Source: Sphingomonas rhizophila
GTDB lineage: Bacteria > Pseudomonadota > Alphaproteobacteria > Sphingomonadales > Sphingomonadaceae
Direction: 5' to 3'
Length of the DNA: 64,000 nucleotides
Assembly: GCF_014396585.1 (NCBI RefSeq)
Contig: NZ_CP060717.1
Location: 2,294,001-2,358,000 of the forward strand
Shown: positions 1 to 64,000 of the stretch, piece after piece
How positions within the stretch are numbered: the stretch's first letter is position 1
How the letters are laid out: each line of letters opens with the position of its first letter
Notes under the pieces: generated by a model
Databases searched by the model: none
Told to the model about the DNA's origin: nothing
The model's input: only the letters and a program-made list of their open reading frames with translations
Translations under genes and position numbers: made by a program

Positions 1-1549
1 AGGACAGCGGACTGCAGCAGATCAGTCATCCCGCAGCCACATAGGGCGCGACGAGGACTCGGCCTTCTTCGGGCTGATGGGTGTAGAGTAGTCGCCCGTC
101 TGCGGTGACAACCTTGCGAATGGCATAAGGGGTGATGCTAACCCCGCCGTTGCTGACCGATGCGAACGCCTTCGTCATATCCAGAAGGCGAACCTCGCTG
201 CTGCCGAGGACCATCGACGGGTAGGTCGAAATGGGGCTGGAAATGCCAAAGCGGCGCGCCATGTCGGCGATGGTGCCGAACCCGACTTGGGCGCCGATTT
301 GCGCGCTGATGGTGTTGATCGAGCGGGAGAAGGCCTCACGCATCGACACCGGCCCGGCATAGGTTCTGGTCGAATTGCGTGGGGTCCAGCCGTCGACCGT
401 GAACGGCTTGTCCTCCAGCATGTCGGTCGGCTTCATTCCCGATTCGAGCGCGGCGAGATAGACGAACAGCTTCCACGACGATCCCGGTTGTCGCTGCGCT
501 TGGGTCGCGCGGTTGTAGATCGACGTGACATAGTCGCGCCCCCCGACCATTGCCCTGACAGCGCCATCGCGGTCGATCGACACCAGTGCGCCCTGCGCCA
601 TCCGCGGCGCATTGGCGTTGATGGCGCGGTCGGCCGCGGCCTGCATCCCGGGGTCGAGCGTCGTCCATACGTCGATCGGATCGCTGGTCTCGTCGATCAG
701 CATGTCGAGTTGCGGAAGCGCCCAGTCGGTGAAGTAGCGGACGCTGTTCTGCTTGGCCGGGACCTGCACCCGGATGGTGGCCGCATCGACCGACGCGGCG
801 GCGTCGCGACTGATGAAGCCATTGTCGGCCATCGATTTCAACACGACCCCAGCGCGGCCGCGCGCTGCCTCGACGTCGGCGGTCGGCGAATAGTTCGATG
901 GCGCCTTGACCAGCCCGGCGATGATCGCTGCCTCGCCAAGGCTGAGGTGGTCCGCGCCATGCCCGAAGAAGGTGTTGCTGGCGGCATCGATGCCATAGGC
1001 GCCACCGCCGAAGTAAACGCGGTTGAGGTAGAGCTCGAGGATTTGGTTCTTCGAGAATTTGCGCTCGATCGCCAGGGCCAGAATCGCCTCGCGGATCTTG
1101 CGTCCGAAGGTGCGGCTGTTGGTGAGGAAGATGTTGCGCGCCAGCTGCTGCGTGATGGTCGATCCGCCCTGCCGCCAGCGGCCCTGTTCCAGGCGCACCT
1201 TGAACGAACGGGCCACGCCGATCGGATCGACGCCGATGTGGCTGCGGAAACGCTTGTCCTCGACGGAAATCATCGCGCTTCGCATCGTCGCGGGGATTTC
1301 TTCGTAGCGGAGCCAGCGGCCGAAGCTCGGGCCCAGTGCGACTAGGATGGTGCCGTCGGCGGCGCGAACCCGGATGCGCTGGCCAAGGTCGGTGCGCTTC
1401 TGGAGTTGCGAATATTCCGGCAACGAGGCCATCGCCACGGCAACGGAGATGCCAAGGACGATGAGGCCAAGCGCAGCGAGGGCGAGCCCCCAGCGAATGG
1501 CCTTGCCGAAGAAGCCGCGGCCGGCGGAGGGCGTGGGGGAACGAGCCAT
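1..1549 (-). CDS. Penicillin-binding protein 1A-type bifunctional transglycosylase/transpeptidase, 3' end outside window, one frameshift
   Basis: Class A penicillin-binding protein that polymerises and cross-links peptidoglycan at the outer face of the inner membrane. A short cytoplasmic N-terminus precedes a membrane anchor at about residues 18-40. The GT51 glycosyltransferase domain follows, with EDKRFRSHIGVD holding the catalytic Glu and the signature GGSTITQQLARN. The transpeptidase domain shows the SxxK motif as SSWK and the SxN motif as SIN; the KTG motif would lie beyond base 1. ATG at 1549 is preferred to the TTG one codon upstream. The reading frame stops at 26-28, but one extra C in the CCC run at 30-32 would continue it as GMTDLLQSAV to the window edge, the normal continuation of the family. 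The break is therefore probably a sequencing indel. Confidence 0.9.
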
Positions 1550-1598
1550 CAAGGCCTGAGGGTTATTCGTTCATCTGCCAGCCGACAAGGGGCGCGGC

Positions 1599-2024
1599 TC
1601 AACGCTGGTCGTTGTCCTTAGCCGCTTCGTCGTCCTGCCTGGCGTCGAACGCCAGCGAGGCGGAGTTGATGCAATAGCGGAGGCCGTCAGGTCCCGGGCC
1701 GTCCGGGAAGACGTGGCCCAAGTGTCCCTCGCACCTCGCGCAGCGCACTTCGGTGCGTTCCATGCCGTGGCTGTGGTCCTGCTTTTCCTCGACCGCGGCC
1801 TCGCTCGCCGGCGCGGTGAAGCTTGGCCAGCCCGAACCGCTGTCATATTTGGTGGCACTGTCGAACAGGTCCGCGCCGCATGCCGCGCAGCGATAGCGGC
1901 CCTTTTCCTTGTTGTGGAGCAGGGCGCCGCTGCCGGGCGGCTCGGTGCCGGCCTGCCGCAGGATTCGAAACTGTTCGGGGGTCAGCCGCGCCTGCCATTC
2001 GGCGTCGCTGCGCTTGTCGGCCAT
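1599..2024 (-). CDS. msrB: Peptide-methionine (R)-S-oxide reductase
   Basis: Repairs oxidised methionine by reducing methionine-R-sulfoxide in proteins with thioredoxin as electron donor. The protein of about 141 residues has the full MsrB fold: two zinc-binding CxxC pairs (CAAC and CARC), the GSGWPSF segment, [10 protein letters not shown], and the catalytic Cys in RYCINSASL, so it is a cysteine rather than a selenocysteine enzyme. ATG at 2024 is chosen because a good Shine-Dalgarno sequence (GGAGGAG) lies just upstream; a longer frame upstream of it lacks one. There is no signal peptide, so it is cytoplasmic. It diverges from the DUF4402-like gene at 2104 across an 80-base gap. Confidence 0.95.
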
Positions 2025-2053
2025 ACGCTCCTCCTTCAAGACAATGCCAAGGG

Positions 2054-2070
2054 TGAAAACCGCGTTAACC
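2054..2070 (+). promoter_or_regulatory. CtrA-box-like element 1 upstream of first DUF4402-like gene
   Basis: TGAA, seven bases, then TTAACC. It matches the CtrA consensus TTAA-N7-TTAAC with one mismatch in the left half. It is the first of four similar elements, one before each of the first four genes of the surface-protein locus. Binding is inferred only. Confidence 0.4.
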
Positions 2071-2103
2071 CTGTTTTCACGCCTGCCCAATACCCCTTAC
2101 GCC

Positions 2104-2634
2104 ATGGTCGGCCGTCTTCGCGCCCTGATGCCGTTACTCGCGCTCTGCGCGAGCGGTCTGGTCGTGCCTGCCGCCGCAGCGGCGCAGTGCCGCCTGTGCT
2201 CGACGCCGACCACGACGCCGGATTCGGCGGGCTCCTCGGACAAGCCGATTCGGCTGGAAGTGGTGTCGACCATCGACTTCGATCGCCTGATCCTTACTGG
2301 TCCGGGCTTCGGAAGCGCCCTGCTCCGGCCGGACGGTACGACCGCAGCGACTGGCGCCGTCGCCCCGCTTGGCGCCCGGTCGGTCGCCGGGGAAATCTCG
2401 ATTCGCGGCGAACCGGGACGGGCCATCCGCGTCGACCTCCCGCGGTCGATCGAACTCTACGGTCTCAGGGGCGGCACGATCCGGATCGAATCGATTCAGA
2501 GTGATCTGCCCGACTTCCCCGAACTCGATTCTGCCGGCACGCTGAAGATCCGAATCGGAGGGGAGCTTCGGGTCAGCGGCGAGTTCGACGGCGATTTTCG
2601 CGGCGATATTCCGGTGCTGGTCGACTACCTCTGA
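2104..2634 (+). CDS. Secreted DUF4402-like protein
   Basis: A 176-residue exported protein of unknown function. Residues 1-25 form a Sec signal peptide ending in a run of alanines (PAAAAAQC). The mature part begins with a Cys-x-x-Cys pair and then alternates short beta-type segments. It ends in SGEFDGDFRGDIPVLVDYL, a degenerate version of the C-terminal GTFTxxADYQ tail of the two DUF4402 proteins downstream, which is the main reason for the family call. ATG at 2104 places the signal peptide correctly, though no strong ribosome binding site precedes it. It is the first gene of the locus that continues with two more DUF4402 genes, a chaperone and an usher-like protein, so a structural or accessory subunit role is inferred. 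Confidence 0.75.
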   Translation: MVGRLRALMPLLALCASGLVVPAAAAAQCRLCSTPTTTPDSAGSSDKPIRLEVVSTIDFDRLILTGPGFGSALLRPDGTTAATGAVAPLGARSVAGEISIRGEPGRAIRVDLPRSIELYGLRGGTIRIESIQSDLPDFPELDSAGTLKIRIGGELRVSGEFDGDFRGDIPVLVDYL

Positions 2635-2671
2635 GGTCTTCCACGCGGCTCCACAGGGTCAACCGCGAAAG

Positions 2672-2690
2672 TGAATCATCCGGTAACCAT
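2672..2690 (+). promoter_or_regulatory. CtrA-box-like element 2
   Basis: TGAA, seven bases, then GTAACCAT, about 110 bases before the second DUF4402 gene. It has two mismatches to TTAA-N7-TTAAC but shares the TAACCAT core with elements 3 and 4. Confidence 0.35.
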
Positions 2691-2799
2691 AAGCCTGAGC
2701 AAAGCCGTAAGCCGTTGCGGTTAATGCCACGGTACGGATGACGGGCCGACCGGTTCGACAGCCGAATAGTTTTGGGAACCTGTGGGGAATTTTTTGACC

Positions 2800-3387
2800 A
2801 TGACCAACTTTTTCAACAAGGCCGCACTGGCCGCGACCGTCGCCGCTTCGGCCCTGGCCGCGACGCCGGCGCTTGCTGCTCCGGTAAGCGCCGACGGCAC
2901 CGCGACGGTGAAGATCTATTCGCCGCTGACGATCGAAGCGCCCACCGCCACTGACGCGGTCGTCGATTTCGGCATCCTCGTCGGCACGTTCGGCACCCGT
3001 GCCTCGCATGACTTCATCATCGATGCCTCGGCCGCACCGACCCCCGCCGACGTCTGCGGCGCGGCGACGACCTGGAACTGCAGCGGCACGCCGCACCGCG
3101 CCCGGTACGACATCACCGGTTCGGTCGATTCGAGCGTCAACGTCTCGTTCGCCGCCGACACGATCGACCTCGTCCGCGTCGGTGGCAGTGCGGGCGTCCC
3201 GGCCGACGTCGTCCCGCTCCAGCTGACTCTGTCGGACACCACCGATTCGAACGGTGACGGCACGGCCGACGTCCTTCTCGCCGGCGGCGCCGCGACGGTT
3301 TTTGTCGGCGGTACCCTGGGTGTCGACGCCGCGAACGTTGACGGTGTCTACAGCGGCACCTTCACGATCAGCGCCGACTACCAGTAA
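2800..3387 (+). CDS. Secreted DUF4402 family protein
   Basis: A 195-residue exported beta-rich protein of the DUF4402 family. The signal peptide is clear (KAALAATVAASALAATPALA, cleavage before APVSADG). The mature chain starts with ATVKIYSPLTIEAP and ends in the family tail YSGTFTISADYQ, which may act like the terminal strand of a pilin subunit. Two cysteines (VCGAATTWNC) could form a disulfide. The start is taken at ATG 2800, about 10 bases after GGGGA; an in-frame GTG at 2782 would only lengthen the leader. The gene is followed by a strong Rho-independent terminator, so it can be expressed at its own level, as is common for major subunits. Function is not known. Confidence 0.85.
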   Translation: MTNFFNKAALAATVAASALAATPALAAPVSADGTATVKIYSPLTIEAPTATDAVVDFGILVGTFGTRASHDFIIDASAAPTPADVCGAATTWNCSGTPHRARYDITGSVDSSVNVSFAADTIDLVRVGGSAGVPADVVPLQLTLSDTTDSNGDGTADVLLAGGAATVFVGGTLGVDAANVDGVYSGTFTISADYQ

Positions 3388-3427
3388 GTCGGACCCCACA
3401 TAGCGCCGCCCTCAGCGGCGCGGTTCG

Positions 3428-3465
3428 AAGGGCGGGAAGCTTAATGTTTCCCGCCCTTTCTTTTT
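3428..3465 (+). terminator. Rho-independent terminator after second DUF4402 gene
   Basis: An 11-bp perfect stem AAGGGCGGGAA / TTCCCGCCCTT with a 9-base loop, followed by TCTTTTT. Confidence 0.9.
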
Positions 3466-3481
3466 GCCCGCGTCGCAAAAG

Positions 3482-3500
3482 TTAAATGTCCGCTAACCAT
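3482..3500 (+). promoter_or_regulatory. CtrA-box-like element 3
   Basis: TTAA, seven bases, then CTAACCAT, 90 bases before the third DUF4402 gene. It has a single mismatch to TTAA-N7-TTAAC and is the best of the four copies. Confidence 0.45.
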
Positions 3501-3589
3501 GTCTCCGAAGCGGATGGAAAGGATCTTAGGGTTAACAGCGCGGTGACCTTGTTCGCGAACCACGCGCGGACAGGACGGGAGATTGAACC

Positions 3590-4153
3590 GTGAAAAATTC
3601 CATCCGCCTGCTCGCCTCGATCGCCGCCGTTTCGGTCACGATGGCCTTGCCGGTTGCCGCCAAGGCCGCGACCGCCAACGCGACGGTCAATGCCAAGATC
3701 GTCAAGCCGCTGGTGCTGACCGGTGGCGGCACGATAGCCATCGGTACGCTGATCACGCCGAGCACCGCGACCTTCAGCAACACCTTCACCATCCAGCCCG
3801 CCGCGACTCAGACCGGCACCTACTGCCAGACGGGGTTCACCTGCTCGGGGACGCCGACGGCGGCCATGTTCAACCTCCAGGGCACGAACAACACGCCGCT
3901 CAACCTCACGATCCCGCTGACCGTGACACTGACAAATACCAGCTGGACCGGGGGCGGCGCGGCGCCGACGTTGACGATGACGACCAGCAATAGCCTAGCC
4001 GCCAACAACGCCAGCGGCGTTTATGTAACCCAGCTTCCAAACTCGGGTTTCCCGGGTACCAACTACTATGTGGGAGGTTCGTTGACGATCACTCAGGCGA
4101 CGGAAGCAGGTAGCTATTCCGGCACCTTTACGGTGACCGCCGACTACCAATAA
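3590..4153 (+). CDS. Secreted DUF4402 family protein
   Basis: A 187-residue exported DUF4402 protein. The start is GTG at 3590, supported by GGGAG about 9 bases upstream and by the signal peptide that follows at once (KNSIRLLASIAAVSVTMALPVAAKA). The mature N-terminus ATANATVNAKIVKPLVL and the C-terminus YSGTFTVTADYQ are typical of the family, and a Cys pair (YCQTGFTC) may form a disulfide. The chain is rich in Thr, Asn and Gly with little charge, like many fimbrial or surface-layer subunits. It has its own upstream element and its own terminator, as does its neighbour. It is probably a subunit of the same structure; no biochemical function is known to me. Confidence 0.85.
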   Translation: MKNSIRLLASIAAVSVTMALPVAAKAATANATVNAKIVKPLVLTGGGTIAIGTLITPSTATFSNTFTIQPAATQTGTYCQTGFTCSGTPTAAMFNLQGTNNTPLNLTIPLTVTLTNTSWTGGGAAPTLTMTTSNSLAANNASGVYVTQLPNSGFPGTNYYVGGSLTITQATEAGSYSGTFTVTADYQ

Positions 4154-4180
4154 GCCCGGTCATTCAGCTCGACCGGCAAG

Positions 4181-4216
4181 GGGGCGGTTGGCATGTGCCG
4201 GCCGCCCCACTTTTTT
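4181..4216 (+). terminator. Rho-independent terminator after third DUF4402 gene
   Basis: GGGGCGGTTGGC pairs with GCCGGCCGCCCC (two G-U pairs) around a 4-base loop, followed by AC and six T residues. Confidence 0.85.
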
Positions 4217-4235
4217 GCTGATCTCGCGGCGATGG

Positions 4236-4254
4236 TTAGCCGGTTGATAACCAT
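4236..4254 (+). promoter_or_regulatory. CtrA-box-like element 4 / TAACCAT inverted repeat
   Basis: TTAG, seven bases, then ATAACCAT, 55 bases before the chaperone gene. The same stretch is also a perfect inverted repeat, ATGGTTA-N9-TAACCAT at 4232-4254, so it could bind a dimeric regulator. Confidence 0.4.
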
Positions 4255-4308
4255 TTTGGACCAACATTCCTTCAAAGCCGCCCGGTCGGCGGCGCCCTGG
4301 AGAATGTC

Positions 4309-5130
4309 ATGTCCTTTTCGCCTTTCGTTCGTGCCCTGGCGCTCGGCGCCGTCACCATTGCGACCGCGACGTCTCAACCGGCGCGCGCCGGTGTCGGCGA
4401 CCTGCTGGTCGCGCCGACGCGCATCATCCTGAACGGCGGCCGAGGAACGGAAATCATCCTGAAGAACATCGGCGACGCTACCGCGACTTATCGCGTGTCC
4501 GCCGAACTTCGCCGGATGACTCCCGAAGGAGTGCTGGTCGAGGTCACGAATCCCAGCGCCGACGAAAAGGCGGCGCAGGACATGGTGGTGTTCGCGCCCC
4601 GCAAGGTCACCCTGCCACCCAACAGCCCGCAGGCCGTCCGGGTTTCGGCGCGCGCGCCGCAAGGCCTGCCCGACGGGGAGTACCGTATCCACTTGCTGTT
4701 CCGTGCCATTCCGGATCCGACGCCGGTGACGGCGCCGACCCAGGCGTCGGGCCTCGCCTTCAAGCTGATCCCGGTCTACGGCGTCACCATTCCCGTCATC
4801 GTTCGCCTCGGCAGCCTCGAGGCCAAGGCAGGAATCGCCGACGTCCAGTTCGAGCAGGACAAGGGCAGGAAGCTCGTCACGCTACAGTTGACCCGCAACG
4901 GTACCCGCTCGACCTATGGCGAAGTCCGGGTGATCAAGCCGGGCGTCAAGGATCCGGTTGCGGTTCTGAAGGGCGTCGCGGTCTATAAGGAATTGTCGAC
5001 CCGCAAGGTCTCGGTCCCGGTGTCCGCCGACTACAAGGGGCCGATCGCCGGTCCGGTCACGGTGCAATATTATGAAGTGACCGACAACGGCGCGACTCTC
5101 GCCGCCGAAACCAGCGCGACGCTCCGCTAG
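4309..5130 (+). CDS. PapD-like periplasmic (fimbrial-type) chaperone
   Basis: A 273-residue exported protein resembling the immunoglobulin-like chaperones that hold pilus subunits in the periplasm. After a signal peptide (about residues 1-27, ending QPARAG) the sequence reads LLVAPTRIILNGGRGTEIILKNIG, the typical first strands of a PapD domain, and later VTLPPNSPQAVRVSAR, matching the conserved G1-strand region. GEYRIHLLFRAIP and VYGVTIPVIVRLG also fit. It is longer than classical PapD proteins (about 230 residues) and ends in an extra beta domain. It lies 155 bases after the third DUF4402 gene and 23 bases before the usher-like gene, with which it is probably co-transcribed. Its clients are most likely the DUF4402 proteins. 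Confidence 0.85.
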   Translation: MSFSPFVRALALGAVTIATATSQPARAGVGDLLVAPTRIILNGGRGTEIILKNIGDATATYRVSAELRRMTPEGVLVEVTNPSADEKAAQDMVVFAPRKVTLPPNSPQAVRVSARAPQGLPDGEYRIHLLFRAIPDPTPVTAPTQASGLAFKLIPVYGVTIPVIVRLGSLEAKAGIADVQFEQDKGRKLVTLQLTRNGTRSTYGEVRVIKPGVKDPVAVLKGVAVYKELSTRKVSVPVSADYKGPIAGPVTVQYYEVTDNGATLAAETSATLR

Positions 5131-5153
5131 GACGGACGCGCGGGGGCGATCCG

Positions 5154-7876
5154 ATGCAGTTCTGGCGGCGCGCATGGGGCAAGGCCCTGGCCGTGCTGGC
5201 GTTGGCCAGCGTCGGGGCCGGCTTGCCTGCCTCCTCGCCGGTCAACGACGGCTGGACCGCCGATCCGGAAGAACAATATCTGCTCGACGTGTCGATCCGC
5301 CACCTGTCGCTGGGGGATGGCGTCCGCGCCTACGCGACCCCGCAGGGCACCTGCGTCGTGTTCGGCGACTTCCTCACCGCTCTCGACGTGCCGATGAAGA
5401 TCGACCTCCAATCGCACAAAGCCAGCGGCTGGGCATTCCGCCAGGACAACAGCATCAGCATCGACACCGCGACGAGAACGGCCGAAATCAAAGGCAAACG
5501 CGAAGCATTTGCAACAACCGACGTTCGCGAGGTCCCGGAAGGGTGGTGCGTCTCGACCGAAGCGCTGGCACGCTGGTTCTCGATTGGAGTCCGACCGGAC
5601 CGTTCGGTGTCGATGCTGGTTCTCGAAGCGAAGGACAAGCTGCCCGTCGAACTCGCGATGGAGCGCCGCAATCGCGCCGCAAGTCTGAAGCGGACGGCGG
5701 CGGTCGACCTTTCCGGCATACCCCATGTCCGGCTTCCCTATCGCATGTGGCGTGCCCCGGCGTTGGAGTTCATCGTCAATGCCGGCGTCACTTATCGCGC
5801 CCATGGCGGGGCCAAAGTCGACCGGTCCGCCTCGGTCTATGCCGCGGGCGAAGTCGCCGCGATGAGCTATACCGCCGCCATCCAGAGCGACTTGGCGGGC
5901 TTGCCCACGTCGGTCCGCGCCACCCTGTTCCGGTCTGACCCCGATGCAGGCCTGCTCGGCCCCTTGCAAGCGACCCATGCGGCAGTTGGCGATGTCGAGG
6001 GACTCGCCTCCGCTTTCGGCGGGGGCAGCGGGACCGGTCGCGGCGCGGTCCTCACCAACCGCCCGCTGACCCACCCGGGAACGTTCGACCGAACGGAATT
6101 CACCGGCGAGCTCCAGCCCGGTTGGGATGCTGAACTCTATCGCAACGGTGCATTGCTCGGCTTCGATGACGGATCGTCCAGCGACGGCCGCTATCATTTT
6201 CGCGATGTCGAGATGCTCTATGGCGACAACGAGTTCGAGATCGTCCTCTACGGCCCGCAAGGCCAGGTGCTTCGGCGGCACGAAGCGGTCAACGTCGGCC
6301 GCGACAATGTGCCGCCAGGCAAACTCTGGTACTGGGCCGGTGTTCGCCAGCCCGGACTCGACCTGATCGATTTCCAGAAAAAGGAAGATCCGCCGCCCGG
6401 CACGGCGGCGGCTGTTTCCAACAAGGCGCCGGAACTTAGCCTCGACGTCCAGTATGGCGTCGACGATCGCACGTCTGTCGGGGCGCTGATCCGCTCGTCC
6501 ATGATTCAGGACGAGCGGGTGACTTTCCTTGAAGGCTCGGTTCGAAGGTCGCTGGGAAGCGCGCTGGTCGAAGTCGGCGGAGCGCTCGACACGAATGGCC
6601 GCCTCGCCGCTCGCGCTCAGGTCGCGACCAAGGTGGGCGCCGTGAACATCAACGCCGCATCCTTCTACACCAATGGCTTTGGCGCCGCTCGATTGGGGAC
6701 GGGCACGGAGAAAGCCTTGCGAAGCGAGCACCGGCTCGGCGTGTCGGCCCCGGTCAAGCTTGGCGCCGTGGCGATCCCGATCGGCGCCGACGTCAGGCTA
6801 CTCAACCGCATCGATGGCACCAGCGCGCTCGATGCCAGCACCCGTCTCGGCGCCCAGATCGGTCGATTCAACCTGTCGACCGAAACTCATTACCAGCGCG
6901 AGTTGAAAGCCGTGGCCGCAGATGGCGACATTGCACGCGAACGGCTGGACACGATGCTGATCGGAACCGCCCGGATCGGCCGGGTGCGCCTGCGCGGTAC
7001 CTCGCGATGGGACATCAAGCCCGAAGCGCGCTTCCGCAACGCCGAGATCACCGCCAACTGGTCAGCCGGCGATCGCGCTGATTGGGAAGCGGGAGTCGCG
7101 TACGAGGCTGACCTCAGCAGGGTGCGCGGACGGGTAAGCCACGTCCGCCGGTTCGACCTGATGAACGTCGCGCTGACCGGCGAGGTCGCCAGCGACCGTT
7201 CGGTCGCCGCGGGGATCAGCCTCAGCTTCTCGATGGACCCGTTCCGCGGCAATTTCCGGCCAACCAGCGACAAGCTGGCCAGCACCGGGGCGGTACGCGC
7301 CCGCGTCTTCGAGGACCTCAATGAAAATGGCGTCCGTGACGACGGCGAGCCGGTCGCGGTCAAGGCGATGATAACCACCGGCACCCGCCCGATCGACCGA
7401 TCGACCGATTCGAAGGGCGAACTCACGGTCGGTGGGCTGCCGCCCTTCGTTCCGGTCGCCATCGGCATTGACCAGACCAGCCTGGACAACCCTGCGCTGA
7501 CACCGGCGAAACCCGCCCAACTGATCGTTCCGCGCCCGGGCGTTCCTGCGACGGTCGATATCGCGCTGGTCGGGGCGGATCGATCGAAGGCATCGCGGTT
7601 CACGAGGATCATCGCGAGTATGAGGGGCTGGACATCGAGCTGCTCGATGAAGCCGGCCAGGTGATCGCGATAACCCGCTCCGACCTCGACGGCTATTTCC
7701 TATTCGAACGCGTCAAATACGGCCGCTACACCCTGCGCCTTGCTGCTGCCACGGCCGAAGCGATCAATGCACCGCGCGACCTAGCCACCAGAGCAATCGT
7801 CGGGCGCGATCGCCCCGTCGTTAGGCTTGGCATGGTGAAGGTCATCCCGGCGCCACGCCTGGCATCGGCCCAGTAG
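5154..7876 (+). CDS. Usher-like outer membrane protein with C-terminal carboxypeptidase-regulatory-like domain, one frameshift
   Basis: A large exported protein of about 907 residues once repaired. A signal peptide (residues 1-25) is followed by an N-terminal domain with two Cys (GTCVVF, GWCVS). An usher-type middle region has FTGELQPGWDAELYRNG and NEFEIVLYGPQGQVLRR. A long beta-barrel-like stretch follows, then a Ca-binding-like repeat (FEDLNENGVRDDGEPV) and a C-terminal domain (GLDIELLDEAGQV to YTLRLA) like those of carboxypeptidase regulatory domains. The frame breaks at the GGGG at 7572-7575; one added G joins IALVG to GSIEGIAVHEDH and the frame then runs to 7876. It presumably exports or assembles the DUF4402 subunits delivered by the neighbouring chaperone. 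Classical FimD landmarks are weak, so usher is a family-level inference. Confidence 0.8.
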
Positions 7877-7941
7877 CAAAAGTCGTCTCGCACGACGTTT
7901 CGGGTTTCGGGCCACGCCCGACTGGGCGCTTCGGCAAAAAG

Positions 7942-8028
7942 TGGTGCGGTCGAGAAGACTCGAACTTCCACGGCCTTTCGGCCACAACGACCTCAACGTT
8001 GCGCGTCTACCAGTTCCGCCACGACCGC
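7942..8028 (-). tRNA. tRNA-Leu(GAG)
   Basis: Reading the minus strand, a 7-bp acceptor stem GCGGTCG / CGACCGC ends in an encoded CCA. The D arm is GGCGGAACTGGTAGACGC. The anticodon stem CAACG / CGTTG holds loop TTGAGGT with anticodon GAG (7992-7994). A long variable arm (GGCCGAAAGGCC) marks a class II tRNA, and the T loop is TTCGAGT. All parts agree with tRNA-Leu. Confidence 0.95.
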
Positions 8029-8186
8029 ACTCGTGAAATAGCCGCGGACAAGCTGCCCACGGCTCTGGCAAGGCGCGGCCTCTAGCAAAGCGATATCGCC
8101 TGCGCAACGGGCGAAAACCTGTCCATCCTCGGGACAGTGGTAAATGGGTCGTTTACCTTCTCGCCGCACCGTGCGTAGTCGGACGC

Positions 8187-8411
8187 ATGGGCGCCCTTTC
8201 GCTCCTGCTGCTTTCAACTGCCGCGGCAACGTCGGCGCCGTCACCGCGCCCCGCGGTCACCGCACACGGCACTGCCGCTGTGACCATCGTCACGCCCGCC
8301 CTGATCGGGGCTGCCTACGGCCCGCCGGCCGCAATGATGACGGCGCGCGATGCAACGGTCGCGCTTCCCGGTGGTGGAAGCACGGTCATCCGCCTCTACG
8401 AATTCGAATGA
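8187..8411 (+). CDS. Small secreted hypothetical protein
   Basis: A 74-residue open frame with a likely signal peptide (GALSLLLLSTAAATSAPS) and a short mature part ending TVIRLYEFE. There is no recognised family. Support comes from the signal-peptide-like start and from its stop codon, which abuts exactly the stop of the convergent zinc-ribbon gene (TGA then TCA), a tight arrangement typical of real genes. There is no obvious ribosome binding site. It could still be a chance frame in GC-rich DNA. Confidence 0.45.
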   Translation: MGALSLLLLSTAAATSAPSPRPAVTAHGTAAVTIVTPALIGAAYGPPAAMMTARDATVALPGGGSTVIRLYEFE

Positions 8412-9314
8412 TCAGCTCTTCGCGCCGCCCAGCGTAACGGTCAGTTCGTCGCCGCCCTCGGGAATGTCGACTTCGGCGCTGTTGAAATTGGCGCTGCCCC
8501 GCGGCGGGAGCGACGCGGCCGGCGGGGCGATGGTCCACTCATAGACCAGCTTCCGGGTCGCCTTGTTGCGCAGCGAGGCGCGGATCGGCGGTACCGTCTG
8601 GGTTTCGTCGGTCGGATTGATGACCCGACCACTGATCGCCAGCAGTTCGTTGCCGCTCGCCAGCTTCTGGCGGTCGCTGGTCGTCAGCATCACCTCCAGC
8701 GGCGTCGTTCCGGCGCCCGCCATCCCGACACGAGATTTCAGCTCGGCCGGCGCCAGGAACCAGAAGGCAGCCACGGCAGCGGCGACCAGCAGCAGGACGA
8801 CCACGGCCGTTCGCAATCCGCGGCCTGTCCGCTCTTCCTCGAACTGCGGGATGGCGAAGTCCTCGGCGTCCTCGCTCGTCGATAGCGGCTCGTAGGCGGG
8901 CTCGTAGGACTGTTCGACCGGAACGGCAGCGACCGGGTCGCTTTCGGTGTCGACCTGCTCATACAGACGCTGGTCCGGCTCCACGGCCGGTTCGCGATAA
9001 TCAGCGACACCCTGGTCGCCAGCCACCTCCGCAGGGAGATCGGCGACCGGCGGCTCGTCCGGTAGGTCGGGATTGCTTTGCGGCGGGCCGCCCAACTCCT
9101 CGTCGACGGGCGGCGCATCGACATGGAATTGTCCGGCGTTCCCTTCAGGGGCCGGCGTCATGACGTCACGTTCCGCCGGCTGCGCCATTTCGTCGGGACC
9201 GGGCTCGTGCCAGCTGTGCTTGCACGATGCGCAACGGACCTGTCGCCCGCCCGGTGGGATCGCCCCGTCCTTGACCACATATTTGGTGTCACACTCGGGA
9301 CAGGTCAGGATCAT
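8412..9314 (-). CDS. MJ0042-type zinc-ribbon membrane protein (DUF3426-like)
   Basis: A 300-residue protein with an N-terminal zinc ribbon: CPECDTKYVV and VRCASCKHSW give two CxxC pairs at about residues 5-8 and 28-31. A long acidic, Pro- and Glu-rich linker follows (residues 38-165). A single membrane helix (AVVVLLLVAAAVAAFWFLA, about 170-190) leads to a periplasmic domain with ISGRVINPTDETQTVPPIRASL, the hallmark of DUF3426 proteins. Zinc-ribbon proteins of this kind sit beside ftsEX in many alphaproteobacteria, and here it diverges from ftsE across 115 bases. The function is unknown; a link to the cell envelope or division is inferred from context. Confidence 0.85.
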   Translation of the reverse strand: MILTCPECDTKYVVKDGAIPPGGRQVRCASCKHSWHEPGPDEMAQPAERDVMTPAPEGNAGQFHVDAPPVDEELGGPPQSNPDLPDEPPVADLPAEVAGDQGVADYREPAVEPDQRLYEQVDTESDPVAAVPVEQSYEPAYEPLSTSEDAEDFAIPQFEEERTGRGLRTAVVVLLLVAAAVAAFWFLAPAELKSRVGMAGAGTTPLEVMLTTSDRQKLASGNELLAISGRVINPTDETQTVPPIRASLRNKATRKLVYEWTIAPPAASLPPRGSANFNSAEVDIPEGGDELTVTLGGAKS

Positions 9315-9429
9315 GGGCTTCGAATATCCTCCCGAGGGGCGTTAATGCGGGTAAACAGCAACGCGCCCGCCTTGGCAAGGCAGCGCACGCTGTGCGACAG
9401 CTTGGGCAGGACAAGCGGGAGCGTAGGCG

Positions 9430-10151
9430 CTGGAAACGATCGTCGAGTTCGACCGGGTGGGGTTGCGTTACGGTACGGGAGGGGAGGTGCTTCGCGACCT
9501 CGACTTCCGGCTGGCCAAGGGCGGATTCTATTTTCTGACCGGCGCGTCGGGTGCGGGCAAGACGTCCCTCCTGAAGCTGCTTTATCTGGCTCAGCGCCCG
9601 TCGAGAGGCCGCATCCGGCTATTCGGCGAGGAAATGTCCGACGCCCCGCGTGAGGAGATGCCCGCTCACCGCCGCCGCATCGGGGTGGTTTTCCAGGACT
9701 TCCGGCTGGTCAAGCATCTGTCGGCGTTCGACAACGTCGCGCTGCCCCTGCGCGTCGCGGGCCGAAGCGAGGCCGAACTCGAAGGGCCGGTTCGTGAAAT
9801 GCTCGCGTGGGTCGGTCTCGCCGACCGCGCCAGCGCCCGTCCTCCGACCCTGTCGGGGGTGAGCAGCAGCGCGTGGCGATTGCCCGCGCGGTCATCGGCC
9901 AGCCCGACATTCTCGTCGCGGACGAGCCCACGGGCAACGTCGATGCGGCCATGGCGCAACGGATCCTCAGCCTCCTGACCGGTCTCAATCGCCTCGGAAC
10001 GACCGTCATCGTCGCTACCCACGACCTCGGTCTCATCACCGCGACCCCGGGCGCGCAGCTTATCCGGCTAGAGAACGGCAACCTTGTCGATCCGACCGGG
10101 GCCTTGCGTAACCCGCCGGTCGCACGCCAATTCCGGGATGTCGCGTCATGA
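9430..10151 (+). CDS. ftsE: Cell division ATP-binding protein FtsE, one frameshift
   Basis: ATPase of the FtsEX complex, which couples the divisome to peptidoglycan hydrolase activation at the septum. Visible motifs are Walker [14 protein letters not shown]-loop FQDFRL, ABC signature [14 protein letters not shown], Walker [13 protein letters not shown] and the switch His in VATHDLG. The signature is split: the frame is lost at GGGGG 9855-9859, and adding one G restores LSGGEQQR. The start is uncertain. An in-frame TAG lies at 9424, and the first strand [11 protein letters not shown] needs a start at or before 9442, leaving CTG at 9430 as the best choice; the GTG at 9457 would delete the first strand. 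GGGAG lies about 10 bases before the CTG. The stop overlaps the ftsX start (ATGA). Confidence 0.9.
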
Positions 10152-11026
10152 TCGAGCGGTTGCTCGGTACGCCATACGAGCGGCGCCTGCTCGGCGGTGG
10201 TCGCTTCTCCGGGCCGACCGCCTGGCTGATTGCGATCATGATGTTCGTGATGCTCAGCGTCGCAGCCGCGGGCCTGGCCCTTGCCGGCAGTGCCCGGCTG
10301 GTCAGCGAGGGTGTCGCTCGTCGTCACATGGCGCAGATCACCGACGGCCGTTCGACCGGGGCTGCCGCGGTTGCGGCACTCCGCGCCGCCCCTGGCGTCG
10401 TCAGTGTGACGCCGGTGCCGGAAGCGGAGTTGCGCCGGACGCTGGAACGCTGGCTTGGCCCGTCCGCGCGCGATCCGGACGCCGCGCTGCCAATACCGGT
10501 CCTGATCGATGTCGAACTCGCGCCCGGTGCCGCGGTGCAGCCGGTCGCTGCCGCCTTGAAGCGCGCCGTGCCGCAGGCCGAACTCATCAGCAACAGCGGT
10601 CGGCTCGGCCCGATGCTTCGCGCCGTCAATTCACTGGCCTGGCTGTCGGCGGCGATCGTCGCGCTGGTCGCCCTGGCAACGGCCTCGGCGGTCGTGCTGG
10701 CGACGCGCAGCGCGCTCGCCGCGCATCGCGCCACGATCGAGGTCATGCACGGGATTGGCGCCACCGATGAACAGATCACGCGGCTGTTCCAGAGAAAGAT
10801 CGCGGTTGACGCGCTCGCCGGCGGCCTTGCCGGCGCCCTTGCGGCGGGGATTGCCCTGCTGCTGATTTCGGCGGGCAGCCTTGCCAGCGCCGGGGAATGG
10901 ACCGGCGGGCGGTTGCTCGGCACGCTCGACCTGACCCTGCTCGCGTTGCTGCCGTTTATCGGCGCGGCGCTGGCGACCGTGGTGGCGCGGCGAACCATTC
11001 TCCATTCGCTTCGGGCCAGCCTGTGA
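10148..11026 (+). CDS. ftsX: Cell division protein FtsX
   Basis: Membrane subunit of the FtsEX complex, 292 residues. Transmembrane segment 1 is at about residues 25-50 ([23 protein letters not shown] region). It is followed by a periplasmic loop of about 110 residues that would contact envelope hydrolase activators, then three C-terminal membrane segments. The cytoplasmic turn [23 protein letters not shown] is the conserved FtsX coupling region. The start overlaps the ftsE stop by four bases, so the pair is translationally coupled. The stop overlaps the GTG start of the next gene in the same way, making ftsE-ftsX-ydcF-like-plsC one tightly packed operon. Confidence 0.93.
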
Positions 11027-11559
11027 TCGCCCGCGCCGCCGCCTTCCTGCTGCTGCTCTACGGACTCGGCTTCGCCTTGTTCAGCGTAACGCTCGCCGCG
11101 CCGGCGGAGGCGGACGCACCCAAGACGCAGGCGATTGTCGTTATTACCGGTGGGCCGGGCCGGATCGAGCGCGGCATAGAACTCATGGCCAAGGGAAAGG
11201 CAAAGCGCATGTTGATCGCCGGCGCCGACCCGTCGGTGACCAAGGACGACCTCGTCCGCCGCATCGGTGGCAAGCGCAAGCTGTTCCGCTGCTGCGTCGA
11301 TCTTGGCTCGGAGTCAGTCGATACGCGGTCGAACGCGGAAGAGGCCCGCCGCTGGCTCACCAAGCACGGCTACACATCGCTTCGGCTGGTCACCAGCGAC
11401 TGGCACATGCGCCGCGCCGAATATGAATTCCGGCATGCGCTGGACAAAAAAATCGTCATCGTCCCGGACGCCGTCCGGACGGAGCCCGGGCTGATGACCC
11501 TTTTCGCCGAGTATAACAAATACCTGCTTCGGCGGCTCAGCGTGGGTCTGGATATCTGA
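11023..11559 (+). CDS. YdcF-like (DUF218) membrane-anchored protein
   Basis: A 178-residue protein of the DUF218/YdcF family. It begins with an uncleaved or signal helix (AAAFLLLLYGLGFALFSVTLAA) followed by a domain with AIVVITGGPGRIERGIELMA, RMLIAGADP, VDTRSNAEEARRWL and LRLVTSDWHMRRAEYEF. These match the nucleotide-like binding fold of the family (TGG, TxxNA and SxxHMRRA motifs). The GTG start at 11023 overlaps the ftsX stop, and the stop overlaps the plsC start, so it is co-transcribed with both. Some family members act in envelope polysaccharide metabolism; the exact role here is unknown. Confidence 0.85.
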   Translation: MIARAAAFLLLLYGLGFALFSVTLAAPAEADAPKTQAIVVITGGPGRIERGIELMAKGKAKRMLIAGADPSVTKDDLVRRIGGKRKLFRCCVDLGSESVDTRSNAEEARRWLTKHGYTSLRLVTSDWHMRRAEYEFRHALDKKIVIVPDAVRTEPGLMTLFAEYNKYLLRRLSVGLDI

Positions 11560-12239
11560 TGGCGGTTCTTCGCTCGCTCCTGTTCGCATTGATCTTCTAT
11601 CCGGGGACACTGCTGTTCGTGCTGGCGATCATGGCGGCCACCCCTTTCGGTGACGCCCCGGTCCGGCGCCTCGTTCACGGCTGGGCGCTGTTCCACTATT
11701 GGCTGGTTCGGAAAATCCTTGCGATCCGCTTTGAATGGGACGGAGAAATCCCGCCCGGCCCGTTCCTGATCGCCGCCAAGCACGAAGCGATGGTCGAAGC
11801 GGTCGACACGCTCCGCTTCGCCCGGCTGCCGGTCGTGGTGATGAAGCGCGAACTGTCGGAAATGCCGCTGTGGGGCCGCGCGGCGCGGCAGTATGGGGTG
11901 ATTGGCGTCGATCGGGACGCCGGCGCCAAGGCGCTGCGGGAGATGATGGGACAGGCGCGGGCCGCCGCGGCGCAGGGCCGGCCGGTGATCATCTTCCCGG
12001 AAGGCACCCGCGTTCCCACCGGCACCGCGCCCCCGCTTCGCCCGGGGTTCGCCGGCCTCTACCGAGCGCTCGGGCTTCCGGTGGTGCCGGTCGCGCTGGA
12101 CAGCGGCCGGGTCTGGCCCCGGGGATTCGTGAAGAAAAGTGGCGTCATCCGCTTCAAGGTGGGCGAACCGATACCGGCAGGCCTGAAGCGCGAAGACATC
12201 GAACGACGCGTCCACGCCGCGATCAACGCCCTGAACTAG
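11559..12239 (+). CDS. plsC: 1-acyl-sn-glycerol-3-phosphate acyltransferase
   Basis: Membrane acyltransferase that makes phosphatidic acid from lysophosphatidic acid. The 226-residue protein has an N-terminal membrane helix (FALIFYPGTLLFVLAIMAA) and the PlsC catalytic core. AAKHEAMVEAVD stands for the HxxxxD/E motif, here with Glu as in many alphaproteobacterial members; GVIGVDRDAGAKALREM follows, and VIIFPEGTRVPTG is motif III. ATG at 11559 overlaps the stop of the preceding gene. Coupling with ftsEX suggests coordination of septation with membrane synthesis, an inference from gene order. Confidence 0.9.
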   Translation: MAVLRSLLFALIFYPGTLLFVLAIMAATPFGDAPVRRLVHGWALFHYWLVRKILAIRFEWDGEIPPGPFLIAAKHEAMVEAVDTLRFARLPVVVMKRELSEMPLWGRAARQYGVIGVDRDAGAKALREMMGQARAAAAQGRPVIIFPEGTRVPTGTAPPLRPGFAGLYRALGLPVVPVALDSGRVWPRGFVKKSGVIRFKVGEPIPAGLKREDIERRVHAAINALN

Positions 12240-12255
12240 GTTGCACAATGCAACC
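12239..12255. promoter_or_regulatory. Perfect GGTTGCA-CAA-TGCAACC palindrome
   Basis: A 7-bp perfect inverted repeat with a 3-base centre, starting on the last base of the plsC stop codon and lying 20 bases before the thioesterase start. It resembles other TTGC...GCAA palindromes in this window at 49021 and 50172. It may be an operator; too short a T tract for a terminator. Confidence 0.4.
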
Positions 12256-12274
12256 CGTGCCGTAGGATCGCGGC

Positions 12275-12718
12275 ATGAACATCTACGACGACGTTAGCGG
12301 CATCGAACAATTGCGCGCGATGATGGCGGCGGGGGAAGGCCCCGGCATCGCTCATTCCCTCCACTTCGTCCTGACAGAAGTCGACGACGGCCGTGCGGTG
12401 TTCGAAAGCACACCCGGCGCGTTCGCTACCAACCCGATCGGCACGATCCACGGCGGCTATGCGGCAACCTTGCTCGACAGCGCCTGTGGCTGCGCGGTCC
12501 ACACCAAGCTGGCGGCGGGGCAAGGCTACACGACGTTGGAGCTGAAGGTCGCCTATCACCGCGCGATGACGGTCGATTCCGGTCCGGTCCGCGCGGTAGG
12601 CGAAGTGGTAAGCTTCGGACGTCGCGCTGCTTTCTCCGAGGCGAAGCTGCTCGATGCTCGAGACCGCCTGATCGCCAGCGCCACCTCGACGCTGCTGGTC
12701 TTCGACCGTCCGCGCTAG
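12275..12718 (+). CDS. PaaI-family hotdog-fold thioesterase
   Basis: A 147-residue hotdog protein predicted to hydrolyse acyl- or aryl-CoA thioesters. The family signature is visible as NPIGTIHGGYAATLLDSACGCAVHT, with the HGG and the catalytic acidic residue in the following helix; YTTLELKVAYHRAM and RDRLIASATSTLLVF complete the fold. It stands alone after plsC. Its TAG stop shares the tetranucleotide CTAG with the stop of pheT on the other strand. The substrate cannot be told from sequence. Confidence 0.9.
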   Translation: MNIYDDVSGIEQLRAMMAAGEGPGIAHSLHFVLTEVDDGRAVFESTPGAFATNPIGTIHGGYAATLLDSACGCAVHTKLAAGQGYTTLELKVAYHRAMTVDSGPVRAVGEVVSFGRRAAFSEAKLLDARDRLIASATSTLLVFDRPR

Positions 12719-15068
12719 GCGCGCAGCGTCGCGCCCAGTTTGGCGGCGGCGGCGATGATCCGCTGCCCGATCTCGGCGATCTCGGCCTCGGTGAAGCTCT
12801 TCTCGCCCGGTTGCAGCACGACCTCGACTGCCAGGCTGAGCCCGGCGTCGCCTTCGAACCGGTCGAAGATGCGCGCGCCGACGATGGCCTGCTTGTCTGC
12901 GCCGCGAACGGCCCGCACCAAGGCATCCGCCTGCAGGTCGGCGGGGACGATGAAGGCAAAGTCGCGAGTGACGGGCTGAAGCAGTGGCGGCGCATAGGGC
13001 GGGCGGCTGTGGCCCGAGCTGCGCGATGCCGGAATCGCGTCGAGATAGATTTCGGCTGCCACCGTTCCGGCCGGCAGGTCGAGCGCCTTGGCCACCCGCG
13101 GATGAAGTTCGCCGAAATCGGAAAGGATGGTCTTCGGGCCCAACCCGAACCGCGCCGACCGCCCCGGGTGCCACGCTTCGCCCGCACCCATCGTAAGCGT
13201 CAGGTTGGCGACCGGAGCCCCGGCAGCCTCCAGCAGCGCCAGCACCTCGGCCTTGGCATCGAACGCATCGAACCGCTCGGCTTTGCCCGACTGCCAGTTG
13301 CGCGGGTTGCGGTCGCCCGACAGCATCACGGCAAGGGTCGAATGCTCGCCGTCGGCCAGATAGCGGCGGCCAAGCTCGAATAGCCGCACGCTGCCCGCGC
13401 CGCGATCGGCATTGCGTCGCGCTGCGGCCGCCAGGCCGGGCAACAGCGACGGACGCATATGTTTCATGTCCTCGCTGATCGGGTTGGCGACGACCTTCGG
13501 AGCGCCCCGAACAACGCCGCCTGCGCCTCGGGGATGAAACTCCACGTAACCGCCTCGTCGAGGCCGCGCGCGGCGGCAGCGCGGCGAGCGCGACGCTCGG
13601 CCAGCTGGGACCGGGTAGCGGTCGGACGCGCCACTCCGTCTGCGCGAGGCAAGGCGGTCGACGGGACGGCATCGTATCCGACGATGCGGGTGACTTCCTC
13701 GACCAGGTCGGCAGGGCCGTCGATATCGCGGCGCCAGGTTGGCGCGACTGCGTCATCGCCTTCGAAGGTGAAACCAAGCCTTTCCAGGATGGCGCGTTGC
13801 TCCGCCTCGGGCACGTCGACACCACCCAGTCGCTTGGTTCGTGCCGGGTCGAAGCGCACATGCTTTCGCCCGAGCGGCGCCTCACCGGCGCGCGTCACGC
13901 GGCTCGCTTCACCGCCACAGATGTCGAGGATGAGACCGGTCAGGATCGCCAATCCATCGTCGAGGAAGGCCGGATCGACCCCGCGCTCGAAGCGGCTGCG
14001 CGCGTCACTGGTCAGGCCCAGTGCCTGTCCGGTGCGGGCGATATTGTCAGGGGTGAAATAGGCGATTTCCAGCAGCGTTTCGGTCGTGTCGGCGCCGACA
14101 CCCGAATGTTCGCCGCCCATGATGCCGCCGATGTCGTGCACCGCCCGATCATCGGCGATCACGGTCATCGCCGGGGTCAGCGCGAATTCCTTCTCGTTCA
14201 ATGCGACGACGGTCTCGCCCTCGCGAGCGCGGCGCGCCACGACCGTGCCCGACAGCGTCTTGACGTCATAGGCGTGCGCCGGCCGGCCGAGGTCGAGCAT
14301 GACGTAATTGGTGATGTCGACCAGAGCCGAGATCGGTCGCTGTCCCGCCGACCGCAGCCGCTGCTGCATCCAGTCGGGGCTGGCGCCGTTGGTCAGCCCG
14401 CGAACGGTACGACCGTAAAAGGCCGGGCAACCGTCGGGATCCTCGATGCGGATCTCGATCGGGTTGTCGAAACTGCCGTCGATCGCGGGAACGTCCAGCG
14501 GCTTCAACGTGCCATGGCCGGCGGCGGCAAGGTCGCGGGCGATGCCGCGAACGCCCATGCAATCCTGCCGGTTGGGCGTGATCGCCACGTCGAATACCGC
14601 ATCGTCCAGCCCGGCATAGTCGGCGAAGCTCGTACCGACCGGCGCGTCGACCGCCAGTTCGATGATCCCGTCATGGTCGTCGCCCAGCTGGAGCTCGCGC
14701 GTGGAGCACATCATGCCGTTGCTTTCGACGCCGCGGATCGCCGCCTTCTTCAGCGTGATGTCGCTTCCGGGCACATAGGTGCCCGGCCCGCCGAACACGC
14801 CGACCAGGCCGGCGCGGGCGTTGGGGGCGCCGCAAACGACCTGCAGCGGCTGGCCGTCCCCAGTGTCGACGGTCAGCACCTGCAGCTTTTCGGCCTGCGG
14901 ATGACGCTCGGCAGTCAGCACCCGGGCGACGCGGAACGGCTTTAGCGCTTCGGCGGGATTGTCGACGCCCTCGACCTCCAGACCGATCTTGGTCATCGCT
15001 TCGGCGATCGCCTGGGCGTCGAGCGTAGTGTCGAGGTGCTGCTTCAGCCAGCTTAGCGAGAACTTCAT
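12715..15068 (-). CDS. pheT: Phenylalanine--tRNA ligase beta subunit, one frameshift
   Basis: Beta chain of the alpha2-beta2 phenylalanyl-tRNA synthetase, about 785 residues after repair. The N-terminal tRNA-binding EMAP-like domain is visible ([19 protein letters not shown]), then the B3/B4 editing region and the B5 domain. The frame is lost at CCCC 13505-13508 on the plus strand; one more base there joins AQAALFG to [20 protein letters not shown], a highly conserved motif. The second frame runs to 12715 and includes the C-terminal anticodon-binding FDX-ACB domain ([15 protein letters not shown]). ATG at 15068 overlaps the pheS stop (ATGA), so the subunits are coupled. Its stop overlaps that of the thioesterase. 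As pheT is essential, the break is almost certainly a sequence error. Confidence 0.93.
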
Positions 15069-16139
15069 GCGCCGACTCCCCCGACAGCGTGGGGACGTCG
15101 AGGAAGCGGAACCCGTAATGCTTCATCCAGCGCAGGTCGCCGTCGAAGAAGGCGCGCAGATCGTCCATGCCGTATTTCAACATCGCCAACCGGTCGACGC
15201 CGGTGCCGAAGGCGAAGCCCTGCCACTCGTCGGGGTCGAGCCCGCAATTGGCGATCACCTTGGGGTGGACCATGCCGCTGCCCAGCACCTCCAGCCAGCC
15301 GTCGGACCCGCCGACCACGCGGCGGCCTTTTTCGTAGCTCCAGCCGACATCGACTTCCGCCGACGGCTCAGTGAACGGGAAATAGGACGGGCGCAGGCGA
15401 AGGACGACGTCGTCGCGCTCGAAGAACGCCTTAAGGAATGTTTCGAGTGTCCACTTGAGGTGGCCAAGATGGATGCCCCGATCGATCACCAGCCCCTCGA
15501 TCTGGTGGAACATCGGCGTGTGCGTCGCGTCGCTGTCGCTGCGATAGACGCGGCCCGGGGCGATGATGCGGATTGGCGGCGGCATGGTCTGCATCGTCCG
15601 GATCTGGACCGGCGAGGTGTGCGTGCGCAGGACCATCGGTCGCTCATGCTCACCCTCGATGTAGAACGTGTCCATCATCGCCCGCGCCGGGTGAGTCTCG
15701 GGAATGTTGAGCGCGGTGAAATTGTGCCAGTCGTCCTCGATCTCCGGCCCTTCGGCGACGGCAAAGCCCATGTCGGCGAAGATTTCGGCCAGCTCGTCCA
15801 TCACCTGGCTGACCGGGTGGATCGACCCCTTCGGCGTCTCACGGGCCGGCAGCGACAGGTCGACCCGCTCGGTCGCCAGCCGCTGCTCCAGCTCGGCCGC
15901 TTCCAGGGCCGCCTTGCGGTCGGCCAGTGCGGTGCTGACCGCTTCACGCGCGCCGTGGATGGCGGGACCGCGCGTCGTGCGCTCTTCCGGCGACAGCGCC
16001 CCATTGTCTTCAGCAGCGCGCTGATCTCGCCCGACTTGCCAAGCGCGCCGACGCGCAGCGTTTCCAGCGCGCCGAGGTCGGGCGCTTCGGCGATCTTGCG
16101 GGTCCAGCTTTCGGCCAGGGCTTGGGGGTCGACACTCAT
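15065..16139 (-). CDS. pheS: Phenylalanine--tRNA ligase alpha subunit, two frameshifts
   Basis: Catalytic alpha chain that activates phenylalanine and charges tRNA-Phe, about 358 residues after repair. The N-terminal coiled coil (residues 1-100), the class II core with [31 protein letters not shown] (motif 2), [12 protein letters not shown] and motif 3 [17 protein letters not shown] are all present. Two breaks occur. At CCCC 15999-16002 one extra base joins LLKTMG to [11 protein letters not shown]. At CCCCC 15078-15082 one extra base gives the normal C-terminus TLSGGVGA and a stop at 15065-15067. Without repair the frame would run on into pheT and look like a fusion. It is the first gene of pheST. 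Confidence 0.92.
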
Positions 16140-16182
16140 GGGAATGGGCCTTTGCCAAGGCCGGCCGCCAAAAGCAAAGGCT

Positions 16183-17586
16183 TCAACCGGCGAAGAAGGG
16201 GTAGGGGCTGATCGTCTTGCGGTCGGCGCTGACGGTCAGCGCGCGTCCGGCCGGCGCGGTGGCGCGAAACGGGCATTGCACGCGCGGGCAGATCGAGCAG
16301 GCTGGTCCCACCGGCGTTACCGGCGGATCGGCAAGATTGAGGCCATCGGCGCACGACAGCCGGTGGGCATGGCGAATGTCGCAGCCCAGCCCGATCGCCA
16401 GTAATCCGCCCGACAGGCCGGTCGGGATTGGCCGGTCGATCGTTCGCGACACGGTGAAGTATCGCTGGCCGTCCGGCGTCTCGATGATCTGTGTCACCAC
16501 CTGCCCTGCGGTCTGGAACGCGGCGTGGAGGTTCCAGCGCGGGCAAGTGCCGCCGTAGCGAGAGAAGGGGAAATTCTCGCCGGCATAGCGCTTGCTGATG
16601 TTCCCGGCCGGATCGACGCGCAGCATGAAAAAGGGGACTCCGCGCGCGTTCGGGCGGTTCATCGTCGTCAGCCGGTGGGCGACCTGCTCGACATTGGCGC
16701 CATATTCGCCGCACAGCTTGTCGATCGAATAGCGATACTCCTCGGTGCTGGCGAGGAAGCGGCCATAGGGCATGATGATCGCCCCGGCCGCATAGTTGGC
16801 CAGGCTGACCAGCAACAGGTTGCGCGATCCCTGGTCGGGCGGCGCGGCGTCGTCGACCATCCGTTTCAGGATCGGGCCGAATTCGATCAACGCCAACTGG
16901 TATGCAAGACCGAACGTCCGGTTCTCCGACCGCAACAGCGACGATAGCGACAACCGCTTGCGCTCGGTATCGAACACCTGGCTGGCCTCGCCGAGCTGTG
17001 ACGACGGCACGATCGTGGCGGTGATGCCGAATGCGTCCTTGAGGCGGCGGCGGAGCGGCTCGGCCAGCGAAAGCCCGTCGTGCATCGCCCCACCGACGGT
17101 CTCCGCGCAATCCTCCAGTTCGGGGAAATGGTTGCGCTGGGCCTGGATATAGTCGCGCACCCAGGCTTCCGGCGTGACCATCGTCCGGGCGTCGCCATTG
17201 CCCTCGATGCCGGGCCGGCGGGTGTCGTTCAGCGCTTCGTAGAGCCGGGCGATGGCGTCGGCGACCGACGGCGCGTTGCTCGCGATCTCGACCAGTTCAT
17301 AGCGGGGAATGTTGAGGTCGGCGAACAGGCTGTCGGCGAAGATTTCGCCCAGATGCTCGGGCCCGGTTCGCTCAGCACTCGGCGCTGCGAAGCTGTTGAG
17401 GTCGACGTCGAACGTCGCCGCCAACCGTACCAGAACGCCGGCGCTGACCGGCCGCTGGTTGCGCTCGAGATGGTTGAGATAGGACGGCGATACGCCCAGC
17501 GCCGATGCCATCGCGCTCTGGGTCATGCCCCGGTCGCGGCGGAGTCGACGTAACCGTGTCCCCAAGAAGAGTTTCTGCGCCCCCAC
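16183..17586 (-). CDS. XRE-family regulator of acetate/glyoxylate metabolism (RamB/ScfR type)
   Basis: A 467-residue transcription factor. Residues 10-65 form an XRE helix-turn-helix ([34 protein letters not shown]). The central part resembles IrrE-type domains, and the C-terminal DUF2083-like domain has conserved Cys residues ([25 protein letters not shown]). Members of this family respond to short-chain acyl-CoA metabolism, and RamB controls isocitrate lyase and malate synthase in actinobacteria. Divergent position next to aceA strongly supports the same role here. The start is GTG at 17586; the 128-base gap to aceA holds the likely operator. Confidence 0.85.
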
Positions 17587-17594
17587 CGCTACAA

Positions 17595-17613
17595 TTTGTC
17601 ATGACTTCACAAA
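17595..17613. promoter_or_regulatory. Candidate regulator binding site between ramB-like gene and aceA
   Basis: TTTGT-N9-ACAAA inverted repeat with the perfect 8-bp palindrome GTCATGAC (17598-17605) nested in it, 9 bases upstream of the regulator start and about 100 bases before aceA. GACAAG occurs twice just downstream (17617, 17632). Binding is inferred from position. Confidence 0.4.
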
Positions 17614-17714
17614 AACGACAAGTCACATCGCGACAAGGCGTCTCTAATTGCCATTCTCGAGGTCTCTGGCGACAGGCAGCCTTGCGGTCACATTCTTCTG
17701 CCGGAGTCGATTCG

Positions 17715-18989
<1,275 letters not shown>

Positions 18990-19010
18990 TTCGCAGGAAA
19001 GGATAGCACC

Positions 19011-19208
19011 ATGACTCAGCGTTATTGGGTAATCGGCGGCGAGTATCGCGACTGCGAATTCGCCCAGCTCGTGCCGGGCACGGAGCAGATTCACGGTCCG
19101 TTCGGCGACGAAGGCAAGGCGCGCCGCGAATGGACGCGCCTGACCTTTCGCGACCAGTGCCCGGCCACGCGCCGCTACGCCATCGCGTCGGAGCCGATGG
19201 CCCGATGA
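19011..19208 (+). CDS. DUF4170 small protein
   Basis: A 65-residue cytoplasmic protein starting MTQRYWVIGGEYRDCEFAQL, which I recognise as the conserved start of the DUF4170 family; function unknown. It is placed 21 bases after aceA, with AGGAAAG before the ATG, and its stop overlaps the malate synthase start (ATGA). This tight embedding suggests it is translated with the glyoxylate-shunt enzymes. Aromatic residues and the phrase HGPFGDEGKARREWTRLTF suggest a compact single domain. Confidence 0.85.
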   Translation: MTQRYWVIGGEYRDCEFAQLVPGTEQIHGPFGDEGKARREWTRLTFRDQCPATRRYAIASEPMAR

Positions 19209-20773
19209 GCGACGCCCTCGACCGACCGCGGACGGAGGTCGCGCCGAGCGGCATCGCGCGAGCCAACGAGGTGCTGACCCCGGCAGCACTCGACCTGGTG
19301 GCGGACCTCCACCGCCATTTCGATGTCCGGCGCCGCGCGCTGCTCGACGATCGCGACAAGCGCCAGGCGCGCTACGCCGCCGGCCATCGCCCTGATTTCC
19401 GGGAAGATACGCGTGCCATCCGTGAGGGGGGCTGGCGCATCGGCCCGATCCCCGACGACCTCACCGATCGCCGGGTCGAGATCACCGGACCGACCAACGC
19501 CAAGATGGTCATCAATGCGCTCAACAGCGGCGCGCGGGTGTTCATGGCCGACTTTGAGGATGCCACCGCGCCGCGCTGGGATGAACTCCTCCAGGGCCAG
19601 GTCAATCTCAAGGACCGCTGGACCGGCCGCCTCGCCTTCACCGATCCCGATACCGGCAAGGACTATCGCCTTAATGGCACGCCCGCCGTCCTAATCGTCC
19701 GCCCGCGCGGCCTGCACCTGCCCGAAGCGCATGTCTCCGTCGACGGCGAAGCGGTCGCCGGCGCTTTCTTCGACGCCGCCATCTATTGCTGCCACTCGGC
19801 GCATGCCGCGCTTGCCAACGGCAGCGGCCCCTATTTCTACCTGCCCAAACTCGAAAGCATGGAAGAAGCCGCGCTGTGGAGCGACGTGCTCGGCTTTATC
19901 GAGGAACGGCTTCGGCTGCGCCACGGCACCATCAAGGTCACCGTGCTGATCGAAACCCTGCCGGCCGCCTTCGAGATGGACGAAATTCTCCATGCGCTGA
20001 AGGATCATATCGTCGGCCTCAACTGCGGCCGCTGGGACTACATCTTTTCGGCGATCAAGCGGATCGGCGATTCGCCCGACTGGCTGACGCCCGACCGCTC
20101 GGCGATGACGATGGATAAGGCCTTCCTCGCCGCCTACTCGATCCGACTCGTGGCGACCTGCCACCGCCGCGGTGCCTTCGCCATGGGCGGGATGGCGGCG
20201 TTCATCCCGGTCAAGGGCGACGAAGCGGCCAACGCCGCCGCCTTCGCCAAGGTCCGCGCCGACAAGGACCGCGAGGTACGCAATGGGCACGACGGCACCT
20301 GGGTCGCGCATCCGGCGCTGGTGCCGGTAGCGATGGAGGCCTTCGGCGGGCTAAGCGGCCCCAACCAGCTGGACGTCATGCCCGAAACGCTTCCTGATCG
20401 CGAGGCGATGCTCGAGCTGCATGACGGACCGCGCACCGAATCTGGCGTGCGCGAAAATATCCGGGTCGCGGCGCAATATATCGCGGCGTGGCTCGGTGGG
20501 CGCGGCGCGGTGCCGCTCTACAATTTGATGGAGGATGCCGCGACGGCGGAAATCTGCCGCGCCCAGCTTTGGCAGTGGCTGAAGTATGAAGCGCCGATCT
20601 GCGACGGCCGCCATCTGACCCGCGACCTGTTCGAACATTGGTTCCAGGAGGAAATCCAGGCGCTCGGGGACCTGCCGCACCTCGCAGAAGCCTCGAAGCT
20701 GCTTTACCAGCTCGTAACCTGGAAGCGTTTCGAAGAGTTCCTGACCCTTCCGGGCTACCGCCTGCTGCACTAG
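19205..20773 (+). CDS. aceB: Malate synthase A
   Basis: Second glyoxylate-shunt enzyme; condenses glyoxylate with acetyl-CoA to malate. The 522-residue length is that of the A isoform rather than the about 720-residue G isoform. Recognisable parts are ITGPTNAKMVINALNSGA, FMADFEDATAPRWDE, VLIETLPAAFEMDEILH (the TIM-barrel active-site strand), LNCGRWDYIFS and AFAMGGMAAFIP. ATG at 19205 overlaps the DUF4170 stop, giving translational coupling; a longer frame further upstream is not used. It is co-regulated with aceA, presumably by the divergent RamB-like protein. Confidence 0.95.
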   Translation: MSDALDRPRTEVAPSGIARANEVLTPAALDLVADLHRHFDVRRRALLDDRDKRQARYAAGHRPDFREDTRAIREGGWRIGPIPDDLTDRRVEITGPTNAKMVINALNSGARVFMADFEDATAPRWDELLQGQVNLKDRWTGRLAFTDPDTGKDYRLNGTPAVLIVRPRGLHLPEAHVSVDGEAVAGAFFDAAIYCCHSAHAALANGSGPYFYLPKLESMEEAALWSDVLGFIEERLRLRHGTIKVTVLIETLPAAFEMDEILHALKDHIVGLNCGRWDYIFSAIKRIGDSPDWLTPDRSAMTMDKAFLAAYSIRLVATCHRRGAFAMGGMAAFIPVKGDEAANAAAFAKVRADKDREVRNGHDGTWVAHPALVPVAMEAFGGLSGPNQLDVMPETLPDREAMLELHDGPRTESGVRENIRVAAQYIAAWLGGRGAVPLYNLMEDAATAEICRAQLWQWLKYEAPICDGRHLTRDLFEHWFQEEIQALGDLPHLAEASKLLYQLVTWKRFEEFLTLPGYRLLH

Positions 20774-20796
20774 GCTGCCCGGCGAAGGAGTCGCCG

Positions 20797-21714
20797 ATGC
20801 CCCAGCCGTGGCCTGCGTTCGACGTCGCGCGTGATCACCCGACGCTGCATCTACTTCACCTTGCCAGCCAGATGCTGGGCAAGATGCGGGTCGCCCACTC
20901 GACCTGGACCAACCACGGCTGGAATGTCACGCTGCATCCGGTCGCGGAAGGCCTGGCGATCGAACCGATCGTCATCAACGGCCTCGCCTTCACGCTCACG
21001 CTGGACCTGTGCCGTCACGCCATCGTGCTCAGCGCCGCTGACGGTGAGCGCGACATCCTGCCGCTCGACCTCGGCAGCGTCGCCGCACTGCATCGCAACT
21101 TGATCGCCATGCTGGACGCGCATGGCTTCCCGTCGACCTTCAACGGCCTCCCGAATGAAATCGAGGGCGCAGTGCCCTTCGCCGAGGACACCGCGCCGCG
21201 CGACTATCGACCGGACACTGCGGAACGGCTTCACGCCGCCTTGATGCTGATCGAACCGGTCTTTGAACGCTTTCGCGCCGGCTTCGCCGGCAAGTGCAGC
21301 CCGGTGCACTTCTTCTGGGGCAGCTTCGACCTCGCCGTCACCCGCTTCTCGGGCAACCGCGCTCCGACGCATCCCGGCGGCGTCCCCGGCCTGCCCGACC
21401 GCATCACTCACGAAGCTTATAGTCACGAGGTGTCCAGCGCGGGCTTCTGGCCCGGTGGTGCCATCGCGGCAGAGCCGATCTTCTACAGCTACGCCTACCC
21501 CGAACCGGACGGTTTCCGCGCCCGACCGGTCGCGCCGGATGCGGCGCTGTTCGACGGGCAGCTCGGCGAGTTCGTCCTGCCCTACGATGCGGTCAGGACG
21601 GCGAAACATCCGGAGGCGGCGCTGATGGCATTCCTCGAATCGACCTACGCGGCGGCGGCGGACCTCGCCGGCTGGGACCGCCCGTCGCTGGAACGCGACC
21701 CGGTCGCGCCATAG
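20797..21714 (+). CDS. DUF5996 family protein
   Basis: A 305-residue cytoplasmic protein of the DUF5996 family, of unknown function. The N-terminus WPAFDVARDHPTLHLLHLASQMLGKMRV and the middle SPVHFFWGSFDLAVTRFSG are typical of this group as I recall it. EAYSHEVSSAGFWPGG carries conserved His, Ser and Trp residues. GAAGGAG precedes ATG 20797. It follows aceB by 23 bases and may be the last gene of the glyoxylate operon. The rplT terminator of the opposite strand begins immediately after its stop. Confidence 0.75.
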   Translation: MPQPWPAFDVARDHPTLHLLHLASQMLGKMRVAHSTWTNHGWNVTLHPVAEGLAIEPIVINGLAFTLTLDLCRHAIVLSAADGERDILPLDLGSVAALHRNLIAMLDAHGFPSTFNGLPNEIEGAVPFAEDTAPRDYRPDTAERLHAALMLIEPVFERFRAGFAGKCSPVHFFWGSFDLAVTRFSGNRAPTHPGGVPGLPDRITHEAYSHEVSSAGFWPGGAIAAEPIFYSYAYPEPDGFRARPVAPDAALFDGQLGEFVLPYDAVRTAKHPEAALMAFLESTYAAAADLAGWDRPSLERDPVAP

Positions 21715-21747
21715 AAAAAGGGCGCCGCCGTTGCCGGCCGCGCCCTT
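21715..21747 (-). terminator. Rho-independent terminator of rpmI-rplT
   Basis: On the minus strand AAGGGCGC pairs with GCGCCCTT around a GC-rich loop and is followed by a T run (AAAAA at 21715-21719 on the plus strand). It lies just after rplT. Confidence 0.75.
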
Positions 21748-21771
21748 GTTCGTGCGATCCAAGTCGGGGCG

Positions 21772-22149
21772 TTACGCCGCCTTCTTGTCTTCCTTCGGAA
21801 GCGCCGCCTTGGCCTGCGCGATGATCGCGCTGAACGCCTCGGCTTCGTGCATCGCGATGTCGGCCAGGACCTTCCGGTCGAGGTCTATGTTCGCCAGCTT
21901 CAGCGCGTGGATGAACTGACCATAGGTCAGGCCTTCGGCGCGGACGGCGGCGTTGATGCGCTGGATCCACAGGGCGCGGAAGCTCCGCTTCTTCACCTTG
22001 CGGTCGCGGTAGGCGTACTGGCCGGCCTTTTCGACGGCCTGACGGGCGATGCGGATGGTATTCTTGCGACGGCCGTAATAGCCCTTCGCGCTCTCCAAAA
22101 TCCGCTTATGCTTGGCGCGAGTGGTCGTGCCGCGTTTGATGCGTGCCAT
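21772..22149 (-). CDS. rplT: 50S ribosomal protein L20
   Basis: Ribosomal protein L20, needed for early assembly of the large subunit. It is 125 residues, slightly longer than the usual 118-120 because of a C-terminal [10 protein letters not shown] tail. The family start [18 protein letters not shown] and [21 protein letters not shown] are intact. It follows rpmI by 14 bases in the conserved order rpmI-rplT; infC is not adjacent here. Confidence 0.97.
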
Positions 22150-22163
22150 GGTTCATTCGCTCC

Positions 22164-22367
22164 TTAGTTGAGGCCGTAGGGCGCCCAAAGCTTGACGCGC
22201 TGCGTATCAGCATCGGCAAGGACTTCGGTGCCGCGGTTCTGGCGAATGTACTTGGCGTTGTGGCTGATCAGACGGTGGCGCTTGCCAGCGACGCCGTGCT
22301 TGATCTTGCCGGTGGCCGTGAGCTTGAAGCGCTTCTTGACGCCGCTCTTGGTCTTCAGCTTGGGCAT
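22164..22367 (-). CDS. rpmI: 50S ribosomal protein L35
   Basis: Ribosomal protein L35, 67 residues, with the full family pattern [20 protein letters not shown] and [14 protein letters not shown]. The start at 22367 has AAGGAG a few bases upstream on the minus strand. A good sigma-70-type promoter precedes it at 22471-22499. It is first gene of the rpmI-rplT operon. Confidence 0.97.
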
Positions 22368-22470
22368 TTTCGTCTCCTTGTAGCGCCAACAGACGCGACG
22401 TTTTCGAACAGCCACGGCAGCCCTCACTGGCCGGGCGGTTCGTTCTTCCAAGAATCTGGAAAGCGGGGCG

Positions 22471-22499
22471 CCTATACGGGCGGGGCCGTCTTCTGGCAA
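22471..22499 (-). promoter_or_regulatory. Promoter of rpmI-rplT
   Basis: On the minus strand TTGCCA is separated by 17 bases from TATAGG, followed by a leader of about 100 bases before rpmI. Spacing and boxes fit a housekeeping promoter. Confidence 0.6.
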
Positions 22500-22509
22500 G
22501 CCTCGTAGG

Positions 22510-23157
22510 TCACGTCACCGACGCCGGTCGGGCGGCATTGCCCTGGACCAGCCGCTCGATCCGTTTAACCCGCTCGGCGCTGGCCCGCGGCTGACGCTTG
22601 GGATCATAATCGCGCGGCGCCATGAGCATCCCGACCAGGCCAATATATTGCCGCTGGGTCAGGGCGAAGAAGCTGCGGTCGTAGTAGGTCCGCGCCGCGT
22701 CGGTGAACCCGGTCACCGGCCGGCCCTTCACCGTTCCGAAATAGGCGTGATTGAGGAAGGCGGTCAGCTGCTCGTCCTTGGTCAGCGCCTGTTGCAGCAT
22801 GAAGCGCGCGATCAGCGTCTGCTCGATCTTGTCGAAGCCCGGCTTGAAGTCGTCAAAGTAAAGTTGCTTGGTAAGCGCCTGACCGATCGTCGTGGCGCCC
22901 TGGCCCGGGCTCGACCAGTCGACCCCGCTGTTGGTATCGAAGCTGGGGTCCTCCACCGCCAACAGGATGGCGCGGCGGTCCGCCGACAAGTCCGACGCCT
23001 TGAGTTCTCCTTGCCGGGCGATGGCGACGGCGTCGGGCGTGCGCTGGTAGGCGCGCCACATCGCGAAACATTCGTAGAGGATGAACAGGGTGAAGAGGCC
23101 GAACAGGACCCAGCCCGCCGCCTTCATCACATCCTGCCTGACATCGAGCCTCGTCAT
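22510..23157 (-). CDS. Divergent GT51 (monofunctional transglycosylase-like) membrane protein
   Basis: A 215-residue protein with one N-terminal membrane helix ([21 protein letters not shown]) and a GT51-like domain. [13 protein letters not shown] corresponds to motif 1, with the Glu kept but the usual His replaced by Asn. [15 protein letters not shown] corresponds to GGSTITQQLAKNLF, with several changes. AFLNHAYFG matches the YLN..YFG element. It is therefore either a diverged peptidoglycan glycosyltransferase or an inactive homologue. The start is set at ATG 23157; an upstream frame start adds only nine residues. It lies between rpmI-rplT and prs. Confidence 0.8.
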
Positions 23158-23199
23158 CGACCCGCTGTAGCAGCCGGCGACCAATAAAGTGTTAGCGGC

Positions 23200-24131
23200 C
23201 TAGTCGAACAACGAGCTGACGCTGCTTTCGTCGGCGATGCGGTGAATGGCCTCACCGAACAGCGGCGCGATCGCCAGTCGGCGGATCTTCGGCGTCTCGC
23301 CCATATTCGCGTGATAGATCGAATCGGTCACCACCAATTCGGCCAGTTCGCCATTGGCAACCCGCTCGACCGCCTTACCCGACAGGACGCCGTGGCTGCA
23401 GTAGGCCAGCACCTTGGTCGCGCCCTGCGCCTTCAACGCGGCGGCGGCGTTGCACAGCGTGCCGGCCGAATCGACGATGTCGTCGACCAGCACGCAGCAA
23501 TGGCCCTCGACATCGCCGATGATGTTCATCACCTCGGACTCGCCTGCGCGCTCACGGCGCTTGTCGACGATCGCCAGTGGGGCGTTGTCGAGCCGCTTGG
23601 CCAGGCTCCGCGCCCGGACCACGCCGCCGACGTCGGGCGACACGACCATCAGCTTTTCGCTGGCGTAGCGTTCCTGGATGTCGGCGGCCATCACCGGCGC
23701 CGCCCACAGGTTGTCGGTCGGAATGTCGAAAAAGCCCTGAATCTGCCCTGCGTGCAGGTCCATCGTCAGCACGCGATTGGCGCCGGCGGTGGTAATCAGG
23801 TTGGCCACGAGCTTGGCCGAGATGGGGGTTCGGGGCCGGGTTTCCGGTCCTGCCGGGCATAGCCGAAATAGGGCAGGACGGCGGTAATCCGCTTGGCCGA
23901 GGCGCGGCGAAGCGCGTCGATGCAGATGAGCAGTTCCATCAGATTGTCGTTGGTCGGAAAACTGGTCGACTGGATGACGAACATGTCCTCGCCGCGGACA
24001 TTCTCGTTGATCTCGACGAACACTTCCTCGTCGGCGAAGCGCCGGACGCTGGCGGCGGTCAGCGGCAGCTGGAGGTAATCGGCGATCGCCTGCGCCAGCG
24101 GCGCGTTGGAGTTTCCGGCGAGCAGTTTCAT
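23200..24131 (-). CDS. prs: Ribose-phosphate pyrophosphokinase, one frameshift
   Basis: Makes PRPP from ribose-5-phosphate and ATP for nucleotide, histidine and tryptophan synthesis; about 310 residues. The start [14 protein letters not shown], the ATP loop with [49 protein letters not shown] and the PRPP-binding [13 protein letters not shown] are all seen. The frame is lost at GGGG 23832-23835 (plus strand); one extra base joins RQDRKPGP to [12 protein letters not shown], which is conserved in all Prs proteins. ATG 24131 is chosen over an upstream one because it matches the family N-terminus. Confidence 0.93.
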
Positions 24132-24235
24132 GTGGCTGGGATTCCCCATTCGGCAGGCGGTTGGTGCCCCTTAGTGCGGTGCGCGGCCCGAGCACAAGGT
24201 TGCGGTCGCGTGACAGGGCGCTTAACCCCGCGTCG

Positions 24236-25893
24236 GTGACCGATAAGCCGACCAATCGCCTCCGCATCGCCCTTGCCCAGATGAGCCAGCGTGTTGGCGA
24301 TCTCGCCGGCAACGCGGCGGCAATTGTCGAAGTTCGTGCCAAGGCTGCCGCGGATGACGCCGACCTAGTGATGACGCCGGAGATGCAGCTCACCGGCTAT
24401 CCGGTCGAGGATCTCGTCCTGAAAGCAGCGTTCCTGCGCGCAACGGCGGAGGAGACGGTACGGCTGGTCGAAGCGACGGGCGACGGCGGTCCGGCGCTGC
24501 TGTTCGGCACGATCCTGGTCGAAGGCGGCCTGACCTATAACGCCATGGTGCTCGCCGATGGCGGACGGATCATTGGCCGGACGCTCAAGCACGAGCTTCC
24601 GAACTACGGCACGTTCGACGAGAAGCGCATATTCGCCGCCGGGCCACTGCCCCAGCCGATCGAGTGGCGAGGGGTGAAGCTAGGCGTCCCGATCTGCGAG
24701 GACATCTGGTTCGAACCGGTGGTCGCCGCGCTGGCGAGAGCGGGGGCGGATTTGCTGCTGGTGCCCAACGGCAGTCCGTTCGAACTCGACAAGGACGACC
24801 TTCGGCACCGCCTCGTCCGCGACCGGGTCACGGAGACCGGCCTTGCCCTCGCCTATCTCAATCGCGTCGGCGGACAGGACGAACTTGCGTTCGACGGCTC
24901 CAGCTTCGTCCTCAACCGCGACGGGTCGCTGGCGGTGCAGATGCCGGACTGGACGGAAGCGCTGCTCGTCACCGACTGGCACGGCACCGACGATGGCTGG
25001 CGCTGCACGACCGAGCATCGCTCGGGGCTCGATCCCCATCCGCAGGACATCTACAACGCGATGGTCGTGGGCCTGCGCGATTATGTGACGGCCAACGGCT
25101 TCCCCGGCGTCCTCCTCGGCCTGTCCGGCGGCATCGACAGCGCTCTGTCGGCGGCGGTCGCGGTCGACGCCCTTGGCCCCGACAAGGTGTGGTGCGTGAT
25201 GCTGCCGTCGAAATATACGTCGGACGAAAGCCTGGAGGACGCGGCCGGATGCGCGCGGATGCTCGGCGTGCGGCACGACGTCGTGCCGATCGTCGCCGCC
25301 GTCGGCGCGGTCGACGAGGTGCTTCCGGACCTGCCGGATCTTGCCGCCCAGAACGTCCAGGCGCGTCTCCGCATGGTCATGCTGATGGCGCTCAGCAACG
25401 CGCATGGCCACATGCTGCTGACCACCGGCAACAAGAGCGAGATGAGCGTCGGCTACGCCACGCTCTACGGCGATATGGCCGGCGGCTATTCGGTGCTGAA
25501 GGATGCCTACAAGACGACGGTGTTCGCCCTGTCGCGCTGGCGGAACGCCAATCGCCCGCCGCGCGCTTTGGGTCCGGACGGCCCGGTGATGCCCGACCGT
25601 GTAATCGACAAGCCGCCCTCGGCCGAACTGAAACCCAACCAGAAGGACGAGGACAGCCTGCCGCCGTACAGCCTCCTCGACCGGATCCTCGAATCGCTGG
25701 TTGAACAGGAACGCTCGGTGGCGGAAACCGCGCGGGCGACGGGTGTCGATCCTGCCGTGGTGGCGGATATCGAAAAGAAGCTGCTCCGCGCGGAATACAA
25801 GCGGCGCCAGGCACCGCCGGGGTAAAGATCGGCAGCCGCAACTTCGGCCGCGACCGCCGCTATCCGATCACGAACGCCTTCCGCACTGGCTAG
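24236..25893 (+). CDS. nadE: Glutamine-dependent NAD+ synthetase, one frameshift near the end
   Basis: Final step of NAD synthesis: amidates nicotinate adenine dinucleotide using glutamine. The nitrilase-type glutaminase half shows the catalytic triad in [15 protein letters not shown] (Glu), [13 protein letters not shown] (Lys) and GVPICEDIW (Cys). The synthetase half has the P-loop [13 protein letters not shown], and [18 protein letters not shown]. The frame stops at 25825 after RRQAPPG, but one extra G in GGGG 25819-25822 continues it as [21 protein letters not shown] to a stop at 25891-25893. This is the normal NadE C-terminus. GTG at 24236 is the likely start. Confidence 0.93.
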
Positions 25894-25924
25894 CCGTCGC
25901 CTTTCCCCTAAACGCAGCGCCATC

Positions 25925-27243
25925 ATGACCGTCGTCACCCGTTTCGCTCCTTCTCCGACCGGCCGGCTTCATGTCGGCAATATCCGCACCGCACTCCACA
26001 ACGCGCTGTTCGCGATCAGGCATGGCGGTCGCTTCCTGCTCCGGATCGACGACACCGACGCGGCGCGGTCGACGGAAGAAAATGTCGGCTCGATCCGCGA
26101 GGATTTGGCGTGGCTGGGGCTGGAACCTACCGGCAGCGTTCGCCAATCGGAACGGTTCGACCTCTATGAGCGCGAATTCGAGCGACTGCGTGCCGCGGGC
26201 CGCGTCTACGCCTGCTACGAAACGCCTGAGGAACTCGACCTTCGCCGAAAGGTCCTGCTTGGTCGCGGCCTGCCGCCAGTCTACGAGCGCAAGCCCGCAG
26301 GCGTTCCGGCCCCGAGTGCGTCGCGCCGCATTGGCGTTTCAAGCTCGACCACGGCGCGCCGATCGAATGGGACGACCTCATCCGCGGTCACCAGCGGTTC
26401 GACCCGGCGCTGATCAGCGACCCGGTTATCCGCCGCGCGGACGGCAGTTGGCTTTATCTTCTTCCGTCAGTCATCGATGACATCGACCTTGGCATCACCC
26501 ACATCGTGCGCGGCGAGGATCACGTGTCGAACAGCGCGGTGCAAATCCAGATGTTCGACGCGATGGGCGCCAGGGCGCCCGCATTCGCGCATGAAGCGCT
26601 GCTCGTCGCCGCCGAAGGCAAGCTGTCCAAGCGGCTGGGGTCCAGCGGCGTCGACGCGCTGCGCGCCGCGGGGATCGAGCCGATGGCGATCAACTCCCTC
26701 CTCGCCCGGCTGGGAACGTCGCAGCCGGTCGAGCCGAAGAAGAGCCTTGCCGAGCTTGCGGAAGGGTTTGACTTCGCCCACTTCGGGCGGGCCCCGGCGC
26801 ATTTCGACCTGGCCGAAGTCGAGCAGGTCAACGCCAAGCTTCTCCACCACCTCGACTATGCCGACGTTGCCGATCGCTTGCCGGACGGTGCGACCGAGGC
26901 GGACTGGAATCTGCTGCGCGGTAACATCGACCACCTCGGCGAAGTCGCCGACTGGCTGCCGGTGCTTCATGGGGACATTGGGGTCGCCGCCGCGGAGGGT
27001 GACGATCGGGACTTCCTCGCCAATGCCGCCGATGCCGCGGCCCTTGTCGACTGGAGTGGCGATCCGTGGCCGTCGCTGACGAGTGCGCTCAAGGAGTCGA
27101 CCGGCCGGAAAGGTCGAAGCTTGTTCCACCCCTTGCGCAAGGCGCTGACAGGCCGCGATTCCGGTCCGGAAATGGGACCGCTGCTTCGCGTGCTGGGCAA
27201 GGATCGCGCGATGGCGAGGCTCAGGGCCTCCTCCACCACCTAG
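25925..27243 (+). CDS. gltX: Glutamate--tRNA ligase, one frameshift
   Basis: Class I aminoacyl-tRNA synthetase charging tRNA-Glu (and possibly tRNA-Gln). The HIGH region reads [19 protein letters not shown], and the KMSKS equivalent is [30 protein letters not shown] and the C-terminal anticodon-binding part are present; about 440 residues. The frame is lost at CCCC 26310-26313; one extra C gives [21 protein letters not shown] and joins the halves. Alphaproteobacteria often have two GltX copies, and this length and motif pattern fit the shorter one. It follows nadE by 31 bases. Confidence 0.92.
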
Positions 27244-27323
27244 GAAATCTGTCAGGCGAAGATAAGCCTTGCCAGCGTCGCTATGTTATGATGCAACATG
27301 ATGGCGTTGGTAGGAGTTGCTTA

Positions 27324-27985
27324 ATGCTCACTTACGCTGCCCATCGCCGCCCGCAGGGCGCCGCTGCTTCCCCAAGTCGCTGGTCCTGATCGTCGCCGGT
27401 CATGCTGTCGCCCTTGGTCTGCTGATTACCGCCAAGTCCGACTTCGCGCCGCCCGTCGCGCCGATCATCACCGACATTTTCAACGTGCCGATCGACCCGC
27501 CCAAGGCGCCGCCGCCGCCCACCGAGCCGACGCCGCGTCCCGTGACCAAGACAAGCGTGACGGTCGTCGATCCGGTGATCAAAACGGATGTCGCGACCCC
27601 AACGGAAGCGGAACCCAACATGAAGCCGGTCACCATCGATCCCTATCCGGGGAACGACCCGGTTACGCCGGTCAGATTCGACCCGCCGCCGCCCAGCATC
27701 GAACGGGTCGCGGCCCGGCTGGCGACACCGGCGGACCTGATGAAACCACCCTATCCGGCGTCGAAGCAGCGGCTGCAGGAAGAGGCCGCCTTACGCCTCG
27801 CGCTGACCATCGACGCACGCGGCCGGGTCATCGCGGTCGATCCCGTCGGAGCGGCCGATCCCGAGTTCCTGGCGGCGGCGCGACGGCACCTCCTCAAGTT
27901 CTGGCGCTACAAGCCGGCGACCGAAAATGGAGTCGCGGTGGCGTCGAGAACACAGCTGACATTGCGCTTCGTCCTGGACGAATGA
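27324..27985 (+). CDS. Energy transducer TonB, probable frameshift near the start
   Basis: Couples the proton motive force of the inner membrane to TonB-dependent receptors. An N-terminal membrane helix (SLVLIVAGHAVALGLLITA) is followed by a Pro-rich periplasmic linker (DPPKAPPPPTEPTPRP) and a TonB C-terminal domain (LALTIDARGRVIAVDPVG, FWRYKPATENGVAV). ATG 27324 has GGAG about 8 bases upstream and begins MLTYAAHRRPQG, but this frame closes soon. One extra G in GGG 27356-27358 joins it to RRCFPKSLVLIVAGH. Without repair the only start in the long frame is TTG 27317. It may serve the receptor at 40056. Confidence 0.82.
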
Positions 27986-28022
27986 CTGGTCGCGGGCGGG
28001 AAGCCGTCCTATCTTGGTGCCC

Positions 28023-28346
28023 ATGGCCGTCTTCCCGCCCGTTTCCAGCCCGCGCGCCGCGCTTCGCGACCTTGCCGCCTTTTGCCGCCAGCGCAGCCGC
28101 GAGCAGGTGATCGCCGCGGCGCTGTCGATCCTGATCACGACGATCATCCTGATCATTTTCTTCGTCGACGCGAAGATCAACACGGCCCCGCCGCCGACCG
28201 CCGTTTACGTCGAGAATTATAGCCCGGACCGAACCGACGCTGACATCATCGCCGATCAGAAGAAGGACCAGGCCGAACGCGATGCGTTCAAGCGCGCCAA
28301 AAAGCGCCAGTTCCAGGAGCTCCAGAAGCGGTTCGGCATTGAGTGA
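28023..28346 (+). CDS. Small single-pass membrane protein, hypothetical
   Basis: A 107-residue protein with one strong membrane helix (AAALSILITTIILIIFFVDA, about residues 32-52), a short cytoplasmic N-terminus and a charged C-terminal tail rich in Lys, Arg, Asp and Gln (KKDQAERDAFKRAKKRQFQELQKRF), probably helical. I do not recognise a named family. It lies between tonB and ribD, and its stop falls inside the presumed ribD start region, so the two are likely co-transcribed. The start is set at ATG 28023; an in-frame GTG at 28014 is possible. Confidence 0.75.
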   Translation: MAVFPPVSSPRAALRDLAAFCRQRSREQVIAAALSILITTIILIIFFVDAKINTAPPPTAVYVENYSPDRTDADIIADQKKDQAERDAFKRAKKRQFQELQKRFGIE

Positions 28347-29318
28347 CGCCGCGATGATGGCCGAGGCGATCGCCCTTGGCGACGCCGCTCGCGGGCGAAC
28401 CGCGCCCAATCCCAATGTCGGCTGCGTCATCGTCACCAAAAATGGCGAGATCGTCGGCAAGGGCGCGACTCGGCCCGGCGGCCGGCCTCACGCCGAAGCG
28501 GTCGCGCTGGCCATGGCGGGCGACCGTGCGCGAGGCGCGACCCTCTTCACCACGCTGGAGCCGTGCGCCCATGTCTCCTTGCGCGGTCCGGCCTGTGCCG
28601 ACCTCGTCCCGGCGGCCGGCGTCGCTCGGGCCGTGGTGGCGATCGTCGATCCGGACCCGAGGACATCGGGAGACGGCATTGCGCGGCTGCAGGCGGCGAG
28701 TATCAGCGTCGACATCGGCGAGGGCGCGGAAGACGCGCGGCGATCCCTCGCGGGCTACCTGACCCGCCTTGCGCTCGGGCGCCCGCGTATCACCCTGAAA
28801 CTTGCGCTGTCGATCGACGGCAAGATCGCGCTGCCCAGCGGCGAATCGAAGTGGATCACCGGCGAAGACGCCCGCGCCCACGTCCATCTGGAGCGGGCGC
28901 ACAGCGACATGATCCTCGTCGGCCGCGGCACCTACAACGCCGATGCGCCACGGCTGGACGTCCGGCTTCCGGGGCTGGAGGACTGGTCGCCGCGCCGGGC
29001 GCTGCTGACGCGTGGCAAGGCGGTGGAGGGGTGGGAGACGCTATCGTCCCCCACGATGTGTATGACCTTCATGACGTCAACGACTTGCTCGTCGAAGGCG
29101 GGTCGGCGACCGCGACGGCGTTCCTCGCCGCTGACCTGGTGGACCGGATCCTCATCTACCGCGCTCCCATCCTGGTCGGCGAAGGCAAGTCCTCGCTCGG
29201 CTACATCGGGCTCGACGCCATCGCCGATGCGCACGGTCGCTGGCGGGCGAGCGACGGGTCCCGGCTTGGCATCGACCGGCTCGAAGTTTACGAGCGCGTC
29301 CGCGACAGCGAGGCGTAG
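28339..29318 (+). CDS. ribD: Bifunctional riboflavin deaminase/reductase RibD, one frameshift
   Basis: Catalyses the second and third steps of riboflavin synthesis. The N-terminal deaminase has GRTAPNPNVGCVIV and the zinc ligands HAEAVAL and EPCAHVSLRGPACADL. The C-terminal reductase has PRITLKLALSIDGKIALPSGESKWITG. The frame is lost at CCCCC 29048-29052; one extra C joins ETLSSP to HDVYDLHDVNDLLVEGG, and the frame then runs to TAG at 29318. Two starts are possible: TTG 28339 (giving MSDAAMMAEAIALG) or ATG 28354; the first fits homologue length better. Unrepaired, the upstream frame runs straight into ribE and imitates a fusion. Confidence 0.9.
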
Positions 29319-29325
29319 GCGGGAC

Positions 29326-29922
29326 ATGTTCACGGGCATCATTACCGATATCGGCAAGGTCCGCACCGCCGAGCAGCGCGGCGACCTGCGGCTGGTGATC
29401 GAAACTGGCTACGACCTTTCGACGGTCGACCTCGGCGCGTCGATTGCCTGCTCGGGCGCGTGCCTGACCGTCGTCGACAAGGGCGACGACTGGTTCGCGG
29501 TGGACATCAGCGCGGAAACTGTGGCGCGCACGGCCGCTGGCCGGTGGCAGGAAGGATCGCGCCTCAACTTGGAGCGCGCTTTGCGCATGGGCGACGAACT
29601 GGGCGGTCACCTCGTCACCGGTCATGTCGATGCAGTCGGCACGGTCATCTCGGCCCGGACCGACGGCGATTCCACGCGCCTCGAAATCGGCATTCCGGCG
29701 GAACTCGGGACGATGGTGGCCGGCAAGGGCTCGATCACGCTCGACGGCACATCGCTGACCGTCAACGAAGTCCGCGACGAGGGTGGCGAGACCCGCTTTA
29801 CCGTCAACATCATCCCGCATACCACGCAACAGACGACGCTTGGCGCCCTGGCCGAGGGCGACCCGGTCAACGTCGAGGTCGACGTGCTGGCGCGCTACAT
29901 CGCGCGCATGCGGCAATCCTAG
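29326..29922 (+). CDS. ribE: Riboflavin synthase alpha chain
   Basis: Dismutates two molecules of 6,7-dimethyl-8-ribityllumazine to riboflavin. The 198-residue protein has the two tandem lumazine-binding repeats. The first runs from [12 protein letters not shown] through [11 protein letters not shown]; the second has [13 protein letters not shown] and [13 protein letters not shown]. It starts 7 bases after ribD and is followed 10 bases later by ribH. A ribBA gene, often found between ribE and ribH in alphaproteobacteria, is absent here. Confidence 0.95.
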
Positions 29923-29932
29923 GAACCATCGA

Positions 29933-30349
29933 ATGGCCCATGTCCTGATCGCCGAAGCGCGATTCTATGCCCACCTCAACGACATGCTGCTGGCCGGCGC
30001 GCGCGCCGCGCTGGATGCGGCAGGCCACAGCCATGAGACGATTACCGTCCCGGGCGCGCTGGAGTTACCGGCGGCGATCAACCTGGCCGCCGACAGCGGA
30101 CGGTTCGACGCGTACGTCGCGCTCGGCGTGGTGATCCGCGGTGAGACCTATCATTTCGAGATCGTCGCCGGCGAAAGCGCGCGTGGCCTGATGGCGCTGA
30201 CCCTCGACGGGTTGGCGGTCGGCAACGGAATCCTGACCGTCGAGAACGAGGCACAGGCGATCGTCCGGGCCGACCCCGCGCAATCGGACAAGGGCGGCGA
30301 TGCCGCACGTGCCGCGTTGGCGCTTTTCGACCTCAAGAACCTCTACTAG
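29933..30349 (+). CDS. ribH: 6,7-dimethyl-8-ribityllumazine synthase
   Basis: Penultimate enzyme of riboflavin synthesis. The 138-residue protein has the family motifs [25 protein letters not shown] and [17 protein letters not shown] with the catalytic His, plus [15 protein letters not shown]. It is last gene of ribD-ribE-ribH. Its TAG stop overlaps the stop of the convergent ene-reductase gene within one CTAG. Confidence 0.95.
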
Positions 30350-31425
30350 GCGGCGCCGCGCAGCGGATAGTCGACATAGCCTTCCGGCCCCTGGCTGTAG
30401 AAGGTGTCGACGTCCCAGTGATTAAGCGGATCGCCGTCGCGGAGCCGTTCGACGAGATCGGGATTGGCGATGAACGACCGACCGAAGCTGATCGCGTCGG
30501 CGATGCCCTCGTCCAGCTTCGCCTGCCCGCTTTCCAGCCGGTAATCGCTGTTGAGGATGATCTTGCCCGAATAGACCTGCCGCATCGCCGGACTGACCGG
30601 GGGTTCGTCGGTGGGGCGGAAGGTCGACTGGGGCCCGGGCTCGCGCATCTCGATCCATGGCAGGCCGATCCGCTCCATCTCCATCGCCGCGGCGGTGAAC
30701 AGCGCCTGCCCGTCGCTGTCGCCGACACCGTTGACCGTGCCGTTGGGCGACAGTCGAAGGCCCGTCCGATCCATGCCGGCTTCGGCCGCGATCGCCTCGA
30801 TCACCTCGCGCAGGAAGCGGACCCGGTTGGCGATCGGGCCGCCGTAACCGTCGTCGCGAACATTGCTGGAATCGCGCAGGAACTGGTCGATCAGATAGCC
30901 ATTGGCGCCGTGCAGCTGCACGCCGTCGAATCCGGCGACCATCGCATGCCGAGCGGCCCGCGCATAATCGTCGATGATCCTCCGAAGGTCGTCGACGGTC
31001 GCGGCTCGTGGCTCGACGAAGTCCTTCTTGCCCTCGTAGGTGTGTGCCTGTCCCGGCGCGACCAGCGGCGAGGCGCTGACCGGTTGCCCGCCGCCCAGGT
31101 CGGGATGGACCACGCGTCCCATGTGCCACAGCTGCGCGACGATCCGGCCACCGGCTTCGTGGACGGCGGACGTGACCGGCTTCCAACCCTCGGTCTGCGC
31201 CTCGGCCCACAGGCCCGGCGCATAGGGCCAGCCGAGGCCCTCGCGGCTGATTCCGGTGGCTTCGCTGATGATCAGTCCGGCCCCTGCGCGCTGCCGGTAA
31301 TAGTCCGCCATCATCGGGGTCGGCACCGCGTCGCGAGTGGCGCGGGCGCGGGTCAGCGGCGCCATGAAAATTCGGTTGGGTGCCTGGATCGCCCCGACCT
31401 CGACCGGATCAAACAGCGTCGGCAT
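30346..31425 (-). CDS. Old yellow enzyme-type ene reductase (NemA-like)
   Basis: FMN-dependent NADPH oxidoreductase that reduces activated alkenes, maleimides or nitro compounds. The 359-residue protein has the family landmarks [65 protein letters not shown] and the FMN-phosphate region [16 protein letters not shown]. The start ATG 31425 has GAGG about 9 bases upstream. It converges on ribH; the proximity to flavin synthesis genes may be chance. The substrate is unknown. Confidence 0.93.
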
Positions 31426-31440
31426 AAGGCAACTCCTCAA

Positions 31441-32349
31441 GTGGGCAGGAGCGGAAAGATAGTAGCGATTCGAAACCTGCCAAGGGGCTCCGGCCTCGCG
31501 TTCGGCGCGCTTTTGATCGGGAACCTAGCGCTGGCCATGGGACCATTCCTGGTCCGCCAGGGCGGCGTTGGACCCGTCGCCGCCGGTTTCTGGCGGCTGG
31601 CGCTGGCGCTGCCATTCCTTTTCCTGTTGGCCCATTTTGCGAAGCAGCCGATCCGCCCGGCAAACCGCCGCCTCTTCTGGATCATCGCCGCCGGCGCATT
31701 CTTTTTCGCGACGGACGTCGCCGCGTGGAATGCGGGCATCATGCTGACCAAGCTCGGCAACGCGACGCTGTTCGGCAACATCGGCAGCTTCCTGTTCGCC
31801 GCCTTCGGGCTGTGGCTGGCACGGCAATGGCCGTCGCCTGTCCAGTCGGCGGCGCTCGCCGCCGCCGCGCTGGGTTGTGGGCTGCTGATGTGGGGAAGCG
31901 CCGAATTGTCGCTCCGGCACCTCCACGGTGACTTGCTGTCGGTGCTCGCCGGCCTGCTCTACACCGGCTACCTTATCGCCATCGACCGCGCCCGCACCCA
32001 GGTGCCGCCACTCGGCCTGCTCGCCCTGTCGAGCCTGCTGGCGTCGTTCGTCATCCTGCCGATTGCCCTGGTTCGCGGCGAAACGATGATCCCGGCCGAC
32101 TGGACCGGGGTGGTCGCACTGGCCCTGTGCAGCCAGGTGGTCGGCCAGGGATTGCTGGTCTACGCCATCGGCCATCTTTCTCCGTTGATCGTGGGCCTTG
32201 CCCTGCTGACCCAGCCCGCCTTGTCGGCACTGCTTGGCTGGATCTACTATGATGAGACGCTGACGGCACTCGACGGGGTGGGCGCGCTGCTGATCGCCAT
32301 CGCGCTTGTGCTGGTGCGCTTGCGTCAGCCGGCGCATGCGACCACTTAG
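31441..32349 (+). CDS. EamA/DMT-family transporter
   Basis: An inner-membrane permease of the drug/metabolite transporter superfamily, about 302 residues, with roughly ten hydrophobic helices arranged as two EamA repeats. The first repeat has GNLALAMGPFLVRQGGVGPVAAGFWRLALALP; the second has LSVLAGLLYTGYLIAIDRAR and PLIVGLALLTQPALSALLGWIYYDE. The start is uncertain: GTG 31441 is the best in-frame candidate but lacks a clear ribosome binding site. It diverges from the ene-reductase with a 15-base gap and leads into the COQ9 gene 5 bases after its stop. The exported compound is unknown. Confidence 0.85.
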   Translation: MGRSGKIVAIRNLPRGSGLAFGALLIGNLALAMGPFLVRQGGVGPVAAGFWRLALALPFLFLLAHFAKQPIRPANRRLFWIIAAGAFFFATDVAAWNAGIMLTKLGNATLFGNIGSFLFAAFGLWLARQWPSPVQSAALAAAALGCGLLMWGSAELSLRHLHGDLLSVLAGLLYTGYLIAIDRARTQVPPLGLLALSSLLASFVILPIALVRGETMIPADWTGVVALALCSQVVGQGLLVYAIGHLSPLIVGLALLTQPALSALLGWIYYDETLTALDGVGALLIAIALVLVRLRQPAHATT

Positions 32350-32354
32350 CCGCC

Positions 32355-33008
32355 ATGACCGATCCCACCCCACTCGAGTCTGTTCGCCGCCAGATCGCCC
32401 TCGCGGTCGGTGAAAATGCGGTTTTCGACGGATGGACCGGCAAGGCCGTCGATAGCGCCGCGGCGCAACTTGGCATCGACCCAGCCGTGGCCAGGCTCGC
32501 TTTTCCAAAGGATCCGGCGGCGATGGTCGAGGCCTGGATCGACGGGGTCGATGCGGCGATGGTCAACGCATTCCCGCCGGAGCGGATCGCCGCCATGAAG
32601 GTGCGCGACCGGATCCGGTCGCTGATCTGGTTTCGCCTGGAGACGACGGGACCGGCGCGCGAGGCGGTGCGCAGCGCGCTCGCGATCCTCGCCATGCCGC
32701 AGAATGTGCCGCTCGGGCTGAAAACCGGCTGGCGTTCGGCGGACAGGATGTGGCGCCTCGCCGGCGACACCGCGACCGATTACAATCACTACACCAAGCG
32801 GCTGATCCTTTCGGGCGTCTATGGCGCGACGTTGCTCGCCTGGCTCGACGACCAGACCGAAGGATGGACGGCGACTGCCGCCTTTCTCGATCGGCGGCTG
32901 GGCGAGGTAATGCGCTTCGAAAAGGCCAAGGCGGAATGGACCGCCAACGCCATCCGCCGGCCAAGCCTGTCGCGCTTCCTGGGACGACTGCGCTACCCGC
33001 CGCACTAG
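32355..33008 (+). CDS. COQ9-family protein
   Basis: A 217-residue soluble protein of the COQ9 family, lipid-binding helical proteins that assist ubiquinone synthesis. The N-terminal TetR-like helices and the C-terminal COQ9 region are seen; RDRIRSLIWFRLE, WRSADRMWRLAGDTATDYNHYTKRLILSGVYGATL is the conserved block carrying the lipid-access helix. It starts 5 bases after the EamA gene and is followed, 45 bases later, by feoA. It acts at the inner membrane with CoQ-modifying enzymes, none of which is encoded nearby. Confidence 0.92.
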   Translation: MTDPTPLESVRRQIALAVGENAVFDGWTGKAVDSAAAQLGIDPAVARLAFPKDPAAMVEAWIDGVDAAMVNAFPPERIAAMKVRDRIRSLIWFRLETTGPAREAVRSALAILAMPQNVPLGLKTGWRSADRMWRLAGDTATDYNHYTKRLILSGVYGATLLAWLDDQTEGWTATAAFLDRRLGEVMRFEKAKAEWTANAIRRPSLSRFLGRLRYPPH

Positions 33009-33033
33009 GATCAGGGCTAGCCAACGCCTGTTG

Positions 33034-33044
33034 TTATTGATAAT
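33034..33044. promoter_or_regulatory. Candidate Fur-like half-site before feoA
   Basis: TTAT-TG-ATAA symmetry overlapping TGATAAT, followed by CGCTCGCAAATG, immediately upstream of the feoA start. AT-rich in an otherwise GC-rich region. It matches a half-site of the iron-regulator consensus only. Confidence 0.35.
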
Positions 33045-33053
33045 CGCTCGCAA

Positions 33054-33308
33054 ATGAACGGCGCGAAGTCCCTCGACCAGCTTGGAGTCGGTGTTCGGGC
33101 ACGCATTGCGGCCATCGACTGGGCCGCGCTGGACGACGGCGACGCGAGCCGCCTCCGCCACTTCGGTTTCGATGAAGGGGTCGCGGTCGAATCGCTTCAT
33201 GCCGGCCCGTTCGGACGTGATCCGCTCGCCATCCGCGTCGGCCGGATGACCGTGGCGATCCGCCGCGCCCATGCCCGCGCCGTCCGCGTCACTACCGAGG
33301 CAGTATGA
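33054..33308 (+). CDS. feoA: FeoA-family ferrous iron transport protein
   Basis: An 84-residue SH3-like protein that assists FeoB in ferrous iron uptake. The order of elements fits the family: LDQLGVGVRARIAAIDW, RLRHFGFDEGVAVESLHAGPFGRDPLAIRVGRMTVAIRR. The usual LxxxGx(V/E)xxxx pattern is present. Its stop overlaps the feoB start (ATGA). A TGATAAT-containing sequence just upstream may be an iron-regulator site. Confidence 0.9.
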   Translation: MNGAKSLDQLGVGVRARIAAIDWAALDDGDASRLRHFGFDEGVAVESLHAGPFGRDPLAIRVGRMTVAIRRAHARAVRVTTEAV

Positions 33309-35155
33309 CCCCTCCGCCTTTGATCGCGGTCGCCGGCAATCCCAATGCCGGCAAAAGTGCCCTGTTCAACGCCCTGACCGGCGCTCGCCAGAAGGTCGGG
33401 AACTACCCCGGCGTCACGGTGGAGCGGCACGTCGGCAAGACGATCCTGCCCGGCGGCCGGCCGGTGGAAGTGGTCGACCTGCCGGGTGCCTATGGTCTTG
33501 ACCCGACCAGCCCGGACGAGGAGGTCACGCGCGACGTGCTGCTCGGCAAGCAGGCGGGCGAGCGCTTGCCCGATGCCCTGCTGATCGTCGTCGACGCATC
33601 GAACCTCGACAACCACCTTCGCTTCACGCTGCAACTGATCGACCTTGGCCTGCCCACCGTGGTCGCGCTCAACATGGTCGACCTCGCCAAGCGCGACGGG
33701 CTCGAGCTCGACGCCGCCAGGCTTCAGAAAGAGCTTGGCGTTCCGGTTATCGAGACCGTCGCCGTCCGGAAACGCGGACTCGACCCGCTGCTCGCGGCGC
33801 TCGACGAGCTTTTGCTGAGCCCGCGGCTGGTTCGCGCCGGGGAAGGCCCAAGTCACGATCCACTGCTGCTGCAGCTCCGCGCGCGGGATATCGCCATGGC
33901 GGCCATCGTCAGTGAAACGCCCGTGCGCCGGCTTACCCACCGCCTGGACGGCCTGTTCCTTCATCCGGTCGCCGGACCCGTCATCCTTGCCGCGATCCTG
34001 TTCGTCATGTTCCAGGCTGTCTTTGCGTGGAGCGCTCCGCCGGCCGACGCGCTGGAGGCGCTGGTCACGGGTCTCGGGACGTGGATCGGGGGGGCGCTGC
34101 CCGATGGAATCCTTCGCTCACTGATCATCGATGGCGTGTTCGCCGGGGTCGGCGCGGTGATCGTCTTCCTGCCGCAGATCCTGATCCTGTTCCTGTTCAT
34201 CCTGTTGCTGGAAGGCACTGGCTACATGGTGCGGGCCGCGTTCCTGATGGACCGGTTGATGAGCCACGCCGGCCTGTCGGGCCGCGCCTTCATTCCGCTG
34301 TTGTCTAGCTTTGCCTGCGCCGTGCCGGGAATCATGGCGACGCGCACCATCGCCGACCCGAAGGACCGGCTGACCACGATCCTGGTCGCGCCGCTGATGA
34401 CCTGTTCGGCCCGGCTGCCGGTCTACACGCTGATCATCGGCGCATTCATTCCCGCGCGCACGGTCGGGCCGGGCATCGGGCTACAGGGCCTGGTCATGTT
34501 CGCGCTCTATCTGGCCGGCATCATCGGTGCGCTCCTCGCCGCGCTCGTGCTGCGCCGGACCGTGGTGAAAGGCGGGGGCGGTGCCTTCATGATGGAATTA
34601 CCGAAGTATCAGATGCCGCGTCTCGCCGACGTCGCGCTCGGCTTGTGGCAGCGGGCGATGATCTTTTTGAAGCGCGCCGGCGGCATCATCCTGACCACCA
34701 CCGTCATCCTGTGGGCTCTGGCGAGTTTCCCGCAGGCGGGACCCGGACAGAAGCAGTCCGACGTTTCGATTGCCGGGCATATTGCCGACGGCATCCACAC
34801 CGTCGTCGCGCCGATCGGCTTCAACAAGGACATCAGCCTCGCCCTGCTGCCGGCGATGGCGGCGCGCGAGGTCGCGGTCGCCGCGATCGGCACCGTCTAT
34901 TCGCTCGACGCCGAGGACGAGGGCCAGCTGCAGACGCTCGAGCAGCGCATGGCGGGCCGCTGGAGCCTCGCCACCGCGCTTGCCTTCCTCGCCTGGTTCG
35001 TGTTCGCGCCCCAATGCATCTCGACGATCGCCGTCACCCGGCGCGAGACCAACGGCTGGAAGTGGCCGCTGTTCATGGTCGGATACCTGTTCACTCTCGC
35101 TTATATCGCCGCGGGTGCGACATATTGGACGGCGGTCGCGTTCGGCCTCGGATAG
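33305..35155 (+). CDS. feoB: Ferrous iron transporter FeoB
   Basis: GTPase-linked ferrous iron permease of the inner membrane, 616 residues. The N-terminal G domain has G1 GNPNAGKSALF, G3 VVDLPGAYGL and G4 ALNMVDLAK. Two Gate regions with FeoB signatures follow: LSSFACAVPGIMATRTI with the conserved Cys, and APLMTCSARLPVYTLII. It is shorter than the about 770-residue enterobacterial protein, as in many alphaproteobacteria, with no FeoC nearby. It is coupled to feoA by a 4-base overlap. Confidence 0.95.
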   Translation: MTPPPLIAVAGNPNAGKSALFNALTGARQKVGNYPGVTVERHVGKTILPGGRPVEVVDLPGAYGLDPTSPDEEVTRDVLLGKQAGERLPDALLIVVDASNLDNHLRFTLQLIDLGLPTVVALNMVDLAKRDGLELDAARLQKELGVPVIETVAVRKRGLDPLLAALDELLLSPRLVRAGEGPSHDPLLLQLRARDIAMAAIVSETPVRRLTHRLDGLFLHPVAGPVILAAILFVMFQAVFAWSAPPADALEALVTGLGTWIGGALPDGILRSLIIDGVFAGVGAVIVFLPQILILFLFILLLEGTGYMVRAAFLMDRLMSHAGLSGRAFIPLLSSFACAVPGIMATRTIADPKDRLTTILVAPLMTCSARLPVYTLIIGAFIPARTVGPGIGLQGLVMFALYLAGIIGALLAALVLRRTVVKGGGGAFMMELPKYQMPRLADVALGLWQRAMIFLKRAGGIILTTTVILWALASFPQAGPGQKQSDVSIAGHIADGIHTVVAPIGFNKDISLALLPAMAAREVAVAAIGTVYSLDAEDEGQLQTLEQRMAGRWSLATALAFLAWFVFAPQCISTIAVTRRETNGWKWPLFMVGYLFTLAYIAAGATYWTAVAFGLG

Positions 35156-35217
35156 CGGTTGCCGAGGCGCTTCACGCGGCCTAACGATTTCCCCGAGATC
35201 CAGATCGGGAGAGCGGC

Positions 35218-35718
35218 ATGGCCGGCGTGAACAAGGTGATTTTGGTCGGCAACCTCGGGCAGGACCCGGAAAGCCGCTCGTTCAGCAACGGAGGCGAGGT
35301 CGTCAACCTGCGCATCGCGACGTCGGAAAACTGGAAGGACCGCGACGGCAACCGGCAGGAAAAGACCGAATGGCATTCCGTTGCGATCTTCAACGAGAAT
35401 CTTGGCCGCGTCGCCAAGAATTACCTGCGCAAGGGCAGCAAGGTCTACATCGAAGGCCAATTGCAGACCCGCAAGTGGCAGGACCAGTCGGGTAACGACC
35501 GCTACACCACCGAGATCGTGCTCCAGAAATTTCGCGGTGAACTCGTCCTGCTCGATGCCCGCGGCGAAGGTGGCGGGTCGGGTGGCGGCTATGGCGGAGG
35601 CGGCTACGATGACGGCGGCTTCGGCGGTTCGGCCCAAGGCGGTGGCGGATTGCGCCAGCAGTCGCGCCCACAGCCGGCGGCATTCGACACCGACCTGGAC
35701 GACGACGTTCCGTTCTAA
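35218..35718 (+). CDS. ssb: Single-stranded DNA-binding protein
   Basis: Tetrameric SSB that protects single-stranded DNA in replication and repair. The 166-residue protein has the OB fold at residues 1-110 ([48 protein letters not shown]). A Gly-rich flexible linker follows, and the acidic tip DLDDDVPF recruits partner proteins. GGGAGAG lies upstream of ATG 35218. It is monocistronic; the next gene converges on it. Confidence 0.97.
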
Positions 35719-35724
35719 GCGGCG

Positions 35725-36246
35725 CTATTCGCCCGGCAATTTGCCCTTAAGGGCGGCCAGCGCCGCGAACGGGCTTGCCTCCTCCTCGCTCAATACGCCA
35801 GCCTCCCGTAGGGCGGCATCGGCCGCTGCACTGCGCGGATATGGATCGAGCGCCAGGGCCAGCGAATCCGTGACCGCGGCGGCAAGGTCGATGCTCTTCC
35901 CGTCATGAAACATGGTGTCGAGTTCGTCGTCGGACAACTCCACCTCTTCGTCAGGCGAAGTCCCGGTTGGTTCCGGGATGAAGCGCAGGTCGAACGCTTC
36001 GTCGACATGGGCCCGAACCGGGTCACCAGTGGCGACGCAGGCCTGGTCGAGCGCGGCCTTCACGCGACCCTTGGCCTCGATCGTGTCTCCGTCGCGCGAC
36101 AGGGCGACATGTGCTTCCAACCGATCCAACGCCAGCAGGCCAAGCCGCTGCGCAATTTCGGCGCGCGCGCCCTCGTCGGCCACCAGTTCGATCCGGTCCC
36201 CGTCCCGGATCTCGCCGAGCGACAGCCGCTGCTGGAATCGGCTCAA
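35725..36246 (-). CDS. DUF177/YceD-family protein
   Basis: A 173-residue cytoplasmic protein of the DUF177 (YceD) family. Homologues in other bacteria act in 23S rRNA metabolism and are usually next to rpmF, which is not adjacent here. Features that fit: QACVATGDPVRAHVDEAFDLRFIP, with a retained Cys, and an acidic segment (EEVELSDDELDTMFHDGKSIDLAAAVTDSLALALDPYPR) that is the most conserved part. ATG 36246 overlaps the stop of the bc1-chaperone gene (ATGA), so the two are coupled. Confidence 0.9.
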   Translation of the reverse strand: MSRFQQRLSLGEIRDGDRIELVADEGARAEIAQRLGLLALDRLEAHVALSRDGDTIEAKGRVKAALDQACVATGDPVRAHVDEAFDLRFIPEPTGTSPDEEVELSDDELDTMFHDGKSIDLAAAVTDSLALALDPYPRSAAADAALREAGVLSEEEASPFAALAALKGKLPGE

Positions 36247-36755
36247 CGGAATTTCCCTGCGATGACCGCGGCATCACTCGCGCCGCCCAGCGATTCATGG
36301 AGCCGGCGAAGCGATTCGGCGGCGAAGGTCGAACTGGCCTCGGTGGCATGGTCGCCGCGCTCGATCGACGCGGCGACGCTTTCATCCCACGACCCGTCGG
36401 CGGCAATGGTCGTCCGCCAGCGGTCGACCTTGGTGGCCAGCGCGCCGACCATGTGGCGCACTTGCTTGCCCAGGGAGGTATCGGAAAACCCCTCCTCGCG
36501 CATTTGCACGTCCATGTCGGCGATAAAGGATTCGGTCAGCGAAACGCTGGACCGAACCGCCTCTTCCCCGCCGCTTTCCAGGCGAAGGATGGCAATCGCA
36601 ACGACGGTCGACAGGACGGAGAACCGGCCGTCGAGCGTGTCGGGCACACCACCATCCAGGTACCAGCCGCGCTGCCGCGCCTCGGCGACCAGCGCGGCGT
36701 AAAGCGCGGCGCTGTCGTTCCGGCGGGGACGAACCATCGCCATGATCGATCGCAT
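36243..36755 (-). CDS. Ubiquinol-cytochrome c chaperone family protein (CBP3/UQCC1-like)
   Basis: A 170-residue protein related to mitochondrial CBP3/UQCC1, which helps cytochrome b assembly in complex III. The helical core is visible as YAALVAEARQRGWYLDGGVPDTLDGRFSVLSTVVAIAILRL, MREEGFSDTSLGKQVRHMVGAL and the C-terminal helical tail. ATG 36755 is selected because GGAGGTG lies just upstream; the longer open frame beyond it is not supported. It is coupled to the DUF177 gene downstream and diverges from bamE over 123 bases. Confidence 0.88.
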   Translation of the reverse strand: MRSIMAMVRPRRNDSAALYAALVAEARQRGWYLDGGVPDTLDGRFSVLSTVVAIAILRLESGGEEAVRSSVSLTESFIADMDVQMREEGFSDTSLGKQVRHMVGALATKVDRWRTTIAADGSWDESVAASIERGDHATEASSTFAAESLRRLHESLGGASDAAVIAGKFR

Positions 36756-36878
36756 GTCACACCTCCGTTCCTGCGAGTCGCCTGTGCGCCAACGGGTTGC
36801 GCGCACAACCTTTTCCCGCATATTGGGCGCGGGGGTCGCGGGCAAGGCGCGCATGCCCTTTACCTTGGAGATCATTGA

Positions 36879-37340
36879 ATGACGATGCGGGTGGCCAAAT
36901 TGGCGGTTGCGTTCCTCGGGCTTGCCTCGCTGTCGGCTTGCGTCAGCATAAAGGAATCGCACGGCTTCGTTGCCGACGAACAGCTGACCCAGGCGATCCA
37001 GCCGGGGATCGACAACAAGGATTCGGTCAGCAAGTCGCTCGGCCGGCCTACCTTCGTCGGCCAGTTCAGCCCGAATGACTGGTACTATGTGACCCAGCAG
37101 ACCCGCCGGTTCGCGTTCCGTAATCCGCGGACGGTCGATGCCACCATCCTGCACGTCAGTTTCGACCAGGCCGGCAACGTCGCCGCGGTCCAGACCACCG
37201 ATGAATCGCAGATCGTCGCGGTCAACCCGATGGGCGGCAAGACCCCGACGCTTGGTCACAAGAAGGGCCTGCTCGAAGAGTTGTTCGGCAATATCAGCTC
37301 GATCTCGCAGCCGGGCCTGCCGGGCGCCGACACGCAGTAA
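36879..37340 (+). CDS. bamE: Outer membrane protein assembly factor BamE
   Basis: Lipoprotein subunit of the BAM complex that inserts beta-barrel proteins into the outer membrane. The 153-residue precursor has a lipobox LSAC at about residues 18-21. The SmpA/OmlA fold follows (QAIQPGIDNKDSVSKSLGRPTFVGQFSPNDWYYVTQQTRR, then LHVSFDQAGNVAAV). The C-terminal tail is extended. It is transcribed away from the bc1-chaperone/DUF177 pair. Confidence 0.92.
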   Translation: MTMRVAKLAVAFLGLASLSACVSIKESHGFVADEQLTQAIQPGIDNKDSVSKSLGRPTFVGQFSPNDWYYVTQQTRRFAFRNPRTVDATILHVSFDQAGNVAAVQTTDESQIVAVNPMGGKTPTLGHKKGLLEELFGNISSISQPGLPGADTQ

Positions 37341-37393
37341 AGCGAAGCATCCCGCCGCTTGTCGGAGAGGCGGCCGGGTTCTAAGCCCGCCCC

Positions 37394-38155
37394 ATGACCG
37401 CAACGCCCACCGGCATGACCTATGCCGATTATCTGTCGCTGGACTCCATCCTGACGGCGCAGCATCCGCAATCGTCCCTGCACGACGAAATGCTGTTCAT
37501 CGTCATCCACCAGACCAAGGAACTGTGGCTGAAGCAGATGCTTCACGAAGTCGCCCTCGCGACGGCGCTGGTCCGCGACGACAAATATTCCGAAGCCTAC
37601 AAGGCGCTGTCCCGGGTCAGCCGGATCCAGTCGGTGATGACCCTGTCGTGGGACGTGCTCGCGACGCTGACACCGGTCGACTATAGCGCCTTCCGCCACG
37701 TGCTCGGTACCTCGTCGGGCTTCCAGTCGCCGCAGTTCCGCGAAGTTGAATATCGCCTTGGCCTGAAAGACCCGCGCTACCTCGAGCTTCACGAGGGCGG
37801 CAGTGAGGGCCGGGCGAGGCTGGAGCGGGCGATCACAGAGCCGTCCTTGTGGGACGAGGCCAATGCGGCCCTGACCCGCGGAGGCTATTCAGTCGGCTCG
37901 AGCGACGAAATCCGCGCCGCCTGGCTCGACGTCTATCGCCGTGCCGACGAGAAGTTCGAACTCTACCAGCTTGCCGAAAAGCTGGTCGATATCGACGACG
38001 CGCTTGCTTCGTGGCGGCACAAGCATGTCCTGACGGTCGAACGGATCATCGGCATGAAGCGCGGCACCGGCGGGTCCGAAGGTGTCGCCTATCTGGCGTC
38101 GACCTTGTCCAAGCGCGCTTTTCCCGAACTCTGGTCGCTGCGCACCGAATTGTGA
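37394..38155 (+). CDS. kynA: Tryptophan 2,3-dioxygenase
   Basis: Heme enzyme opening the indole ring of tryptophan to N-formylkynurenine. The 253-residue chain carries the family motifs YADYLSLDSILTAQHP, HDEMLFIVIHQTKELWLKQM, FRHVLGTSSGFQSPQFRE and the heme-ligand region WRHKHVLTVERIIGMKRGTGGSEG. Its stop overlaps the GTG start of the kynureninase-like gene, so the two form a short tryptophan catabolic operon. Confidence 0.95.
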   Translation: MTATPTGMTYADYLSLDSILTAQHPQSSLHDEMLFIVIHQTKELWLKQMLHEVALATALVRDDKYSEAYKALSRVSRIQSVMTLSWDVLATLTPVDYSAFRHVLGTSSGFQSPQFREVEYRLGLKDPRYLELHEGGSEGRARLERAITEPSLWDEANAALTRGGYSVGSSDEIRAAWLDVYRRADEKFELYQLAEKLVDIDDALASWRHKHVLTVERIIGMKRGTGGSEGVAYLASTLSKRAFPELWSLRTEL

Positions 38156-39314
38156 GCTTCAAGCGGCTCTTCACGCGCTCGCTCGGCGCAGCGCCGGAAC
38201 GGCTGCACCTCGCCGCCCACAGTCACCATCTGTGGCCCGACGCCAGCTTCGATGGCCAGGTCGAATGCTGGAACGACGCTGCGCGCCTCGCTGACCGCAA
38301 ATGGGACCGGGTGATGGGCGAGGTCTGGCCCGCCGCGCAGGCTTCGGTGGCGGCGGAGCTTGGCGGTGCCACCGCCGATTCGATCGTGTTCGCCGCCAAC
38401 ACCCACGACTTCCTCGTCCGCCTGGTCGCTGCTTGCCCGCGGGCCCATGGGCGGCCGCTTCGCGTGCTGATGAGCGATGGCGAATTCCATTCCGCGCGCC
38501 GGCAATTCGCCCGATGGGAGGAAGAGGGACTGCTCAGGGTCGACCGCGTGCGAACCGAGCCGTTCGACGATTTCAGCGCGCGTTTTCTCGCGGCAGCGAA
38601 TGGCGGGTCATACGACCTCATCCTGGTCAGCCAGGTCCTTTTCGGCAGCGGCCGCCTCTTCGACGCGGTGGATGAGCTTGCTCGACTGGCCGGACCTGAG
38701 GGTCCGTGGGTCGTGGTGGATGGCTATCACGCGTTCATGGCGATCGACGCACCGTTGTCGGCGGACGCCGCGCAGCGGGCCTTCTTCCTCGGGGCGGCTA
38801 TAAATATGCCATGGCCGGCGAGGGGATGGGCTTCATGCATTGCCCGCCCCGATTCGGCCCGCGGCCGCCAATCACCGGCTGGTACGCGGAATTTGACGAT
38901 CTCACCCTGCCGCCCGGAATGGTCGGCTACGCGCCCGACGCGATGCGTTTCATGGGCGCGACGTTCGACCCGACGGCATTGTATCGGTTCAACGCCATCC
39001 AGCGGATGTTGGCGAAGGAATGCATCGACACGAAGGCGGTTTCCGCGCACGTCGGCGCGCTCCAGTCGGCGTTGCTTGACGCGCTGCAGGGAACGCCGCT
39101 GGCCGACGCCGAGCTACTCAACCCGCTCGACGGAAAGCCGCATGCCCGCTTCCTCGCGTTTCGCCATCTCGGCGCCGCGCAATGGTGCAATGACCTCCTG
39201 GCCCGCGACTGCGTCACCGACGTGCGCGGCGATGTGCTGCGGATCGGACTGGGCCTCTATCATGACGAAAGCGATATCGCTGCCTTTGCGGCCGTCGCGC
39301 GGACCCTCCGCTAG
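38152..39314 (+). CDS. kynU: PLP-dependent class V aminotransferase-fold enzyme, probable kynureninase, one frameshift
   Basis: Predicted to cleave kynurenine to anthranilate and alanine, based on the class V fold and on coupling to tryptophan dioxygenase. The N-terminal half has LHLAAHSHHLWPDASFDGQ and WVVVDGYHAFMAID with the PLP-binding Asp. The frame is lost at GGGG 38791-38794; one extra G gives FFLGGGYKYAMAGEGMGF, which contains the Schiff-base Lys (GYKY). The remainder runs to 39314. Total about 387 residues. The GTG start 38152 overlaps the kynA stop. Kynureninase is an inference from context; another class V lyase is possible. Confidence 0.78.
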
Positions 39315-39939
39315 GCCTTCAGCCCGTCGCGAAGCATCGTGTTGGCATGCTCGGCAACCGCGTCGGCATCTTCGCGGCCCCAAACGCCAAAGCGCAGTCC
39401 CAGGAAGACGTTAATGCCCATCATCGCCCAGGCGCGGACTTCGTTGGCAAGTTCGCCATCGTCGCGGATCTCGCCGTTCTGCGCGCCCTCGCGAAGTCGG
39501 CCGGCGATCCGGGCCGCCGCCGTTTCGTAGTGGGTTCGAAAACCTTCGGGGTCGACGAACTCCGCTTCGTCGATGATCCGGTAGACTTCCTTGCGATCGA
39601 CTACGAACCGCAGATAGGCCGCCAGCGCCCGGCGTTCCCCGTCGAGCGCATCGGTCGCCTCGGCAAAGACTGGTGCGACATAGTCGCGGACCTGGCCCGA
39701 CATGTCGCGGACGAGGGCAGCGAACACCGCCTCCTTGCTGTCGAAATAGGTATAGAAGGTGCCAAGCGCGACCTTGGCGCGGGTCGTGATCCCGACGATC
39801 GAACTTTCGCCGAAGCCGCGCTCGCCGAATTCCGCCAGCGCGGCGTCTAAAATTTTCCTCAGCGTCTTCTCGCCGCGCTTCGTCCGCGGGCCTTGCCCTT
39901 GCTGGCATAAGCCAGGGTGTCGCTATCGCCGCTGGTCAT
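39311..39939 (-). CDS. TetR-family transcriptional regulator, one frameshift
   Basis: A regulator of about 209 residues after repair. The TetR helix-turn-helix reads EKTLRKILDAALAEFGERGFGESSIVGITTRAKVALGTFYTYFDSKEAVFAAL. The C-terminal ligand domain follows. ATG at 39939 has GAGG just upstream and reads MTSGDSDTLAYASKGKA before the frame is lost between 39884 and 39890; one extra base in the CCC (39888-39890) or GG (39884-39885) run restores it. It diverges from the TonB receptor gene; a perfect inverted repeat between them is the likely operator. Its stop shares CTAG with kynU. Confidence 0.85.
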
Positions 39940-39973
39940 TCCTCAAGCCCCCGCCATCCGCTGACTTTAGCCA

Positions 39974-39993
39974 AGTTGAAAGTTGGTTCAACT
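39974..39993. promoter_or_regulatory. Probable TetR operator
   Basis: Perfect inverted repeat AGTTGAA-N6-TTCAACT, 35 bases upstream of the TetR gene. It covers the -35 box and spacer of the receptor promoter, so binding would block transcription of the receptor and probably autoregulate the regulator. Confidence 0.65.
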
Positions 39994-40004
39994 ATCATTA
40001 TAGC
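39976..40004 (+). promoter_or_regulatory. Promoter of TonB receptor gene
   Basis: TTGAAA, 17 bases, TATAGC, ending 51 bases before the receptor start. Overlaps the inverted repeat at 39974-39993. Confidence 0.6.
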
Positions 40005-40055
40005 CTCTTGGGAACGGCTGGATGCTCGAGACATCGGCCAAGGAGAGGGGACTAG

Positions 40056-42377
40056 ATGATGAGTCGTATCGACAGCGCGCGTGCGCTTTTCCTGGCAGGC
40101 GCAGCGTTCGCGTTCGTGATTCCGACGGCCGCATCGGCGCAGACCGCCGAGCAGACGACCGCCGAAGCGCAAGACGCGCCGCCGGCGCCGGAAGCCACCG
40201 GTGCAGCCAATGACGAGGGTCAGGACAGCGCTGTTGGGGAAGTGGTCGTTACCGCGCGTCGCACCGAAGAATCGCTTCAGAAGGTACCGTCCGCGATCTC
40301 GACGTTCAACGAGCGCGCCCTCGACCGCATCCAGGCGAGCGATTCGACCGCGCTCCAGGGCGCCGTTCCCAATCTCAATATCGTCCAGGGACGTGGCTCC
40401 TCGAACGCGACCAATATCTTCCTTCGCGGCGTTGGCCAACCGGACGCGCTGCAAACATTCGACCCGGCGGTCGGCGTCTATATCGACGACGTCTACCTGT
40501 CGCGCATCCGTGGCAACCAGATGGACTTGCTCGACCTGGAGCGGGTCGAGGTGCTGCGCGGACCGCAGGGCACCCTGTACGGCAAGAACACCATCGGTGG
40601 CGCGCTGAAGTTCGTCACTCGCCGGCCCGGCAAGACGTTCCGTGCCAACGGCTCGCTGACGGTCGGCAATCATGACGCGCTGGAACTCAAGGCAGCAGTG
40701 TCCGGACCGATCTCGGAAACGGTGTCGGCCGGCGTTGCGGTGCTGCGCTCGAAGCGTGACGGCTTCGTCGAGGACGAAGTCCTCGATCGCGACTATAACG
40801 ACAAGGACACGTTCGGCGTTCGCGGCGCTCTTGCCTTCACGCCCTATTCGAACCTTCGGATCGACCTGACGGCGGACTACAGCAAGGACGATGCTGCGCT
40901 CAATGTCGGGCGCCCGCTCAACAACCTCACGACGTTCTCGGGCGGCGTGCTGGTGGTCGACAATCCGGCGACGAAATATGACTGGAAGGGCCGCACGACG
41001 CCTGGTCTGCCCAACTCGACAAAGCTCAAGCACTACGGCTTCTCGAGCACCATCGCCACGGACATCACCGATGCCCTGACGCTGAAGGTCATCACGTCCT
41101 ACCGCAACCTCAAGACCGACGATTACATCGATATCGACGCGACCCAGTATGAGATCGGTGACGTCTTCGTCGGCGTCAGCCAGAACCAGCTGAGCGAAGA
41201 GGTCCAGCTCAACTACACGACCGACCGGCTGAAGGCGGTCGCCGGGCTTTACTACCTCGACGAGCGGGTGAAGTCGCACCAGGAGGCCTACGCCGACGAC
41301 CTGCTCGGGCCGCTGTTCCTGAACAGTGGGTTCCTGCGCACGATCGACGACGATCTCAAGACGAAGAGCTACGCCGGTTACGCCAACGCCAGCTTCGAGG
41401 TCGTGCCATCGGTACACGTCTCGGGTGGGATCCGCTTTACCCGCGAAACGAAGGATTATTTCCGGACGACCAGCACCTTCTATTCCCTGCTGCCGGGGTT
41501 CAACGGGACCTACCTGTTTAATCCGGCGAAGGCCGGATGGAACGACACGTCGCCGATGCTCAGCGTCGACTGGTCCCCGACCAAGGACTCGATGGTCTAC
41601 GCGCGCTTTGCCAAGGGCTTCAAGTCGGGCGGGTTCAATGGCCGCGCGAACTCGGTCGCGGAATCGACCGAATATGATCCGGAGACGGTGAAGTCCTACG
41701 AAGCAGGGTTCAAGACGTCGTGGGGCAGTGCCCTTCGCATCAACGGCGCGGTCTTCCACAACGACTATAGCGATTTCCAGGCCCGTGTGTCGGGAGAGGA
41801 TACCGATCCGATCACGGGCCTCCCGTCGCCCAAGCTTTCGGTCCTAAATGCCGGAAAGCTGCGCATTCGCGGGGCCGAGCTGGAGGCCGCATGGACGCCG
41901 TTGGACGGCCTGCTGTTCGATACGCAAGTCGGCTACCTCAAGGCGAAGTATCGCGAGTTCGACGATGCCCGCTTCACCCTGTTCGACGGCAGCCGCGCGT
42001 TCCAGACGCCAGCCTTCTCGCCGAAGTGGACGGCCCGCATCGGCGCACAGTACGCCTTCGACCTGGCCGGAGCCGGCGGCATCACGATCGGCGGCCAGAG
42101 CCGGTACAAGTCTCGAACCGCCCTGGCAGTCGACAATACGCCGGTGAACAGCGATGCCGAGATCGCAGGGCTGTTCCAGGGCAGCTACTGGGTGCACGAT
42201 GCGCGGCTGGTGTACGAAACCGAAGGCAAGCGCTTCGCGATCGGGGTCTACGGCCAGAACCTGGCCAACCGCCGGTACAAGACCGACGGCCAGGAATTCT
42301 CGACCATCGGCTCGATCCGCACCGTCTATTACGGCAACCCGCGCACGGTCAGCCTGCGCCTGACCGCGCGCTACTAG
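40056..42377 (+). CDS. TonB-dependent outer membrane receptor
   Basis: A 773-residue outer-membrane active transporter. The signal peptide spans about residues 1-30 (ending PTAASAQ). A low-complexity stretch leads to the TonB box-like GEVVVTARRTEESLQKVP, and the plug domain has LQGAVPNLNIVQGRGSSNATNIFLRGVG, then VEVLRGPQGTLYGKNTIGGALKFVTRRP. The 22-strand barrel ends in the aromatic C-terminus RTVSLRLTARY. A strong AGGAGAGGGG ribosome binding site precedes it. It is first gene of a likely operon with an alpha/beta hydrolase and an MFS transporter under TetR control. The substrate is not evident; nothing points specifically to iron. Confidence 0.93.
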   Translation: MMSRIDSARALFLAGAAFAFVIPTAASAQTAEQTTAEAQDAPPAPEATGAANDEGQDSAVGEVVVTARRTEESLQKVPSAISTFNERALDRIQASDSTALQGAVPNLNIVQGRGSSNATNIFLRGVGQPDALQTFDPAVGVYIDDVYLSRIRGNQMDLLDLERVEVLRGPQGTLYGKNTIGGALKFVTRRPGKTFRANGSLTVGNHDALELKAAVSGPISETVSAGVAVLRSKRDGFVEDEVLDRDYNDKDTFGVRGALAFTPYSNLRIDLTADYSKDDAALNVGRPLNNLTTFSGGVLVVDNPATKYDWKGRTTPGLPNSTKLKHYGFSSTIATDITDALTLKVITSYRNLKTDDYIDIDATQYEIGDVFVGVSQNQLSEEVQLNYTTDRLKAVAGLYYLDERVKSHQEAYADDLLGPLFLNSGFLRTIDDDLKTKSYAGYANASFEVVPSVHVSGGIRFTRETKDYFRTTSTFYSLLPGFNGTYLFNPAKAGWNDTSPMLSVDWSPTKDSMVYARFAKGFKSGGFNGRANSVAESTEYDPETVKSYEAGFKTSWGSALRINGAVFHNDYSDFQARVSGEDTDPITGLPSPKLSVLNAGKLRIRGAELEAAWTPLDGLLFDTQVGYLKAKYREFDDARFTLFDGSRAFQTPAFSPKWTARIGAQYAFDLAGAGGITIGGQSRYKSRTALAVDNTPVNSDAEIAGLFQGSYWVHDARLVYETEGKRFAIGVYGQNLANRRYKTDGQEFSTIGSIRTVYYGNPRTVSLRLTARY

Positions 42378-42386
42378 GCTGTGGCC

Positions 42387-42415
42387 CGGGGCGTTCGGCA
42401 GGACCGAACGCCCCG
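42387..42415 (+). terminator. Strong hairpin after the TonB receptor gene
   Basis: Perfect 12-bp stem CGGGGCGTTCGG / CCGAACGCCCCG with a 5-base loop, ten bases after the receptor stop and without a T run. It could be an attenuating or mRNA-stabilising hairpin reducing expression of the downstream hydrolase. Confidence 0.6.
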
Positions 42416-42430
42416 CTACACGAATTGCCG

Positions 42431-43302
42431 ATGAGCGCCGGATATTCCGAACGACGCTGGACGTCCCGAGACGGGCTGGAACTGTTCGCCCGCGACTATG
42501 CGCCGCCAGGCGATGAGACCGGATTGCCGGTCATCTGCCTGCATGGCTTCACCCGGAATTCGGCCGATTTCGAAGACCTGGCGCCGCTGATCGCCGGTTG
42601 GGGCCACCGTGTCATCGTTCCCGACGTTCGCGGTCGCGGGCGTTCCGGCTACGATCCCCATCCCGAAAACTACACCCCAAGGTCTATGCCCGCGACGTGG
42701 GTGAGATGATGCGCACGCTGGGCGTCGGGCGCGCCGCGTTCGTCGGGACGTCGATGGGCGGCCTGATAACGATGACCTTCGCTGCCGTCCGCCCCCGCGC
42801 TGTTGCGGCGGCGGCGCTCAACGACGTCGGCCCGGAAGTCGCGCCGGAAGGCATTGCGCGGATCCTGAGCTATGCCGGGCAGCCGGTGGAGATTCGTAGT
42901 TGGGATGATGCCACCGCCTACGTCGAGCGGATCAACGCAGTCGCGTTCCCCGATTACGGCGAGCAAGATTGGCGAAAAGTGGCCAAGCGAACCTTCCGCG
43001 ACGCCGCTGATGGACCAGTCCTCGACTACGACCCGGCCATTGCCGTCGCGAGCAGCAAGCCCCCGCCGCCCTGGGCACCCTTGCTCGCCCGGTATCTGTT
43101 CCGGCGATTGACCCGTGGTCGGCCAGTGCTGCTGATTCGGGGGGCGCTTTCGGACATTCTGTCGACGACCATTGCGGAACGGATGCAGCGGATGGCGCCC
43201 AAGATGCATCGCGTCGACGTTTCCGGCGTCGGACACGCGCCATCTCTTTCCGAGCCGCAAGCGGTTGACGCGATCCGCGCCTTCCTGCGAACGGTGGCGT
43301 AG
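42431..43302 (+). CDS. Alpha/beta hydrolase, one frameshift
   Basis: A soluble hydrolase of about 290 residues. The oxyanion region ICLHGFTRNSADFEDLAP and PDVRGRGRSGYDP precede the nucleophile elbow VGTSMGGLITM (Ser in GTSMG). The catalytic His is in GVGHAPSLSEPQ. The frame is lost at CCCC 42675-42678; one extra C joins ENYTP to KVYARDVGEMMRTLGV. It lies 16 bases after the hairpin following the receptor gene and 38 bases before the MFS gene. It may hydrolyse an ester imported by this module, an inference from order. Confidence 0.88.
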
Positions 43303-43340
43303 TCAAGGCGCGAAGACGCCGGTGTCAGGAGGACTGGACC

Positions 43341-44606
43341 ATGAGTGAACGTCTTACCGGTCCAGCCGCGGTGGTGACGCGTTCGCCCGGACCGATCCTG
43401 GCGCTCCTGTTGCTCGCCTACATCTTCAATTTCCTCGACCGGCAGATCCTCGGCATCCTTGCCGGACCGATTATCAAGGACCTGCAGCTCACCGACGCCG
43501 AGTTCGGCGCGATCGGCGGAATCGCCTTCGCGCTGCTTTATTCGGTGCTGGGCGTACCCCTCGCCATGCTGGCCGACCGCACCAGCCGCAGCAAGGTCAT
43601 CGCCGGGGCGCTCGCGGTGTGGAGCGGCTTCACCGCGCTGTGCGGGACGGCGACCGGGTTTACGCAGCTCTTCGTCTATCGGCTCGGCGTCGGCATCGGC
43701 GAGGCCGGCGGTGTCGCTCCGGCCTATGCACTGATCGCCGACTACTACCCGCCGAAGCGGCGCGCCCGCGCGCTCGCGATCTTCTCGCTGGGCATCCCGC
43801 TTGGTCTCGCGGCGGGCACGCTGATCGGCGCCTATCTGGCGTCGTGGATCAGCTGGCGCGCGGCTTTCTATGCCATGGGCATCGCCGGCCTCGTCCTGGC
43901 GCCGATCATGCTGATCTTCGTCCGGGACGTGCCACGGTCGGCCGCGGCCACCGCCACCGTTTCCCTGTCGCAGGCATTCCCGATCATCGCGCGCAAACCG
44001 GCCTTCTGGCTGATGGCGTTCGCCGCCTCGCTGAGCTCGCTGGCCGGCTATGGCCTTGCGCTGTGGACCCCGACAGTCCTCGAGCGCAGTTTCGGCTTCG
44101 GGCTAATCGAGCGCGGGCAGTTCCTCGCGTCCATCTTCCTGATCGGCGGAACCGCGGGGGTGTTTGCCGGCGGCTGGCTCGCCGACCGACTGGGTCAGGG
44201 CGACCGCCGCTGGTATGCGCGACTGCCGGCCATCGCCTGGCTGATTACCGCACCGATGTTTGCGATCGGCCTGCTATCGTCGGATCCCTGGGCGGCGTGG
44301 GGCCTGCTTTTGATTCCGAACGCGTTGAACATTCTCTGGCTGGGGCCGGTGACGACCGCGGTCCAGCACCTCGTCGCTCAGCCGATGCGCGCCACTGCGT
44401 CGGCCAGCTTCCTGCTGATCAACAATCTCATCGGTCTCGGGGTCGGCCCGACCCTGATCGGCGCCCTATCGGTGATGTTCAAGGAACGCTACGGAACCGA
44501 GGCGCTTCGCTATGCTTCGGTCAGCGTTGTCGGCTTCTATCTGATCGCTGCGCTGCTGATGCTGCTCGCCGTGCGCCGCCTTCGCGAAGACTGGGTCGAA
44601 GACTAG
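43341..44606 (+). CDS. Spinster-type MFS transporter
   Basis: A 421-residue inner-membrane major facilitator protein with 12 predicted helices. The start region ILALLLLAYIFNFLDRQILGILAGPI and GEAGGVAPAYALIADYYPPKRRARALAIFSLG are typical of the spinster group common in sphingomonads. The intracellular loop LADRTSRSK is the MFS motif A. GGAGG precedes ATG 43341. It is last gene of the receptor-hydrolase-transporter set and probably carries the compound or its hydrolysis product across the inner membrane. Confidence 0.92.
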   Translation: MSERLTGPAAVVTRSPGPILALLLLAYIFNFLDRQILGILAGPIIKDLQLTDAEFGAIGGIAFALLYSVLGVPLAMLADRTSRSKVIAGALAVWSGFTALCGTATGFTQLFVYRLGVGIGEAGGVAPAYALIADYYPPKRRARALAIFSLGIPLGLAAGTLIGAYLASWISWRAAFYAMGIAGLVLAPIMLIFVRDVPRSAAATATVSLSQAFPIIARKPAFWLMAFAASLSSLAGYGLALWTPTVLERSFGFGLIERGQFLASIFLIGGTAGVFAGGWLADRLGQGDRRWYARLPAIAWLITAPMFAIGLLSSDPWAAWGLLLIPNALNILWLGPVTTAVQHLVAQPMRATASASFLLINNLIGLGVGPTLIGALSVMFKERYGTEALRYASVSVVGFYLIAALLMLLAVRRLREDWVED

Positions 44607-44697
44607 GCTTCGGGTCTGGACTGAGGGGTTCCCACCGAGTCGCCGGCGGAACGGAGCGGTTTCCGAGCCGTTTGTAGGCTCCGGAAGGAGTTCTTCG

Positions 44698-45696
44698 ATG
44701 AACAAGATTTTGCTCGCAGCGGGCGCCGCGGCGCTCGCGATTAGCGGACCCGCGCTCGCTGGTGGACAGCAGGGCGGAGGCCATGGCGGCGGTCACGGCG
44801 GTGGCGGCCAAGGCAAGGCCAAGGTCGAACGCGGCGGTGGCGGCCCCAAGGCTGCCGTGCAGCGGCAGGGCGGAGGCAATGACCGCGCCCAGATGAAGGC
44901 CGAACGTGGAAATCGAGGCCAAGGCCAGGTCGCGAAGATCGACCGCGGGCCGCCTCGTGCCGACAAGGTCGATCGCGGCGGCGGGAAAGTCGATCGCGGA
45001 GACCGCAAGGTCGATGTCGTCGACCGCGCCGTCGTTCGCGTCCGTGACGGAGGCGCGCCGCGCGTCGCCGTTGCCAACTATTACGGTTTTGACGGCGGCG
45101 GTTGCCCGCCGGGCCTTGCCAAGAAGGGCAACGGCTGTCTGCCGCCCGGCCAGGCCAAGAAGCTGGTCGGTTCCGCGCTGGCGCCCGCCTACCTCGGGGC
45201 AATGCTCGATGGTCCATATCGTGACTGGTACCGCGACGATGACCGCTACTTCTACCGGATGGGCGACGGGTACATCTATCGCGTGGATCGCGGGTCGAAC
45301 CTGATCAGCGCGCTGTTCCCCTACTATGACCGGGACTACAGCTATTACCCGGTCGGGATGATGTATCCGTCCGATTTCAATTACTACAACGTGCCGTATC
45401 AGTACCGCACCTATTACCCGGACGGCGGCGACTATCTCTATCGCTACGGCAATGGAGCGATCTACAGCCTCGACCCGCAGACGCAGGCGGTGCAGTCGAT
45501 CGTTGCCTTGCTCGCGGGTGATCTCGGCGTCGGCCAGCGGCTGCCGGCCACTTACGGCGTGTACAACGTCCCGTTGCAGTACCGGGCGCAATATTATGAC
45601 ACGCCCGACAATTGGTATCGTTACAACGACGGCTACATCTATCGCGTTGACCCGACCACGCAGCTGATCACGGCCGTGATCAACGCGCTCGTCTGA
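44698..45696 (+). CDS. Secreted Gly/His- and Tyr-rich repeat protein, hypothetical
   Basis: A 332-residue exported protein of unknown function. Signal peptide residues 1-21 (ending GPALAGG). Then a Gly-His and charged region (QGGGHGGGHGGGGQGKAK, DRGDRKVDVVDRAV). A Cys-flanked CPPGLAKKGNGCLPPGQAKK motif follows, which I know from many sphingomonad envelope proteins. Three tandem Tyr-rich repeats come last, each with YxYRxxxGxIYxxDxxxxxxxxxxA: YFYRMGDGYIYRVDRGS, YLYRYGNGAIYSLDPQT and WYRYNDGYIYRVDPTT. The repeats suggest a cell-surface or periplasmic binding role. GGAAGGAG precedes the start. Confidence 0.82.
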   Translation: MNKILLAAGAAALAISGPALAGGQQGGGHGGGHGGGGQGKAKVERGGGGPKAAVQRQGGGNDRAQMKAERGNRGQGQVAKIDRGPPRADKVDRGGGKVDRGDRKVDVVDRAVVRVRDGGAPRVAVANYYGFDGGGCPPGLAKKGNGCLPPGQAKKLVGSALAPAYLGAMLDGPYRDWYRDDDRYFYRMGDGYIYRVDRGSNLISALFPYYDRDYSYYPVGMMYPSDFNYYNVPYQYRTYYPDGGDYLYRYGNGAIYSLDPQTQAVQSIVALLAGDLGVGQRLPATYGVYNVPLQYRAQYYDTPDNWYRYNDGYIYRVDPTTQLITAVINALV

Positions 45697-45727
45697 TCGC
45701 GCCTTCCTCCCACCTCCATTGGACAGG

Positions 45728-46294
45728 ATGACAATCGTGAAGAAGCTCAAATTCATTGCCCTGGGCGCCGCGTCGCTGGCGCTGCTCTCGGCGTGCGACA
45801 AGAATGGCGACAATCCCGCGGCGCCGACCGCTGAATCGGCCAAGGCGGCCGGTGAGGATACTATCGCCAAGGGCCTGCCCGGCGGCAGCAAGTTCGCCGA
45901 AGCCGCCAAGTCGGTCGGCCTCGATGCGACGTTGGGCGGTCCGGGACCCTACACCGTACTGGTCCCGACGGATGCCGCTTTCGACAAGCTGCCTGCGGGT
46001 GCGCTCGATACGCTGATGAAGCCGGAATCGCGCGCCGACCTGACTGGCGTGCTGAGCTACCACATCCTCCCAGGCACGATGCTGGCCGAGGATATCGGCA
46101 AGGCGATCGACGCTGGCGGCGGAAAGACCGAGATCGCCACCATGGGCGGCGGGACGCTGACGGCGACCAAGGAAGGCGACAAGATCGTCCTGACCGACGC
46201 CGCCGGGACCAAGGCCATCGTCACCACCGCCGACTCCAAGCGGTCGAACGGCGTGGTTCATGAAATCGACTCGGTGCTGATGCCGAGCAAATAA
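45728..46294 (+). CDS. Fasciclin (FAS1) domain lipoprotein
   Basis: An exported lipoprotein of about 188 residues. The signal peptide ends in the lipobox LLSAC, lipidated at about residue 24. A single FAS1 domain follows: SKFAEAAKSVGLDATLGGPGPYTVLVPTDAAFDKLPAG, VLSYHILPGTML and SNGVVHEIDSVLMP. FAS1 domains mediate adhesion or protein contacts at the cell surface. ATG 45728 is chosen; TTG 45719 and GTG 45737 are alternatives. A strong hairpin terminator follows directly. Confidence 0.9.
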   Translation: MTIVKKLKFIALGAASLALLSACDKNGDNPAAPTAESAKAAGEDTIAKGLPGGSKFAEAAKSVGLDATLGGPGPYTVLVPTDAAFDKLPAGALDTLMKPESRADLTGVLSYHILPGTMLAEDIGKAIDAGGGKTEIATMGGGTLTATKEGDKIVLTDAAGTKAIVTTADSKRSNGVVHEIDSVLMPSK

Positions 46295-46301
46295 GGTTGA
46301 T

Positions 46302-46329
46302 GGCCCGCGGCAACACCCTGCCGCGGGCC
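46302..46329 (+). terminator. Terminator hairpin after fasciclin gene
   Basis: Perfect 11-bp stem GGCCCGCGGCA / TGCCGCGGGCC with a 6-base loop, then only a weak T-rich stretch (TCATT). Confidence 0.7.
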
Positions 46330-46411
46330 TCATTCGCATCCAATTTACCGCTTCCGCCCTTCGCTTGCCTCGCTATAGTCGGGGCAATCACGCGCAAGGG
46401 GCATTATTGAC

Positions 46412-47515
46412 ATGAAGGCGACGATCGAGCGGGCGACCCTGTTGAAGAGCCTGGGCCATGTCCAGTCGGTGGTCGAACGCCGCAACACCATCCCGATCCT
46501 TTCGAACGTCATGATCGACGCGAAGGAAGACGGGTCGATCCGCCTGATGGCGACCGACCTCGACCTGCAGGTCGATGAAAGCGTTCCCGCGCAGGTTGGA
46601 CAGCCCGGCGCAACGACCGTGTCGGCCCACACCTTCTTCGACATCGTCCGCAAGCTTCCGGAAGGCAGCCAGGTCGAACTGAGCGCCGCCGACGGCAAGA
46701 TGCAGGTTGTCGCCGGGCGTGCCCGCTTCAACCTGTCGACCCTGCCGCGCGACGATTTCCCGGTGATCGCCGAGGGCGACCTGCCGACCCGCTTCGAGCT
46801 TCCGGCCGCCACGCTTCGCCAGATCATCGACAAGACGCGCTTCGCCATCTCCAGCGAGGAAACGCGCTATTACCTGATGGGCATCTTCCTCCACGTCGCC
46901 GACGACAAGATGAAGGCGGCGGCGACCGACGGCCACCGGCTTGCCCGCGTCACGGTCGACAAGCCGGAGGGCGCCGACGGCATGCCCGACGTCATTATCC
47001 CGAAGAAGTGCGTTGGCGAACTTCGCAAGCTGCTCGACGAGGTGGGGGGCACGGTCGAAGTGTCGCTGTCATCGACCAAGGCCCGCTTTGGCCTTGGCAA
47101 TGCGGTGCTGACTTCGAAGCTTATCGACGGCACTTTCCCGGACTACAATCGGGTCATCCCGACGGCCAACGACAAGCTGCTCAAGCTCGATCCCAAGACA
47201 TTCATGGCCGGCGTAGACCGCGTGTCGACCATCGCCAGCGAAAAGACCCGAGCGGTCAAGATGGCGCTGGACCGCGACAAGGTGACGCTGTCGGTGACGA
47301 GCCCGGAAAACGGCCTGGCGGTCGAGGAACTGCCCGCGGACTACGGCAATGACGGGCTCGAGATCGGGTTTAACGCCCGCTACCTGATGGACATTCTTGG
47401 CCAGATCGAGGGTGACAGCGTCGAGGTCCACCTCGCCGACGCCGCCGCGCCGACCCTGCTTCGAGAGAATGACAAGTCGAGCGCCCTCTACGTCCTCATG
47501 CCGATGCGCGTCTGA
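46412..47515 (+). CDS. dnaN: DNA polymerase III beta subunit (sliding clamp)
   Basis: Ring-shaped clamp that tethers DNA polymerase to the template. The 367-residue protein shows the three clamp domains: KATIERATLLKSLGHVQSVVERRNTIPILSNV at the start, YLMGIFLHVADDKMKAAATDGHRLA in the middle, and the C-terminal SALYVLMPMRV. GFNARYLMDIL and DAAAPTLLREND are conserved. No dnaA lies upstream; recF follows after two intervening genes. Confidence 0.97.
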   Translation: MKATIERATLLKSLGHVQSVVERRNTIPILSNVMIDAKEDGSIRLMATDLDLQVDESVPAQVGQPGATTVSAHTFFDIVRKLPEGSQVELSAADGKMQVVAGRARFNLSTLPRDDFPVIAEGDLPTRFELPAATLRQIIDKTRFAISSEETRYYLMGIFLHVADDKMKAAATDGHRLARVTVDKPEGADGMPDVIIPKKCVGELRKLLDEVGGTVEVSLSSTKARFGLGNAVLTSKLIDGTFPDYNRVIPTANDKLLKLDPKTFMAGVDRVSTIASEKTRAVKMALDRDKVTLSVTSPENGLAVEELPADYGNDGLEIGFNARYLMDILGQIEGDSVEVHLADAAAPTLLRENDKSSALYVLMPMRV

Positions 47516-47591
47516 CCGGCGCGGCAACTGAAATGACGGACCGGCCCAGGCGGGGCGCTCGGCGGCGTCTGGCGCAAGGCAGAGGCGTAGG

Positions 47592-48560
47592 GTGAACGAC
47601 ACCGTCGCCGATCAAGCCAAGCCCGGTCCGCGCATCTGGCTCTACAAACTGCCATTCAAGGTCGATGGACATGCTTGCCTCGTCAGGTTCGATGCCCGAC
47701 TGTCCGGCCTGTATTCGACTTTGCTGATCGACGGCGACGCCGTCGCCGCCGACGAAACGCCGGCGACCGGTGCCGCCGCGACGCGCAACCACCGGTTGTC
47801 GACCACGCTGGCCGATGGATCGTACATCGAGATCGAAGCGGGCTACATCGACTATATCCGGGTCGGAATCGCCGTCCGTCGTGACGGCCAACTCGTCCAC
47901 GAAAGCCATCCGGGGCGAACCATCGCCTATCCGGAGCGCATGGCGCGCATGCTGCGTGAACAGGATGCGAAGGGAAAGCCGACCTACGACGTCGCGAAGC
48001 TCAAGAAGAACAGGGTGCCCATCCTCGTCGACATCGCCGCTTCGTTGATTTTCTTCGCGGTCGCCAAGTTCACAGACCTTCGCACGGCCGCGCTGGTCGG
48101 CGCCGCCGTCGGAATCGCGCTGATGATCGCGCAGCGGTTCGTAAAGGTCGACCTGATCGGCGGCATGGCGCTATTCGGTATCGTCATGCTGCTCGTGTCC
48201 GCCGGCTTTGCAATCGCTTTCGAGGACGATGAACTGATCAAGCAACGATCGACCATCGTCGGCCTGATCGGCGCCACCTTCTTTCTGCTGGATGGATTGC
48301 TGCTGCGCGGGAAGCGATTGGGGCGGGGGATGTCGCGCTACATCGCCTATACCGACATCGACGAACGTCGATTGGCGATAGGAATGGGGTTGGTTGGCGT
48401 CGTCCTGGCCCTGTCGAATTATGTGGTGGTCAAGCTCGTCAGCACGAACGTCTGGCTGTTCTACACCACCTTCGGCGACGTACCCTTGTCGTTTGCCCTG
48501 GTCCTTATGGCGATCCGATGGTCGCGGCAGGCGCCAAAAAGGCCGGCATCATCGTCGTAA
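47592..48560 (+). CDS. Membrane protein with soluble N-terminal domain and YciB/IspZ-like C-terminal half
   Basis: A 322-residue two-part protein. Residues 1-130 are soluble and beta-rich (RIWLYKLPFKVDGHACLVRF, TTLADGSYIEIEAGYIDYIRVGIAVRRDGQ); the pattern recalls FAIM1-type beta domains, a weak resemblance. Residues 140-315 hold about five or six membrane helices. The end, STNVWLFYTTFGDVPLSFALVLMAI, resembles the last part of YciB/IspZ septation proteins. It is placed between dnaN and a phasin-like gene on the other strand. No function can be assigned; an envelope or septation role is a guess. Confidence 0.75.
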   Translation: MNDTVADQAKPGPRIWLYKLPFKVDGHACLVRFDARLSGLYSTLLIDGDAVAADETPATGAAATRNHRLSTTLADGSYIEIEAGYIDYIRVGIAVRRDGQLVHESHPGRTIAYPERMARMLREQDAKGKPTYDVAKLKKNRVPILVDIAASLIFFAVAKFTDLRTAALVGAAVGIALMIAQRFVKVDLIGGMALFGIVMLLVSAGFAIAFEDDELIKQRSTIVGLIGATFFLLDGLLLRGKRLGRGMSRYIAYTDIDERRLAIGMGLVGVVLALSNYVVVKLVSTNVWLFYTTFGDVPLSFALVLMAIRWSRQAPKRPASSS

Positions 48561-48569
48561 CACGGAGCG

Positions 48570-48989
48570 TCAGCCCTTTTTGAGTCGCCGGCGGTTGGCT
48601 GTCGCAACGGCATGGATCGGCCGCAGGGCACGACGGCCACTTCGCGATGCGCGCCTCGACATGCGGCTCGACCGGGCAAGGATCGCTCCCGGCGACCCGG
48701 GGCCACTCAGGCCCGTCAATGCCATCCCGATCGCTTGCCCCTGCAGGATGGCATCGCTGTGAAGTGCGGTCAGGTCGCCCATCATATTCTGCTGGGCCTT
48801 GGCGAAAGCGGGGGCCTTCTCCTCCACCATCCGCATGATTTCTGCGTAGTCGCCGCCGAAAGGGTTCTGGAAAGCCCAGGCGATCTTACCGCCGCGACGC
48901 GCGACGACCTCGCTCGATGCGCTCAGTGTCTCGCCAATCAGGCGGCCGGTTTCGATCCAACCGGCCCAGAAAGTAAACAGGTCCGTCAT
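48570..48989 (-). CDS. Phasin-like hypothetical protein
   Basis: A 139-residue soluble protein, probably helical. The start MTDLFTFWAGWIETGRLIGETLSAS and the periodic hydrophobics through AKAQQNMMGDLTALHSDAI resemble short phasins, proteins that coat polyhydroxyalkanoate granules, but the match is by pattern only. The C-terminus is Arg-rich (RRALRPIHAVATANRRRLKK). A perfect TGTTGC-N3-GCAACA palindrome 32 bases upstream fits the TGC-N3-GCA type of site bound by the phasin regulator PhaR. No PHA synthase lies nearby. Confidence 0.7.
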   Translation of the reverse strand: MTDLFTFWAGWIETGRLIGETLSASSEVVARRGGKIAWAFQNPFGGDYAEIMRMVEEKAPAFAKAQQNMMGDLTALHSDAILQGQAIGMALTGLSGPGSPGAILARSSRMSRRASRSGRRALRPIHAVATANRRRLKKG

Positions 48990-49020
48990 CCGCCGTCTCC
49001 TCGAGGCCCGGACCCTATCA

Positions 49021-49035
49021 TGTTGCAGCGCAACA
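49021..49035. promoter_or_regulatory. PhaR-type palindrome upstream of phasin-like gene
   Basis: TGTTGC-AGC-GCAACA, perfect 6-bp arms, between the phasin-like gene (minus) and recF (plus). Contains the TGC-N3-GCA core known for PhaR. Function inferred. Confidence 0.5.
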
Positions 49036-49090
49036 TAAAGGCAAATCGTCGCTCGCTTGAGCGGGGCGGTGGTTGCGCTACGAGGGACAA

Positions 49091-50145
49091 GTGACGATCA
49101 AACGCCTCTCGTTGACGAATTTCCGGAATCATCTGTCGACCCTGGTGGAGCCCGATCGCCATTTCATCCTGCTGACCGGACCGAACGGCGCGGGAAAAAC
49201 CAACGTCCTCGAAGCCGTTTCGCTGCTGGCGCCCGGCCGGGGCCTCCGCCAGACCGCCAACGTAGAAATGGCCCGGCGAGACGGGCCGGGCGGTTTCGGG
49301 GTCGCGGCGCGGTTGGACGACGCCACGGAAATCGGGACCGGGACGGAACCGGCAAACCCGGACCGCCGCATCGTCCGGATCAACGGTGCTGCGGCGGCGG
49401 TGAATTCCCTGGGGGAGCGGCTGTCCGTCCTGTGGCTGACCCCGGCAATGGATCGGCTGTTTGCCGACAGTCCGGGCGGGCGCCGGCGATTCCTCGACCG
49501 GATGACGCTGGCGCTCGATCCGCGCCACGCCTTTCATGCGGCGCGCTACGAAGCGGCCATGCGGGCACGAAACAAGCTGCTCGCCGACCCGCCGCCGTGG
49601 GACGAGGAATGGCTCGGCGCGCTAGAAGCGCAAATGGCGGAACATGGCGCCGCGGTGACGGCCGCGCGGCTTGCGACCGTGTCCGGTCTGGAGGCCAGCC
49701 AGTCGGCCGGCGACTTTCCCGTCGCCCGTCTCAGTCTAGCGAACGCTACAGACGGTCTCGGCGAGCGGCTGTCGCGAGTGCGGTCGCTCGACGCGTCGGC
49801 TCGGCGGTCGACCATCGGCCCAACAACGAAGACCTGAACGTCATCTTCGACGGCAAGGACATCGTAGCGGCCCGCGCTTCGACTGGGGAGCAAAAGGCCC
49901 TGCTGCTGGGACTCATCCTGTCGCATTCCCGGCTGGTGCAGCAGCAGCGCGGCGCGGCGCCGGTCCTGCTTCTCGACGAGGTTGCAGCCCACCTCGATCC
50001 GGCACGGCGCGAAGCACTTTATGACCAATTGCGAGCCGGCGGGCAGGTGTGGATGACAGGGACTGAAAACGCCCTGTTCGACGCCATCGAGCCTGACGAG
50101 GCCACCCGTATCGAGGTCGCCGACGGTAGCACGTCCGAGCATTGA
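49091..50145 (+). CDS. recF: DNA replication and repair protein RecF, one frameshift
   Basis: SMC-like ATPase that loads RecA at gaps together with RecOR. About 350 residues after repair. Walker A GPNGAGKTNVLEAVS, the conserved RLSLTNFRNH start, signature ARASTGEQKALLLGLIL and Walker B VLLLDEVAAHLDP are present. The frame is lost at CCC 49819-49821; one extra C joins RRSTIGP to NNEDLNVIFDGKDIVAA. The start is GTG 49091, giving MTIKRLSLTNFRNH. It is in the replication-gene neighbourhood between dnaN and gyrB. Confidence 0.92.
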
Positions 50146-50346
50146 CTGGACTTTTCGGCGAAACGCCCTATATTGCACCGCAACACGAGGCGCCTAGCAA
50201 GCGGCGTGATCGACCTCCGTCAGGAGGATCCGGCCCGCGCCTCGACCCAGCTTTCATGCTCTCCATATCACGCGGGGTGCTCAACCAACCCCTGGTCGAG
50301 CCGCGCCCCGACGCGCGGCCGATCGCTTTGAACATCGGATTTCATC
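50146..50346 (+). promoter_or_regulatory. Leader region of DEAD-box helicase gene with nested hairpins
   Basis: A 200-base untranslated stretch. A TATATT-like -10 and the palindrome TTGC-ACC-GCAA (50172-50182) stand near its start. Then come a CCTCC-GTCA-GGAGG hairpin (50213-50226), an outer pair CTCGACCCAG (50240-50249) with CTGGTCGAG (50291-50299), and an inner pair GGGGT (50273-50277) with ACCCC (50287-50291). Such a structured leader before an RNA helicase suggests post-transcriptional or cold-responsive control, unproven. Confidence 0.45.
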
Positions 50347-51924
50347 TTGACCCAATTTACCGACCTTGGGCTCTCGCAGCCCCTCCTCGATGCGCTCGCC
50401 TCGAAGAATTACACTCAGCCGACGCCGATCCAGGCGCAGGCCATCCCGACCGTGCTGACCGGCCGCGACCTCTTGGGCATCGCCCAGACCGGCACCGGCA
50501 AGACGGCGGCGTTCATGCTGCCGTCGCTCGACCGGCTGGCGACCCCGCGTGTCCATCCTATCCCGAAGCGGGTGCGGATGCTGGTGCTTGCGCCGACCCG
50601 CGAGCTCGCCTCGCAGATCGCGGACAGCGCCCGCACCTATGCCAAGAACGTCCACCTCACGGTCGACGTCGTGTTCGGCGGCACCGCGCCGATGAAAAGT
50701 GTCCGCGCCGTGGCGCGTGGTCTCGACGTGCTCGTGGCAACGCCGGGCCGTCTGCTCGACCTGGTCGACCAGCGCGCGATCGACCTCAGCCGCCTCGAGA
50801 TCCTCGTGCTCGACGAGGCGGACCAGATGCTCGACCTTGGGTTCATCCATGCGCTGAAGCGGATCGTCCAGATCGTCCCGAAGCAGCGCCAGACCCTGTT
50901 TTTCTCGGCGACCATGCCGCGCGCCATCAAGCAACTGGCGGACACCTATCTGACCAACCCCGCCGAAGTATCGGTGACCCCGGCCGCGACGACGGTCGAG
51001 CGGATCGATCAGACGGTCACGTTCGTCAACCAGGCCGAAAAAGCGGCGCTGCTGACGCTGTTCCTGCAGTCGACCGAGATCGAGCGTGCGCTGGTGTTCA
51101 GCCGCACCAAGCATGGCGCCGACAAGATCGTCCGCCAGCTCGCCGCGTCGGGCATCGCCAGCGCCGCCATCCACGGCAACAAGTCGCAGCCGCAGCGCGA
51201 ACGGGCGATCGCCGCGTTCAAGTCGGGCGAGACGCCGGTGCTGATCGCGACCGACATCGCCGCGCGCGGGATCGACATTCCGGGCGTCAGCCACGTCGTC
51301 AATTTCGACCTTCCGGACGTTCCGGAGCAATATGTACACCGCATCGGCCGCACCGCGCGTGCCGGCGCCGATGGCACCGCGATCGCCTTCTGCTCGCCGG
51401 ATGAGCGGGTCAATCTCAAGGACATCGAGAAGACCACCCGCCAGCGGATCGACCAGAAGCCGCTGCCGGAAGGCTTCGTTGCCGCCGCTGCTGCGCTCAA
51501 GGCGCTCAAGCTGCCGGCCAAGACCGAGGAAGCTGTTCGGGGTCGCACGTCGGGCAGCGGTCGCCGTGACCAGCCGCGCCGCCCCAAGGCAACGGCCGAA
51601 TTGCGGCGCTTCGGCGAGCGCGGCGATCGCCAGCCGCGCCGCGACGAGGCGCGTCCGCCGCAGGCCCGTCGCGACGAAGCCCGTCCCCAACAGGTGCGTC
51701 GTGACGACAGCCCGCGTAGCTTCGACCAGTTTGGGAATCGGCAGGAGCAGCAGCGTTCCGGGCCTTCCGCACTGCGGCAGGACCGTGGTCCGCGCAGCGA
51801 TGGGCAGCGCCATCCGCAGCGGGCCGGCGCTCATCCGGCGCATCGCCCGGAGGGCGGCAAGCGCCCATTCGGCGGTGGTCGTGGCCGTCCCGGTAGCCGG
51901 CGTCCCAACCGCGCCCAAGGCTGA
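50347..51924 (+). CDS. DEAD-box ATP-dependent RNA helicase with basic C-terminal tail
   Basis: An RNA helicase of the RhlE/DeaD group, 525 residues. Motifs in order: Q motif with F..LGL and PTPIQAQAIP, motif I AQTGTGKTAAF, Ia APTRELASQ, II VLDEADQMLD, III FSATMP, V ATDIAARGIDIPGVSHVVNFD and VI HRIGRTARAG. Residues 385-525 form a disordered Arg-rich tail with repeated RRDEARPPQARRDEARPQQVRRDD segments that would bind RNA. TTG 50347 appears to be the start (MTQFTDLGLSQPLLDAL). It acts in ribosome assembly or mRNA decay, as such helicases usually do. Confidence 0.93.
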   Translation: MTQFTDLGLSQPLLDALASKNYTQPTPIQAQAIPTVLTGRDLLGIAQTGTGKTAAFMLPSLDRLATPRVHPIPKRVRMLVLAPTRELASQIADSARTYAKNVHLTVDVVFGGTAPMKSVRAVARGLDVLVATPGRLLDLVDQRAIDLSRLEILVLDEADQMLDLGFIHALKRIVQIVPKQRQTLFFSATMPRAIKQLADTYLTNPAEVSVTPAATTVERIDQTVTFVNQAEKAALLTLFLQSTEIERALVFSRTKHGADKIVRQLAASGIASAAIHGNKSQPQRERAIAAFKSGETPVLIATDIAARGIDIPGVSHVVNFDLPDVPEQYVHRIGRTARAGADGTAIAFCSPDERVNLKDIEKTTRQRIDQKPLPEGFVAAAAALKALKLPAKTEEAVRGRTSGSGRRDQPRRPKATAELRRFGERGDRQPRRDEARPPQARRDEARPQQVRRDDSPRSFDQFGNRQEQQRSGPSALRQDRGPRSDGQRHPQRAGAHPAHRPEGGKRPFGGGRGRPGSRRPNRAQG

Positions 51925-51983
51925 CGCATCCACTCGAACCCGCCTTCCGTATCGGCTAATGGTCGTTACGGGGGAGGGTTCGA

Positions 51984-53429
51984 ATGGACGTTTCGCTTAG
52001 CCGGCGTCAGGCTTTGGCCGGACTGGCGGCGTCGGTCGTGCCGCTTCCGGCTTGGTCGGCCACGCCACGCACCGATCCAGAATGGGTGCGCGCGCTGCTG
52101 ACGACGTTGCACCCCGGCCTTTACCGGTACCAAACCCCTGCCGAATTCGAAGGACGTTATGCCCGGTTCGCCCGGGCATGGCAGGCATCGCCGGCAATCG
52201 AGCAGCGCACCCTGGCGCTGGCGCGGCTGCTCGGCCCGATCCGCTGCGGCCATACCCACATCAATCCCTACAATCAGACCGACGCGACGATCGTCCGGCT
52301 GACCGGCGGCCGGGCGTTGCTGCCCTTTCGCTTCCGCTGGCTGCGCCAGCGCATGATCGTCACCGGCGACCTACTTGGGGCCGGCATCCAGCCCGGTACG
52401 GAAGTGCTGACGATCGACGGACGCCCGGTCGCGACCCTGCTCGCCGCGCTCCTTCCCCTGGCCCGCGCCGACGGCAGCAACGACGACAAGCGCCGCGCCC
52501 TGATGGGCATCGCGGGGCGCGACCAGTACGAGGAATTCGACCTGTACCAGCCGCTGCTCTGGCCGCTCCGCAGGTCGGTGCGGCTCAAGCTGCGTTACCC
52601 GGCCGGAAAAGTGGAGACGCGCACCGTCGCCACGATCGATCGCACCGCGCGCCTTGCGGCGCGGGTCAAGGCGCCCGAGCGCGACGGCACCGACCCGCAA
52701 TGGGCGATCGAGCAGCGCGGGGCGACCGCGATCCTGACGATGGACAATTGGGCGCTCTACGACAGTCGCTGGAACTGGCGCGGCTGGCTCGACGCGCAGA
52801 TGACGCGCATCGCCAGCAACGGCACGCGTGGCCTCGTCATCGACCTCCGTGCCAACGAGGGCGGGCAGGATTGCGGCGACGTCATTCTGTCACGCCTGGC
52901 GCGACTACCGCTTCCGGCCGAGCCGATGCAACGGCTGGTCCGGTTTCAGGAAGTGCCCGCCGACCTTCGGGGACCACTCGATACATGGGACAAGAGCTTC
53001 GTCTCGCTCGGCAAGGGTGCTCCCGCCGCGGCCGGCGGCTATTTCCGCCTCGCCCCCGCCGACAGCGGCGGGTCGGATGTCATTGCCCCGCTCGCGCCGC
53101 GATTCGACGGGAAGGTGGTGGTGCTCATCTCCTCGACCAACAGCTCGGCGACATTCCAGTTCGCGCAGCGGATCAAGGACGCGGGACTTGCGACCCTCGT
53201 CGGCGAACCGACGGGCGGTAACCGGCGCGGGATCAACGGCGGCGCCTACTTCTTCGTGCGCTTGCCGGACAGTGGGCTCGAGTTCGACTTGCCGCTGATC
53301 GGCTACTTCCCCGAAAAGCCGCAGCCGGACGCCGGCATCCGCCCGGACGTCATGGTCCCGGTGACCGCATCGGCCATCGCCGAAGGGCGCGACGAGGCGC
53401 TGGAAAAAGCACTGCGAATCGTCGCCTGA
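51984..53429 (+). CDS. Exported S41-like peptidase/protease
   Basis: A 481-residue exported protein. The N-terminus SLSRRQALAGLAASVVPLPAWSA looks like a Tat signal (SRRQAL). A PDZ-like middle (GAGIQPGTEVLTIDGRPVATL) and a tail-specific-protease fold follow (RGLVIDLRANEGGQDCGD, KVVVLISSTNSSATFQFAQRIKDAG, VGEPTGGNRRGINGG). The catalytic Ser of S41 proteases corresponds to SSATFQFA. The middle catalytic Lys is not obvious, so activity is uncertain. It probably acts in the periplasm; the substrate is unknown. Confidence 0.82.
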   Translation: MDVSLSRRQALAGLAASVVPLPAWSATPRTDPEWVRALLTTLHPGLYRYQTPAEFEGRYARFARAWQASPAIEQRTLALARLLGPIRCGHTHINPYNQTDATIVRLTGGRALLPFRFRWLRQRMIVTGDLLGAGIQPGTEVLTIDGRPVATLLAALLPLARADGSNDDKRRALMGIAGRDQYEEFDLYQPLLWPLRRSVRLKLRYPAGKVETRTVATIDRTARLAARVKAPERDGTDPQWAIEQRGATAILTMDNWALYDSRWNWRGWLDAQMTRIASNGTRGLVIDLRANEGGQDCGDVILSRLARLPLPAEPMQRLVRFQEVPADLRGPLDTWDKSFVSLGKGAPAAAGGYFRLAPADSGGSDVIAPLAPRFDGKVVVLISSTNSSATFQFAQRIKDAGLATLVGEPTGGNRRGINGGAYFFVRLPDSGLEFDLPLIGYFPEKPQPDAGIRPDVMVPVTASAIAEGRDEALEKALRIVA

Positions 53430-53571
53430 AGGACCTGAAACGCTTCCCTTTCCGCGCCCGTGCGCCTATGGTGGAAGCCATGATTCTCCGCGCTTTCCGG
53501 GCCACCTCTCGCCCGGCCCTGATCGACTAGTCCAGAACTCGTCCGCGCGTCCCTTTTTCTCCAGGAATTGA

Positions 53572-56088
<2,517 letters not shown>

Positions 56089-56122
56089 GGAACATCGGCG
56101 CGGCGATCGGGTTGGCGGTGGG

Positions 56123-56893
56123 ATGAGCGTGCCCGCCACCGTCACCGTCGCGTCCTACAACATGCGCAAGGCCATCGGGACCGACCGCAAGCGGCGGCCG
56201 GACCGGGTGCTTCATGTCCTCCAGGAAATAGACGCCGACATCGTCGCGCTGCAGGAAGCCGACAAACGTTTCGGGACACGCGCTTCGGCGGTGCCGCATG
56301 AGCTGATCGACGGCCACGGGCTCTACAAGCCGGTGGAATTCGGGGTGAGCCATTCGCGGCTGGCGCACGCGATTCCCTTCGGTGAACGGATCGAGAGCAG
56401 GCTTGGCCTCGCCACCCGCAACCTCGGCTGGCACGGCAACGCCATCCTGGTGAAGCGCGACGTCGAGATCACCGGCACGGAGGCGCTCCACCTGCCGACC
56501 TTCGAGCCGCGCGGCGCGGTCGTCGCGGAATTGCGCATCGGCGGGCGCGACCTGCGCATCGTCGGAATGCACCTCGATCTGAGCGGCCTGTGGCGCAAGC
56601 GGCAGGTGCGTGCGATTCTGGACCATATCCGCCACTGCCACCGGCCGATGCCGACCGTGTTGATGGGCGACACCAACGAATGGCGGCCTCGCGCGCAAAG
56701 CCTGGCGGAATTGGACGGGCATTACCGGTTCGCGGCGACCGGCCCGAGTTTCCACAGCCGCAGGCCGGTGGCCGCGCTCGACCGGATCATCGTCGACAAG
56801 AAGCTGAAGATCGACGCCTGCGGCGTCCACAGCAGCAGCGAGGCGCGCAAGGCGAGCGACCATCTGCCGATCTGGGCGCGGTTGGTCCTTTAG
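56123..56893 (+). CDS. Endonuclease/exonuclease/phosphatase (EEP) family hydrolase
   Basis: A 256-residue metal-dependent hydrolase of the EEP fold. Landmarks are VASYNMRKAIG, DIVALQEADKRFG (metal-binding Glu), VGMHLDLSGLWRKRQV, VLMGDTNEW (Asp and Asn), ALDRIIVDKKL and the catalytic DH in KASDHLPIWARL. It has no signal peptide. It lies 34 bases after gyrB, and its TAG stop overlaps the TAA of rpoN on the other strand within TTAG. The substrate (nucleic acid, phospholipid or inositol phosphate) is not determined. Confidence 0.9.
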   Translation: MSVPATVTVASYNMRKAIGTDRKRRPDRVLHVLQEIDADIVALQEADKRFGTRASAVPHELIDGHGLYKPVEFGVSHSRLAHAIPFGERIESRLGLATRNLGWHGNAILVKRDVEITGTEALHLPTFEPRGAVVAELRIGGRDLRIVGMHLDLSGLWRKRQVRAILDHIRHCHRPMPTVLMGDTNEWRPRAQSLAELDGHYRFAATGPSFHSRRPVAALDRIIVDKKLKIDACGVHSSSEARKASDHLPIWARLVL

Positions 56894-58347
56894 CCGCCGG
56901 CCATCTTGCGTTGGCGCCGGCGCTGGATCGACGACCCGATGCCCATGGCCTCGCGATACTTGGCGACGGTCCGTCGAGCGAGGTCGAACCCTTCCTTCCT
57001 CAGCAACTCGACCAGCGTGTCGTCGCTCAGGATGTCGTCCTCGGCCGCGATCAGCTTGCCGATTCGGGCTTTGACGGCCTCTGCCGCAGCGCCCTCGCCG
57101 CTGTCGGAAGCGACGCCTGAACCGAAGAAGTAGCGAAGCTCGAACAGACCCAGGCCGCATTCCAAATATTTGTTGGCGGCAACCCGGCTGACGGTCGATT
57201 CATGCATCTCGATCGCCTCGGCGACCTTAGCCATGCTCAGCGGCTTCAGGGCCGCGACGCCGCCCCCCTCGAAGAACGCCTGTTGGGCGCGGACGATCTC
57301 GGTCGCGACCTTAACGATGGTCCGGGCGCGCTGGTCGAGTGCCTTCACCAGCCAGTTCGCGCTCGCCAGACAATCGTTGAGCCATGCCTTGGACTGCTTG
57401 TCCTGTGGCCCGCGCTTCAACTCCGCATGATACCGTCGATTGACGAGGACCCGCGGCAGCACGGCGTTGTTGAGCTCTACCGTCCAACCGCCGCGGGAAG
57501 GGCGGACGAAAAGGTCGGGAACGATGGCGTCCGGTTCACGATTGACGAAGCGGCAGCCCGGCTTGGGGTCGTAGTCCTTGAGTTCGCGGACCATGTCGAC
57601 GAGGTCTTCGTCGTCGACTCCGCAGATGCGCTTCAAATCCTTCATTCGCCCCTTGGCGAGCAGGTCGAGGTTGGCAATCAACCGCGCCATGGCGGGGTCA
57701 TAGCGGTCGGCGGCTTTCGCCTGGAGCGCGATACATTCTTCCAGGCTGCGCGCCGCGATACCCGGCGGATCGAGCGACTGGACCAGTGCCAACGCCTCCC
57801 GCACCTCGGCCAGGCCGGTGTCGGTTTCGTTGGCGATGACGTCCAGCGGCGTTTGAAGGTAGCCGGTTTCTTCCAGCTCATGGATGATAGCCTCGGCCGC
57901 GCGACCGACGGCGCCGCCGATGCCATGGAGTTGGGCCAGCAGGTGCTCACTCAGACCAGTCTCGCCGGCTTCGAGCCGATCGAAGTCGAATCCCTCGTCG
58001 TTTCCGGATGGAAGGTCGACGGCGCTGTCGACGTCGAGGGCAGATTCACGCCAGTCGACGTCGACCGGGCTGTCGTCGATTCCGCCAAGCTTGCCGATCA
58101 GCTCGTCGCTGCCAGTGGGGTCGGGCGCCTCATCACCCGTTTCGCGATCCTCGCGAACGATGACGCCGCCTTCGGCCGCGCCCTCGCCCGGCCGCGCCTC
58201 AAGCAGCGGGTTCTTGGCCAATTCCTCGGCGATGACCGCTTCGATTTCCAGGTTGGACAGCGCCAGCAGCTTGATGGCCGCCTGCAGCTGCTGGGTCATG
58301 ACCAGCGACTGAGTTTGGCGAATGTCGAGACGTGGGCCGAGCCCCAT
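56890..58347 (-). CDS. rpoN: RNA polymerase sigma-54 factor
   Basis: Alternative sigma factor that needs an enhancer-binding activator. 485 residues. Region I (MGLGPRLDIRQTQSLVMTQQLQAAIKLLALS) contacts core and activators. An acidic region II follows. Region III holds the helix-turn-helix (MHESTVSRVAANKYL) and the diagnostic RpoN box ARRTVAKYREAMGI. It is downstream of lptB in the same direction, as in many alphaproteobacteria, and is the last gene of the rnd-lptCAB set. It could control envelope, motility or nitrogen genes elsewhere. Confidence 0.97.
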   Translation of the reverse strand: MGLGPRLDIRQTQSLVMTQQLQAAIKLLALSNLEIEAVIAEELAKNPLLEARPGEGAAEGGVIVREDRETGDEAPDPTGSDELIGKLGGIDDSPVDVDWRESALDVDSAVDLPSGNDEGFDFDRLEAGETGLSEHLLAQLHGIGGAVGRAAEAIIHELEETGYLQTPLDVIANETDTGLAEVREALALVQSLDPPGIAARSLEECIALQAKAADRYDPAMARLIANLDLLAKGRMKDLKRICGVDDEDLVDMVRELKDYDPKPGCRFVNREPDAIVPDLFVRPSRGGWTVELNNAVLPRVLVNRRYHAELKRGPQDKQSKAWLNDCLASANWLVKALDQRARTIVKVATEIVRAQQAFFEGGGVAALKPLSMAKVAEAIEMHESTVSRVAANKYLECGLGLFELRYFFGSGVASDSGEGAAAEAVKARIGKLIAAEDDILSDDTLVELLRKEGFDLARRTVAKYREAMGIGSSIQRRRQRKMAGG

Positions 58348-58367
58348 GATGACCCTGCCCGCCGGCG

Positions 58368-59144
58368 CTACAGCGCGAAGCTCTCGCCGAGGTAGAGCCG
58401 GCGGACCTGCTCGTCGGCGACGAGCGCTTGGGGGGTGCCTTCGAACAGCACCTGGCCGTCGTAGATGATGCAGGCGCGGTCGACGATTTCCAGCGTTTCG
58501 CGCACGTTGTGGTCGGTGATCAGCACGCCGATGTCGCGCTGCTTCAGGTCCTTCACTAGGTCGCGGATGTCGCTGATCGAAATGGGGTCGATGCCGGCGA
58601 ACGGTTCGTCGAGCAGCATGATCGAAGGATCGGCAGCCAGTGCGCGCGCGATTTCGCAGCGCCGACGCTCACCGCCTGAAAGCGCCATAGCCGGCGAGGT
58701 GCGCAAGCGGGTCAGGCCGAATTCGTCGAGCAATTGCTCCAGCCTCGCGGCACGGGCGGCACCGTCCGGCTCACTAACTTCGAGCACCGACAGGATATTC
58801 TGTTCGACGGTGAGGCCGCGAAAGATCGAAGTTTCCTGCGGCAAATAGCCAAGGCCCAGAATAGCGCGGCGGTACATCGGCAGGTGGGTGATGTCCTGCC
58901 CGTCGAGAATGATCCGCCCGGTGTCGGGACGAACGAGGCCCATAACCGAGTAGAAGCTGGTCGTCTTGCCGGCACCGTTGGGGCCGAGAAGGCCGACGAC
59001 CTCGCCGCGCGATACGCTCATCGACACATCGTGAAGCACGGCGCGCTTGTCGTAGGATTTGGCGATCGACCGGACCTCAAGCCCGCGAAACGGCGCTCCG
59101 GCCATTTCGACCGCGGACCGTTCAAAGGCCTGGACGTCGTTCAC
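58368..59144 (-). CDS. lptB: LPS export ABC transporter ATP-binding protein LptB
   Basis: ATPase that powers lipopolysaccharide extraction from the inner membrane with LptFG. 258 residues. Walker A GPNGAGKTTSFYSVMG, signature LSGGERRRCEIARA, Walker B IMLLDEPFAGIDP and the switch His in ITDHNVRETL are all intact. The N-terminus has about 20 extra residues compared with the E. coli protein. It is in the conserved order lptC-lptA-lptB-rpoN; lptFG is not in this window. Confidence 0.96.
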   Translation of the reverse strand: MNDVQAFERSAVEMAGAPFRGLEVRSIAKSYDKRAVLHDVSMSVSRGEVVGLLGPNGAGKTTSFYSVMGLVRPDTGRIILDGQDITHLPMYRRAILGLGYLPQETSIFRGLTVEQNILSVLEVSEPDGAARAARLEQLLDEFGLTRLRTSPAMALSGGERRRCEIARALAADPSIMLLDEPFAGIDPISISDIRDLVKDLKQRDIGVLITDHNVRETLEIVDRACIIYDGQVLFEGTPQALVADEQVRRLYLGESFAL

Positions 59145-59151
59145 GGGCGGC

Positions 59152-59688
59152 CTAACTGCGCTGCGGGACGGTAAAGCGTCCGGTCACCCGGCCGCCCGAT
59201 GAACCGACGCCCGGCGAGCCGCCGTCGATCACGGCTCGTCCGGAGGTCAGGTCGATGACCAGCCGCGATCCCATGACGTGGCTGCCGCCGCGCTCCAGCC
59301 GGACGGCGCCGACCAGGGTGATCAGCTTTCGGTCGAGGTCGTAGATACCGAAATTGCCGCGCGCGGTTTCCGACGGGCTGCGAACCACCACGCCACCCGA
59401 TGCGTCGAGGCGTTGGATCTGGATTCCTCCGCTTGACGAATAGGCCACGGTAAGTCGCGCCGCGTCGAGCGAGAGCTGCCCTTGGGTGACATGGACGTTG
59501 CCGGCGAAAATGGCGCGGTCGGCACGATCCTGCACTTCGATCCGGTCAGCTGCCACGTCGACGGGCTGGTTCGAATCATGCCCCTTCAGCGCCGACACCG
59601 GCTCTGCCGCATACGCGGTGGCCGCAATCAGGCCCAGCGAGCCCAGCGCCACCAACCATTTCGTTCGAACTTGCCCCATGACGTTCAT
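59152..59688 (-). CDS. lptA: LPS periplasmic transport protein LptA
   Basis: Forms the periplasmic bridge that carries lipopolysaccharide to LptDE. 178 residues with a signal peptide (ending TAYA-AEP) and an OstA-like beta-jellyroll (QPVDVAADRIEVQDRADRAIFAGNVHVTQGQLSLDAARLTVAY). The start ATG 59688 overlaps the lptC stop (ATGA); an in-frame ATG at 59679 is possible. Confidence 0.93.
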   Translation of the reverse strand: MNVMGQVRTKWLVALGSLGLIAATAYAAEPVSALKGHDSNQPVDVAADRIEVQDRADRAIFAGNVHVTQGQLSLDAARLTVAYSSSGGIQIQRLDASGGVVVRSPSETARGNFGIYDLDRKLITLVGAVRLERGGSHVMGSRLVIDLTSGRAVIDGGSPGVGSSGGRVTGRFTVPQRS

Positions 59689-60323
59689 CTGAGCGCCCCT
59701 TGCACGATTTTCAAGCGAGCACCTCCGGTCAGTGACACCGACCGCGATCCGAGGTCGGCATTGAGGTGGCCGGCGCTGAATTCACCAAGCCGCATCGACC
59801 CCTGTACGGGTCCGGCGCTGGAAAGCCGCCGAGTCTTGAGGTCGACCCCCACGTCGCTGGTTTCCAGCCGATAGCCGTCAGGACCGGCGACCCGCACCGC
59901 GCCGTCCACCAACACCTTCTGCGTTTCCAGGTTGTACCGTCCCTGGGGAGCCTGGATGGTCAGCGGTCCATTGGCTAGGTCGAGCCGCGCCGCCATGCCG
60001 TGGATCTGCACCACCGGTTGGCTGCTGCTCGGCTGGATCGCCTGGTTCGCCACGATCGCGAAATTGCGCCCTTCGTTGTCTTTCCCGCTGTAACGCGCCG
60101 CCTCGACCCGCATCCGTTCCTCGGCCTCGTCGACCTTATTCTTGTCGAGAATGAAGCTGACGTCGCCCTTGCGGCCGAACGGCGCGATGGCGAGCAACAG
60201 TAGCAATGCAAGCGCCAGCACTGGCAGGCCCAGCTTGGCCAGCCGCACGACGCGGTCATGGCGGCTACCGGGCTCGGCCCAGTGCTGCTTGACGGCGCGT
60301 TCGCGGTAAGCGGCTTCGGACAC
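59685..60323 (-). CDS. lptC: LPS export protein LptC
   Basis: Bitopic inner-membrane protein that receives lipopolysaccharide from LptBFG. The 212-residue chain has a cytoplasmic N-terminus, one membrane helix (GLPVLALALLLLLAIAPFG, about residues 32-50) and a periplasmic jellyroll (GPLTIQAPQGRYNLETQKVLVDGAVRVAGPDGYRLETSDVGVDLKTRRL). It starts 10 bases after rnd and overlaps lptA by four bases. Confidence 0.93.
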   Translation of the reverse strand: MSEAAYRERAVKQHWAEPGSRHDRVVRLAKLGLPVLALALLLLLAIAPFGRKGDVSFILDKNKVDEAEERMRVEAARYSGKDNEGRNFAIVANQAIQPSSSQPVVQIHGMAARLDLANGPLTIQAPQGRYNLETQKVLVDGAVRVAGPDGYRLETSDVGVDLKTRRLSSAGPVQGSMRLGEFSAGHLNADLGSRSVSLTGGARLKIVQGALR

Positions 60324-60333
60324 GCTTCACCCG

Positions 60334-60957
60334 TCAGCTATGCGCGAACAGGTCGACCTCGGCCCAACCGGCAAGGTCGAGCAGGGCGCGGGCAGGAAGG
60401 AAGTCGAAGCAGGCCTGGGCCAGCTCCACGCGGTTCTCGCGGGCCAGACGTTCATCGAGCTTGGCCTTGAGCGCGTGAAGGTAGCGGACGTCACTGGCGG
60501 CATATTCGCGCTGGGCGTCATTGATCTCGGCCGCGCCCCAGTCGCTGGTCTGCTGCTGCTTGCTGAGATCCTGACCGAGCAATTCCTTGACCAGTTCCTT
60601 CAGGCCATGACGATCGGTGTAGGTCCTGACCAGGCGCGAGGCTGTGCGCGTGCAATAAAGGGGCGCGGCGGTGATCCCGAGGTAGGCGCGCATGATGGCG
60701 ACGTCAAAACGCGCGAAATGGTAAAGCTTCAGGCGATTGGGATCGCCCAGCAGGGCCTTGAGGTTCGGCGCGGCATAGTCGCTACCCGGACCAAAGCGGA
60801 CGAGGTGCTCGTCGCCGCCGCCATCGCTCAGCTGGACCAGGCATAGCCGGTCGCGCCCGGGCATCAGGCCCATCGCCTCGGTGTCGACCGCAATGGCCGC
60901 GTCGGGCGCGAACAGGTCGGCCGAGGGAATGTCTTCTTCGTGAAAATGTATCGCCAT
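60334..60957 (-). CDS. rnd: Ribonuclease D-type 3'-5' exonuclease
   Basis: A 207-residue DEDDy exonuclease. The Exo I motif AVDTEAMG, Exo II HFARFDVAIM and Exo III YAASDVRYLHALK (with the catalytic Tyr) are present. The C-terminal HRDC domain of full-length RNase D (about 375 residues) is missing, as is usual for the short alphaproteobacterial protein placed before lptC. It would trim the 3' ends of tRNA or other small RNAs. It is first gene of the rnd-lptC-lptA-lptB-rpoN operon. Confidence 0.93.
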   Translation of the reverse strand: MAIHFHEEDIPSADLFAPDAAIAVDTEAMGLMPGRDRLCLVQLSDGGGDEHLVRFGPGSDYAAPNLKALLGDPNRLKLYHFARFDVAIMRAYLGITAAPLYCTRTASRLVRTYTDRHGLKELVKELLGQDLSKQQQTSDWGAAEINDAQREYAASDVRYLHALKAKLDERLARENRVELAQACFDFLPARALLDLAGWAEVDLFAHS

Positions 60958-61200
60958 AATCTCTTCGCCTGCGCATGGGGCAGCTACGCTGAACCGCCCC
61001 TGACGGCCGGTCTCGACCCCCTCTAGTCGCTAATGCAACCATGCCGCCAGTCCCGCGGGATGGAATCGCTAGGAGTCGTGCCATTTTTCCTGTAAGGCCC
61101 GTGCCGTGCGCGCGATCAGTTTCGCGCAGTGCGGCCGGTTGCGCCATGGCCCAGCGCGTTGGTTCTTCGATTTTTGGGGCTCAAGAGAGTTTGGACGGGC

Positions 61201-62049
61201 ATGGGTTTCGATCGAGGGCGTAAGGGCGAGCGCGGTGGGCGCGGCCGGGACAAGCGCGACGGATTCGGCGAAGACAATTTCGGTGGTGATCGCGGCGGTT
61301 TTGGTGATCGTGGTGGCTTCGGTGGCGGTGGCGGCTTCGGCGGCCCCGGTGGCGGCTATGGCGATCGTGGCGGCGGCTTCGGCGGCGGCGGCGGCGGTGG
61401 CGGTGGCTATCGCGGCGGCGGCGGTGGCGGCGGCTACGGCGGCGGAGGCGGCGGCGGTCGCTTCGGCGGTGGTGGCGGCGGCGGCGGCTTCCGTGGCGGC
61501 GGCGGTGGCGGTGGCGGCATGCCCCCGCAGGTCGTTGGCGAAGGCAAGGGCATCGTCAAATTCTTCAACCCGCAAAAGGGCTTCGGCTTCATCGTTCGTG
61601 ACGATGGCGGCGAGGACGTTTTCGTCCATATTTCCGCCGTGGAACAGGCCGGCCTGACCGACCTGGCCGATGGCCAGCCGTTGGACTTCACCCTCGTCGA
61701 TCGCGGCGGCCGCATCTCGGCCACCAACCTCAAGATCGACGGTGAGCCGATGGAAGTCGTCCGCACGGGTGGCGGCGCTCCGCGTGAGGGCGGCATGGGC
61801 GGCGAACGTGGCCCGCAGCGTCAGCTGACCGGCGAGAAGGCCCAGGGCACCGTCAAGTTCTTCAACTCCATGAAGGGCTTTGGCTTCATCAGCCGTGACG
61901 ACGGCCAGCCGGATGCGTTCGTTCACATCTCGGCGGTCGAGCGCGCCGGCCTGCCGACGATCAACGAAGGCGACCGCTTCGAATTCGACATCGAAGTCGA
62001 TCGTCGCGGAAAATATGCGGCGGTGAACCTGCAGCCGATCCAGGCCTAG
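61201..62049 (+). CDS. Glycine-rich protein with two cold-shock domains
   Basis: A 282-residue RNA-binding protein. Residues 1-105 are an unusual Gly-rich tract with spaced Arg, Phe and Tyr, an RGG-like disordered region. The first cold-shock domain covers about residues 113-175 (GIVKFFNPQKGFGFIVRDDG with RNP1 KGFGFI, and EDVFVHIS as RNP2). The second covers about residues 215-280 (GTVKFFNSMKGFGFISRDDG, DAFVHIS). Tandem CSDs with such a tail are expected to act as RNA chaperones or in granule formation. ATG 61201 begins MGFDRGRKGERGG. The 243-base leader could hold regulatory RNA structure. Confidence 0.92.
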   Translation: MGFDRGRKGERGGRGRDKRDGFGEDNFGGDRGGFGDRGGFGGGGGFGGPGGGYGDRGGGFGGGGGGGGGYRGGGGGGGYGGGGGGGRFGGGGGGGGFRGGGGGGGGMPPQVVGEGKGIVKFFNPQKGFGFIVRDDGGEDVFVHISAVEQAGLTDLADGQPLDFTLVDRGGRISATNLKIDGEPMEVVRTGGGAPREGGMGGERGPQRQLTGEKAQGTVKFFNSMKGFGFISRDDGQPDAFVHISAVERAGLPTINEGDRFEFDIEVDRRGKYAAVNLQPIQA

Positions 62050-62070
62050 GGCTTCACGCGAAACGAATTG

Positions 62071-62102
62071 GCCCGCCTGGCCTGGTGCCAGGCGGGCTTT
62101 TT
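62071..62102 (+). terminator. Rho-independent terminator after the cold-shock protein gene
   Basis: Perfect 11-bp stem GCCCGCCTGGC / GCCAGGCGGGC with a 5-base loop followed by TTTTT. Confidence 0.95.
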
Positions 62103-62132
62103 CGTGCCCGCGATCTGGGGCAAAAGCGCGTC

Positions 62133-62654
62133 ATGCACTTGGAGCCCGCGACGACTGCCGACATTCCCGCGCTGCATGGCCTGATCGAATCTGCCTATCG
62201 CGGCGATAGCGCGCGGCAAGGCTGGACTCATGAGGCGGACCTCCTCGGCGGGCAGCGGACCGATGCCGAAGGCATTGAGGAGATGATCGTCGATCCGCGG
62301 CAGGCGCTGTTGATCTTCCGCGACGGCGACTCGATCCGGGCCTGCGTCGCGCTGACCGACCAGGGTGACAATCTTGCCTACCTTGGCCTGTTCACCGTCG
62401 AACCGGGCCGGCAGGGAACGGGCCTTGGCCGCCTCCTGCTTGCCGCGGCGGAGGACCAGGCGATCACGCGTTTCGGCGCCACCCGGATTGAAATGACCGT
62501 CATCGTCCAACGCAGGGAGTTGATCGAATGGTATAGGCGCCGCGGCTACGCCGTGACAGGCGAGCGGCGACCGTTCCCGCATGGCAATCCCCGCTTCGGG
62601 CTGCCCAATCGCGACGATCTGGAATTCCTCGTGATGGAAAAGCGGCTGATCTAG
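62133..62654 (+). CDS. GNAT-family N-acetyltransferase
   Basis: A 173-residue acetyltransferase of the GNAT fold. The CoA-binding segment is YLGLFTVEPGRQGTGLGRLLL (R/QxxGxG/A pattern). The C-terminal strand and helix are MTVIVQRRELIEWYRRRGYAVTGERRPFPHG. ATG 62133 is chosen at MHLEPATTADIPALHGLIESAYRG, although an upstream in-frame start exists. Its stop shares CTAG with the ligase stop on the other strand. The substrate amine is unknown. Confidence 0.92.
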   Translation: MHLEPATTADIPALHGLIESAYRGDSARQGWTHEADLLGGQRTDAEGIEEMIVDPRQALLIFRDGDSIRACVALTDQGDNLAYLGLFTVEPGRQGTGLGRLLLAAAEDQAITRFGATRIEMTVIVQRRELIEWYRRRGYAVTGERRPFPHGNPRFGLPNRDDLEFLVMEKRLI

Positions 62655-64000
62655 GTCGCCATCGCCAGCAACGTCTCGATCCGGTCGGCCTCATGCGCCG
62701 GCTTGTCGGTGCGGATGCGGCTGATCCGGGGAAAGCGCATCGCCAGGCCCGACTTGTGCCGCTTCGACGCGTGGATGGAATCGAACGCGACTTCGAGGAC
62801 CAGCGACTTCTCGACCTCGCGGACCGGGCCGAAGCGGTTCAGCGTGTTATTGCGGACGAACTTGTCGAGCCACTTCAGTTCCTCGTCGGTGAACCCGAAA
62901 TAGGCCTTGCCCACCGGCAGCAACTCGCCCGCTTCGCTCCAGCAGCCAAAGGTATAGTCGCTGTAGAAGCTGGATCGCTTTCCCGACCCGCGCTGTGCGT
63001 ACATCATCACGCAGTCGGCAGTGAGCGGGTCGCGCTTCCACTTGTACCACAGGCCGACACGGCGACCCGCGACATAGGGACTGTCGCGGCGCTTCAGCAT
63101 CATGCCCTCGACGCCATCGTCGCGTACGCCGGCGCGCACTTCCTCCAGCGCTTCGAAGCTGTCCGCCTCGATAAGGCGCGACAGGTCGAAGCGCTCGTCG
63201 TCGAGCCCGCCGACGACCTGCTCCAGCCGCTGACGCCGGGCGATCCAAGGCAGGGCGCGGAGGTCCTCGTCACCATCGAACAATATGTCGTAAAGGCGCA
63301 CGAACGCCGGATATTGCGACTGGACTCTGTTGCTGACGTTCTTGCGGCCCAGCCGCTGCTGAAGCGCGTTGAAGCTGGCCGCCGCGCCGCCATGTGTTTC
63401 GGCCCCCTGGGATTCGCCACGCACCAGCAGCTCGCCATCGAGCACCGCGGTCGTCGCGAATGCCGAGGCGATGTCGGGGAAGCTTCCCGAAATGTCGTCG
63501 CCGGTGCGGCTGTAGAGCCGCGTGTCGCCGCCGGCGTGGACCAGCTGGATGCGAATGCCGTCCCATTTCCACTCGGCGGCATAATCCGCGAGGTCGACCC
63601 GTGTCTCTTCCAGCGGGTGGGCCAGCATGAACGGACGAAACACCGGAATGTCCTTGGCGGTCGGCTGCGGGCCTCGGCCTTCGCCCCAGTCGAACAGCTC
63701 GGCATAGGGGGGCGGAGGCCGTGCCAGACCTCTTCAACCTGTTCGACGTCGAGTTGGAAAGCATCGGCCAACGCCTGCTTCGCCAGCCTGGCGGAGATGC
63801 CAACACGCAATGCGCCCGTTGCCAGTTTCAGCAAGGCGAAGCGTCCTGACACATCGAGATGGTCGAGCATCGCAGCAAGGATCGCGGGCGCGTCCGATTT
63901 GCTGACACCGCGCAGCCGCTCGACCGCTTCGCTCAGGCGGATGGTGCCGTCATCGAGGTCCGCGGGCTCTCCCTCGGGCGGCGGCCACAGCAGCGAGACG
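62651..64000 (-). CDS. ATP-dependent DNA ligase, 5' end outside window, one frameshift
   Basis: DNA ligase that seals nicks via a ligase-AMP intermediate. The active-site motif KxDG is seen in EWKWDGIRIQLVH. LYSRTGDDISGSFPDI, LDGELLV, VEGMMLKRRDSPYVAGRRVGLWYKWKR and the OB-fold domain follow. The N-terminal helical domain (LLKLATGALRVGISARLAKQAL) continues to the window edge. The frame is lost at GGGGGG 63707-63712 (plus strand); one extra base joins WHGLRPP to YAELFDWGEGRGPQP. Its size and N-terminus fit the Lhr-associated bacterial ATP-ligase group. Its helicase and phosphoesterase partners would lie beyond 64000, outside this window. Confidence 0.85.

Follow-up and report, generated by a model that had tools for sequence, protein, structure and literature searches.

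We asked if a cluster of five genes, in which three secreted DUF4402 proteins precede a PapD-like chaperone and a large protein with usher-type motifs, encodes a chaperone-usher surface fibre, as a preliminary description of this DNA had proposed. The cluster occupies positions 2104-7876 of the window (the whole stretch of 64,000 nucleotides that was analysed) and belongs to a relative of Sphingomonas edaphi; all of its genes are on the + strand and have a high third-position GC (0.73-0.85). Judged from its sequences and predicted structures, the cluster is very probably an operon for a chaperone-usher fibre, on a deep branch that lies beyond current usher models.

Table 1. Features of the DUF4402 cluster (positions in the window)
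Feature	Position	Strand	Details
DUF4402 subunit 1	2104..2634	+	PF14352 60.4 bits; signal peptide followed by CRLC
DUF4402 subunit 2	2782..3387	+	PF14352 48.4 bits; start GTG 2782 or ATG 2800; ends GTFTISADYQ
Intrinsic-terminator-like hairpin with T run, 3' of subunit 2	3427..3459	+	14-pair stem; -27.5 kcal/mol, z -5.3
DUF4402 subunit 3	3590..4153	+	PF14352 55.2 bits; GTG start; ends GTFTVTADYQ
Intrinsic-terminator-like hairpin with T run, gap between subunit 3 and chaperone	4181..4208	+	
PapD-superfamily periplasmic chaperone	4309..5130	+	PapD_N sub-threshold; hhalign to sigma-type chaperones
Usher main frame: N-terminal domain, plug, barrel, first C-terminal domain	5154..7579	+	profile match 8-798 of 898
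Usher remainder, out of frame: second C-terminal domain, CarboxypepD_reg-like	7580..7876	+	profile match 797-895

The usher gene and its predicted product

The large open reading frame (5154-7664, 836 aa) runs off-frame to 7664, and the match to the usher profile passes into the next frame near 7580; the protein of 907 residues described earlier is obtained only by reading across this frameshift. The interruption could mean that the operon has decayed and is non-functional in this genome, which we consider highly unlikely. The usher was open over 887-1313 aa in the 40 relatives of alignment A1, and ftsE, about 2 kb off, was likewise divided between two frames (the first matching the ABC_tran profile at 1-111, the second at 111-136), which together with the completeness score of 93.95% for this single-contig assembly suggests uncorrected indels; the frameshift is probably such an assembly error. 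Neither Pfam nor NCBIfam recognised the protein as an usher: PF00577 (Usher) gave no match over its cut-off, three of 40 members reached E≤1 (0.02 at best), the DUF4402-type usher of this genome had no PF00577 match at E≤10, and neither TcfC nor CooC_C was among the 25 Pfam families listed, out of 29, for DUF4402 ushers. The C-terminal domains scored as SdrD_B/CarboxypepD_reg-like (CarboxypepD_reg on the remainder 23.6 bits, below the cut-off), and the NCBI names for plasmid relatives are "carboxypeptidase regulatory-like", "SdrD B-like" or "hypothetical".

The fold was assessed with an AF2 model of an intact relative (S. edaphi relative; 65-row alignment; pLDDT 85.1, pTM 0.68). FimD or PapC filled the top 18 Foldseek rows against the PDB (E 5.4e-28 to 5.1e-14) and the top 15 VIA entries (Z 17.1-19.7; first other barrel 14.5), in agreement with the usher-like fold that had been named as a point on which the proposal would stand or fall. 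By our reading of the DSSP assignment, the model has 6 barrel strands, 6 plug strands, 18 further barrel strands and two C-terminal domains, i.e., a 24-strand barrel with a plug between strands 6 and 7; PMC4356140 gives a matching plan of barrel, plug and C-terminal domains for PapC. The C-terminal domains, previously called extra, are located where FimD/PapC carry CTD1/CTD2 and hence are not additions. The N-terminal domain was modelled confidently at about 42-160, and was barely covered by the VIA alignments, which run mainly over 192-890.

Profile-profile comparison of the usher to sigma-type ushers gave 98.7% (E 1.6e-16, 631 columns). The profile of the DUF4402 usher group matched sigma ushers at E 4.9e-26 and FimD-like ushers at E 4.8e-20, and hhalign to five alpha ushers gave E 8.4e-7. 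Homology to FimD, suggested earlier as a check, was thus found with the FimD-like group profile and not with FimD as a single sequence: profiles run against single FimD, FimC, FimA, EcpC, EcpB and EcpA sequences yielded probabilities below 7%, and sequence profile searches of the PDB returned no usher, chaperone-usher chaperone or pilin. Profile homology and predicted structure together show the third gene type to encode an usher.

The cluster might simply belong to a clade already described (sigma/archaic, alpha/alternative or an unsampled one) and look distant because PF00577 is narrow. The nearest usher profile being that of sigma, the standard domain plan and the carboxylate anchor of the chaperone (see below), common to archaic and alternative chaperones, are consistent with this reading, which we regard as unlikely. 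Sigma and FimD-like profiles matched each other at E 1.1e-44, closer than either to the DUF4402 ushers, and in a tree with nine sigma, five alpha and five FimD-like ushers (beta, kappa and pi not deliberately sampled) the DUF4402 ushers formed one clade (100/100) outside all three groups (each 100/100), grouping neither with the sigma ushers nor with the EcpC-type alpha ushers, while sigma and FimD-like ushers were joined at 96/92.

Chaperone and DUF4402 subunits

The presence of a PapD-like chaperone, as described earlier, was borne out: PapD_N scored 16.8 bits (cut-off 23 bits) and matched 10 of 41 members at E≤0.1, and hhalign to sigma-type chaperones gave 97.6% (E 4.4e-12, 203 columns). 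Pro97, Arg126 and Tyr226 were invariant in all 41 aligned chaperones and stand opposite Pro59, Arg89 and Tyr196 of CsuC. Pro97 is the superfamily-invariant proline of PapD-type two-domain chaperones, and Arg89 and Tyr196 are the residues by which CsuC binds the subunit C-terminus, so that the non-classical carboxylate anchor appears to be kept; the Arg/Tyr anchor is also given for EcpB in PMC4654587. The invariant Arg38 faces the first-strand arginine of FimC (read through two alignments), and Pro162 stands opposite the classical G1-strand lysine. These sequence comparisons show the second gene type to be a chaperone-usher chaperone; its pairing of a classical-type first-strand arginine with a non-classical Arg/Tyr anchor offers a fresh comparison for how subunits are held.

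The three secreted DUF4402 proteins of the preliminary description all exceeded the Pfam cut-off (25.2 bits), and DUF4402 was the only Pfam family matched in them at E≤1, with no SCPU match. The C-terminus GTFT(I/V)(S/T)ADYQ, thought to be shared by all three, is found in subunits 2 and 3 and not in subunit 1, which ends GDIPVLVDYL. A penultimate Tyr is a mark of pilins. The earlier statement that the subunits carry no classical pilin signature was too strong, 172 of the 177 DUF4402 proteins examined (a set in which some genomes appear twice) having a Tyr at one of their three final positions.

The AF2 model of subunit 3 (pLDDT 87.4) had pilins as its best PDB matches. In Foldseek the seven lowest E values all belonged to Caf1 or CsuE, with a best E of 4.8e-3 and no row reaching E≤0.001, and chaperone-usher subunits made up 45 of the 50 VIA entries listed, at Z up to 7.9, a level that according to the tool can be attained by models without a clear match. 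A pilin-type Ig fold is thus predicted for the DUF4402 proteins at middling structural scores. As the best Foldseek match, Caf1, polymerizes into a capsule-like coat, it may be that DUF4402 proteins are exported through an usher-like pore as a thin coat of this kind, or as single surface proteins, with no rod-like pilus. We consider this quite unlikely, as alternating N-terminal extensions, a subunit type that lacks one and, at three divergent loci, proteins of two domains of which the C-terminal one is DUF4402 would be in keeping with a tipped, ordered polymer.

The N-terminal alternating strand was seen in subunits without CxLC, which scored a mean of 9.72 of 11 (7.8 for shuffled sequences, n=127); CxLC subunits were also slightly above their shuffles (8.79 vs 7.98, n=24). 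Subunit 2 scored 9 (7.9 shuffled), subunit 3 was outside the scored set, and no alternating N-terminal extension was seen in subunit 1 (8 vs 7.6 shuffled). CxLC occurs near the N-terminus of a subunit in 21 of 80 other loci (selected by that motif). A CxLC subunit without an evident donor extension would take the tip position, and subunit 1 is likely the tip (acceptor-only) subunit that we propose. Subunit 3 is probably the major pilin, since its gene adjoins that of the chaperone. The C-terminal beta strand had been suggested as donor, and this is not expected because in the known pathway the next subunit donates the strand through its N-terminal extension (PMC8410936); by analogy, the donor strand here should be the N-terminal extension. 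Residues 1-41 were without strand by DSSP in the single-chain model, so donor-strand pairing was unseen there.

Distribution and proposed assembly

Chaperone and DUF4402 genes adjoined the usher in 40/40 family loci taken with flanks and in 76/80 loci of a second collection; in the four exceptions either the contig ended at the usher or it was shorter than 4 kb. In the family sample of 149 genomes (56 with an usher match), usher and DUF4402 were both present in 55, both absent in 90 and discordant in 4, so that the gene types co-occur across genomes (145/149 agree) as well as neighbourhoods, as had been predicted. That the DUF4402 proteins are unrelated passengers beside a chaperone-usher pair, a thought prompted by orphan DUF4402 genes elsewhere in these genomes that lack a chaperone or usher, is scarcely credible against this agreement, the constant neighbourhood and the pilin-like predicted fold. 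The link of usher with DUF4402 is looser outside the family: DUF4402 and chaperone were near the usher in 12 of 16 loci read at class level, and in the phylum sample DUF4402 was found in 10/13 genomes with a long usher match, with 4 genomes having a DUF4402 match (1 over the cut-off) without an usher. PF00577 ushers occurred in 28/149 genomes and SCPU subunits in 23/149 (this genome had no SCPU match), and the DUF4402-type usher was also present in 8 of the former and 5 of the latter. The PF00577 ushers listed in family genomes stand at other places than the DUF4402 loci, which with this coexistence also argues against membership of a described clade.

Usher fold, separate clade and co-occurrence support a distinct, apparently undescribed chaperone-usher branch with DUF4402 subunits. 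The idea of a distinct alphaproteobacterial branch holds as to distinctness and fails as to Alphaproteobacteria only, with related systems on beta- and gammaproteobacterial replicons. In the assembly that we envisage, subunits would reach the periplasm via Sec, where the chaperone G1 strand would complete the subunit Ig fold and Arg126 and Tyr226 would anchor its C-terminus in the archaic/alternative manner. The usher N-terminal domain would receive the complex, the next subunit would displace the chaperone strand with its N-terminal extension, and the fibre would grow through the plugged barrel. A terminator-like hairpin was present in the gap between subunit and chaperone genes in 58/76 loci (0.1 expected); partial termination there, after the subunit gene(s), could provide subunits in large excess over chaperone and usher. 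Such a fibre would most likely serve to adhere to surfaces or to build biofilms.

Ushers were gathered by Pfam profile in at least one survey (PMC5717340). The Pfam usher profile misses the DUF4402 branch almost completely, so that a common fibre system would be missing from such counts, and the system is currently annotated as something else. DUF4402 gains a testable function, and a candidate adhesion organelle emerges for sphingomonads of soil and freshwater.

Comparison with known chaperone-usher systems

It is slightly more likely than not that the cluster represents a fourth chaperone-usher pathway beside the classical, alternative and archaic ones. It would be marked by DUF4402 pilins, a chaperone with an Arg/Tyr anchor and a classical-type first-strand arginine, SdrD_B/carboxypeptidase-regulatory-like usher C-terminal domains, a dedicated CxLC tip, additional subunits that an orphan locus provides in trans, a stoichiometry-setting hairpin, and carriage by plasmids or secondary replicons in the Alpha-, Beta- and Gammaproteobacteria, those of the first two classes being conjugative.

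The archaic (sigma) systems, e.g., Csu of Acinetobacter baumannii, resemble the DUF4402 system in usher and chaperone (homologous by profile) and in the matched CsuC residues, and the best structural matches of the DUF4402 subunit include CsuA/B and CsuE. They differ in having SCPU subunits, an usher of a separate clade and chaperones without the Arg38 counterpart; CsuC Arg174 has no aligned invariant residue in the DUF4402-locus chaperone. The structural matches of the subunit also include CfaE and CfaB from the alternative (alpha, class 5/ECP; CfaABCE, EcpABCDE) pathway, whereas the alpha ushers are on a long branch of their own. The classical FimCD and PapCD systems provide the top structural matches of the usher (FimD and PapC) and share its domain plan and the first-strand arginine of the chaperone; they differ in their usher C-terminal domains, in the carboxylate anchor and in the G1-strand lysine replaced here by Pro162, and the helix that PapC has between barrel strands 13 and 14 is absent from the DUF4402 usher model.

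Operon layout and the interrupted usher frame

By fold, homology and gene neighbourhood the operon in the window is a chaperone-usher system, known here from genes and models. The three secreted DUF4402 proteins, the chaperone and the large outer-membrane protein of the preliminary description were all confirmed, on the forward strand, within 2104-7876. The 907 residues assigned there to the large protein fit the base count of 5154-7876, and no single frame gives that length; the ORF stops at 7664 after 836 codons with its final part off-frame, and the usher profile runs from positions 8-798 in one frame to 797-895 in the next, switching near 7580. A genuine frameshift of the gene was considered and rejected, since the usher reading frame is open in 40/40 relatives (887-1313 residues) and ftsE, about 2 kb downstream, is split likewise. 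With these two points and an assembly completeness score of 93.95% (one contig, 2.56 Mb), an assembly error is the likely cause; the two interrupted genes suggest uncorrected indels in this single-contig assembly. Rfam gave no match at gathering level over 1-12000 of the window, and the PHROGs search none at E≤0.01.

Features of the operon and its surroundings (window positions)
Feature	Position	Strand	Remarks
Penicillin-binding/transglycosylase-like ORF	26-1552		upstream of operon; assigned by eye
SelR-domain (msrB-like) gene	1599-2090	-	upstream of DUF4402 operon
DUF4402 subunit 1	2104-2634	+	signal peptide, DUF4402 domain
DUF4402 subunit 2	2782-3387	+	signal peptide, DUF4402 domain
Terminator-like hairpin after subunit 2	3427-3459		-27.5 kcal/mol, z -5.3
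DUF4402 subunit 3	3590-4153	+	signal peptide, DUF4402 domain
Terminator-like hairpin after subunit 3	4181-4208		-30.8 kcal/mol, z -4.8
Chaperone	4309-5130	+	PapD_N below cut-off
Large outer-membrane protein (usher)	starts 5154; whole stretch to 7876	+	
tRNA-Leu (gag)	7942-8028	-	directly 3' of usher
ftsE	9457-10151		interrupted; one frame matches ABC_tran profile positions 1-111, a second 111-136

No terminator-like hairpin was found after subunit 1. Of 76 loci in relatives, which are related to one another and hence not independent, 58 have a hairpin plus T run behind the last subunit gene, where dinucleotide shuffling predicts 0.1; behind earlier subunit genes such a hairpin was seen in 6/30. 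Partial termination at the hairpin would let the subunits outnumber the chaperone and usher.

Conservation, spread and naming of the operon

A profile search of 149 family genomes located 60 DUF4402-type usher places in 56 of them, and 40 of these places, besides the window's own, were fetched with their flanks. The three gene types of the preliminary description proved to be conserved neighbours: all 40 family loci have a chaperone gene immediately 5' of the usher in the same orientation, together with one or more adjacent DUF4402 genes, the latter upstream and co-directional in 38, divergent in one (L072) and downstream only in another (L067). A scan of genome contigs gave at least 501 relatives, of which 80 were kept; the order DUF4402, chaperone, usher was seen in 76/80, while the four exceptions have the usher at the edge of its contig or on one shorter than 4 kb. 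DUF4402 occurs in 58/149 family genomes, so that 55 carry both it and the usher, one the usher only, three DUF4402 only and 90 neither, the two underlying searches having been run at different limits (E 1e-10 and 1e-3); among the DUF4402-only genomes, the match in G137 is weak (6e-4) and G022 is 67% complete. Archaic (sigma-type) SCPU subunits were found in 23/149 and PF00577 ushers in 28/149 of the same genomes, and none of the PF00577 places listed coincides with a DUF4402-type usher place.

Beyond the family, the usher profile matched 17/240 genomes of the class sample; DUF4402 and chaperone genes lie near the usher in 12 of 16 class loci (in L180 and L184 on the other strand), L189 holds only a 93-aa DUF4402 fragment, and neither gene was recognised in L186, L190 and L192. 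Two of these loci, L189 and L190, start close to the edge of their contig. In the phylum sample 13/398 genomes, the window's own and six family members included and two short C-terminal matches (G491, G631) excluded, had an usher match over at least 500 positions. DUF4402 is present in 10 of these 13; a DUF4402 match without the usher was seen in four genomes, in one of them over the cut-off.

Usher relatives also lie on seven plasmid records, one from Sphingopyxis and two each from Novosphingobium, Polaromonas and Pseudoalteromonas. Four of the records are typed conjugative, and both Pseudoalteromonas replicons (about 0.9 Mb) are typed non-mobilizable. The usher operons of Polaromonas sp. JS666 plasmid 2 (L208) and the Polaromonas sp. 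E5S plasmid (L221) stand beside IS6-family transposase genes; the JS666 operon has one such gene at either end, as in a composite mobile unit. A Sphingomonas daechungensis plasmid (L216) carries TcfC-like and CS1-pili (CooC_C-like) usher pieces with a chaperone, of alpha type.

None of the ushers in six annotated neighbourhoods is named as one; four are called 'carboxypeptidase (regulatory-like)', one 'SdrD B-like' and one 'hypothetical'. The upstream gene is named DUF4402 in five of the six and 'hypothetical' in L209. In the open-licence literature we found no paper that mentions DUF4402 or PF14352 and none on Sphingomonadales usher fimbriae or 'carboxypeptidase regulatory-like' ushers; judged by titles and the beginnings of abstracts, no open-licence paper on chaperone-usher systems and Sphingomonas treats this system.

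The DUF4402 subunits

For subunit 3, an AlphaFold model (67 rows, pLDDT 87.4) was compared with known structures. The seven lowest-E rows from Foldseek were Caf1 and CsuE, the best at 4.8e-3 and none reaching 0.001; with VIA, chaperone-usher subunits made up 45 of the 50 entries listed (CsuA/B cryo-EM Z 7.9, PapG pilin domain 7.8, CfaE 7.7), the remaining five being glycosidases (four entries) and one archaeal cannula fibre. These scores from a predicted model are middling, yet they agree with one another.

The preliminary description proposed the C-terminal beta strand as the one serving in donor-strand exchange. This we rejected from the known pathway, in which, according to an excerpt of PMC8410936, the donor is an N-terminal extension. 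A Tyr lies within the last three residues of 172/177 DUF4402 proteins, a set that counts some proteins twice because the two locus collections share genomes (e.g. L035, L077). Ahead of the first conserved strand the subunits other than the CxLC type (the type of window subunit 1) have an alternating segment such as ATATATAKARI. Their mean best alternation was 9.72 of 11 vs 7.8 for shuffled segments (127 scored; 86/127 at 10 or more), and that of the CxLC subunits 8.79 vs 7.98 (24 scored; 5/24 at 10 or more), with the segment too long in two CxLC rows printed; 26/177 proteins, window subunit 3 among them, have no anchor motif and were left unscored. The CxLC subunit is present in 21/80 loci of the genome-contig collection, and its CxLC invariance in alignment A6 holds by construction because the CxLC rows there were chosen by that motif. 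A subunit that accepts a strand and donates none would take the tip place, and the CxLC subunit would therefore sit at the tip of the predicted fibre.

Three divergent loci (L067:5655-6701, L068:9649-10677 and L073:9586-10587) encode secreted proteins of 334-349 residues in which DUF4402 is C-terminal only; their N-terminal part is unclassified, and they adjoin divergent ushers. CfaE is a two-domain tip adhesin of the same layout, and these proteins are candidate tip adhesins.

Eight orphan loci (L234-L241) hold one or two DUF4402 genes each away from the operon, with no chaperone or usher recognised within 9-10 kb; the window's own genome has one at G000:C1:2238483-2239031 (L241, reverse strand), about 55 kb from the window start. 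Several lie beside genes judged by eye to be nadB-like (L-aspartate oxidase) or have in common another conserved neighbour, whose protein starts ...PRxFLYRDG. DUF4402 being almost restricted to family genomes that carry the usher, the orphan proteins may be subunits supplied in trans.

Usher and chaperone compared with known systems

Sequence models hardly recognise the usher. No usher family of Pfam or NCBIfam was returned by hmmscan for the window protein or, at E≤0.01, for five relatives; PF00577 matched 3/40 members at E≤1 (best E 0.02) and nothing in the window's own genome even at E≤10. When PDB sequences were searched with phmmer and with profiles, only SdrD-type tail matches or chance hits came back, and comparison of profiles with individual E. 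coli K-12 sequences gave no significant match. The usher-type character proposed for this protein was nonetheless borne out by predicted structure. For an AlphaFold model of the S. edaphi protein (65-row alignment, pLDDT 85.1, pTM 0.68), the first 18 Foldseek rows against PDB were FimD/PapC only (E 5.4e-28 to 5.1e-14), followed by SdrD at 9.7e-12 and other barrels from about 5e-7; the first 15 VIA-align entries were likewise FimD/PapC (Z 17.1-19.7), the next barrel scoring 14.5. Entry 9fw9 gave Z 19.7 and rmsd 10.1 over 556 residues, and 3ohn Z 19.4 and rmsd 5.3 over 386; the N-terminal domain is barely tested by these alignments because they span mainly residues 192-890.

Our reading of the DSSP assignment for the model gives an N-terminal domain (42-160), 6 barrel strands (199-300), 6 plug strands (312-379), 18 barrel strands (389-687) and two C-terminal domains (704-888). 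PapC, as described in excerpts of PMC4356140 and PMC8410936, has 24 barrel strands, a plug in the loop joining strands 6 and 7, and three further domains, one N-terminal and two C-terminal. It differs in having a helix after strand 13 and before strand 14, where our model lists none. SdrD_B and CarboxypepD_reg match 39/40 and 38/40 usher members, respectively (E≤1), and, where located, fall in the C-terminal domains. The preliminary description called these domains extra; their reading as additions to an usher was rejected, as they occupy the CTD1/CTD2 place and align with the FimD CTD region (VIA-align). Three ushers (L069, L070, L072) have 1285-1313 residues, some 380 more than most, and that of G145, a genome of the same genus group as the window's, is identical to the L077 usher.

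Profile-profile comparison of the ushers with PF00577-positive family ushers, whose genomes all carry SCPU subunits, gave 98.7% with E 1.6e-16 over 631 columns. Group profiles placed the DUF4402-type ushers at E 4.9e-26 from sigma (archaic), 4.8e-20 from FimD-like (classical) and 8.4e-7 from alpha (alternative) ushers; for scale, FimD-like-sigma gave 1.1e-44, alpha-FimD-like 4.4e-6 and alpha-sigma 1.8e-7. Group sizes are unequal, and these sigma-alignment comparisons carry one noise row because L199, a wrong-frame ORF, is within alignment A7 (the sigma usher set) and the sigma profile, as it is in the first tree. Two of the 12 PF00577 loci (L203, L205) had no ORF listed and were unused.

In a maximum-likelihood tree of 44 rows, 25 DUF4402-type ushers form one clade at 100/100, as do alpha (5), FimD-like (5) and sigma (9) ushers, with FimD-like and sigma joined at 96/92; the alignment is hard and the stems are long (DUF4402 clade 1.1, alpha 2.1). 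This tree omits L199 and eight DUF4402-type ushers that are long-branched, partial or near-copies (L187, L186, L190, L192, L209, L191, L181, L182); the first tree, which keeps the eight, gave the DUF4402 clade an SH-aLRT of 91 and set the faulty row L199 next to it. Six usher clades are known (excerpt of PMC3559732); the sampling here was aimed at alpha, FimD-like and sigma ushers, and not at beta, kappa or pi. Judged by sequence, the DUF4402-type ushers are their own branch among those sampled. The idea of a distinct chaperone-usher branch with DUF4402 subunits is supported, with a separate 100/100 usher clade and pilins as the best subunit matches.

PapD_N scored 16.8 bits on the window chaperone and was found in 10/41 chaperone members at E≤0.1. 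Against eleven sigma-type chaperones, the chaperone profile gave 97.6% with E 4.4e-12 over 203 columns covering both domains. Via the sigma alignment, Pro59, Arg89 and Tyr196 of CsuC stand opposite Pro97, Arg126 and Tyr226 of the window chaperone, which are invariant in 41/41; Arg174 of CsuC, a secondary residue, differs in having no invariant partner aligned. By our reading of the alignments, invariant Arg38 aligns with the arginine in the first strand of FimC (R8 of PapD; excerpt of PMC4133393), which the sigma chaperones do not have; the classical G1 lysine has Pro162 opposite it.
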